A stretch of 35,085 nucleotides of DNA. Origin: Clostridia bacterium DTU030 (lineage in GTDB: Bacteria; Bacillota; DTU030). Shown one piece after another: positions 1 through 35,085 of this stretch. The DNA lies in assembly GCA_001513125.1 (NCBI GenBank), contig LFSN01000020.1:352-35436 (forward strand), written 5' to 3'. The notes beneath the pieces were generated by a model that worked only from the letters and a program-made list of their open reading frames with translations, had not been told where the DNA came from and searched no databases. Within the stretch, counting starts at the first letter, position 1. The number at the start of each line of letters is the position of its first letter. The translations under genes and the position numbers were made by a program.

Positions 1-257
1 TGCATGTGGATATCTTCCCGGGCCGCCGTGAAGGTAAACTGGCTCCCTTCTATCTCCTTTTCTATTTCCTCCAAGCCGGCAATTATTTTTTCTCCCTCTT
101 CCGGCGTAAGGATTCCCTGCCGGACCAGCATTCTGGCATGGGCAATACTGCCCTGGATGTCCTGGCGGTAGAGGCGCCGGTCAAAGGCAATGGAAGCGGT
201 AAACTCCTCTACCAGGGCATCGGTAGCTTTGGCAAAACGTCCTCCCCACAGTTTCAT
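1..257 (-). CDS. argH: Argininosuccinate lyase, N-terminal part (cut by window edge)
   Basis: Last step of arginine synthesis: argininosuccinate to arginine plus fumarate, in the cytoplasm. Only the first 85 or so codons lie in the window; the gene runs off the left edge. The reverse strand opens with MKLWGGRF, the characteristic start of ArgH, followed by a stretch ending near EDIHM that is typical of the family N-terminus. The ATG at 257 is preceded by an AAGGGGGT ribosome site. It lies 154 bp downstream of argG on the same strand, so co-transcription with argG is likely. A hairpin at 340-373 sits between the two genes. Catalytic residues of the family lie beyond the edge and cannot be checked. 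Confidence 0.93.
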
Positions 258-339
258 CCCATAACCCCCTTTTGGAGTGATAGCCTTACCTATATTTATA
301 AAGAAAGTAAATCCAGCCACCAATCATCGCCAGCACTAA

Positions 340-373
340 GGGGACAGCCACCTTCCCAGTGGTAACTGTCCCC
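340..373. repeat. GGGGACAG/CTGTCCCC hairpin between argG and argH
   Basis: Arms GGGGACAG (340-347) and CTGTCCCC (366-373) pair perfectly, and an inner CCAC/GTGG adds four pairs. There is no T-run, so it does not look like a simple terminator. The same GGGGACAG word heads hairpins or inverted repeats at 2929-3024 and 16644-16688. It may be a dispersed REP-like palindrome, or it may affect argG-argH message stability. Confidence 0.5.
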
Positions 374-411
374 TCCCGAGCTCAAACTACCGGGTATTGG
401 GCCGGCAATAT

Positions 412-1620
412 TTACTTACCCTCTTGATTGAGCAAACCCTGGACCAGCAGGGGAAGGCCGAAGAGATTGATAAAGCCCTCGGCATCCTTCTGGTTGTAGA
501 CCTCATCGGCGCCGAAGGTGGCCAGGTCTTCCCGGTAGAGGGAGCGCTCGGCCTTCCGGCCGGCGATGATGCAGTTGCCCTTGTAAAGTTTTAAACGTAC
601 TGTGCCGGTGACATGCTCCTGGGTTTTGTCCACAAAGGCATCGAGGGCTTCCCGGATGGGAGCAAACCAGACGCCGTAGTAGACCAATTCTGCATACCTC
701 TGGGCCACCAGTTCCTTAAAGCGCATGGTATCCCGATCTAAGGTCAGGGCTTCCAGCTCCCGGTGGGCCAGATACAGGAGGGTGCCGCCGGGGGTCTCAT
801 AAACACCCCGGGATTTCATGCCCACCAGGCGGTTCTCCACAATATCCACCCGCCCCACACCGTTGGCCCCGGCTATTTCGTTGAGCTTATCGATGAGGGC
901 CACGGGATCGTAGTCCTTGCCGTCGATCTGGGTGGGAATGCCCTTTTCGAAGGTAATCTCCACATAGGTTGGTTTGTCCGGCGCCTTTTCGGGGGCAACG
1001 GTCAGGAGGAACATGTCTTCGTCGGGTTCATAGTAGGGATCCTCCAGGACACCCCCCTCGTAGCTGATGTGCCAGATGTTCCGGTCCATGCTGTAGGGTT
1101 TTTCCTTGGTCACCGGGATGGGGATGCCCCGCTTTAGGGCATACTCTATCTCGTCTTCCCGGGACTTCAAATCCCACTCTCGCCAGGGGGCAATTATGGC
1201 CAGGTCGGGTGCCAGGGCCTTGACGGCCAGTTCAAAGCGCACCTGGTCGTTGCCCTTCCCCGTACAACCGTGGGCTATGGCATCGGCCCCCTCTGCCCTG
1301 GCAACCTCTACCAGACACTTGCCTATGAGGGGCCGGGCCATGGATGTCCCCAGGAGGTATTTGCCTTCATAAATGGCCCCCGCCTTCAGGGTAGGATAAA
1401 TATAATCGGTGACAAACTCCTCCACCACATCCTTGAGATAAAACTTGCTGGCACCCGTTTTCAGGGCCTTTTCTTCCAGGTTTTCCAGTTCTTCCTTCTG
1501 GCCCACATCGGCCGCCATGGCAATAACTTCACAACCATAGTTTTCCTTCAGCCAGGGAATGATGATGGAAGTATCCAGACCGCCGGAATAGGCCAGGACC
1601 ACCTTATTATATTTCTTCAC
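412..1620 (-). CDS. argG: Argininosuccinate synthase
   Basis: Joins citrulline and aspartate, using ATP, to form argininosuccinate; cytoplasmic. The 402-residue product is the normal family length. It begins with AYSGGLDTS (about residues 10-18), the N-type ATP-pyrophosphatase loop, and carries the [13 protein letters not shown] segment near residue 118 that contacts substrate. The start is GTG at 1620, with GGGAGG eight bases upstream; no better start exists. It is followed by argH on the same strand. It has its own promoter at about 1666-1694 with an operator-like motif on the -10, so it need not depend on argF transcription. Identification is secure. Confidence 0.97.
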
Positions 1621-1654
1621 CCTTGGTTCCTCCCTCTGTTACCATAGTCTCAAA

Positions 1655-1694
1655 TTTACAGCATAATTATACATTACCATCGATAGTTATGCAA
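1655..1694 (-). promoter_or_regulatory. argG promoter with overlapping ARG-box-like operator
   Basis: Read on the minus strand there is a -35 TTGCAT (1689-1694), a 17-base spacer and a perfect -10 TATAAT (1666-1671). The motif ATTATGCTGTAAA (1655-1667) abuts and overlaps the -10. Nearly the same word lies at the argF promoter (4134-4146) and upstream of ortA (34126-34138). ArgR/AhrC repressors bind AT-rich imperfect palindromes at arginine promoters, so this is a candidate ArgR site; the assignment is inference. Confidence 0.65.
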
Positions 1695-1768
1695 CACCCT
1701 TTTTCGAGGGCACAGGGAGCGGCAATAACGGCCCAGGGCCCAGATCCAGTGGCCTGGAACCAGCTGCC

Positions 1769-2452
1769 CTAGAATTCCCACTGGCCGCCGGGCTCCAATA
1801 CCACCACTTCCACCCGCGGCGCCTTCTCCTGCACCAGGCGGGCAAATCTTTTCGCATCCTGGGCCAGGGCGGGGAAAGTCCGGTAGTGCATGGGTATCAC
1901 GACCCGGGGGGAGAGGAGTTTTACTGCCGTGGCTGCCTGGAGGGGGTCCATGGTATAGACGCCCCCGATGGGCAGCAGGGCCACATCGATATTGTAGAGT
2001 TCGGCAAAGAGTTTCATATCGCCGAAGAGGCCCGTATCACCGGCATGGTAGATAACGGGACCCGCGGGCAGATGCAGGATAAAGCCAACGGGGCTGCCCT
2101 TGCTGGAAGAATGGAAGGCCTGGGTCATGGTCACAGCAATACCGGCCACCTCCACCGTACCGCCGGTATTCATGCCCAGGAGTTTTTCTCCAGGGACGCC
2201 CTCGACCTCCAGCACCCCCAGCAGTTCCGGCTGGCCCACGGCCCTGGCCTTCGCACCCTGGAGGAGCCTTACGGCGTCGCCCAGGTGATCGAAGTGATCA
2301 TGGGTGACCAGGACCAGGTCGGCCTCCTCCAGTTCTTCTCCCTTGAGGGGGTAGGCTGGATTCCCCTCGAGCCAGGGGTCGATGTAGATCTGCTTCCCCT
2401 CATTGGTGGTAATCTGAAAGGCCGCATGCCCAAGCCATCTAATCCTTCCCAC
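1769..2452 (-). CDS. UPF0173-family metal-dependent hydrolase (metallo-beta-lactamase fold)
   Basis: A predicted cytoplasmic hydrolase of the MBL fold, substrate unknown. The product begins with RIRWLGHAAF, typical of UPF0173, and carries THDHFDHLGDA (about residues 52-62), the HxHxDH di-metal motif. Later come YHAGDTGLF and PMHYRTFP, which supply the remaining metal ligands. I chose GTG at 2452 (227 residues) because GGAGGTGGAGG lies just upstream and the length matches the family. A longer reading frame to 2554 adds 34 residues unlike the family. It lies between argF and argG on the same strand, but repeat-derived DNA separates it from argF. No link to arginine synthesis is implied by the fold. 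Confidence 0.88.
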   Translation of the reverse strand: MGRIRWLGHAAFQITTNEGKQIYIDPWLEGNPAYPLKGEELEEADLVLVTHDHFDHLGDAVRLLQGAKARAVGQPELLGVLEVEGVPGEKLLGMNTGGTVEVAGIAVTMTQAFHSSSKGSPVGFILHLPAGPVIYHAGDTGLFGDMKLFAELYNIDVALLPIGGVYTMDPLQAATAVKLLSPRVVIPMHYRTFPALAQDAKRFARLVQEKAPRVEVVVLEPGGQWEF

Positions 2453-2572
2453 TGCCTCCACCTCCAGTTTGAAATATTTATACTTATCTATTATTCCCCC
2501 GGAGGATGGAATCCTTCCCCTGATGGTAGCTATTGTCATCTTCAAACACAGCATATAAATTGAATCTCACAA

Positions 2573-2773
2573 GCAGCATTTCTGGCTTCGCTCCCAGTTC
2601 TCCTCGCGGAAGAAACTTGCGCTCCGGTTCCTTGTCCAGCGGGGTCCCCGCCAATGGGACCTCCATGTCCCAGTGGCGGCTCCGGACCTCCTGTCCTCCG
2701 CCCCGCTGGCCTGCGGAACCGTCGCTAGTGCCCTTAACCGCTCGTCGAAATGTCGCTCCGCCAGAAATGCTGC
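2573..2773. mobile_element. Family B element: 201-bp MITE-like sequence with 14-bp inverted ends
   Basis: The ends GCAGCATTTCTGGC (2573-2586) and GCCAGAAATGCTGC (2760-2773) are perfect 14-bp inverted repeats. The interior is GC-rich with internal palindromes such as GCGGGGTCCCCGC, and holds no transposase. A reading frame crosses it on the minus strand but resembles no protein I know. A second, rearranged copy is at 26658-26805 in the opposite orientation, sharing both end regions. This fits a non-autonomous transposon relic or a folded repeat element; no target duplication was established. Confidence 0.6.
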
Positions 2774-2823
2774 CGATAATTGCCTGAAATGCTCCCATAC
2801 CCTCCCACTTTCAATTTTCTATA

Positions 2824-2878
2824 CGCCTGCGCTCTTTTATCCTGTGTCTCAATGCTGTTTTCGGGATACTTCCGGCAC
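2824..2878 (+). repeat. Family A element, right-end fragment
   Basis: This stretch holds CTGTGTCTCAATGCTGTTTT and then a TACTTCCGGCAC end, nearly identical to the right end of the full copy at 23613-23792. The left and central parts are missing. It lies 50 bp from the family B element. No gene is present from 2453 to 3097; the interval is filled by these elements, a GGGGACAGGGT inverted repeat (2929-2939 with 3014-3024) and a heptamer array. Confidence 0.6.
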
Positions 2879-2928
2879 CCACCTTTGTTTCGAAGCTTTG
2901 CTGGAAACTATACAATCGTTCCAACGAT

Positions 2929-3024
2929 GGGGACAGGGTTAGAATTCCAAAATGTATCGGACTAAGATATTTCCGATATAACCCACTGACAACGGTTTAA
3001 TCCCAAATTACCCACCCTGTCCCC
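2929..3024. repeat. Widely spaced GGGGACAGGGT inverted repeat
   Basis: GGGGACAGGGT at 2929-2939 is the exact reverse complement of ACCCTGTCCCC at 3014-3024, with 74 AT-rich bases between. It shares its GGGGACAG core with hairpins at 340-373 and 16644-16688. No coding sequence lies inside. It may be a small palindromic repeat unit with an insert; function unknown. Confidence 0.45.
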
Positions 3025-3065
3025 CAAAAGGCACCAATAAATTGTTATTTTTCCTACACTGCAAA

Positions 3066-3100
3066 ATTGTCAATTGTCCATTGTCAATTGTCAAATGTCA
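3066..3100 (-). repeat. Heptamer array (TGACAAT)x5 starting at the argF stop codon
   Basis: On the minus strand the argF stop TGA is the first three bases of five degenerate 7-mers: TGACATT, TGACAAT, TGACAAT, GGACAAT, TGACAAT. The same TTGACAAT word recurs around 15630-15740 before comB. It looks like a short tandem repeat that expanded exactly at the end of the coding sequence. Confidence 0.6.
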
Positions 3101-4099
3101 CCCCGCGACCCGGGGCTGCTTCCTATCGCCAAGGAGGTTCGCCATTTCCTCCACCAGTTCCCCGCCCCGGACGAGGAGGGCGAGGACGGCCTTCTGGACA
3201 TGGAGGCGGTTTTCCGCCTGGTCAAAGACGGCCGAATTGGGTCCGTCCATCACCTCATCGGTAACCTCCTCCCCCCGGTTGGCCGGGAGGCAGTGGAGGA
3301 AGAGGGCATCGGGTTTGGCCGCCGCCATGAGGGAGCTGTTGACCTGGTAGGGGGCAAGGATGCGGCATCGCTCCTGGGCTTCATCCTCCTTGCCCATACT
3401 GGTCCAGACATCGGTGTAGACGGCATCGGCCCCCGCCACCGCCTCCACCGGATCCGTAGTCAGGAGCACTGAGCTGCCAGAGAGCTTTGCTTCCTGCCGG
3501 GCCAGGGCCAGGACCTCAGCCTCGGGTGCATAACCCGCTGGGGCGGCAACATGAATATCAACACCCAGTTTGGCTGCTCCCAAAAGGAGGGAATGGGTGA
3601 CATTATTGTTGCCGTCACCGACAAAGGCCAGTTTTAAGCCCGCCAGCCGTCCCTTTTTCTTGTAGAGGGTATAGAAGTCGGCCAGGGCCTGGCAGGGGTG
3701 GAAGCGGTCGGTAAGGCCGTTGATCACCGGTACAGTGGCATTGGCAGCCAGCTCCTCCACTTCGGCATGGCTGTAGGTCCGGATCATGATGGCATCCAGG
3801 TAGCGGGACAGGACCCGGGCCGTATCGGCAATTGATTCCCCCCGGGCCAGCTGGAGCTCCTGCCCGCCCAGGTGAAGGCCATGGCCCCCAAGCTGGTAGA
3901 TGGCCACTTCAAAGGACACCCGGGTGCGAGTCGAATTTTTATTAAAGATCATGCCCAGGGTCTTGCCCTGTAAGGGTTTAAAGGGCACACCCCTGGCCAT
4001 GATAGCCTGCAGGGCGGCGGCCGTCTCAAGGATTTGCATCAGTTCTTTCTTATTATACTGCTGTAGACTCAGCAGGTGCCGTCCCTTCAAGTCTTCCAT
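3098..4099 (-). CDS. argF: Ornithine carbamoyltransferase, anabolic
   Basis: Transfers a carbamoyl group to ornithine to give citrulline in arginine synthesis; cytoplasmic. The 333-residue product is full length. It shows the carbamoyl-phosphate motif STRTR at residues 56-60, FHPCQ for the HPxQ loop, and HCLP near residue 265 for the ornithine side. The start is ATG at 4099 with GGGAGGG upstream; a longer frame to 4114 lacks a ribosome site. The gene is first in the minus-strand arginine group and has its own promoter with an operator-like palindrome on the -10. The stop codon is also the first unit of a heptamer repeat array. Confidence 0.96.
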   Translation of the reverse strand: MEDLKGRHLLSLQQYNKKELMQILETAAALQAIMARGVPFKPLQGKTLGMIFNKNSTRTRVSFEVAIYQLGGHGLHLGGQELQLARGESIADTARVLSRYLDAIMIRTYSHAEVEELAANATVPVINGLTDRFHPCQALADFYTLYKKKGRLAGLKLAFVGDGNNNVTHSLLLGAAKLGVDIHVAAPAGYAPEAEVLALARQEAKLSGSSVLLTTDPVEAVAGADAVYTDVWTSMGKEDEAQERCRILAPYQVNSSLMAAAKPDALFLHCLPANRGEEVTDEVMDGPNSAVFDQAENRLHVQKAVLALLVRGGELVEEMANLLGDRKQPRVAG

Positions 4100-4125
4100 G
4101 CTGGTCCCTCCCATCCTTGTTTATG

Positions 4126-4160
4126 TGTATAATTATACAGCATAATGTTTAATATTACAA
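4126..4160 (-). promoter_or_regulatory. argF promoter with palindromic ARG-box-like operator on the -10
   Basis: On the minus strand: -35 TTGTAA (4155-4160), 17-base spacer, -10 TATAAT (4132-4137). The -10 lies inside the perfect palindrome TGTATAATTATACA (4126-4139). Adjacent ATTATGCTGTATA (4134-4146) matches the motif at argG and ortA. A repressor bound here would cover the -10. ArgR/AhrC is the expected regulator by family knowledge, but the protein is not in this window. Confidence 0.68.
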
Positions 4161-4170
4161 CTATAAAAAC

Positions 4171-4195
4171 AAAAAAATCCCCGGCCAGGCCGGGG
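4171..4195 (-). terminator. Rho-independent terminator of the perR operon
   Basis: On the minus strand CCCCGGCC and GGCCGGGG (4179-4195) form a strong GC stem, followed directly by ATTTTTTT (T-run at 4171-4177). It lies 50 bp after the rubredoxin-like gene and just upstream of the argF promoter, separating the two transcription units. Confidence 0.85.
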
Positions 4196-4244
4196 TCAAA
4201 GGGTTTTCCTGTATTTATATTTTCCTGTCTCCTAACCTACACCC

Positions 4245-4352
4245 CTACTCCTTCTTTTCGAAGGTGTTCTGCCCCTGGCACTCGGGGCACTTCCGGGGCT
4301 TGCAGCGTCCTTCCCTTTCAAAACCACACTGACTGCATTTCCAAAGGGCCAT
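4245..4352 (-). CDS. Small RCKP-type rubredoxin-like protein
   Basis: A 35-residue protein beginning MALWKCSQCG, with five cysteines at residues 6, 9, 17, 22 and 25 and an RCKP sequence at 16-19. The two CxxC pairs (6/9 and 22/25) resemble a minimal rubredoxin knuckle pair that would hold one iron or zinc atom; the RCKP signature belongs to a known rubredoxin-like family. The ATG at 4352 is four bases after the perR stop, and its GGAGGTGA ribosome site lies inside the end of perR, so the two are translated from one message. Co-regulation with a peroxide sensor suggests a role in oxidative-stress electron transfer in an anaerobe; that role is inference. Confidence 0.85.
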   Translation of the reverse strand: MALWKCSQCGFEREGRCKPRKCPECQGQNTFEKKE

Positions 4353-4355
4353 CCT

Positions 4356-4775
4356 TCACTTCACCTCCCGGGCTTCTTCTTGGCAATCATGACACAGTCC
4401 CCAAAATTCGAGACGGTGCTTGGTAACTTTCCAACCATGTTTCTCTTCCACTTTTTCTTCCAAATACCGCTGTACATCAATATCCACATCCAGAACCTGG
4501 CCGCACTTTTCACAATTAAAGTGATAGTGCTCCTCGGGATTGCCATCAAAACGGCTGTAGGTACTTCCCCACTGGAGTTCCTGGATCTCCCCCATTTCCT
4601 TCAGGAGGCGAAGATTCCGGTAAACGGTACCCAGGCTGATGTCGGGTATCTCCTTCCGGACTTCATTATAAATCCAATCGGCCGTCGGATGGCTTTTGGT
4701 GTCACGCAGTATCTTGAGAATTAAGGCCCGTTGGCGTGTCTTCCGCCTTTTGATAGGTTCTGCTGCCGCGGACAT
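4356..4775 (-). CDS. perR: Fur-family peroxide-stress repressor PerR
   Basis: A DNA-binding repressor that senses peroxide by metal-catalysed oxidation of histidine. The 139-residue protein has the Fur winged helix (about 10-80) and a dimer domain. Every PerR marker of Bacillus subtilis is present at a constant offset of minus eight: H29, D77, H83, H85 and D96 for the regulatory metal, and C88, C91, C128 and C131 for structural zinc. Aspartate at 77 fits PerR rather than Fur. ATG at 4775 follows AAGGAG. It heads a two-gene operon with the rubredoxin-like gene. A TATTA-G-TAATA inverted repeat just downstream of its own -10 may give autoregulation. Confidence 0.92.
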   Translation of the reverse strand: MSAAAEPIKRRKTRQRALILKILRDTKSHPTADWIYNEVRKEIPDISLGTVYRNLRLLKEMGEIQELQWGSTYSRFDGNPEEHYHFNCEKCGQVLDVDIDVQRYLEEKVEEKHGWKVTKHRLEFWGLCHDCQEEAREVK

Positions 4776-4796
4776 AAATACAACTCCTTGTTGATA

Positions 4797-4837
4797 ATTA
4801 TTACTAATATTGTAGCATCAACAGCCTTCCCGGTCAA
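4797..4837 (-). promoter_or_regulatory. perR promoter with overlapping inverted repeat
   Basis: On the minus strand: -35 TTGACC (4832-4837), 17-base spacer, -10 TACAAT (4809-4814). AATATTAGTAATAAT (4797-4811), an imperfect 7-1-7 inverted repeat, overlaps the end of the -10. PerR boxes are 7-1-7 AT-rich repeats, so self-repression is plausible, though the bases differ from the Bacillus consensus. Confidence 0.65.
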
Positions 4838-5022
4838 GTTCTTTCGGGAAAAAAATCTCCAGACCCTGTTTTGAGACTAAAATTGCAAAATTGGGGCCAA
4901 AATTCCCAGCAGGGAGGATTATTTAAGGGAAGGAGAGAATATTAAAAGTCGTAGTACCCTGAGGCCGATTTTAGCCAATAAATACTAGTAAACCATCAAT
5001 ATACAGCAAAGGAGGAATAACT

Positions 5023-6021
5023 GTGCTTTATATCGATAATAGTATTTCCACCGATCCCCACTTCAATCTGGCGGCTGAGGAGTATGTACTGAAAAATCTT
5101 GATCCCGAGGAGGAATACCTGCTCCTGTGGCAGAATGAGCCCTCCATCATCATCGGCCGCCACCAGAATACCCTGGCGGAGATCAACCTCGATTATGTAC
5201 GGGAAAACAAGATCCACGTGGTACGCCGCCTCTCCGGAGGCGGGGCCGTGTACCACGACCTGGGGAATCTCAATTTTACCTTCATCAAGAAGGCAGTCCA
5301 GAGCGATCTCTTAGACTTTAAAAGCTTTACCGAGCCGGTCATCAGGGCCCTGGCCAAACTGGGCGTAAAGGCGGAGCTCAAAGGCCGCAATGACCTCACC
5401 ATCGATGGGAGAAAGTTCTCTGGCAATGCCCAGTACCTCTACAAGAATAATATTCTCAGCCACGGCACCCTCCTCTTTGATTCCGATCTGACGCGGCTGC
5501 AAAAGGCCCTCAAGGTACAAAAGGACAAAATTGAATCCAAGGGGGTAAAATCCGTCCGGAGCCGGGTCACCAATATCAAGGAGCATCTCAAGGAAGATAT
5601 CACCATTGAAGAATTCAAAAAGGCCATCCGGGACGCCGTGGCGGAAATCCAGGGAGAGAACTTTGTCCAATATGAGTTCACAGAAGAAGACCTGAAAAAA
5701 ATACGGACCCTTATGGAGAAACGTTTCCTTACCTGGGATTGGAACTACGGCCAGTCGCCGGCCTGCAACATCAGGAACTCGAAACGCTTCGACGGCGGCA
5801 AGGTAGAGGTACTCTTGGAAGTGGATAAGGGCCATATAGTCAACGGTAAAATATACGGCGACTTTTTAGGTCTGGTCTCCCTCGCCGATTTCGAGGAGGG
5901 CCTCAAGGGACTGCGCTATGAGGAAGATGTAATCAGGGATTACCTAAAGAAGCATGACCTGCAGAAGCTCTTCGGCAATATCGGCCAGGAGGAACTCCTC
6001 TCCTGCCTCATGGGCCGCTGA
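5023..6021 (+). CDS. lplA: Lipoate--protein ligase A
   Basis: Activates lipoate with ATP and attaches it to lysines of lipoyl carrier proteins such as GcvH or 2-oxoacid dehydrogenase E2. The 332 residues cover the catalytic domain (about 1-240) and the C-terminal accessory domain. RRLSGGGAVYHDLGNLNF (about residues 67-84) is the lipoate/adenylate-binding motif, and DGRKFSGNAQ supplies the catalytic lysine. The start is GTG at 5023, with AAAGGAGG at 5009-5016. The gene is alone on the plus strand and convergent with the M1 peptidase, with five bases between stops. A lipoamide dehydrogenase gene lies 7 kb away, but no lipoyl carrier protein is visible here. Confidence 0.94.
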   Translation: MLYIDNSISTDPHFNLAAEEYVLKNLDPEEEYLLLWQNEPSIIIGRHQNTLAEINLDYVRENKIHVVRRLSGGGAVYHDLGNLNFTFIKKAVQSDLLDFKSFTEPVIRALAKLGVKAELKGRNDLTIDGRKFSGNAQYLYKNNILSHGTLLFDSDLTRLQKALKVQKDKIESKGVKSVRSRVTNIKEHLKEDITIEEFKKAIRDAVAEIQGENFVQYEFTEEDLKKIRTLMEKRFLTWDWNYGQSPACNIRNSKRFDGGKVEVLLEVDKGHIVNGKIYGDFLGLVSLADFEEGLKGLRYEEDVIRDYLKKHDLQKLFGNIGQEELLSCLMGR

Positions 6022-6026
6022 GAAAA

Positions 6027-7490
6027 TCAGGCCGTCTCCAGCCATTTATAGAAGAACTGGCCCAGATCCAAGTCGGTGTAACGGCCGCAGAGCCGGATAA
6101 AATCAGCGATGGTGGCATGGCGGTAGCTGTATTCTGCCGCATATTCTTTCAGGAGCTGGAAAAAGGCCTCATCCCCCAAGATTTGCCGCAGTTCGGCAAA
6201 GACCAGGCTGCCCTTGCCGTAAACCAGCAGGCTGTATTCCAACTCCGAGGAGAATTCCCCCAGGGGGCGTCGGATAATGCCGCGGGCAGCCTCCCCCTGG
6301 TAAAGCTCATAGAGGTCTAGCGGGGAACCGGGGACCCTTCCCTGCTCATCAGGACGGCAAAACTCATAAAATAGATTGGTACTGAAATCGGCCAGCCCTT
6401 CGTCGAGCCAGGGCTCCCGGATCTGATCATTGCCCACCAGTCCGTACCACCACTGGTGGGCTGTTTCATGGACAACTACATATTCCAGCATCTTCTCCGC
6501 CCCCGGCCGGTAGAGCTCACTGCTGATAAAAACCAGGTTGGGATATTCCATCCCGCCGGCAAAGAAGCCGCTGACGGCAACGCTGAACTGATCGTAGGGG
6601 TAGGGGCCAAAAACCTCCTGGAAAAAGACCAGGGCCTCACAGGCCGCCTCCAGGGCCAGGCGGCCGCCCTCCTCCTGGTTCCTAAGATAAAAGGACTGGA
6701 CCGTTATCCCCCCCACTTCCCTCCGGGCCACCTGGTAGTTTTTGCTCACCGCCAGGGCAAAATCCCGCACGGGTCCGGTCTCGAAGTAAAGCTCCTTCTG
6801 CCACCAGGAGAGCTTTTTCACTTCCCGGAGGTTACCGGTGGCGGCCACCCCATAGGGGCGGGGCAGGCGGAGGGTTACCCGGTAAAGGGCCACATCGCTG
6901 TAGAAGGGGTCCCCTATCTCATAGTAGGGATCGAGGCACCAGGCCCCATTTTCATAAACGGCCAGGATGGGGTACCAGTTGCCCAGGCTCACGATGCCCT
7001 GCCTGACTCCAAAGCGCTCCCCCAGGGGAGGGACCTGTACTTTAAAGGCAAGCTCCAGGACTGTCCCCTCCCCGGGGGGAAGGGGCTCGGGCAGCTTTAT
7101 CTGTAGGAGGGTCCCCTCCTGCTTCCAGGTAACGGCCCCTTTGTTGAGCAGCACTTCATCTACGGTCAGGAAGCCCTTTTTTTGAGAACCCTCGGAAAAG
7201 AGGGGCGCATTGGGATAGAGGTGAAAGTATAATTCCGCCAGGGCTTCCCCTTCATTATTGGTATACTCTAAAATACAGCTGCCTTCTACAAGCCCCGTCT
7301 CGGGTTTGAGGGTCAGGTCCAGCTGGTACAGGGGGTAGGTGTAGCCGGCCAAAGGGGGAATTTCCGGCCCGGGAAAGGTCACTTCCAAAGCCCCGCCCCC
7401 CTGCCACTGCCAGGTCAGCCAGCCAAAGGCGGCAAGGAGGGCTAACAGGGGGAGGAAAAGAATCCACCGCCGCCAGGGGAAAAAGCCCAC
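6027..7490 (-). CDS. Membrane-anchored M1-family (gluzincin) metallopeptidase
   Basis: A zinc aminopeptidase probably facing outside the cell. VVHETAHQWWYG near residue 338 gives the HExxH zinc motif, and WLDEGLADF about 20 residues later gives the third ligand. GGMEYPNLVF matches the exopeptidase GxMEN-type motif with Y in place of N. The first 30 residues contain a basic patch and a hydrophobic run, a signal anchor. I chose GTG at 7490 (487 residues) because GGGAGGTGA lies upstream. The open frame reaches GTG 7562, but those codons precede the ribosome site. It lacks the large C-terminal helical domain of classical aminopeptidase N. Substrate unknown; a role in peptide use fits the amino-acid theme. 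Confidence 0.87.
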   Translation of the reverse strand: MGFFPWRRWILFLPLLALLAAFGWLTWQWQGGGALEVTFPGPEIPPLAGYTYPLYQLDLTLKPETGLVEGSCILEYTNNEGEALAELYFHLYPNAPLFSEGSQKKGFLTVDEVLLNKGAVTWKQEGTLLQIKLPEPLPPGEGTVLELAFKVQVPPLGERFGVRQGIVSLGNWYPILAVYENGAWCLDPYYEIGDPFYSDVALYRVTLRLPRPYGVAATGNLREVKKLSWWQKELYFETGPVRDFALAVSKNYQVARREVGGITVQSFYLRNQEEGGRLALEAACEALVFFQEVFGPYPYDQFSVAVSGFFAGGMEYPNLVFISSELYRPGAEKMLEYVVVHETAHQWWYGLVGNDQIREPWLDEGLADFSTNLFYEFCRPDEQGRVPGSPLDLYELYQGEAARGIIRRPLGEFSSELEYSLLVYGKGSLVFAELRQILGDEAFFQLLKEYAAEYSYRHATIADFIRLCGRYTDLDLGQFFYKWLETA

Positions 7491-8117
7491 CCTCTTCACC
7501 TCCCAAGATCTGTTTCCTTCGTTGGTCCTCCCGGGTCTTAACCAGCCGTTGGGTCCGTGCACTACATATATAATATAAGTTATGCCACCTGATGCAAATT
7601 ATCTTGACCGGCAGGTGCCCCTTTGGACTCCCATTAACCTGCCGGGCAGGTCTCCAGTCAAAATAATAACGAAATATTTATTAAAACCCGCCCATTATAG
7701 TTTAATAATACCTACTTATACACCATCAGGCCAGGGTATTGCTTTAGTTTTTTGACCGTGATATGATATAATTGAATTTTTTCGTGATTTACAAAAGCCA
7801 TTTGTTTTGTTAAAGAGAGCATGAATCGTGTTAACGCCAGCATAATCGTTAGTTTATTGATAAACTTCGCCCTTGGACAATAACAACCCACCCCCCGATT
7901 TCTCCTCTCCCGGGCAGATAACTCCATAAGAAGAAGCCATTTAACCCTGTACAGTAAAGGAGGTCTTTAATTTTTTACAAAACTCCCACAACATCCCCAA
8001 CCCCTTTCCTCCCGTACTTATATGTATTTCCCTTCTTTTTAAAAGGGCTGGAGCCATGGCCCTTACCACCAGATTATCTGCCGAAACCAGGAATTAAGAC
8101 GAAAAGGAGGAAGCTAA
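7491..8117. other. Intergenic region upstream of aspA and the M1 peptidase
   Basis: No convincing gene. A palindrome ACCTGCCGGGCAGGT at 7637-7651, with a further GGCAGGT half near 7611, could be an operator or small hairpin. AT-rich DNA at 7680-7900 should contain the divergent promoters, but no pair of -35 and -10 with good spacing stood out for aspA. AAGGGC/GCCCTT around 8050-8072 can form a weak hairpin before aspA. A 71-codon minus-strand frame at 7712-7927 has no ribosome site or family features. Confidence 0.45.
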
Positions 8118-9536
8118 GTGACAGAGCTGCGGTTGGAACAGGATTTACTTGGTGCCAAGGAAGTACCCAAGGAGGCCTATTATGGTATTCAAACCCTGCG
8201 CGCCCTGGAAAATTTCCCCATCACCGGCTGCCGCCCCCACAGGGAACTGGTGCGGGCCCTGGCCATGGTTAAAAAGGCGGCCGCCCTTGCCAATATGCAG
8301 GTAGGAAAATTAGATAAAAAAATAGCTGCTGCCATTGTCCAGGCTGCCGAAGAAATAATCGCAGGGCAGCACCTGGATCAGTTTGTAGTAGACGTCATAC
8401 AGGGCGGTGCCGGCACCTCCCTCAACATGAACGCCAACGAAGTCATCGCCAACAGGGCCATTGAGCTTCTCGGTGGCGAAAGGGGAGACTACAAACTGGT
8501 TTCACCCAACTCCCATGTAAATATGGCCCAGTCGACCAACGATGCCTTCCCCACTGCCGTACGCATTGCCCTGTTAAAACTGGTACATAAGCTGCTGGCC
8601 GAGTTAAAGGAGCTGCAGCAGGCCCTCCTGGCCAAGGCCGGGGAATTCGATGATGTTATCAAAATGGGCCGCACCCACCTCCAGGATGCTGTGCCCATCC
8701 GCCTGGGACAGGAATTTGGGGCCTATGCCTGTGCCATCGGCAGGGACATAGAGAGGATCAAGGAGGCTTCTGCCGCCCTCTATGAAGTAAATATGGGGGC
8801 AACCGCCGTAGGCACCGGCTTAAATGCCAGTGTGGAGTATATTAATGCGGTTATAGAAAAGCTGCGGAAAATTACCGGCCTGCCCCTTACGGGCACCGAC
8901 AACATGGTCGATGCAACCCAAAATGCCGATACCCTCGCCGCCTTTTCTGCCACCTTAAAACTCCTGGCCCTGAATTTGTCCAAGGTAGCCAATGACCTGA
9001 GATTGATGGCATCGGGTCCCAGGGCCGGACTCAGCGAGATAAATCTTCCCCCGGTCCAGCCTGGCTCCTCCATCATGCCCGGCAAGGTAAATCCCGTTAT
9101 ACCCGAAGTCGTAAACCAGGTGGCCTTCCAGGTCATGGGGAACGACACCACCGTCAGCCTGGCTGCCCAGGCCGGTCAGTTCGAGCTCAATGTCATGGAG
9201 CCGGTAATGGTGTTTAATATAATACAATCGTTAGAGATCCTTACCAATGTCTGCAAGGTCTTCCGGGAAAGGTGCATTGTTGGCATAACGGCCAACCGGG
9301 AAAGGTGCCAGGACATGGTCCACAGAAGCCTGGGTATCATAACCGCCCTGGTGCCCCATCTGGGTTACGAGGGGGCAACCGAACTGGCCAGGGAAGCCCT
9401 GGAGGGGGGCAAGACCGTGCTGGAAATAGTTTCGGAAAAGGACCTTTTGAGTCCGGAAGAAATGGAAAGGCTCCTTTGCCCCAAATCCCTAACCAGACCC
9501 AAGGGCTTCGAAGAAAAGGAGATTTCCATAGCCTAG
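8118..9536 (+). CDS. aspA: Aspartate ammonia-lyase (aspartase)
   Basis: Deaminates aspartate to fumarate and ammonia. The 472-residue protein belongs to the aspartase/fumarase superfamily. GSSIMPGKVNPVIPEVVNQ near residue 320 is the signature loop; the PVIPEVVNQ continuation is that of aspartase, whereas class II fumarases usually continue PTQCEA. SPNSHVNMAQSTNDAFPTA near residue 130 is the second active-site stretch. The start is GTG at 8118 after AAAAGGAGG. The next genes are fumarase alpha, fumarase beta and malic enzyme on the same strand with short gaps, so the product feeds straight into the next enzyme. A separate class I fumarase next door supports aspartase rather than fumarase here. 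Confidence 0.94.
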   Translation: MTELRLEQDLLGAKEVPKEAYYGIQTLRALENFPITGCRPHRELVRALAMVKKAAALANMQVGKLDKKIAAAIVQAAEEIIAGQHLDQFVVDVIQGGAGTSLNMNANEVIANRAIELLGGERGDYKLVSPNSHVNMAQSTNDAFPTAVRIALLKLVHKLLAELKELQQALLAKAGEFDDVIKMGRTHLQDAVPIRLGQEFGAYACAIGRDIERIKEASAALYEVNMGATAVGTGLNASVEYINAVIEKLRKITGLPLTGTDNMVDATQNADTLAAFSATLKLLALNLSKVANDLRLMASGPRAGLSEINLPPVQPGSSIMPGKVNPVIPEVVNQVAFQVMGNDTTVSLAAQAGQFELNVMEPVMVFNIIQSLEILTNVCKVFRERCIVGITANRERCQDMVHRSLGIITALVPHLGYEGATELAREALEGGKTVLEIVSEKDLLSPEEMERLLCPKSLTRPKGFEEKEISIA

Positions 9537-9566
9537 TTTCCCATGCAAATATGATAGTATGTTGGG

Positions 9567-10421
9567 GTGAAGACTGTGCGCGAAATTAAGGCCGAGCTAA
9601 TAAAGGATACCGTCCGCGAACTGTTTTTGGAAGCCAATTATTTTATCGGCAGGGATGTGTACGAAAAGCTTAAGGAACTAAGGGAGGTTGAGGAATCCCC
9701 CGTTGGCAAAGGGGTCTTAGAGCAGATAATTAGGAACAACGAAATCGCCGCCGAGGAGAAAATAGCCATCTGCCAGGATACAGGCATGGCCGTCCTTTTC
9801 CTTGAGCTGGGCCAGGAAGTGCAAATTGTCGGCGGGGATTTGAATGAAGCCATAAACGCCGGCGTTAAAGAGGCCTATACAGAAGGATATTTGCGCAAGT
9901 CCATAGTTGCCGACCCCCTTTTCGACCGGATTAATACCGGGGACAACACGCCGGCGGTAATCTACACCCAAATAGTACCGGGTGACAGGGTAAGGATTAT
10001 GGTAACTGCCAAGGGCTTTGGCAGCGAGAACATGAGCCGGATAAAGATGCTGAAACCGGCCGACGGTGTAGAGGGTGTCAAGGATTTTGTGGTCCAGACG
10101 GCCGTCGAGGCCGGGCCAAACCCCTGTCCCCCCATTGTCGTTGGCGTCGGCATCGGCGGCACCATGGAGAAGGCTGCCCTTTTGTCCAAATGGGCCCTTT
10201 TGCGGCCCGTGGGGGAACAGAATAAAGACCCCCGCTATGCCCGCCTGGAAGCCGAGCTCCTCGAAGAAATCAATAAATCGGGCATCGGCCCGGCGGGGCT
10301 TGGCGGGAGAACAACGGCCCTGGCGGTAAATATTGAATATTTCCCAACCCATATCGCCGGCCTGCCGGTGGCTGTCAATATCTGCTGCCATGCAGCGCGA
10401 CACGCAGAAAGGGTTATCTAA
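9567..10421 (+). CDS. fumA: Class I (Fe-S) fumarate hydratase, alpha subunit
   Basis: With the next gene it forms the oxygen-sensitive two-subunit fumarase that hydrates fumarate to malate. The 284 residues match the N-terminal half of FumA-type enzymes. Three conserved cysteines for the 4Fe-4S cluster are in AICQDTG, GPNPCPPIVVG and VNICCHA. The related tartrate dehydratase alpha subunit has the same architecture, but malic enzyme and aspartase beside it favour fumarase. Start is taken as GTG 9567, 30 bp after aspA. The ribosome site is weak (GTTGGG), so translational coupling to aspA is possible. GTG 9576 in the same frame is an alternative. Confidence 0.92.
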   Translation: MKTVREIKAELIKDTVRELFLEANYFIGRDVYEKLKELREVEESPVGKGVLEQIIRNNEIAAEEKIAICQDTGMAVLFLELGQEVQIVGGDLNEAINAGVKEAYTEGYLRKSIVADPLFDRINTGDNTPAVIYTQIVPGDRVRIMVTAKGFGSENMSRIKMLKPADGVEGVKDFVVQTAVEAGPNPCPPIVVGVGIGGTMEKAALLSKWALLRPVGEQNKDPRYARLEAELLEEINKSGIGPAGLGGRTTALAVNIEYFPTHIAGLPVAVNICCHAARHAERVI

Positions 10422-10441
10422 AGGCGAAGGAGAGAAGACTG

Positions 10442-10999
10442 GTGGAGAAAATTATCAGGATAAAGACGCCTGTTACCACAGAAGAGATTCGGAAACTACG
10501 GGCTAAAGACAGTGTCCTGATCACAGGGGAAATCTACACTGCCAGGGATGCGGCCCACAAGCGCTTGATCAAGCTCCTGGAAGAGGGAAAGGAGCTCCCC
10601 ATCGATTTAAAGGGGCATTTTATCTACTATGTGGGACCAGCACCGGCAAAGCCCGGCTATGCCGTAGGCCCGGCCGGCCCCACAACCAGTTACCGGATGG
10701 ATCCCTATACACCCCAGCTGCTGCAGTTGGGCCTGAAAGGGATGATTGGCAAAGGCACAAGATCTAAAGAAGTGATCGAGGCTATGAAAGAGTGGGGCGC
10801 CGTTTACCTGGCTGCCGTAGGCGGGGCCGCCGCCTTGATTTCCCAAAGCATAAAAAGGGCTGAGGTGGTCTGCTATGGGGATCTGGGTGCAGAGGCCATC
10901 CACAGGTTTTATGTGGAGGATTTTCCAGCCATAGTTGTTGTAGATTCGGAAGGGAACAATCTATACGAAACCGAGCCGCCCAAGTACCAAGTAGAATAG
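10442..10999 (+). CDS. fumB: Class I fumarate hydratase, beta subunit
   Basis: Partner of the alpha subunit; equals the C-terminal domain of single-chain class I fumarases. The 185-residue protein contains GPAPAKPGYAVGPAGPTTS, the substrate-binding stretch, and GTRSKEVIEAMKEWGAVYL, both typical of the family. The start is GTG at 10442 after GGCGAAGGAGAG; the spacing after the alpha subunit is 20 bp. malic enzyme follows 11 bp later. Tartrate dehydratase beta is the only serious alternative and is disfavoured by context. The symbol follows the subunit naming of two-part clostridial fumarases. Confidence 0.91.
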   Translation: MEKIIRIKTPVTTEEIRKLRAKDSVLITGEIYTARDAAHKRLIKLLEEGKELPIDLKGHFIYYVGPAPAKPGYAVGPAGPTTSYRMDPYTPQLLQLGLKGMIGKGTRSKEVIEAMKEWGAVYLAAVGGAAALISQSIKRAEVVCYGDLGAEAIHRFYVEDFPAIVVVDSEGNNLYETEPPKYQVE

Positions 11000-11010
11000 G
11001 AGGTCTAAGG

Positions 11011-12228
11011 ATGGACGTAAAAAAGGATGCCCTAAAGCTGCACAGGGACAACAGGGGTAAGATAGAGGTAACCAGCAAGGTGCAGCTTGAGGATGCCAGG
11101 GACTTGAGTCTTGCCTATACCCCCGGCGTCGCCGAGCCCTGTAAGGAAATAAGTCAAAATCCCGATTTGGCTTACGACTACACGGCCAAGGGCCGCCTGG
11201 TGGCAGTGGTTACCGACGGGTCGGCAGTCCTGGGTCTGGGTAATATCGGTCCCCAGGCAGCCATGCCTGTAATGGAAGGGAAGGCGGTGCTTTTTAAGAA
11301 TTTTGCCGGCGTCGACGCCTTTCCCGTCTGCCTGGACACCCAGGATGTAGAGGAAATTGTAAAAACCATAAAATACCTGGCCCCCACCTTCGGCGGTATC
11401 AACCTGGAAGATATCGCGGCGCCCAGGTGCTTTGAAATCGAGGACAGGTTAAAGGAGGAGCTTGATATCCCCGTTTTCCACGATGACCAGCACGGTACGG
11501 CTGTAGTCGTTTTGGCGGCCGTCATCAATGCCCTGAAAATAGTAGAAAAAGACATAGAAGATGTTAAAGTAGTCATTAACGGGGCAGGGGCGGCCGGTGT
11601 TGCCATAGTAAAACTCCTCCAGTCCGCCGGCGTTACCGACATAGTGATCTGCGACAGCCAGGGAATTATCTCCAAGGACAGGCCCAATCTAAATGCCAGT
11701 AAGGAAGCCCTGGCGGCCATAACAAACAAGGAAAATTTGCAGGGGGATCTGGCCGAGGCCATGAAGGGACGGGACATCTTCATCGGCGTGTCGGCTCCTG
11801 GAACGGTAACGGCAGATATGGTAAGGACCATGGCCAAGGACCCAATTGTCTTTGCCCTGGCCAATCCGATACCGGAGATCTATCCTGAAGAAGCCAAGGC
11901 TGCAGGAGCCAGGGTGATAGGAACAGGCCGTTCCGATTTTCCCAACCAGATCAACAATGTGCTGGCCTTTCCGGGCATCTTCCGCGGCGCCCTGGAAACG
12001 AGGGCAAGGGACATAAATGAAGAGATGAAGCTTGCCGCTGCCCATGCCATAGCAGCCCTCATCAGTCCCGAGAAATTAACACCCGACTACTGCATTCCCG
12101 GGGCCTTTGATAAAAGGGTTGCCGCCCATGTAGCCTGTGAAGTTGCCAGGGCTGCCGTGGAGAGCGGCGTGGCGAGAAGGGAAATTGATGGGGAAAAACT
12201 AAAGGGGACAATGCTGGCAGGCCGATAA
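11011..12228 (+). CDS. NAD-type malic enzyme (malate to pyruvate plus CO2)
   Basis: Oxidative decarboxylation of malate, the last step of this operon's route from aspartate to pyruvate. The 405 residues are the size of the short bacterial malic enzymes without the phosphotransacetylase-like tail. SLAYTPGVAEPCKEI (about 31-45) and VFHDDQHGTA near 155 are family motifs, the latter binding the metal. VVINGAGAAGVAIVKLL near residue 190 is the nucleotide-binding Rossmann loop. ATG at 11011 follows AGGAGG. Reported clostridial relatives use NAD, but cofactor cannot be fixed from the sequence. A terminator lies 30 bp downstream. Confidence 0.93.
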   Translation: MDVKKDALKLHRDNRGKIEVTSKVQLEDARDLSLAYTPGVAEPCKEISQNPDLAYDYTAKGRLVAVVTDGSAVLGLGNIGPQAAMPVMEGKAVLFKNFAGVDAFPVCLDTQDVEEIVKTIKYLAPTFGGINLEDIAAPRCFEIEDRLKEELDIPVFHDDQHGTAVVVLAAVINALKIVEKDIEDVKVVINGAGAAGVAIVKLLQSAGVTDIVICDSQGIISKDRPNLNASKEALAAITNKENLQGDLAEAMKGRDIFIGVSAPGTVTADMVRTMAKDPIVFALANPIPEIYPEEAKAAGARVIGTGRSDFPNQINNVLAFPGIFRGALETRARDINEEMKLAAAHAIAALISPEKLTPDYCIPGAFDKRVAAHVACEVARAAVESGVARREIDGEKLKGTMLAGR

Positions 12229-12257
12229 ATTGCCGGCTCCAGCGCCCAGGGAAAAAT

Positions 12258-12290
12258 AAACCGCCGGGTGGTTTACCATCCGGCGGTTTT
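12258..12290. terminator. Bidirectional terminator between maeA-type gene and lpdA
   Basis: AAACCGCCGGGTGG and CCATCCGGCGGTTT form a 14-bp stem with one G-T pair and a TTTA loop. T-rich DNA follows on the plus strand and A-rich DNA precedes it, so it can stop both the aspA operon and the convergent lpdA. Confidence 0.88.
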
Positions 12291-12307
12291 CCTTTATTTT
12301 ACCTTGC

Positions 12308-13714
12308 CTACATATTGGGAATATGCAGGGCCCGCTTGGCAGCCGCCATGGCCGCTTCGGCAATGGCCTCGCCCACCGTCGGGTGGGGGTGGATGGTCCC
12401 GTAGATCTCTTCCAGAGTAGCCTCCATATGGATGGCCAGGCCGCCTTCGAGGATGAGCTCGGTAGCATTGGGACCCATGATGTGGACGCCCAGGATCTCA
12501 CCGTATTCGGCGCCGGCTATGATCTTGACCATTCCCCTGGTCTCCTGCTGGATGAGGGCCTTGCCATTGGCCTGGAAGGGGAAGCGGCCGATAACGATCT
12601 CTTCGCCCTGCTCCCGGGCTTCTTCTTCCGTCAGGCCGACGGCGGCAACTTCCGGCTGGGTGAAGATGCAGTTGGGTATAACCGTGTAATCCATAGCTTC
12701 CTTCTCGCCCAGGGCATTGGCCGCCGCCCGCTCTCCCTCGGCAAAGGCCACGTGGGCCAGGAGCACGCCGCCGATGGCATCCCCAATGGCAAAGACACCC
12801 GGTTCAGCCGTCTCCAGGTATTCGTCCACCAGGATCCGGCCCCGGTCTGTCTGCACCCGGGTGTTCTCCAGGCCAAGGCCTTCTGTGTAAGGCCGGCGGC
12901 CAACGGCGATGAGGACACGATCGGCTTCCACCTTAAATTCGCCCTCGGGACCGGCAACGGTGGCAACATAGGCCTCGCCCTGCTGTTCAATCCGCCCCAC
13001 CTTGCTGTCGGTATAAATATCCATACCCCGCCGCTGGAATTCCTTGGTGAGGGCAGCGGCAATCTCCCCATCCACCGGAGGCAGGATGCGAGGCAGCATC
13101 TCGACGATGGTGACCTTGCTCCCCAAGCCGTGGAAGATATTGGCAAACTCTGTGCCTATAACCCCACCGCCGATGATGAGGAGCCGTTCCGGTATTTCCT
13201 TAACTTCCAGGGCCATGTCACTGTCCCAGATGCCCGGCAGATCGGCACCGGGAATAGGCAGCTGGACCGGTACAGAACCGGTGGCAATAATAACCCGATC
13301 TCCTTCCAGGTTTTCTTCTCCCCCGTCGACCAGCTGTACCTTGACCTTTTTGGGCCCGATAAAGCTGGCGGTACCCTTGACGACCTTTACCCCATTGGCC
13401 TTCAAGAGCATGCCTACCCCACCGGTGAGCTGGCGGACCACCCTTTCCTTCCTCTTCCGGAGCTGATCCAGGTTGACGGTAGCCTCTGCTACCTCAAGGC
13501 CGATTTCCTTGGCCTCGGCAATGGCTTCCTTAACCTCCACTGTATGAAGGAGCACCTTGGTGGGCATGCAGCCGACGTTGAGGCAGGTGCCGCCCAGTTC
13601 ACCCTTTTCCACCAGGGTAACGGCTGCACCCATCTGGGCAGCCCTGATGGCAGCAACATACCCTCCCGGCCCTCCTCCGATGACAAGGACTTGTTTTGGC
13701 GTAGGCAATATCAT
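12308..13714 (-). CDS. lpdA: Dihydrolipoamide dehydrogenase (E3)
   Basis: FAD enzyme that reoxidises dihydrolipoyl groups with NAD, serving the glycine cleavage system or 2-oxoacid dehydrogenases. The 468 residues are full length. GGGPGGYVAA (13-22) binds FAD, GGTCLNVGCMPTK holds the redox cysteines C44 and C49, IIGGGVIGTEFA binds NAD, and HPHPTVGE near 442-449 holds the catalytic histidine and glutamate. The start is ATG at 13714 after GAGAGGAGG. It is monocistronic here: no E1, E2 or gcv genes are adjacent. The lipoate ligase at 5 kb is its only lipoate-related neighbour. Confidence 0.95.
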   Translation of the reverse strand: MILPTPKQVLVIGGGPGGYVAAIRAAQMGAAVTLVEKGELGGTCLNVGCMPTKVLLHTVEVKEAIAEAKEIGLEVAEATVNLDQLRKRKERVVRQLTGGVGMLLKANGVKVVKGTASFIGPKKVKVQLVDGGEENLEGDRVIIATGSVPVQLPIPGADLPGIWDSDMALEVKEIPERLLIIGGGVIGTEFANIFHGLGSKVTIVEMLPRILPPVDGEIAAALTKEFQRRGMDIYTDSKVGRIEQQGEAYVATVAGPEGEFKVEADRVLIAVGRRPYTEGLGLENTRVQTDRGRILVDEYLETAEPGVFAIGDAIGGVLLAHVAFAEGERAAANALGEKEAMDYTVIPNCIFTQPEVAAVGLTEEEAREQGEEIVIGRFPFQANGKALIQQETRGMVKIIAGAEYGEILGVHIMGPNATELILEGGLAIHMEATLEEIYGTIHPHPTVGEAIAEAAMAAAKRALHIPNM

Positions 13715-13872
13715 CTACCTCCTCTCGAATATGACACAAACCATAAAAATATTCTCGGTTGGTGGGGGGAAATCCTTTATCTTTTTAAATATTCTTTCCC
13801 GCAGGACCGAATCTTACTGCCCCAGGGGTAACTTTCCGCCAGTTACCCCCCTTCTCTGCCAAGCAGCCAGAA

Positions 13873-13912
13873 AAAAAGAGGAAGGACCCGCCAGGGGCCC
13901 TCCTCTTTTTTA
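13873..13912. terminator. Terminator after the ECF S-component gene
   Basis: AAAAAGAGGA (13873-13882) and TCCTCTTTTT (13901-13910) pair over ten bases around a GC-rich core. T-runs occur on both strands. It lies 10 bp beyond the stop of the minus-strand S-component gene. Confidence 0.85.
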
Positions 13913-13922
13913 TCGTCCTGAC

Positions 13923-14480
13923 CTATTCTGCCTCCCCTAAGGACAGCCCATAATCCGCCTTCCCTTTATTGGCCCGGGACAGGAAAAATCTCTGGGCTAC
14001 GGGGGGGATCAACAGGAGCTGGATGACAATGCCCGGCAGGCCGCTGGCAATTGCCCCCTGGACATAGGTGAGGGGCTGCAGGGGCACATTGTAGAGGGGA
14101 GCAATCACTGCCACGGCCAGGCCCAGGGCAACGCGCCCCAAAACCATTGCCCCCACAAGGGAGACCCATATGCTGCGGACCCGATGGGTGAGAAAGCCCA
14201 TGACCGCCCCATAGACGGCCAGTTCTACCACCATCAGGGGCATGATGGGCATGGGGCTCACCGGAGGCATGCCGGTTAGGAGGTGGCTGAGGACCGGGCA
14301 AAGGAGCCCCACCAGGGCCCCCAGGCCGGGGCCGAGAATGATGCCGGCAAACAGTACGGGAATATGCATAGGTAAAAAGATGGTCCCTCCCACCCCGGTT
14401 ACGTGGAAAATCACTGGTATAAGAACTCCCAGGGCCACAAGAATACCAGCACTGACCAGAGGCTTAGCCTTCATGTTCAT
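13923..14480 (-). CDS. ECF transporter S component, vitamin specificity unknown
   Basis: A substrate-capturing membrane protein that would work with shared ECF energising subunits encoded elsewhere. The 185 residues form five to six hydrophobic helices. IFLPMHIPVLFAGIILGPG and LLTGMPPVSPMPIMPLMVVELAVYG are hallmarks of a common clostridial S-component group. I chose ATG 14480 because GAAGGAGG lies eight bases upstream; the longer frame to 14507 has no ribosome site. The DUF3842 gene is upstream on the same strand, and a leader able to form a terminator or an alternative hairpin lies between (14506-14576). The helix pattern does not tell the ligand. Confidence 0.85.
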   Translation of the reverse strand: MNMKAKPLVSAGILVALGVLIPVIFHVTGVGGTIFLPMHIPVLFAGIILGPGLGALVGLLCPVLSHLLTGMPPVSPMPIMPLMVVELAVYGAVMGFLTHRVRSIWVSLVGAMVLGRVALGLAVAVIAPLYNVPLQPLTYVQGAIASGLPGIVIQLLLIPPVAQRFFLSRANKGKADYGLSLGEAE

Positions 14481-14505
14481 AAGACATCCTCCTTCTCCCT
14501 CCAAC

Positions 14506-14576
14506 AAAAAACCCCGAAGATTTTACCCACCGGTTTTCAAACCGGTACGCAAAACCTTCGAGGTCTTTGCATCCGG
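14506..14576 (-). promoter_or_regulatory. Terminator/antiterminator-like leader of the ECF S-component gene
   Basis: On the minus strand CCTCGAAGGTTTT (14551-14563) pairs with AAAATCTTCGGGG (14512-14524) over 13 positions, enclosing an ACCGGTT/AACCGGT hairpin and followed by six Ts: a strong terminator. The same bases can pair instead with upstream CCGGATGCAAAGACC (14562-14576), against GGTTTTGCGTACCGG (14542-14556), about 14 pairs. The two folds exclude each other, the layout of attenuators and riboswitches. No promoter fits between the terminator and the gene. I do not recognise a known aptamer. It could also be a plain terminator for the DUF3842 gene. Confidence 0.62.
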
Positions 14577-14606
14577 GGAAGATAATTGTAAAGAAGTTTA
14601 TCCGCC

Positions 14607-15032
14607 TTACCGCCCCTCCAGCTCCTGCTGGACCCGTTTCACCAGGTCCCGCAAGAGGGCGGTCAGGGGAGCTTCGTTTACCCCTACCAGCACCACATGG
14701 GGCTGGTTGATGGGCAGGAGAAACTTGGTGGCCGGACTGGCCACAATAGCCGTCGCCATGGCTGGAGTAATTTCCCCGAGCATGCCGTTGGGAATGATAA
14801 TCCCCAGGGGGCCGATAATAATATCTGCCCTGGGAACGCAGTAACAGATGGCGTTCTCACCTGTGGCTCCCTTGTCGGCTCCGGCCTTTACCATGTTGGT
14901 GGTGGCGGCAGAATTGGTTCCCAGGGCTAAAATTTCCAGCCGGGCAGCGGGGTCCAAAACATTCCGGAGCTGGGAAATTACCTGGCTGCCGATGCCACCG
15001 CCCATTCCGTCAATGACAACTACCCGCAGCAT
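14607..15032 (-). CDS. DUF3842 family protein
   Basis: A 141-residue soluble protein of unknown function. It begins MLRVVVIDGMGGGIGSQVI, a glycine-rich loop like a nucleotide-binding Rossmann turn, and has a later glycine- and asparagine-rich stretch, GTNSAATTNMVKAGA. PRADIIIGPLGIIIPNGMLGE near the middle is typical of the family. I start at ATG 15032 because GGAGG lies ten bases upstream; TTG 15041 in the same frame is too close to that site. The ECF S-component gene follows at 126 bp on the same strand with an attenuator-like leader between. The pairing hints at a shared small-molecule role, but this is inference. Confidence 0.85.
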   Translation of the reverse strand: MLRVVVIDGMGGGIGSQVISQLRNVLDPAARLEILALGTNSAATTNMVKAGADKGATGENAICYCVPRADIIIGPLGIIIPNGMLGEITPAMATAIVASPATKFLLPINQPHVVLVGVNEAPLTALLRDLVKRVQQELEGR

Positions 15033-15148
15033 ATCTGCCAATCCTCCATTTTACCCTGCTCGGCAGGGGCTTTGGAACCGTCGTGGTTCCAATTTCAATT
15101 ATACAAGTAATATTCTTGCCAGACAAAAAAATTCCTGCCCAATTGAAG

Positions 15149-15170
15149 GTTGGAATTTGGAAATTGGTAA
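15149..15170 (+). repeat. Degenerate GTTGGAA heptamer array
   Basis: Successive 7-mers GTTGGAA, TTTGGAA and ATTGGTA are visible. Related arrays occur at 23559-23571 and 23917-23940, always between genes. This differs from the TGACAAT heptamer family near argF and comB. Confidence 0.45.
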
Positions 15171-15279
15171 TTAATACCTCCACCCTCTAACAGCTTCCCC
15201 TTTTCCCCTACAGATAACACATATTATGCCGCAGCCGAATATACTGGAGGAGAAGCACAGGGAAAAAGGAGGGAGACAA

Positions 15280-15378
15280 GTGGCAGAGATCACCAGAAGA
15301 CATGATTTCTTTGACGACAGGAAGGCATTTCTGGTCTTCTTAATCCTGATCCTCCTGCTGTTGGGGGACTGGTTCTAA
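15280..15378 (+). CDS. Tiny single-span membrane protein, 32 residues
   Basis: GTG at 15280 is preceded by AAAAAGGAGGGAGACAA, one of the best ribosome sites in the window. The product has a charged start (MAEITRRHDFFDDRKAF) and ends in a hydrophobic helix, LVFLILILLLLGDWF. The layout resembles the short YjcZ-like membrane peptides made by spore-forming Firmicutes, often during sporulation, but there is no sequence proof. An in-frame ATG at 15226 would add 18 residues but has no ribosome site. The gene stands alone between the DUF3842 gene and a family A element. Function unknown. Confidence 0.68.
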   Translation: MAEITRRHDFFDDRKAFLVFLILILLLLGDWF

Positions 15379-15413
15379 GGGGTTGTCGGTAGTCGGTCGT
15401 CTAATACTATTAA

Positions 15414-15573
15414 TGCCGGAAATTCCCTTCCACAGCATGAGACAAGCCAATCTACTGTACGAGCTCGGCTCGTTCGGGCAGCGACACAACTCGCCCTTTC
15501 AGGGCGAGGCATTGTCGCTGCTTTTCCTCGCTCGCCTGAAAGTCTCAATGCTGTTTTCGGGGCACTTCCGGCA
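15414..15573 (+). mobile_element. Family A element, 160-bp copy with inverted ends and nested hairpins
   Basis: The left end TGCCGGAAATTCCC and right end GGGGCACTTCCGGCA are imperfect inverted repeats, extended by ACAGCA..GAGAC against GTCTCAATGCTGT. In the centre GCAGCGACA (15478-15486) pairs with TGTCGCTGC (15513-15521), enclosing TCGCCCT-TTC-AGGGCGA (15491-15507). The copy at 23613-23792 has the same plan with a changed but still paired inner hairpin. There is no coding capacity. Confidence 0.7.
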
Positions 15574-15664
15574 ACACGGCAGAATTAGCGACAACAATTA
15601 CAGCTGCAGCCCTGCCCCCTCGCACCAAAAACTGTCAATCGTCAATTGCCACAAGACCACCAAC

Positions 15665-15687
15665 GGGCGACCACAGGTCGCCCCTAC
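15665..15687. repeat. GGGCGACC-ACA-GGTCGCCC hairpin repeat
   Basis: An 8-bp perfect stem with a three-base loop, followed by CCTAC. GTAGGGGCGACC-type palindromes are a familiar dispersed repeat in thermophilic Firmicutes (family knowledge). Around it (15628-15745) are TGACAAT-like heptamers. The 15379-15798 gap holds only repeats and the comB ribosome site. Confidence 0.55.
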
Positions 15688-15798
15688 TATTTACCATTAA
15701 TTGCTAATTATCCCTTGCCAATCGTCAATTGTTACCTAACAATTGCCAGAGGCCGTGCTATAATGAACATATATAATACAGCAAAGGAGGTCACAATT

Positions 15799-16521
15799 TT
15801 GCATATAGATGTTTTCCCCACCGCTGGCGGGGCCGATCAGGAAGCCTTGGCCGGCAAGACCGTCCTCATCATCGACGTCCTCCGGGCCACCAGCACCATC
15901 ACCACCGCCCTGGCCAACGGGGCAGCCGCGGTGCTCTCGGTCCTGACCATTGACGCAGCCAGGGAGGCGGCAGCCTGCCTCCCCCCGGGGACCTTCCTTT
16001 TGGGTGGCGAACGGAAGGCCCTGAAAATACCCGGTTTCGACCTGGACAATTCCCCCCGGCAGTACACCAGAGAAGCAGTAGCCGGGAAAACCATTGTCAT
16101 GACCACCACCAACGGAACGGTAGCCATTAAGAAGGCCCTCCCCGCCGCAAAGCTGCTCATTGCCTCCTTCCTCAATGCCCGGGCAGTGGCCCGGGAGGCC
16201 TGGCAGAGGGGGACCGATATTTATCTCCTCTGCGCCGGCACCCGCAACCGCTTCTCCCTCGACGATGCCGCCTGTGCCGGCATGCTTGTCAATTACCTGC
16301 AGGAGATGGAGCCCCAGGCCCGCCTGGGGGATCTGGCCTTTACCCTCCGGCAGCTCTACCTGTCCCACCAGGAGGACCTCCCCCACCTCATCTCCCATGC
16401 CTCCCACTACCAGCGCCTGGTGGACCTGGGCCTGGAGGCCGACATCGCCTACTGCCTTCAGCAGGATATCTACCATGTTGTCCCCTGGTTGGATAAAGAG
16501 CAAAATTTAATTGTTCTATAA
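15799..16521 (+). CDS. comB: ComB family 2-phosphosulfolactate phosphatase-like protein
   Basis: Archaeal ComB removes phosphate from 2-phosphosulfolactate in coenzyme M synthesis; bacterial relatives are common where coenzyme M is unknown, so the true substrate here is open. The 240 residues match the family length. DVLRATSTITTALANGA near residue 24 and MTTTNGTVAIKKA near residue 100 are family motifs, as is LLCAGTRNRFSLDDAACAG. The start is TTG at 15799 with AAAGGAGG at 15783-15790; the open frame extends upstream into repeat DNA. No other coenzyme M gene is nearby. A truncated family A copy begins directly after the stop. Confidence 0.88.
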   Translation: MHIDVFPTAGGADQEALAGKTVLIIDVLRATSTITTALANGAAAVLSVLTIDAAREAAACLPPGTFLLGGERKALKIPGFDLDNSPRQYTREAVAGKTIVMTTTNGTVAIKKALPAAKLLIASFLNARAVAREAWQRGTDIYLLCAGTRNRFSLDDAACAGMLVNYLQEMEPQARLGDLAFTLRQLYLSHQEDLPHLISHASHYQRLVDLGLEADIAYCLQQDIYHVVPWLDKEQNLIVL

Positions 16522-16610
16522 CTGCTCAGACATGGTGTCGCTGATTTTCCCCACTCGCCTGCCCTCTATTATCCTGTGTGTTAATGCTGTTTTCGGGGTA
16601 CTTCCGGCAC
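16522..16610 (+). repeat. Family A element, right half, abutting the comB stop
   Basis: Starts CTGCTCAGACATGGTGTCGCTG, equals the right half of the 23.6-kb copy through GTTTTCGGGGTACTTCCGGCAC, and lacks the whole left half. The junction lies immediately after the comB stop, so the insertion or a later deletion ended at the gene edge. Confidence 0.62.
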
Positions 16611-16643
16611 CAGACACCCGGCTACTGGCTACTCACTATCGTA

Positions 16644-16688
16644 AAAATGGGGACAGTCTCCCTATCCAAAGGAGACAGTCCCCATTTT
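16644..16688. terminator. Long hairpin between convergent comB and pckA
   Basis: AAAATGGGGACAGTCTCC (16644-16661) pairs with GGAGACAGTCCCCATTTT (16671-16688) with a single A-A mismatch. A/T runs at both ends mean it can act as a terminator on both strands. The GGGGACAG core is shared with other intergenic hairpins in the window, so it may be a repeat that was recruited as a terminator. Confidence 0.65.
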
Positions 16689-16705
16689 CTGGCACGACCA
16701 ATCCT

Positions 16706-18241
16706 CTATTCCTTTTCCACAACCTTTAAAATCTCCGGCTTTAACCCGGGAAACTGGGCCAGCCACTGGCGCCGTTCCTGGCGGAGTTTTTCCACCAGAG
16801 CCTCATATTCGGCCGGTTCGTAGTACTGGCGGGGAACATATTTGGACATGTCCACCCCCGGCACCTCTGTCGCCACCAGGTAGCCCCAGTCGGGGTCCTG
16901 CTCCCACTTGATGCCCCCTTTGGCCAGGCCCTTCATGATCGCGGTGGTCACAGGAATGGTTATCTTTTCCCCGGAGCTGCCGTCCTTTGCCCCTACACTA
17001 CCGGTATTGACCAGGTAGCACTCCATGTCGGGGTTGGCCTGCAGGATCTCCAGGAAGCGGTTCCCCTCTTCGGCCTCGGGGCCGATGAGGAAGGGGTTGG
17101 TCCCTACCTCCCGCTTGGATTGCCCGGCTTTGGTCGGATCTCCGGCCGAGGTCTCAATGGACTCACCCAGCATGAAGTAGGCCGCCGCCTGGACCGGATC
17201 CAACTTGGCTACCGGGGGCACGATATCGTTCCGCCTGGTAATGAATATCACCCGGTGGGCCTTGGGCAAATCAATTATCTCGTCGGTCCCTTCCACCTCG
17301 GAGCGGGGCACAACCCCCCGGCCGTTGGAAGTCAGATCCACATTGTCGAAATCGACGGTACCATCTTCATAGACCATCACGTTTTCCAGGCAGGCCATGG
17401 GTCCCGTGGCCGCCTTGTAGAGGACCCGCTGGCCCTCATCTAAACCCTCGGTCTTGATGAAAAAGCCGTTTTCCGTACCGTGGCAGAAGCCCTTCCGGTC
17501 CATGAGGACAACATCGTCCTGCCGGATGATGATCCCCTCTTCTCCGGTCAGGTCATGATCGTGGATGGTCAGGGTTGTTTTTCCGGTGCCGCTCAGCCCG
17601 AACATAATGAAGCCCAGCTCTTCCAGTTCCCCCGCCTCGGTCCTAACCCGGAGGACCTTGCTCCCGGCGTGGAAACCTAAGCCCCCTGCTTCTACCTTAA
17701 AGCGGTACATGGCCTGGCGCAAAAAGGACTTCTTGGCTTCGCCAAAATAATCTGTACCCAGAATATAGGTAACGCCCTCCTGGGGGTAAACCAGGATGAT
17801 CCGCTCCGGCCACTGGGGAACGTAGATGCTGACAAAGTCGGGCTCCTCCTCTACCGGGGCAGGGAAGAGGGTGTAGTACCACATATGGGCCAGGCGGGCA
17901 TATTCCTTGGTGACATAGAGGCGGCAGTGGTAGGTGGCGGGAGGAGTGAGGCCCATCTGCCGGTCTACCTGGATCAGCTCCTGATCTTCCAGATAGCGGT
18001 GGACCTCATCAATAATCTTATCGGCCTCCCGGCTGGGAAGGGACTGCTGCCTGACGCCCAGGGGAAGGTCATCGGCGACAATGTAAGTATTCTTGGCACT
18101 CCGGTTCCGCACCTTTGTAACATAAGAGGGGCTCCCGTAAATGGTGGTTTTCTCATGGTGGCGGGCCAATTCCCTTAGTTCCTGCCCCTCCAGACCTTTC
18201 AGGATATTGCGAGCTCTGATCTGCCTGTTCCCTGGCAACAT
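16706..18241 (-). CDS. pckA: Phosphoenolpyruvate carboxykinase (ATP), divergent subfamily
   Basis: Interconverts oxaloacetate and PEP with ATP/ADP. The 511-residue protein has the kinase-1a loop GLSGTGKTTL near residue 215 and RQDDVVLMDRKGF as the metal-binding kinase-2 stretch. RRNDIVPPVAKLDPVQAAAYFMLGES replaces the usual LPPVSKLT region, and the canonical GPYGVGKR and ITEP words are absent (NTGSVGAKDGSSGEK is found instead). It is therefore an outlying branch of the ATP-type family. ATG at 18241 follows AAAGGAGG. With aspartase and malic enzyme nearby it completes a C4/C3 interchange set. Direction in the cell is not visible. Confidence 0.88.
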   Translation of the reverse strand: MLPGNRQIRARNILKGLEGQELRELARHHEKTTIYGSPSYVTKVRNRSAKNTYIVADDLPLGVRQQSLPSREADKIIDEVHRYLEDQELIQVDRQMGLTPPATYHCRLYVTKEYARLAHMWYYTLFPAPVEEEPDFVSIYVPQWPERIILVYPQEGVTYILGTDYFGEAKKSFLRQAMYRFKVEAGGLGFHAGSKVLRVRTEAGELEELGFIMFGLSGTGKTTLTIHDHDLTGEEGIIIRQDDVVLMDRKGFCHGTENGFFIKTEGLDEGQRVLYKAATGPMACLENVMVYEDGTVDFDNVDLTSNGRGVVPRSEVEGTDEIIDLPKAHRVIFITRRNDIVPPVAKLDPVQAAAYFMLGESIETSAGDPTKAGQSKREVGTNPFLIGPEAEEGNRFLEILQANPDMECYLVNTGSVGAKDGSSGEKITIPVTTAIMKGLAKGGIKWEQDPDWGYLVATEVPGVDMSKYVPRQYYEPAEYEALVEKLRQERRQWLAQFPGLKPEILKVVEKE

Positions 18242-18335
18242 AGAATAACCTCCTTTTTCTGGTGTGAAGATTAGTTCAACCCCACGACCAAAATTGAATA
18301 AATGTTCGTTACCTTATTATAACCGCATACCACTT

Positions 18336-18364
18336 ATTATAGCTATCTGTCTATATTCTGTAAA
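18336..18364 (-). promoter_or_regulatory. pckA promoter
   Basis: On the minus strand: -35 TTTACA (18359-18364), 17-base spacer, perfect -10 TATAAT (18336-18341). A second TATAAT lies closer to the gene without a good -35. The untranslated leader would be about 90 bases. Confidence 0.6.
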
Positions 18365-18514
18365 CACCCCGGAGCAAAAGAAAATGGGTACACCACCTGC
18401 GGCCGGAAAAAGGTCGGACCAAGAAGGAAAAAACCCCTTACCGGGGATAAGGCTCTTCTTTCCCTGCCAAACTAGGGATGTAGGGGCCTATCTTTAAGCA
18501 GGGGGGAGCTTACA

Positions 18515-18988
18515 GTGCGAAAAACAGTGCTCTTCTTTCTAGCCGCCGCCCTCATCCTGGGAGGTATTTACCTCTACCAAGGATTTGACCGGGAACGGGG
18601 CGGCCAATGGTCCGCCCCCGGAGAAGGGCGGACAAAAATTAACCGGGAGGGCGATGTGGAAGCAATTGTAACCTTTCTTTCCGAAGACCAGGGCACTCCC
18701 CCGGAAGAACTGACCTTTAAGGTGGAACTGAAAAGCGAGGGTTATGACCTGTCCGATTACGATCCGGCAGAAACGGCCACCCTCACCAATGCCCGGGACG
18801 AAAAGCTGAGTACCGGTTTTTATTGGGAAGAAGAGGAGGCAGGAAAAAACTATCTGAAGGGCCTGCTCCGGGTCCCCAACAAACTCCCCGCTGGGACCCC
18901 CTTCTGGGAAAAAGAAATGAATTCCCTTACCCTGTTCCTGCGGGACCTGGGAAAAAGCAGGGTAAAGGAATTCCATTGGGTTTTCTAG
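18515..18988 (+). CDS. Membrane-anchored hypothetical protein
   Basis: A 157-residue protein I do not recognise. Residues 1-24 (RKTVLFFLAAALILGGIYLY) form an uncleaved-looking signal anchor; there is no lipobox cysteine. The rest is polar and acidic, with a beta-rich look (AIVTFLSEDQ, TFKVELKSEGYDLSDYD), probably one extracytoplasmic domain. The GTG start at 18515 follows GGGGGGAG. It stands alone on the plus strand; the convergent formyltransferase stop lies three bases beyond its own. Confidence 0.75.
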   Translation: MRKTVLFFLAAALILGGIYLYQGFDRERGGQWSAPGEGRTKINREGDVEAIVTFLSEDQGTPPEELTFKVELKSEGYDLSDYDPAETATLTNARDEKLSTGFYWEEEEAGKNYLKGLLRVPNKLPAGTPFWEKEMNSLTLFLRDLGKSRVKEFHWVF

Positions 18989-18991
18989 CCC

Positions 18992-19912
18992 TTATCCCAA
19001 CACTTCCCCCGGCGCCAGCTTGAGGATATCTACCAGTTCGGGAGCCGGGATCTTTTTGGTGCCGGGATACTGGACCCGCTCCACCTGCAGGGCGCCCTCC
19101 CCGGCCTGGACCACAAAGCCCCGGGGGTTGACAGCCACAATGGTCCCGGGTTTCTGGCCTGCAGAAGCTGCTTCTTCCACCGGGCGGGCCGCCCAGATCT
19201 TCAGCTTTTCCCCCCGCAGGTTGGTAACGGCTCCGGGGGCAGGATCGCCAGCCCGCACTACCCGGTAGAGCTCCTGGACCGGCCGGTTCCAATCCAGGCG
19301 CAGGTCCTCTTCGGTAATTAGGGGTTCATAGGTGGCCTGGGCATCGTCCTGGGGAATACGGGGGGCCTTCCCCTCCCGGATTAAAGCCACGGCCCGGGCA
19401 ATGAGCTTTACCCCCAGGGGATAGAGTTTTTGGAAATAAAGGGTTTTGACACTTTCATCGGGGTCGATGGGGACCTTTTCCTGGAGAATGATATCACCGG
19501 TATCGATGCCGGCATCGATATAATGGATGGTAACCCCCGTTTCCTTGTCCCCCTGGAGGATGGCCCAGTTCATGGCGCTGCCGCCCCGGTGCCTGGGCAG
19601 GAGGGAAGGGTGATAGTTGATCCCACCCAGGGGGGCCAGGTCAATGAGGGACTGGGGAACGATCCAGGTGACATAGGCCAGGCACATTAAATCGGGTTTG
19701 CGCTGGACAACCCAGTCGGCAACCTCCTGAATCCTGAGGCTGCTGGTCGTAAACACCGGCAGGCCCAGTTCCTCGGCCTTGACAGCCACTGGATCAGGCA
19801 CTTCCCCTCTGCCTTTGCTGGTGATCACCCCAACTACTTCTTCCCCCTGTTCTACCAGGGCAGCCAGGGCATCACTGCCGAAGGCCGCCTGACCGATAAA
19901 AAGGATCCGCAT
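18992..19912 (-). CDS. Formyltransferase-fold protein (Fmt-like or 10-formyl-THF hydrolase-like)
   Basis: Belongs to the formyl-transferase family, with an N-terminal catalytic and a C-terminal FMT-like domain over 306 residues. The active-site triad is present as N99, H101 (GGINYHPSLLP) and D137 (DAGIDTGDI). The SLLPRHRGGSAMNWAI and EGKAPRIPQDDAQATYE stretches look more like the hydrolase domain of 10-formyl-THF dehydrogenase than classical Fmt, whose loop reads RGAAPIQWA. No def or other translation gene is adjacent, unlike usual fmt. ATG 19912 follows AAAGGAG; the longer frame to 19939 adds residues ahead of the conserved start. It may act on 10-formyl-THF, central in anaerobes, or formylate another acceptor. 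Confidence 0.8.
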   Translation of the reverse strand: MRILFIGQAAFGSDALAALVEQGEEVVGVITSKGRGEVPDPVAVKAEELGLPVFTTSSLRIQEVADWVVQRKPDLMCLAYVTWIVPQSLIDLAPLGGINYHPSLLPRHRGGSAMNWAILQGDKETGVTIHYIDAGIDTGDIILQEKVPIDPDESVKTLYFQKLYPLGVKLIARAVALIREGKAPRIPQDDAQATYEPLITEEDLRLDWNRPVQELYRVVRAGDPAPGAVTNLRGEKLKIWAARPVEEAASAGQKPGTIVAVNPRGFVVQAGEGALQVERVQYPGTKKIPAPELVDILKLAPGEVLG

Positions 19913-20175
19913 GGAAATTACCACTCCTTTCCCTCTCATCCTTCAGCCCTTTTGCTTTAGCCTGCCTCCCTCCCCGATTTATCCGACTTCTGCAGAGCCT
20001 GGGTGAAGGGAAACTGTCAAAGCTCTTTTTACAAGGAGGGTCCTGTTTTTTAATATTCTAGTATTGACTAAATATTCCTTCCACTCCAAAGAAACTTTAA
20101 TTTGCAACCCTGGCTGCCCTGATCTAAACTAAAGGGACAGGAATATTCCCGCTTCTGGGGGGGGAGGAAGAAGAT

Positions 20176-21153
20176 ATGAAACTGACAGCGGACCAGGAAG
20201 AGAGGGCTCGGAGACTGCACCGGCAGGCCCTGGTTTGGGACAGCCACTGTGACACCCTTATAGACATCGCAGCCGGTAGCCGGACCCTGGGGGAGAAAGG
20301 CAGCAGGGGCCACCTGGATCTGCCCCGGCTCCAGCAGGGAGGGGTGAAGGTGCAGATCTTCGCCATTTATATCGATGCACCCCCCTATCTGCGCCGGACC
20401 CTGGAATTTATCAGCGCCTTTTACCGGGAATTGGAAGAGAACAGGGGGAAGCTGACCCTGGCTACCTCTATGGCGAAGATTGAGGAGGCCGCGGCCCAGG
20501 GAGAAGTGGCCGCCCTCCTCAGCATCGAAGGGGGAGAGGCCCTGGAGGGGGGACCGGCCATTTTGCCCTGCCTCTACCGGCTGGGGGTCCGGGCCCTGGG
20601 GCTGACCTGGAATAACCGGAACCAGCTGGCCGACGGCATCGCAGAAGCCCGGACCGGCGGGGGCCTCACCAGCCTGGGCCTGGAAACGGTAGCCGCAATG
20701 AACCGCCTGGGAATGGTAGTGGACGTCTCCCACCTCTCCCCCGCCGGCTTTTGGGATGTCCTGGAACACTCCCGCCACCCGGTCATCGCCTCCCATTCCA
20801 ACGCCCGGGGCCTCCACGACCACCCCCGCAACCTGGACGACGAGCAGATAAAGGCCCTGGCGGCTCGGGGAGGAGTAATAGGCATCAACTTTGCCCCCCA
20901 ATTCCTGGGCCCCGGGGCCAGGCTGGAGACGGTCCTGGATCATATCGATTACATAGCCCGGCTTGCCGGCTGTGACTGCATCGGTTTGGGTTCCGACTAT
21001 GACGGGATTGCCGCCACCCCCGGGGGCCTGGAGGATGTTTCCCGGCTGCCCAACATCACCAGGGGGCTGGTAGCCAGGGGTTATTCCGACTCAGATATCC
21101 TGAAGATCCTGGGGGGAAATTTTGCCCGGGTCTTTTCCCAGGTTATCGGCTAA
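20176..21153 (+). CDS. Membrane dipeptidase family (peptidase M19)
   Basis: A zinc enzyme of the renal dipeptidase family, likely splitting dipeptides including those with D-residues; in spore formers it can be cytoplasmic. The 325 residues carry WDSHCDT (about 21-27) for the first metal ligands, SIEGGEAL near residue 117 for the bridging glutamate, VDVSHLS and ASHSNARG for the two histidines, and GLGSDYDGI near the end. ATG at 20176 follows GGGGGGAGGAAG. No signal peptide is seen. It ends 20 bp before the convergent recD2; a hairpin covers the gap. Neighbours give no specific substrate clue. Confidence 0.92.
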   Translation: MKLTADQEERARRLHRQALVWDSHCDTLIDIAAGSRTLGEKGSRGHLDLPRLQQGGVKVQIFAIYIDAPPYLRRTLEFISAFYRELEENRGKLTLATSMAKIEEAAAQGEVAALLSIEGGEALEGGPAILPCLYRLGVRALGLTWNNRNQLADGIAEARTGGGLTSLGLETVAAMNRLGMVVDVSHLSPAGFWDVLEHSRHPVIASHSNARGLHDHPRNLDDEQIKALAARGGVIGINFAPQFLGPGARLETVLDHIDYIARLAGCDCIGLGSDYDGIAATPGGLEDVSRLPNITRGLVARGYSDSDILKILGGNFARVFSQVIG

Positions 21154-21155
21154 AA

Positions 21156-21189
21156 GGGGCAGCACCGGTCCTTTTACCAGTGCTGCCCC
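21156..21189. terminator. Terminator overlapping the recD2 stop
   Basis: GGGGCAGCAC (21156-21165) and GTGCTGCCCC (21180-21189) form a perfect 10-bp stem. On the minus strand it is followed by TTTT. The recD2 stop and last codons lie in the loop and arm, so the hairpin serves recD2 and perhaps the convergent dipeptidase. Confidence 0.75.
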
Positions 21190-23432
21190 AGGTCATCCCA
21201 ATCCCCTGGCTCTGTTTTCCCCTCCCCGCCCAGGGCCTGCAGCCTCTCCTTGAGGCGGGTGTAGCGCTGCTGGACGGTGTTGTTGCGGATGGCCCGGCGC
21301 AGGGCCCTCCTGCTCCCGATCAGGACCACCATCTTCTTTCCCCGGGTGACGGCCGTATAAAAGAGATTGCGCTGCAGCATGTACCAATGCTGGGTGCTCA
21401 GGGGAAAGAGGCAGAAGGCAAATTCCGAGCCCTGGGCCTTGTGGACCGTGACGGCATAGGCCAGGGTAAGTTCATCCAGCTCCGAACGGCGGTAGGCAAC
21501 GGTCTCCCCGTCGAATTCTACCAGAAGGGTATCCTCGGCCAGGTCCTCCGTCTCCCGGGCGAGGAGAATGTCGGTGATCCGGCCCATATTGCCGTTGAAT
21601 ACACCCTTGTCGTAATTGTTCTTGATGGCCATCACCTTGTCTCCGACCCGGAAGGTGGTCTTGCCCACCTGGTACTCCTTCTTCCCGGGAGCGGGAGGAT
21701 TCAGTTCCTCCTGCAGGACCCGGTTCAGGTTTTCCACCCCCAGGATATGGTTGTGCATGGGGGAAATGACCTGGACCTCCTCCAGGGGGAGGGATTCCAG
21801 GGCCCGCCTGACCAGGCGCCGGATGGCAGCCAGGGCCCTTTCCGGCTCTTCCTGGGACAGGAAGAGGAAGTCCCCCTGCTGGCCTCTGGTTTCTATCATC
21901 TGGCCCCGATTGATCCGGTGGGCGTTGAGGACAATTTGGGAAGCCCCGGCCTGGCGGAAGATGTGGGTCAGGCGCACGGTGGGAATGGTCCCGGCCGCAA
22001 TGATATCCCGGAGGACATGGCCCGGCCCCACGCTGGGCAGCTGGTCCACATCACCCACCAGGACGACCCGCATCCCTGCCGGCACCGCCTGGAAAAGATG
22101 ATAGGCCAGGGCCAGGTCAACCATGGAGAACTCGTCCACTACCAGGAGCTCCCCTTCCAGGGGTTTTTCTTCCCCCAGGGTAAACTCCCACCGGCCCTCC
22201 TCCCAGCGGAAGCCCAGGAGGCGGTGGATGGTTTTGGCCTCCAGGCCCGTCAATTCGCTGAGGCGTTTGGCCGCCCGCCCTGTGGGGGCGGCCAGGAGGA
22301 CCCGGGCCCTGGGTTCCACGGCCTGCAGGACCTGGATAATGCCGCTGACGATGGTGGATTTGCCCGTTCCCGGCCCCCCTGTGACAATGAGGAGGCCCTT
22401 CTGCAGGGCCTGGAAAAGGACCTGAATCTGCTGGGGAGCCAGGGTCAGGTCCAGGTCCCTTTCCACACCTGCCACCGCCTCCCGCACTTTGCTTTCATCG
22501 ATCTCGTAGCGGAGGCGGGCCAGTTTTGCCAGGCGGTCTGCCAGCCTGGTTTCCGCCTGAAAGAGGGAGGGCAGGTAGATCCCTTTCCCTTCCCGGATGA
22601 GTTCCCCCTTCCCCACCAGGGCATCAAGGGCAGCCGTCACTTCCTCCCCCTCTATAGGCTCCTCTATGTCGGGGGTATTCAAGAGCTTCAGGGCCCCTTC
22701 CAGCAGTTTTTCCTCGGGCAGGTAGGTGTGCCCCTGCTGGTAGCAGGCTTCGCTTAGAACATAGCTGAGACCGGCCTGGAGGCGGAAGGGATCATGGAGG
22801 AAGACCCCCAGCTGCCTGGCAATCCGGTCTGCGGTGGCAAAGCCCACGCCAAAGATGTCTTCCGTCAGACGGTAGGGGTTTTCCCGCACCACCTCCAGGG
22901 ACTCGTCCCCGTACTGGCGATAGATCTTCAGGGCCAGGTTGGGGCTGATGCCATGGGCCTGGAGAAAGACCATGACCCGTTCCAGCTCCCGGTTGGCCTC
23001 TACGGCCGCCGTGATCTTGGCCGCCGTCTTTTCGCCAATGCCGGGGACCTCCAGGAGGCGCTGGGGATATTGGGCGATGATATCCAGGGTCTCCTCACCG
23101 AAATGGTCCACCAGGCGGGCGGCAGTTTTCTCTCCCACCCCGGGGATTAGACCGCTGGCCAGATAGGCCTTGATCCCCTCCCGGCTGGTGGGCAGGATTT
23201 CCTGGCAGCTTTGGGCCTTGAACTGCTGGCCGTACTTGGGGTGGAGGGTCCACTGACCGCAAAAAGTGTAGCGCTGTCCCGGCAGAAGCTGGGGAAAGTG
23301 GCCGATGACCGTGACCCGCCCCGTTTCCGTGTCTACCCCGGCCACGGTATACAGGTTTCCTTCATCGCGAAAGTAGATTTTCTGCACTTCCCCTACCACT
23401 TCTGCCTCAAAGATTGTCCTCTGCTCCGCCAT
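21174..23432 (-). CDS. recD2: ATP-dependent RecD-like DNA helicase (RecD2)
   Basis: A superfamily 1B 5'-3' helicase of genomes without RecBCD, active in DNA repair. The 752 residues show tandem helix-hairpin-helix motifs (PGVGEKTAARL, PGIGEKTAAKI, about 95-145), Walker A GGPGTGKST near residue 352, VVDEFSMVDLAL and VLVGDVDQLPSVGPG for motifs II and III, and the C-terminal TVHKAQGSEF plus YTAVTRGKK for motifs V and VI. The N-terminal OB-like extension distinguishes it from RecD of RecBCD. ATG at 23432 follows GGGGAGGG. Stand-alone gene. Confidence 0.95.
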   Translation of the reverse strand: MAEQRTIFEAEVVGEVQKIYFRDEGNLYTVAGVDTETGRVTVIGHFPQLLPGQRYTFCGQWTLHPKYGQQFKAQSCQEILPTSREGIKAYLASGLIPGVGEKTAARLVDHFGEETLDIIAQYPQRLLEVPGIGEKTAAKITAAVEANRELERVMVFLQAHGISPNLALKIYRQYGDESLEVVRENPYRLTEDIFGVGFATADRIARQLGVFLHDPFRLQAGLSYVLSEACYQQGHTYLPEEKLLEGALKLLNTPDIEEPIEGEEVTAALDALVGKGELIREGKGIYLPSLFQAETRLADRLAKLARLRYEIDESKVREAVAGVERDLDLTLAPQQIQVLFQALQKGLLIVTGGPGTGKSTIVSGIIQVLQAVEPRARVLLAAPTGRAAKRLSELTGLEAKTIHRLLGFRWEEGRWEFTLGEEKPLEGELLVVDEFSMVDLALAYHLFQAVPAGMRVVLVGDVDQLPSVGPGHVLRDIIAAGTIPTVRLTHIFRQAGASQIVLNAHRINRGQMIETRGQQGDFLFLSQEEPERALAAIRRLVRRALESLPLEEVQVISPMHNHILGVENLNRVLQEELNPPAPGKKEYQVGKTTFRVGDKVMAIKNNYDKGVFNGNMGRITDILLARETEDLAEDTLLVEFDGETVAYRRSELDELTLAYAVTVHKAQGSEFAFCLFPLSTQHWYMLQRNLFYTAVTRGKKMVVLIGSRRALRRAIRNNTVQQRYTRLKERLQALGGEGKTEPGDWDDLGQHW

Positions 23433-23558
23433 CGTTGCAAACCCTCCCCGTCAACTACATTCCCCTGATGATTTCCCCACCCCCCGCCCCCTTTCCTTCC
23501 ACTTGATGCATATTCCCACTCTACTTCAAAAATAGCCCTTTGCCGTCTGCCATTGGAG

Positions 23559-23571
23559 GTTGGAAGTTGGA
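23559..23571 (+). repeat. GTTGGAA heptamer pair
   Basis: GTTGGAA followed by GTTGGAC, 42 bp before the family A element; the same words occur at 15149-15170 and 23917-23940. Confidence 0.4.
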
Positions 23572-23612
23572 CCCTGTCTCCCATCATTGAAGTAGATGTA
23601 ATCCGGTATTGG

Positions 23613-23792
23613 GTGCCGGAAGTACCCCTCCACAGCAGGAGACACACCAATCCACTGAACGAGCTCGGCTCCTTCGGGCAGCGACACAACTCGCCCCCTT
23701 CGGGGGCTCGGACATGGTGTCGCTGCTTTTCCTCACTCGCCTGCGCTCTCTTATCCTGTGTCTCAATGCTGTTTTCGGGGTACTTCCGGCAC
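23613..23792 (+). mobile_element. Family A element, complete 180-bp copy
   Basis: The ends GTGCCGGAAGTACCCC (23613-23628) and GGGGTACTTCCGGCAC (23777-23792) are 16-bp perfect inverted repeats; outer GTAATC/GATTAC (23598, 23808) suggests further pairing. The centre has GCAGCGACAC (23678-23687) pairing with GTGTCGCTGC (23717-23726) around GCCCCC-TTC-GGGGGC. The whole element can fold into one long hairpin. No reading frame of interest. The region 23433-24023 holds this element, two heptamer arrays and the hairpin below, and no gene. Confidence 0.75.
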
Positions 23793-23877
23793 TGGCCATC
23801 GAATACTGATTACTTACTACCACAACGGATACGTCCCTCATTGCAACCTTACTTCGCCGAAAACGCTGATTTAGGTT

Positions 23878-23969
23878 GGGCTGGCCACTTTGCAAAGCCG
23901 GCGACTGCCCTTGGAGGTTGGAAGTTGGAAATTAGAAGTTCGCGGAGCCGGCAGCAAAGTGGCCAGCCC
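23878..23969. repeat. Large inverted repeat, 16-bp perfect core arms
   Basis: GGGCTGGCCACTTTGC (23878-23893) and GCAAAGTGGCCAGCCC (23954-23969) are exact reverse complements. Imperfect pairing extends outward (GATTTAGGTT against CACTAAAATC) and inward (GCCGGC both sides). The loop holds a GTTGGAA heptamer array (23917-23940). It may be a third palindromic element or the terminator region of the hydroxyacid dehydrogenase gene. Confidence 0.65.
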
Positions 23970-24023
23970 ACTAAAATCGACTCTGCCAAAAGCCTTATCA
24001 GGAACCAGCATGGACACCTGCCA

Positions 24024-24962
24024 TTAATAGTAAAACTCAGGCTTTCCTTCCTGGGCCAAGCTGCGGATATGGGCTGCTACCTGCCGGGCGGAGCGGTTGT
24101 AGGCTTCCTCCGTCACGCCGGCAATGTGGGGCGTTGCCACAACATTTTCTAAGGTAAAAAGTTCATCCTTGGGATCCGGGGGTTCCATCCAAAAAACATC
24201 CAGCCCGGCCCCGGCAATAAGCCCGGAGCGCAGGGCGGCCACCAGGTCATCCCGGACAATCAGCCCTCCCCGGGCCACATTGACGAGGAAGGCCGTCGGC
24301 TTCATCCTGGCCAGGGCGGCGGCATCGATGAGACCCTCCGTCTCGGGGGTCAGGGGAGCGTGGAGGCTGACAAAGTCGGCTTCGGCCAGTACCCTATCTA
24401 AATCATCCAGGGTACCGACAAAGTCGGCCAGGGCCCTATCCTCCTCCCGGGGGGTGCGCCGGACAGCCAGGACCCGCATCCCCAGGCCCCGGGCCATGCG
24501 GGCCAATTCCCGGCCGCTGTTGCCAAAACCGACGATCCCCAGGGTCTTGCCATGCAATTCCCCGCCGACGGGGAAACCAATCCGCTCTTCCACAAGGGCT
24601 GCCTGGGCGACGGGCAGGCGGCGGGCCAGGGCCAGCATTAAAAAGAGGGCATGCTCGGCCACGGCCACGGCATTGACCCCGGGGGCATTGCTTACATATA
24701 TGCCCCGCTGGCGGGCAGCTTCCAGATCGACCCCGTCCAGGCCCACACCAAACTGGACAATCAATTTGAGCCTGGGGGCGGCATCCATAACCTCGGCTGT
24801 GATGGCAGCCATGCCGGGGATGATGACATCTACATCCCCTACCTGTTCCAGGATGTTCCCTTTCGGATCAACGACGGATATTGCGAAATGAGGCTCGGTA
24901 AGTTCTGCCCGGAGTTTTTCCCTGGCCCTGGGAAAGCCGTCATAGGCAAAGAAGATCTTCAT
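24024..24962 (-). CDS. D-2-hydroxyacid dehydrogenase, phosphoglycerate dehydrogenase-like
   Basis: NAD-dependent oxidation or reduction of a D-2-hydroxyacid. The 312-residue protein has the Rossmann loop GIVGFGNSGRELARMA near residue 145, catalytic arginine in NVARGGL, glutamate in the stretch ending FTLENVVATPH, and histidine in ATPHIAG. It lacks the ACT/regulatory domain of many SerA enzymes, so it may be a glyoxylate, hydroxypyruvate or other reductase. ATG at 24962 follows GGGAGGAG. No serine-pathway neighbour is present, so specificity is open. A candidate plus-strand RNA promoter lies just upstream, back to back. Confidence 0.9.
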   Translation of the reverse strand: MKIFFAYDGFPRAREKLRAELTEPHFAISVVDPKGNILEQVGDVDVIIPGMAAITAEVMDAAPRLKLIVQFGVGLDGVDLEAARQRGIYVSNAPGVNAVAVAEHALFLMLALARRLPVAQAALVEERIGFPVGGELHGKTLGIVGFGNSGRELARMARGLGMRVLAVRRTPREEDRALADFVGTLDDLDRVLAEADFVSLHAPLTPETEGLIDAAALARMKPTAFLVNVARGGLIVRDDLVAALRSGLIAGAGLDVFWMEPPDPKDELFTLENVVATPHIAGVTEEAYNRSARQVAAHIRSLAQEGKPEFYY

Positions 24963-24992
24963 AGCTTTCTCCTCCCTGCGGCAAGAATCGTT

Positions 24993-25021
24993 TTAACAGT
25001 CTTTACTACACCTATTATTAT
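24993..25021 (+). promoter_or_regulatory. Promoter of a candidate non-coding RNA
   Basis: -35 TTAACA (24993-24998), 17-base spacer, -10 TATTAT (25016-25021): five of six matches each. Transcription would start near 25028 and run into a strong hairpin with T-runs at 25148-25199. Confidence 0.55.
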
Positions 25022-25027
25022 TTGCTA

Positions 25028-25199
25028 AGGGAGGGGAAAGTCCTCCAAACTGTTGTCGGTAGACCGGAAGGGGTTGCCGCCATGTTTCCCGGCGGTGTAA
25101 ACGCCGCCCTGGTCGCTGGACCGGAGGTAATAAGGGCCCAAAAGTCCGGGGCCTGCTGCCAGTTTTCCCTGGCGGCAGGCCCCTTTCTTGCCGTTTTTT
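25028..25199 (+). ncRNA. Candidate structured RNA, about 170 nt, own promoter and terminator
   Basis: Bounded by a promoter and a terminator, without a credible protein. Local pairing is possible: CCTCC near 25042 with GGAGG near 25123; GACC and AGGG (about 25062-25072) with CCCT and GGTC (about 25108-25114); CCGCC with GGCGG around 25078-25095, with a competing second CCGCC. It contains GGGGAAAGTCC, similar to a conserved RNase P word, but is far too short and lacks the other conserved blocks. It does not match SRP RNA or a riboswitch I know. It precedes no plus-strand gene within 1.7 kb, so it is more likely a small RNA than a leader. Confidence 0.45.
25148..25199. terminator. Strong terminator hairpin with 15-bp arms
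   Basis: GGGGCCTGCTGCCAG (25148-25162) pairs with CTGGCGGCAGGCCCC (25169-25183) with one mismatch, followed on the plus strand by TTTCTT and TTTTTT (25194-25199). On the minus strand only a short T-run follows; it could also stop the 43-residue gene. Confidence 0.75.
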
Positions 25200-25237
25200 C
25201 TGGCTGCCTTCCCTTTTCCCGTCTCCCCGGGAAAGTT

Positions 25238-25369
25238 TCAGGGAGCCTGGATATTCTCGGCTCCCGTGTCCTTGGCCGGCATTCGGGCATCCATGGGACT
25301 TTTCTCTTTTTCCAGTTTCTGAGCCCGCTCCCGGGCCTGCCGGTACCTTTGCGACCTTTCCTCAGCCAC
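25238..25369 (-). CDS. Small charged hypothetical protein, 43 residues
   Basis: GTG at 25369 is preceded by AAAGGAGG with seven-base spacing, a very good ribosome site. The product, starting MAEERSQRYRQARERAQKLE, is strongly charged and probably helical for its first half, with a polar tail ending IQAP. I do not recognise it. It could be a small spore or nucleic-acid-associated protein, but nothing proves this. Overlapping longer frames on both strands lack ribosome sites. It lies between the candidate RNA and a GC-rich non-coding region. Confidence 0.58.
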   Translation of the reverse strand: MAEERSQRYRQARERAQKLEKEKSPMDARMPAKDTGAENIQAP

Positions 25370-25509
25370 AGGTCCACCTCCTTTGCCCCTCTTTATCCCT
25401 ACCATGCCCGGGAGCCCTTTGCTCTATGCGCCTTCTCCCATACAGGCGGCAATAACCGGCTACCCAACCACCCCAGCATGTATATCCCCTTTTCCTTCCG
25501 GATAGGATA

Positions 25510-25860
25510 AAGGGAGAGGAAAGGTTCCTGATGGCTGAGCCAAGATTACAGCAGGTTTACAGACCTGCCGGAATCGGCCAAAGGTCGGGGACGGGCCTTT
25601 GGGGCTCCCACGGCCGGCGGGCAGATCCCTTCCTGTTCCTGGCGGGTTCCCCGGGATCCGCCAGGGATGGGCCGGGGTCGAGCTAAGACTGCCAGGGGTG
25701 CCGCAGGCCGCCAGCAAGGCGGCTGGGGGTCAGAGCCTGTCAGACCGGCAGTCCTGGCTCCTCAGGTATTCCTGGTGGTCGAGCTAAGGTCGGGTCGGGT
25801 CTTGAACCGGTCCTGCCCTTCGGAAGAGGGCCAGGGCCGTTAAGGGATCCGGTTCGGCCG
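25510..25860. other. GC-rich, highly structured non-coding region with three degenerate repeats
   Basis: No convincing gene lies in the 500 bp between the 43-residue gene and the TIGR01906 gene. A degenerate 20-mer occurs three times: TTCCTGATGGCTGAGCCAAG (from 25525), GGGTCGAGCTAAGACT (around 25674-25690) and TTCCTGGTGGTCGAGCTAAG (from 25769); nearly all differences between the first and third are transitions. Hairpins include GCAGGT/ACCTGC near 25549-25566, CCTGGCGG/CCGCCAGG (25638-25665), GCCGCC/GGCGGC (25707-25723), enclosed by GACTGCC/GGCAGTC (25687, 25747), and GAACCGG/CCGGTTC (25804, 25849). It could be a structured RNA or a decayed repeat; strand unknown. Confidence 0.45.
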
Positions 25861-25869
25861 GCGCGTAGG

Positions 25870-26586
25870 TCATCTCGAACCTTTCCTGTTTTTCTGCCAG
25901 AGGTACCAGTAACTGGCGCTGGCCAGGATAAGGAGGTGCAAGAGGCTTCGGCCCACAATTTTTCTGGTAGTATTGAAGAAAAAGGCCTGGGGAAACATCT
26001 TGATCAGGTTGTGCCGGGCGGGATCCAGGATCCAGAGATCATTGTCAAAGGAGAGTAAGTGAAAGACTTCGAACCAGTAGTCAAAGCTAAGGGAAAAGAC
26101 CAGGGCCATCACTGCCACAGCTATCAGGGCCGCCAGGCTGGCCCGGTTCACTATATATAACCGCTTATCCAGGGTGCTTCCTCCTTTATCCATCGTAAGG
26201 GCCAGGACAGCTAAGACGACCAGGAGGACCAGTGCCCCCTTTCGCACCTGAAAACCCAGGAAAAAGAGGTTCCTGACATCGACCATGTGCTCCAGCTCCC
26301 GCTGGGTGAAGAGGGGCAAGCTCTGACCATTTATTTCAGCCACCAGGTCCAGATCCGGGCGCTGGCCCCTGAGGTAGGCCAATATTTCCCCGGTAACCCG
26401 CAGCAGCTCTCCTTCCGTCATGCCCGTGGCCGCCGGCCGTTCCAGAAGGCGAAACTGGGTCTGGTAGTGGGAGAGGTCAAAGGCCACTGCCTCCAGGTTG
26501 CTGAGGAGGAGTAGGGTTAAGATGAGCAGTGAGGTTCCAATTATTAAAAACACCCTTAGTGGAAAACTTCTGTGTGGTTTAGTCAA
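25870..26586 (-). CDS. TIGR01906 / DUF1461 integral membrane protein
   Basis: A membrane protein of unknown function found in Firmicutes. The product, 238 residues from TTG 26586, has a first hydrophobic span (about 12-32), an extracytoplasmic segment with HMVDVRNLF, two central spans (LVLLVVLAVLALTM and LAALIAVAVMALVF), the family motif FDYWFEVFHLLSFDNDLWILDPARHNLIKMFPQAFFFNT, and a final span. I chose TTG 26586 because AAAGGGGG lies nine bases upstream; the frame opens at 26634 without a clear site, so the start is uncertain. The motif itself is decisive for the family. No partner gene is evident; bpsA is divergent, beyond 325 bp of repeat DNA. Confidence 0.85.
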   Translation of the reverse strand: MTKPHRSFPLRVFLIIGTSLLILTLLLLSNLEAVAFDLSHYQTQFRLLERPAATGMTEGELLRVTGEILAYLRGQRPDLDLVAEINGQSLPLFTQRELEHMVDVRNLFFLGFQVRKGALVLLVVLAVLALTMDKGGSTLDKRLYIVNRASLAALIAVAVMALVFSLSFDYWFEVFHLLSFDNDLWILDPARHNLIKMFPQAFFFNTTRKIVGRSLLHLLILASASYWYLWQKNRKGSR

Positions 26587-26657
26587 GCTACAATTCCCCC
26601 TTTGACGCATAATGTTAAATGATATAAGTGTCATTCCCTATGTTCTAGTAAGGACAA

Positions 26658-26805
26658 CACTTCTGGCAGAGCGACTTTGCGACGAGCAGCAATAGCGGGC
26701 GTAGAGGGGTACTTCCGGCACACGATACCCGACTACCAACCATCTATTACCAACAACCGTTAATGCAATGCTCTGCGGTGAGAACCGGGAACGAGGCCAG
26801 AAGTG
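26658..26805. mobile_element. Rearranged family B element with family A sequence inside
   Basis: The ends CACTTCTGGC (26658-26667) and GCCAGAAGTG (26796-26805) are inverted repeats. CAGAGCGACTTTGCGACGAGC next to the left end and GAGAACCGGGAACGA before the right end match the reverse complement of the 2573-2773 element. The middle of that element is missing; in its place is family A right-end sequence, GAGGGGTACTTCCGGCAC (26705-26722) with the flank CGATACCCGACTACC. It is thus a composite of the two families. No gene lies between 26587 and 26911. Confidence 0.6.
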
Positions 26806-26849
26806 CTGGAAATATTTGTTCACACCGAAGGCCAGCATGGAAATCAACT

Positions 26850-26877
26850 TTGACAAAAGGGTAGTCCCTGATATATA
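26850..26877 (+). promoter_or_regulatory. bpsA promoter
   Basis: Perfect -35 TTGACA (26850-26855) followed by TATATA (16-base spacer) or TATAAA (18-base spacer) in 26872-26879. The leader to the ATG at 26912 is short, with AAGGAGG before the start. Confidence 0.68.
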
Positions 26878-26911
26878 AATTAGATAAAGCCACTTTCAAG
26901 GAGGAAAAGCA

Positions 26912-27928
26912 ATGACACGTGTGGAAAAACACATCCTCCGGAGCCTCGCAGGAAAAAGACAGTCCATCTGGCAGGTTTTGCGGGAAAACCCCGGGTACCT
27001 GGCCCAGATTACCCAGACCCTTTCCCGGCTCCTGGACCAGGAAATCATCGCCTCCCAGGAAGATATCCTGTGCCTGACCGATAAGGGACAAGCCCTGGCC
27101 AAGGAAATGGGCCTCATACCCCGCCAGGATATCCAGTGCCCTACCTGCCAGGGCAGGGGCGTCGTCGCCCGGGAGCTCTTTGCCCGCGTCCGGGACGAGT
27201 TCGAAAGCCTGGCCAAGGCTCGGCCCCGGCCCAGTGCAGAATTTGACCAGGGCTTCGTAACCCCCGAGGTTACCGTTGCCCGGGTAATGCTCATGTACCT
27301 TAGGGGAGACCTGGAAAAGCAGGACCTCTTATTTATCGGGGACGATGACCTGACCAGTATCGCCGCCGCCCTGACGGGGCTGCCCCGGCGCATTGTGGTC
27401 CTGGAGATCGACACCAGGCTGGTGGATTTTATCAATGAGACGGCCCGGGAAAGGAACTGGCCCCACCTCCAGGCCCAAACCTTTGACGTCTGCCAGCCCC
27501 TGCCCCGGGAACTGGCCGGCGCCTTCACCGCCGCCTTTACCGACCCGGTAGAAACCCTGCCCGGCATTACCCTTTTCCTCTCCCGCTGTGCTGAGGCCCT
27601 CCAGGGGCCGGATACGGCCCTCTATTTCGGCCTCACTACCCTGGAGGCGTCGCCCCAGAAGAGATACCAGATTCAGAAGATCCTGCTGGAAATGGGCTTT
27701 GTCATCACCGATATTATAGCCGACTTCCATACCTACCTGCTGAGTTGGGAAGAATCCATCACAAAGAACTTCCCCTTCCTCCAGGAGGGGCCCCTTGATC
27801 TCAAGCCCCCCACTGTCCCCTGGTACACCTCGGGCCTGGTCAGGGGAGAGGTCGTCGACGGTCCCCATCCCAAAGAAAAGGGGGCGGCAACCCTGGATCA
27901 GTCCTTCTATTTTGATGAGGAAGCCTAA
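26912..27928 (+). CDS. bpsA: Branched-chain polyamine synthase, bis-aminopropyl spermidine synthase
   Basis: BpsA adds aminopropyl groups from decarboxylated SAM to spermidine to give N4-bis(aminopropyl)spermidine, a nucleic-acid protector of thermophiles. The 338-residue protein has an N-terminal winged-helix-like part (1-75), a short CPTCQGRG motif near residue 72, EFDQGFVTPEV, the catalytic GDDDLTSIAAALTG near residues 142-155, and TDPVETLPG near residue 210. These are the DUF43/BpsA signatures. ATG follows AAGGAGG, with a good promoter upstream. A DUF1622 gene follows in the same transcript. It is a strong marker of a thermophilic host. dcSAM-producing enzymes are not in the window. Confidence 0.92.
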   Translation: MTRVEKHILRSLAGKRQSIWQVLRENPGYLAQITQTLSRLLDQEIIASQEDILCLTDKGQALAKEMGLIPRQDIQCPTCQGRGVVARELFARVRDEFESLAKARPRPSAEFDQGFVTPEVTVARVMLMYLRGDLEKQDLLFIGDDDLTSIAAALTGLPRRIVVLEIDTRLVDFINETARERNWPHLQAQTFDVCQPLPRELAGAFTAAFTDPVETLPGITLFLSRCAEALQGPDTALYFGLTTLEASPQKRYQIQKILLEMGFVITDIIADFHTYLLSWEESITKNFPFLQEGPLDLKPPTVPWYTSGLVRGEVVDGPHPKEKGAATLDQSFYFDEEA

Positions 27929-27960
27929 TTATCTAACACCTGGAAAGGAGAAATGCCCAA

Positions 27961-28299
27961 GTGGAACTATTGGAACACTATATAGTTAATTTCATTCTCT
28001 TTTCATCCTATATTCTGGAACTTTTCGGTGCCTTTATTATCATTCTTTTTGCCATCTACGCCTTTGTCGGTTACTATCGCAAACCCCTTACGGACCAAAA
28101 AATTGAACCTATCCGCCTGGCCCTGGCCAAACGCCTGGCCCTGGGCCTGGAATTCAAGATGGGGGCGGAGATCCTGAAAACAGTGGTGGTCCGCACCATG
28201 GACGAAGTTCTCATCCTGGCCGCCATTATTGCCCTCCGGGTCATCTTGAACCTGATTATCCATTGGGAACTAAAAAATTCCGAAAAGGAGCTTGACTAG
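27961..28299 (+). CDS. DUF1622 family membrane protein
   Basis: A 112-residue protein of the DUF1622 family, function unknown. Three hydrophobic spans are seen: about 8-36 (IVNFILFSSYILELFGAFIIILFAIYAF), a weaker middle one, and 83-103 (DEVLILAAIIALRVILNLII). LALGLEFKMGAEILKTVV in between is the most conserved family stretch. The start is GTG at 27961, with GGAGA upstream; it begins 32 bp after bpsA, so the two share a message. The stop overlaps the convergent ybaK stop in the four bases CTAG. Confidence 0.86.
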   Translation: MELLEHYIVNFILFSSYILELFGAFIIILFAIYAFVGYYRKPLTDQKIEPIRLALAKRLALGLEFKMGAEILKTVVVRTMDEVLILAAIIALRVILNLIIHWELKNSEKELD

Positions 28300-28760
28300 G
28301 TAATATCTACTACCCTGCCCCCCGTCACCCTGACCAGCTCTTCCGGCTGGATGGATAAAAGGACCCGGGGATGGCCGGTACCACCATACACCAGTTCCTG
28401 GTCCAGGACTGCCCTATCAACCAGGGTGGAAAGCTTTTCCTTGTGGGCAAAGGGGGGCATGACCCCACCCTCATAGCCGGTCAGCTCCCGGGTTAATTCC
28501 CGGGGGGCCAGCTTGACCTGCCTGCGCCCGACCCCCAGGAGGGCGGCCAGCTTCTTATAACTGACCCGCCTGTTTCCATTGGCTATAGCCAGGAAGGGCT
28601 TCCCCTCTACCAGGAAGACCAGGGATTTTATAATCTGCTCTTCCCTAACCCCCAGGGCTGCCGCCGCTGCGGAAACCGTGGGGGTTTCTTCCTTTGTGGG
28701 GTGAAAGCCCACCCCAGCCTTTCCCGCTATAAATTCCTTCACATGTTCCAGGCCGTACAC
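28296..28760 (-). CDS. YbaK/EbsC-family aminoacyl-tRNA deacylase
   Basis: A trans-acting editing enzyme family that hydrolyses mischarged tRNAs, commonly Cys-tRNA(Pro) or Ala-tRNA(Pro). The 154 residues form the single YbaK domain. QIIKSLVFLVEGKPFLAIANGNRRVSYKKLA holds the conserved lysine after IIKSL, and GYEGGVMPPFAHK gives the family GxxPPxG-like loop. The start is GTG at 28760 after GGGAGGGGG, four bases beyond the amrS stop, so it ends the arginase-Amr operon. The exact tRNA cannot be told. Confidence 0.88.
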   Translation of the reverse strand: MYGLEHVKEFIAGKAGVGFHPTKEETPTVSAAAAALGVREEQIIKSLVFLVEGKPFLAIANGNRRVSYKKLAALLGVGRRQVKLAPRELTRELTGYEGGVMPPFAHKEKLSTLVDRAVLDQELVYGGTGHPRVLLSIQPEELVRVTGGRVVDIT

Positions 28761-28764
28761 TGGT

Positions 28765-29766
28765 CTACCCCCTCCCGTTGATAATCCTCACCCTGGTCCC
28801 ACATTTGGCGCACCTGTCGCCGGCCAGCTCCCTCACCTGGACCCGAAAACCGTCCCTGTCCACCAGGACAGCGCCGCACTGGGGACAGCAGGTGCTGCTT
28901 CCCTTACCTCCCGTTATGTTGCCCAGGTAGACATAGGACAGCTTCTCCCGGGCAATCTCCCAGGCCCTCTCCAGGCTTTCGGGGGGCGTGGGCGGCAGAT
29001 CCAGCTTATAGCGGGGGAAGTAGCGGCTGAAGTGAAGGGGAATCTCCGGATCCAGCCGGGCAACCCAGTCTACCAGTTGGGTGATTTCCTCCGGGGAATC
29101 ATTTAAGCCCGTGACCAAAAGGGTGGTCAGCTCCACATGGCAGCCGGCCTCTACACAGGCCTTAACCGTCTCCAAAACCGGCTCCAGATCTCCACCGCAG
29201 AGGCGCCGGTAGAACTGGGGTTGAAAGGCCTTGACGTCGATGTTTAAGGCATCGATGTAGGGAAGCAGAGCGGCCAGGGGCTCGGGGTTTATATAGCCGT
29301 TGGTGACAACAACATTTTTTAATCCCTGCTCCCGGGCCAGGCGGGCCGTGTCGAGGACATATTCGTACCACATCAGGGGCTCCGAATAGGTGTAGGCAAG
29401 GCCGATGCAGTCCCTCCCCGCCTCCAGGGCCAGCTGGACCGCCTGCTCCGGTGCCAATTTCACCGTCGGGGCGTCGGCCTGGGCGATCTCCCAGTTCTGG
29501 CAGAAGTCACAGCGGAAGCTGCACCCCAAGGCGCCTAAGGAAAAGATGGTGGAGCCGGGGTAAAAGTGGTAAAGGGGCTTTTTTTCTATGGGATCCAGGG
29601 CCGAGGCGGCGCAGCGGGCGTAATTGAGGGCAAAGAGGGTGCCCCCACTGTTTTTCCGCACCCGGCAGAGGCCGTATTTACCCTCGGTGACCAAACAGCG
29701 GTGGGGACAGATACCACAGCGCACCTTCCCTTCGCTAAGCTTCTCGTAATAATAGACCTCCTTCAC
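28765..29766 (-). CDS. amrS: AmmeMemoRadiSam system radical SAM enzyme
   Basis: Radical SAM member of a conserved trio (AMMECR1, Memo-like, radical SAM) whose reaction is unknown. The 333 residues include an N-terminal CGICPHRC zinc/Fe-like cluster, GCSFRCDFCQN (about 81-91) with the CxxxCxxC site for the SAM iron-sulfur cluster, and a C-terminal CPQCG..CAKCG pair. I chose GTG 29766: the longer frame to 29823 runs through a family A fragment. The fused AmrB-AmrA protein is the next upstream gene, and YbaK follows at four bases. Confidence 0.9.
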   Translation of the reverse strand: MKEVYYYEKLSEGKVRCGICPHRCLVTEGKYGLCRVRKNSGGTLFALNYARCAASALDPIEKKPLYHFYPGSTIFSLGALGCSFRCDFCQNWEIAQADAPTVKLAPEQAVQLALEAGRDCIGLAYTYSEPLMWYEYVLDTARLAREQGLKNVVVTNGYINPEPLAALLPYIDALNIDVKAFQPQFYRRLCGGDLEPVLETVKACVEAGCHVELTTLLVTGLNDSPEEITQLVDWVARLDPEIPLHFSRYFPRYKLDLPPTPPESLERAWEIAREKLSYVYLGNITGGKGSSTCCPQCGAVLVDRDGFRVQVRELAGDRCAKCGTRVRIINGRG

Positions 29767-29800
29767 CGCCCATCCCACCTTTCTAATACTAGAAATCACT

Positions 29801-29820
29801 AGACGGGTATCGAGTGCCGG
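29801..29820 (-). repeat. Family A end fragment
   Basis: AGACGGGTATCGAGTGCCGG matches, on the minus strand, the right end plus flank seen at 26715-26735 (CCGGCACACGATACCCGACT). It lies between amrBA and amrS. Confidence 0.5.
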
Positions 29821-29846
29821 CAAAGGGCTGAGGGGGGACAGGGTCT

Positions 29847-31226
29847 TTAATAGTACCTCTCCACCTCAAAGCGATACAGCTCCACAGGTTCTCCGGGCCT
29901 GATGCCTGCCTTCTGGGAGGCAATTTCTATTTGCTCCTCCGCCGTCGTGACTCCCTCCAGGTTGGGGAGAAGCAGGCCGGTGCGGCGCCCCGATTTTACA
30001 ATAACACCGTACCTGTAGGGATCCAGTTCCTCGATCCCAGTCACGGGCTCCGCAGGTGTCAGGACATCGACGGAATAGGTGAGCTGGGAGAGTTCATGGG
30101 CCTGGACGGGATGAAAGCGGGGATCGTGGACCCCGGCGCTTATAGCATTGGCAATGATCTCTGCCGCCAGGTTCTCCTGGGCCGGCTCCACGGTGCCAAT
30201 GCAGCCCCGCAGCCGGCCGTGCTTTTTTATGGACACAAAGGCCCCCGCCCGGCGCTCCATTCCCGGGGGGAGGGGCTGGGGCACAGCCAGCCGCTTTCCC
30301 TCCCGCACATAGCTTTCCAGGCTCGCCCGGGCCAGTTTGACATACTCGCTCTCTCCCCGGGCATATTCCCCTTGCTTCGCCGCCCGGCCTTTGCCGTCCA
30401 GGTACTCCCCCGGGGTCAGGGCCGCCACCATATACCCCACCCCAAAGGGGCCCTCATAGGATAGCACCTGGCTTTCCACTGCAAAACCATCCAGGGAGCC
30501 GCTCATCATTATAATGGGCCGCCAGCCGCATTCGCCGGCCCGTTCCGCCAGCTCAGGGTCAATGGCCATAATCTTCTCCACATCCCACTTCCCCACGGCC
30601 TCGGTAATCTTGGCATCGAAGACCCTGCCCATTTCATCGTAACCGGCCGGGGCATCGGGGGTCAGGCGGTGGGAAAGGTCACTGCTGGCCACCACCACTA
30701 CCCGCTTCCCCTGCCTGGAACTGGCCAGGGCCAGGGCGCGGCCAAAATTGTAGAGGACCCTGGGGGGAAGCAGGGCCACCCCCACCACAACCAGGGGAGC
30801 CACAATCCCCTCCTCCTGGAAGTAGTACAGGGGTACCAGGACACCGTGATCCAGGCCTTCCCGGAGGCCGAAACGCATCTTTATACTTTCCGTCAATTCC
30901 ACCGCCGGTACCTCCAGCTCCCGGCAGGCAGCCATTATCTCCCTCACCAGGTCCAAATCATTGTCAGCGGTATAACTTACCTCCGGAACACCAAAGGAGG
31001 CAAAACTACCCTGCAGCCTTGGCTGTACCGCCAGGGTCACCACATCCTGAAAAAAAGCGGTGTGGGGGCTGATGATAACAATGGCCTCGGGTCCGGCTTC
31101 CTTAACCCTTCGGGCCAGTTCCTGCATGGCTTCCCTGGTTGCCGCAACCTTCGCCAGCTCCCGTCCCCCCACCTCCGGTATTATAATGGGGGGGTGGGGG
31201 ACAATGGCACCCAGAACAACACTCAC
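29847..31226 (-). CDS. Fused AmmeMemoRadiSam protein B (Memo/LigB-like) and protein A (AMMECR1)
   Basis: One 459-residue protein joins two members of the Amr system. Residues 1 to about 265 are LigB-like: AIVPHPPIIIPEVGG, ISPHTAFF, GLDHGVLVPLYYF and SSDLSH place the histidines of the class III dioxygenase fold. Residues about 290-459 are AMMECR1: FVSIKKHGRLRGCIGT, ISAGVHDPRFHPV and GLLLPNLEGV. I chose GTG 31226, eight bases after GGGGAGG; GTG 31235 in the same frame overlaps that site. arginase ends 16 bp upstream and amrS follows. The fusion supports physical coupling of AmrA and AmrB; the reaction remains unknown. Confidence 0.9.
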   Translation of the reverse strand: MSVVLGAIVPHPPIIIPEVGGRELAKVAATREAMQELARRVKEAGPEAIVIISPHTAFFQDVVTLAVQPRLQGSFASFGVPEVSYTADNDLDLVREIMAACRELEVPAVELTESIKMRFGLREGLDHGVLVPLYYFQEEGIVAPLVVVGVALLPPRVLYNFGRALALASSRQGKRVVVVASSDLSHRLTPDAPAGYDEMGRVFDAKITEAVGKWDVEKIMAIDPELAERAGECGWRPIIMMSGSLDGFAVESQVLSYEGPFGVGYMVAALTPGEYLDGKGRAAKQGEYARGESEYVKLARASLESYVREGKRLAVPQPLPPGMERRAGAFVSIKKHGRLRGCIGTVEPAQENLAAEIIANAISAGVHDPRFHPVQAHELSQLTYSVDVLTPAEPVTGIEELDPYRYGVIVKSGRRTGLLLPNLEGVTTAEEQIEIASQKAGIRPGEPVELYRFEVERYY

Positions 31227-31241
31227 AAGGGTCACCTCCCC

Positions 31242-32135
31242 TTAAAGAATCCTTTTCCCCAGGGCTGATGAAATCAGCTCCACAGCCAGCTCCGCCGTCT
31301 GGTTCTGGCAGTCGAGGATGGGGTTAACTTCGACCATATCCAGGGCCAGCAGCCGGCCCGATTGGGCGATGAGCTCCATGGCCAGGTGGGCCTCCCGATA
31401 AGTAATGCCGCCCCGAACAGGGGTCCCCACTCCCGGTGCCTCCAGGGGATCTATTACATCCATATCAAAGCTCACATACAGCCCCTCCACACCGGCACCG
31501 GCAATGGCCAGGGCTTCCCTGACTACTTCCCGCATCCCCCGCTCATCCACATCCTGCATGGTGAAAACGGTGACCCGGGAGCTCTGCAGGAGTTCCCGCT
31601 CCTGGGGGTCCAAATCCCGCACTCCAATGATAATCACCTTCTCTTCTGCTACCTTGGGTCCGGGACCGCCACAATTGACCAGTTCCTCCGACCCCCGCCC
31701 TACGGCAACGGCCAGGGGCATACCGTGGATATTCCCCGATGTGGTGGTTTCGGGGGTGTTAAAATCGCCGTGGGCATCGAACCAGAGGAGGCCAAAGGAA
31801 GGTACCCGGCTGGCAAGGCCGGCGATACCGCCAATGGCCAGGCTGTGATCTCCACCCAAAATGAGGGGAAAGCCCCCGGCATCCAGGGCTTCCCCCACCT
31901 TTGCTGCCAAAAGTTCGTTAACTTCCAGGATTTCCGGCAGAAAGGCCAGGGAAGCCCCTCGCCTGGTCAGGCTGTCCCGTTCCGGTACGGCTATATTGCC
32001 CAGGTCTTCCACCTCGTGGCCGATCTCCACCAGCCTCTCCCGCAGCAGGGCATAGCGGATGGCACTGGGGCCCATGTCTACGCCCCGCCGGTTGGCCCCG
32101 AGATCCACAGGAGCACCGATAATTTTAACCTGCAC
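31242..32135 (-). CDS. rocF: Arginase
   Basis: Splits arginine to ornithine and urea with two manganese ions. The 297-residue product is arginase length. Metal ligands are in GGDHSLAIG near residue 93, WFDAHGDFNTPETTTSGNIHGMPLA near 118, and SFDMDVIDPLEAPGVGTPVRGG near 222. The SGNIHGMPLA stretch and the C-terminal DCQNQTAELAVELI are those of arginases rather than agmatinases. The start is GTG at 32135 after AGGAGG. It heads a minus-strand run rocF-amrBA-amrS-ybaK. With ortAB just upstream it supplies ornithine for breakdown, opposite to argFGH at the far end of the window. Confidence 0.92.
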   Translation of the reverse strand: MQVKIIGAPVDLGANRRGVDMGPSAIRYALLRERLVEIGHEVEDLGNIAVPERDSLTRRGASLAFLPEILEVNELLAAKVGEALDAGGFPLILGGDHSLAIGGIAGLASRVPSFGLLWFDAHGDFNTPETTTSGNIHGMPLAVAVGRGSEELVNCGGPGPKVAEEKVIIIGVRDLDPQERELLQSSRVTVFTMQDVDERGMREVVREALAIAGAGVEGLYVSFDMDVIDPLEAPGVGTPVRGGITYREAHLAMELIAQSGRLLALDMVEVNPILDCQNQTAELAVELISSALGKRIL

Positions 32136-32242
32136 CCCTACACGCCTCCTTCAGCATCTACCTGCCCTTTTCAGTTGACTTCTCTTTTCTCCAGAATATT
32201 CCTTCTTAGGATACCCAAATGGGCCGAAATCAAAAAGGAAAA

Positions 32243-32276
32243 GGACCCAAAACCTGTCCTGCCAGGTAAAGGGTCC
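32243..32276 (-). terminator. Terminator of the ortAB operon
   Basis: GGACCC (32243-32248) and GGGTCC (32271-32276) with inner ACCTG/CAGGT form a two-part stem. On the minus strand it is followed by TTTTCCTTTTTG. It lies about 55 bp beyond the ortB stop. Confidence 0.7.
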
Positions 32277-32331
32277 CCCCATATGATATGCCTGTTCATG
32301 GTCATCAGCTTTTTTAATATGCATGCACACC

Positions 32332-33756
32332 TCAGTTGGGAAGCTTTACCCCCAATTCTTCCAATTGTTCCCGGACAAATTCCCGGGAGGCCCTGCTGTC
32401 TTCAACGAGGAAATCAATATCTTCCCGACTAACCCCTTGTACGCCAGTATTCTTGATGGCATTGCGTAGATAAGAGCGACGTATCGGGTCTAAATCAATG
32501 TCGACCACACCCAGCTGCCCCGGATGGGCAGGTATTACTATACTTTTTCCCGGAACATTTTCCCGTGGATCCCCCCGCCGCACTTCAATACCATTGTCCC
32601 GGGCAAAGGTTAGCTGGGCAGTCGGGTGTTTCCCCGCCCCTGTATACTCTGTTTCTTGCACGACTAAAATCTCATTTTCATCCATTTCCTGGGCAATGGC
32701 AAAGGCAGCAGCCAGGGAGGTATTGCCCGCCGGGCCCCTTTCCAAACCCTCCAATTGGGCCAGCATCTCCGTTACATAAAAAACCTCGCCCTGGGTAACT
32801 GTTACATAGCGATCAAGGTACCGGAGGGGTCGGGCCGCGTTCCGGGGCACATCGGCCCGGTCGGGCCAGGTGGTAAAGGGAACGCCAAAACCAGTATGGC
32901 CGGTAGTAAAGGACTTGCGGTTAAAATTGCCATCACTGGCCATATGTAACCCGCTGAGGTCAACACTGACACCGATGACCTTGGTAGCAGTACACCCGGC
33001 CTTCCGCAAACCCCGGGCTGTCCCCGTCAAATTCCCGCCACCGGCATGGGTAACAACAACGGCATCGGGCTTACGGCCCGTCTGTTCCTGTACCTGTTCT
33101 GCCAGTTCGTAACCCAGGGTCTCTACCCCGGCAATTCCAAAGGGAGTGTAAAGGGAAGCATTGAGAAATCCTGTTTCCTCCAACAGGAGGAGAAAAACGT
33201 AAAATAATTCGGGTCCAACGCTTAGCTGGACTACTTCAGCCCCATAGGCCTCACACTTCCGACCCTTTTCCACTATTTCCGGCTGCCCCACACCGCGGCT
33301 GTCAAAAACCTCCTGAACAACAATACATTTAAGGCCACGCATGGCCGCCTGGGAGGCAACTGCTGCCCCATAGTTGCCGCTGGTGGCGGCAATTACCCCC
33401 GGGTAACCCATCCTTTTTGCATGGTAGACCGAAACACTGGCCCGCCGGTCCTTAAAGCTACCGGAGGGGTTGGCCGCTTCGTCTTTAATAAAGATCCGGG
33501 CTCCCTTGCCCGGTGGTGCCATTTTTCGTGCCAGGGCGGTCACATTTTTAAGTTCCAATAAGGGTGTATTTCCCACCCCGGTTTCCCTCTGAATTTTCCG
33601 GACCTCGTCCAGGGTGTAGCCTGCCTTTGCCATCATGCCCTCATAATCGAAGGCCAGTGGACTGAGAGCAAATTCAGTATAATCAATGCCAAGGGCCCTT
33701 TTCATTATTTCGTTCCGCCGTTCCATTACTGCTTGGTAGCTGCGATCTAAAGTCAT
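32332..33756 (-). CDS. ortB: 2-amino-4-oxopentanoate thiolase, OrtB (PLP) subunit
   Basis: With OrtA it splits 2-amino-4-ketopentanoate, using CoA, into acetyl-CoA and alanine, the last step of clostridial ornithine oxidation. The 474-residue protein is of the threonine-synthase-like PLP fold: NPSGSFKDRRA near residue 97 carries the PLP lysine, ATSGNYGAAVA the cofactor phosphate cradle, and HAGGGNLTGTARG another glycine loop. Length, the N-terminal region and pairing with OrtA separate it from threonine synthase. ATG 33756 overlaps the ortA stop as ATGA, so the two are translationally coupled. The mutase and dehydrogenase genes of the pathway are not in the window. Confidence 0.9.
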   Translation of the reverse strand: MTLDRSYQAVMERRNEIMKRALGIDYTEFALSPLAFDYEGMMAKAGYTLDEVRKIQRETGVGNTPLLELKNVTALARKMAPPGKGARIFIKDEAANPSGSFKDRRASVSVYHAKRMGYPGVIAATSGNYGAAVASQAAMRGLKCIVVQEVFDSRGVGQPEIVEKGRKCEAYGAEVVQLSVGPELFYVFLLLLEETGFLNASLYTPFGIAGVETLGYELAEQVQEQTGRKPDAVVVTHAGGGNLTGTARGLRKAGCTATKVIGVSVDLSGLHMASDGNFNRKSFTTGHTGFGVPFTTWPDRADVPRNAARPLRYLDRYVTVTQGEVFYVTEMLAQLEGLERGPAGNTSLAAAFAIAQEMDENEILVVQETEYTGAGKHPTAQLTFARDNGIEVRRGDPRENVPGKSIVIPAHPGQLGVVDIDLDPIRRSYLRNAIKNTGVQGVSREDIDFLVEDSRASREFVREQLEELGVKLPN

Positions 33757-34064
33757 TCTGCTGCTTCCTCCCCCCAGAGAATTTGCCTCAATTCAGGGCC
33801 AATGGACAGGAGCTCTGGCACCGGGCGACCGTAATCGTGGTCGTAGGTGGGATTTACAGCCACCAATTCCCCCGTCACCCGGCGGCCGATTACAGTGGTA
33901 ATGGTAGCCTCGTCACCGACTCTGGCATCATGTTGTAAAAAGCCCTTTACTAACATGAACAGGGGAACCGCCTGGGTATCAGCCGGCACCTGGGGGGCCC
34001 GCTGACCCGGGGGCAGCACGATACTGCGAATCTGAACCCAATCACCAGTTTTTCCTTCCAGCAT
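33753..34064 (-). CDS. ortA: 2-amino-4-oxopentanoate thiolase, OrtA subunit
   Basis: Small partner of OrtB. The 103-residue protein has the family stretches GDWVQIRSIVLPPGQRAPQVPADT, VPLFMLVKGFL and VNPTYDHDYGRPVPELLSIG. I chose ATG 34064 after GAAGGAGG; a TTG two codons earlier is possible but less likely. It overlaps ortB by four bases. The upstream gap of about 100 bp carries a promoter-like region and the arginine-operator-like motif. Confidence 0.88.
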   Translation of the reverse strand: MLEGKTGDWVQIRSIVLPPGQRAPQVPADTQAVPLFMLVKGFLQHDARVGDEATITTVIGRRVTGELVAVNPTYDHDYGRPVPELLSIGPELRQILWGEEAAE

Positions 34065-34114
34065 AAACAACTCCTCCTTCCCGGTAACTGCAGAGATTTC
34101 TTCTATTCCTGTGA

Positions 34115-34145
34115 TAATTTAAAGGATAATGCTGTAAATAGCAAT
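34115..34145 (-). promoter_or_regulatory. ortA promoter region with ARG-box-like motif
   Basis: On the minus strand TTGCTA, a 17-base spacer and TAAATT form a modest promoter. Within the spacer TTTACAGCATTAT (34126-34138 on the plus strand, ATAATGCTGTAAA) matches the argG motif at 12 of 13 positions and the argF motif closely. The same arginine regulator might control ornithine breakdown. Confidence 0.45.
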
Positions 34146-34163
34146 GTTTTATAATATTCGCTT

Positions 34164-34898
34164 TTACTTGCCTGTTTCCTCCCCTAAATCAGTCCGGGAA
34201 AAATGCCGCACTACCCCCACAAAAATACACCAGGCCAGCCGTTTTTGGTAAGCCCCCTGGCTTAAAAGGGCTTCTTCCCTGGGATTGGAGAGAAAACCTA
34301 CTTCAATTAAGACGGCTGGTATCGGCAGCTTCCGGAGGATATAGTACTCGGCAAACTGGGCTTCCCGGTAATTATAACCCAGGACATCGATGCCTTCCAC
34401 CAGGGCCCCCTGGATCTCCTTGGCCAGGGCCTCGCTGGCGGAATGATTGTGACAATAAAAGGTCTGGGCTCCATATTCGTAAGGGGAAGGGAAACTGTTG
34501 GCATGAATGCTGAGGAAAAGATCGGCTGCCACCTCTTCGGCCAACCGGATCCGGGCATCCAGGTCCTCCACCTTATCTTCTGCCAGTTCTTCATCCTCAT
34601 CCCTGGTCAAGAATACCCGGGCCCCCGCCCCTTCCAGGTAGCGGGCCAGGTATCTGGCTACCTCCAGGACAATTTCCTCCTCCTCGACCCCGCTCAGGCC
34701 CCTGGCACCCCCGTCAAAACCGCCGTGGCCAGGGTCAAGGACGATTATCCTCTGGCCGACCCGGCTGGCAAGGACGGCAATTTCCTTCCGCAAGGGAAGG
34801 GTACTGAGGTTGTAAAAAAGACCCAATAAGAGGGCAAGTAAAAGAAAAACCGAAAGCCCCCGCACTGTCCGCGGCCACCTGTTCCTAAACGAAGCCAA
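34164..34898 (-). CDS. cwlD: N-acetylmuramoyl-L-alanine amidase CwlD (spore cortex)
   Basis: Strips peptide from muramic acid so that muramic-delta-lactam can form in the spore cortex. The 244-residue product has an N-terminal signal anchor (about 13-30) and one amidase_3 domain: IVLDPGHGGFDGGA near residue 51 and SIHANSFPS near 130 supply zinc ligands, and AVLIEVGFLSNPREE the catalytic glutamate. Size and lack of cell-wall-binding repeats fit CwlD. The start is TTG at 34898 after GGGAGGGGAG. It is strong evidence for a spore former. Confidence 0.9.
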   Translation of the reverse strand: MASFRNRWPRTVRGLSVFLLLALLLGLFYNLSTLPLRKEIAVLASRVGQRIIVLDPGHGGFDGGARGLSGVEEEEIVLEVARYLARYLEGAGARVFLTRDEDEELAEDKVEDLDARIRLAEEVAADLFLSIHANSFPSPYEYGAQTFYCHNHSASEALAKEIQGALVEGIDVLGYNYREAQFAEYYILRKLPIPAVLIEVGFLSNPREEALLSQGAYQKRLAWCIFVGVVRHFSRTDLGEETGK

Positions 34899-35005
34899 GT
34901 TCTCCCCTCCCTCCCCCAGGGTTCACCCTTTGGAATTCCTTCTGCAACCACTCCCGCCAGAGATCGCCCTTTTTTTATACATATTACTGCGGAAATCTTT
35001 TTAGA

Positions 35006-35034
35006 AACGAAAAACCCCGGGTCAAAGCCCAGGG
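35006..35034 (-). terminator. Terminator of a gene beyond the right edge
   Basis: On the minus strand CCCTGGG and CCCGGGG pair over seven bases around CTTTGA and are followed by TTTTT. It marks the end of a minus-strand unit upstream of cwlD, whose coding part is outside the window. Confidence 0.7.
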
Positions 35035-35085
35035 CTTGCCTTCCCCATTATGCTGGCAAATATTCATTTTTTCTGCCTTTCCAAT

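Follow-up and report, generated by a model that had tools for sequence, protein, structure and literature searches.

A palindromic repeat family in a Clostridia bacterium, a probable member of a broad superfamily of mobile DNA hairpins in the Bacillota

Bacterial MITEs are short, gene-free and present in multiple copies, carry terminal inverted repeats, and share these ends with an autonomous insertion sequence (IS) in the same genome. The small interspersed repeats BOX, RUP and SPRITE were described from streptococci. Integron attC sites and the ends of IS200/IS605 elements are single-stranded hairpins which are recognised by their structure and contain conserved unpaired bases. For such structure-recognised single-stranded hairpins, targeting of the lagging strand has been reported (PMC6006769), and hairpins inserted inside other palindromes have been reported for REPs (PMC3733652). 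The repeat analysed here, termed family A, shows the anatomy of a MITE, but ends common to an autonomous IS in the same genome were not found.

The window, i.e. the whole stretch of 35,085 nt of Clostridia bacterium DTU030 that was analysed (contig LFSN01000020.1), contains two full family A copies and three degraded ones (Table 1). The original prediction had placed full copies at 15414-15573 and 23613-23792, and both were recovered as described on the plus strand, the second one running from 23614 to 23791. A fragment proposed at 16522-16610 comprises the rightmost 87 nt of a copy which a congener carries in full at the orthologous place (G002:C133:7825-8004), and the one proposed at 2824-2878 is a genuine right-end piece. 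In the case of 26705-26735 only the exact right end belongs to the element and the remainder is flank, whereas 29801-29820 is not supported: it shares only about 8 bp of the end and gave neither an end match (up to 3 mismatches) nor a model match. A chance origin of the window copies is excluded, because end matches are in excess over shuffled sequences (9 versus 1.9 +/- 1.3, with 0 of 100 shuffles reaching 9), the family covariance model gave E values of 1e-47, 3e-36 and 1e-10 in the window, and the genome holds 14 BLAST matches.

Table 1. Positions of family A copies and their structural parts in the window
Feature	Position	Strand	Evidence or remark
Full copy, 178 nt, no ORF of its own	23614..23791	+	R2 E=1.4e-47, R3 E=2.4e-33; MFE -92.7 kcal/mol
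Left outer arm TGCCGGAAGTACCCC (P1)	23614..23628	+	Exact inverted repeat of 23777-23791
Right outer arm GGGGTACTTCCGGCA (P1')	23777..23791	+	
Side hairpin CTGAACGAGCTCGGCTCCTTCGG	23655..23677	+	Fold
Central stem, 5' arm GCAGCGACAC (P3)	23678..23687	+	Pairs with 23717-23726
Central stem, 3' arm GTGTCGCTGC (P3')	23717..23726	+	
Apical hairpin GCCCCC-TTC-GGGGGC	23693..23707	+	Flanked by AACTC and CTC..ACA, as superfamily-wide
Second full copy, 160 nt, apical hairpin TCGCCCT-TTC-AGGGCGA	15414..15573	+	R2 E=3e-36
5'-truncated copy (right 87 nt)	16524..16610	+	Family model match; full length in congener at orthologous place
Right-end fragment, ~55 nt	2824..2878	+	96% identity, E=9e-20 (BLAST)
Solo right end GGGGTACTTCCGGCAC	26706..26721	+	Exact 15-bp end match at 26706-26720

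Both full window copies are intergenic, the one at 23614 lying between the genes of a RecD2 helicase and a 2-hydroxyacid dehydrogenase. They start with a TGCCGGAAGTACCCC-type arm, end with its reverse complement and have in common an inner arm pair, CAGCAGGAGACACA / TGTGTCTC..TGCTG, as well as a side hairpin, the central stem GCAGCGACAC/GTGTCGCTGC and an apical hairpin. The overall shape is a rod of about 160-180 nt, reaching up to about 235 nt in the genome G112, where extra sequence is inserted near the tip. Its variable outer stem is followed by inner stems and then by either a side hairpin or a long internal loop; a central stem leads on to the apical hairpin, which is capped. The outer stem of 12-20 bp is unrelated in sequence between lineages (TGCCGGAAGTACCCC; CTCGGGCATCCCC; GAGGCAGGTTCCCT; TGCTCGGGTTTCC; TGCTGAGGTATTATC; CCAACCAGTGTTAATCG), yet pairs with the other end in each copy, and in related families the central stem P3 is likewise replaced with pairing kept. 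Conserved parts are internal: the motifs C-GAAC/GAGC..CTCGGC and TTCGGG opposite TTCCTC, the AACTCG and CTCAAACA surrounding the apical hairpin and, in the right arm, CGTTCT/CGCTCT together with a CAA(T) bulge. An end-only minimal form exists as a 35-bp palindrome in the home genome (G000:C125:5541-5575).

To determine number and spread, we used BLAST and three covariance models: R1 of the core, R2 of full-length family A alone and R3 of the superfamily. The 14 BLAST matches of the home genome (1.81 Mb, 144 contigs) reach down to E=5e-90; the congener G002 holds at least 13 BLAST matches and about 18 R1 matches, and the congener G001 only an end fragment by BLAST. Within the class, R1 matched 11 of 13 available genomes, with up to 22 copies; among 300 genomes sampled from the phylum, it also matched seven that lie outside this class. 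R2 recovered remote copies over their entire length (for most, E between 1e-13 and 1e-4). R3 gave full-length matches in 32 of the 399 genomes sampled from the phylum; these represent 18 genera, and many of the genomes had not been used in building this model. Elsewhere, genomes hold 0-24 copies according to the covariance models, and all five g19 genomes tested carry the element. These model searches were confined to the phylum Bacillota. A collection-wide scan with an 18-base core was rejected as a search tool, as it returned mostly chance matches in GC-rich actinobacterial contigs; its genuine matches were Bacillota MAGs from biogas reactors.

The check by covariance model suggested in the original prediction thus brought up further copies, and its statement that no named family is known agrees with our searches. 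Rfam gave no match over the element at gathering or relaxed thresholds, and literature searches on repeats of Moorella, palindromes nested in one another and structured motifs of ssDNA brought up no description in the sources within reach, which left out most subscription journals. The superfamily is homologous across at least 18 genera, and family A is probably one lineage-specific family within this broad group of DNA hairpins, which would be mobile, non-autonomous and about 160-235 nt long. If true, this small mobile family spans many Bacillota genera and would be unnamed because its sequence turns over while the fold stays; the covariance models make it searchable.

Presence and absence at orthologous places were compared for several copies. 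The 23614 copy sits in a composite of about 525 nt that is absent from G002, and the interval bearing the 15414 copy is absent or replaced in both G001 and G002. The 16524 fragment, complete in G002, is absent in G001:C114. A 410-bp insert carrying a copy was found in G243; in G025, G142 and G371 its flanks abut with 0-1 base between them, and in G311 they almost do. This insert is made up of a 173-nt rod, part of another repeat and shared end modules. The moving unit in this case is the composite, as the clean empty site covers 410 bp and not the 173-nt hairpin alone. No direct repeat is shared by the family A copies that were read. The orthologous empty sites are too eroded, and the intergenic flanks too diverged, for a junction to be made out; the two junctions of the clean Moorella-like composite show only CTCCT../CTCTTT.., with no certain target-site duplication. 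Nesting occurs in both directions: in the home genus, copies lie inside the palindromic repeat B (CACTTCTGGCTTCGCTCCCAG...GCTCCGCCAGAAGTG) at three loci (L029, L036, L037), and at L076 the central loop of a copy harbours a family B repeat. Taken together, we consider it very likely that the element is a mobile, non-autonomous repeat.

Further repeats were noticed around the copies. Family B is also found at window positions 2571-2790 (CATTTCTGGCTTCGCTCCCAG...CGCTCCGCCAGAAATG), is repeated in G002 and is nested with family A. Many family A copies are flanked, in inverted orientation, by degenerate short repeats, GTAGTCGGTAGTCGG / CCGACTACTGACTACC, for example at window positions 15355-15412 and 16611-16650; these are either part of the element or its preferred target. 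A palindromic repeat of a family C at 23878-23990 (GGGCTGGCCACTTTGCAAAGCCGGCGACTGCC...GCAAAGTGGCCAGCCC) is seen near other copies in the home genome as well, and a small inverted repeat, GGGCGACCACAGGTCGCCCCTAC, at 15663-15690 is of a type also seen near copies in other genomes. Inverted repeats of the GGGGACAGTC..GACAGTCCCC type at 16645-16695 and 2925-3030 resemble REP sequences, and the sole RAYT gene of the home genome (G000:C12:1135) might serve these. Two loci of G002 (L032 in C301, L035 in C304) have a common 67-nt left flank and copy, and their sequences part precisely where the element ends on the right; either the element was a site of recombination or the assembly forks here.

With up to 3 mismatches allowed, G243 has 89 and G025 has 24 occurrences of a module, AATAGACTTCTACCAAAAATGG, compared to 0 matches of reversed-pattern controls. 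Composites of about 355 bp that contain no ORF begin with this module at their 5' end (in G243 e.g. L492-L521), and their 3' end, CCCCCATGAGGGGCTCCTCC, follows about 335 bp later. In a sample of 30 copies, 28 are directly adjacent to CTCC/CCTC, a Shine-Dalgarno sequence in reverse complement (background 12%), and 20 are located immediately upstream of the start of a gene. The AATAGACTTCTACCAAAAATGG composite may be a mobile element with ribosome-binding sites as its insertion sites. In Moorella-like genomes the position of our element in the composite is also filled by a second palindromic repeat of about 290 nt with the ends CTGGAGGGTACAGG..CCTGTACCCTCCAG ('repeat2', L472-L491), as if the central hairpins of these composites were interchangeable.

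For the inner hairpins of the two window copies, the original prediction had stated that both sides changed together with pairing kept. The change is no wholesale replacement: one C-G to T-A pair is compensated; beyond it, the hairpins differ by one extra C-G pair, and at the 3' shoulder (GCGA versus GCTC) two pairs are gained or lost. A compensated hairpin in two copies is weak proof of covariation and says little in favour of a function as RNA, since there are other reasons for palindromic DNA elements to show covariation. Within family A, pairing is hardly ever kept through sequence change: RNAalifold on 14 full copies found a kept double change in 1 of 48 pairs, and a separate count gave 86 one-sided changes versus 1 double change. 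Between families the picture is reversed, and the claim of kept pairing holds strongly. Here, 12 of 18 pairs are compensated in a structure-blind MAFFT alignment, which was not fitted to the model structure, compared to 46 of 48 in the model-fitted alignment and 43 of 48 in 17 held-out copies, the latter two counts being inflated by the fitting. In these held-out copies 95.5% of outer-stem cells are paired, as are 81.7% of all cells versus 38-44% with the partner slid, and 0 of 500 shuffles reached any observed measure. Many copies without compensation, the outcome named beforehand as speaking against the prediction, are therefore what family A shows, while the superfamily shows the opposite.

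To learn about the type of selection, we folded the consensus of six genome-specific families and scored changes in single copies. Background expectation is that selection at the RNA level favours G-U over A-C. Pooled over the six families, one-sided transitions gave 120 G-U versus 129 A-C, and as both are equally frequent, inserted copies are not maintained as RNA. Post-insertion change in the copies is neutral with no sign of RNA-level selection. Double changes were kept in 91 of 158 cases versus about one third expected by chance, with the kept ones concentrated in G074 and G006, families with sub-lineages. These results indicate that individual copies decay, whereas the lineages that found new copies stay palindromic. 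Two processes fit the excess of compensation: a hairpin that is needed to move, or template switching that copies arm onto arm. The cause suggested in the original prediction, a folded form that is selected for or passed through in copying, is narrowed by this: inserted copies show no sign of selection as RNA, and the data fit a hairpin that is needed in movement and/or copying from arm to arm.

The explanation we favour, and hold to be the probable one, is a MITE/REPIN-like non-autonomous DNA element whose hairpin or palindrome is needed for moving. Copies would be mobilised in trans by an enzyme that reads the folded single strand or cruciform and not a fixed end sequence; with such recognition of the fold, only lineages staying palindromic would keep spreading. 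Inserted copies would be dead ends that mutate freely, and arm-to-arm template switching probably helps to rewrite both arms together. That the folded form is required for movement seems to us, on balance, the better assumption. Several points count against this explanation: template switching alone could yield compensation without a structural requirement, no transposase, autonomous copy or recurrent neighbour gene was found, no target-site duplication is clear, the one clean empty site concerns the 410-bp composite, and the pair counts of the model-fitted alignments are inflated. The check for a transposase with the same ends, proposed along with the prediction, came out empty. End-pattern searches in G000-G004 and three g19 genomes returned no autonomous element or transposase between matching ends, only close pairs, solo ends or chance matches. 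All-against-all BLASTP of the flanking ORFs revealed no recurrent neighbour gene; it recovered only the repeats, loci that overlap each other and a single cluster of mixed content with an ordinary ABC-F-type protein at its head.

A more far-reaching version, which we put forward tentatively, is a phylum-wide mobile DNA defined by its three-dimensional hairpin, a rod with conserved loops that would be read in folded form by a recombinase or replication enzyme. Families would then be free to rewrite their ends and would amplify separately in each genome. A lagging-strand rule for the insertions was considered and rejected as not general. It fits G243, where on contig C1 the left ends of 10 of 10 copies lie on the strand opposite to most genes and switch sides at about 1.4 Mb together with the flip in gene orientation, but there is no bias in G074 and G006, and family A leans in the opposite direction.

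Two other explanations are unlikely, though each accounts for part of the data. The compensation could be a by-product of template switching at quasi-palindromes, with ordinary movement and a fold that is not required. In G010:C113 (L144) the left arm, copied in inverted orientation and with slight divergence, has indeed taken the place of the right arm together with its flank, G-U intermediates are scarce in outer stems, and such arm homogenisation is known (PMC8604942, PMC7202029). However, homogenisation, which makes arms perfect, would not spare the asymmetric internal loops either, and these are conserved throughout the superfamily. Alternatively, family A could be a classic MITE, i.e. 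an internally deleted IS to which a DDE-type transposase binds at short, linear inverted repeats of the termini, with the remaining fold being incidental. The perfect 15-bp inverted ends, the intergenic location of multiple copies without ORF and the end-only minimal forms agree with this, but the ends differ in every lineage (TGCCGGAAGTACCCC, GAGGCAGGTTCCCT, CTCGGGCATCCCC, TGCTCGGGTTTCC and others) and the inner loop motifs are the conserved part; in addition, there are no clear direct repeats at the ends, and the end-pattern matches in G000-G004 and three g19 genomes yielded no IS that shares these ends.

It is improbable that a structured non-coding RNA or mobile 5'-leader acting as RNA, be it a regulator or a terminator, has spread here. 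The stable rod-like fold with conserved internal loops would suit such a role, as would the location at ribosome-binding sites of the Moorella-like composite that is able to carry the element (28 of 30 sampled modules). Against it stand the lack of G-U excess over A-C in one-sided changes and the few G-U pairs in outer stems, the presence/absence differences even between congeners and the missing Rfam match. The orientation to codirectional genes is mixed overall (21 versus 27), with opposite tendencies in family A and the Moorella-like copies, and a terminator or leader role was rejected on this mixed orientation. A REPIN-like element moved by the REP-associated tyrosine transposase (RAYT) is very improbable and already largely refuted: hairpin formation, genome-specific subfamilies, intergenic position and compensatory changes are as in REPINs (PMC3116915), but Y1_Tnp (PF01797) is absent from G003, G006, G007, G008, G009, G025, G093, G112 and G243, all of which except G009 carry copies (3-22 in G006, G008, G025, G243 and G093), the models matched no copy in 18 RAYT loci, and family A lacks the GTAG/CGTC end tag. 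If the favoured explanation of a fold-dependent element is right, complete genomes that are rich in copies and have no RAYT allow it to be tested directly by looking for the mobilising enzyme.

Compared with the known systems, the element resembles bacterial MITEs such as Correia/NEMIS, QMITE of Coxiella and MITEAba12 (PMC10969869) in being short, non-autonomous, intergenic and multi-copy, with inverted ends and a stable full-length stem-loop. In contrast to these, neither a parental IS nor direct repeats were found, conservation lies in the inner loops and the fold instead of the ends, and the sequence is GC-rich and not AT-rich. With REPINs and the REP-RAYT system (PMC3116915, PMC2817692, PMC3733652) it shares genome-specific families of intergenic hairpins and compensatory changes, but it measures 160-235 nt, whereas REPs are 20-40 nt long and arranged in doublets, and RAYT is missing in several copy-rich genomes and has no adjacent copies elsewhere. 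BOX, RUP and SPRITE of Streptococcus pneumoniae (PMC3049150) are small interspersed structured repeats of Gram-positive bacteria as well; their descriptions come from streptococci, and no known Rfam family matched the element. The resemblance to attC sites and IS200/IS605 ends, judged by architecture, is one of working principle only: integron cassette arrays were not seen, the element has no Rfam match and several hosts have no Y1 transposase. In this comparison, the repeat is a structure-conserved, sequence-fluid superfamily of non-autonomous elements that works like a MITE or REPIN.
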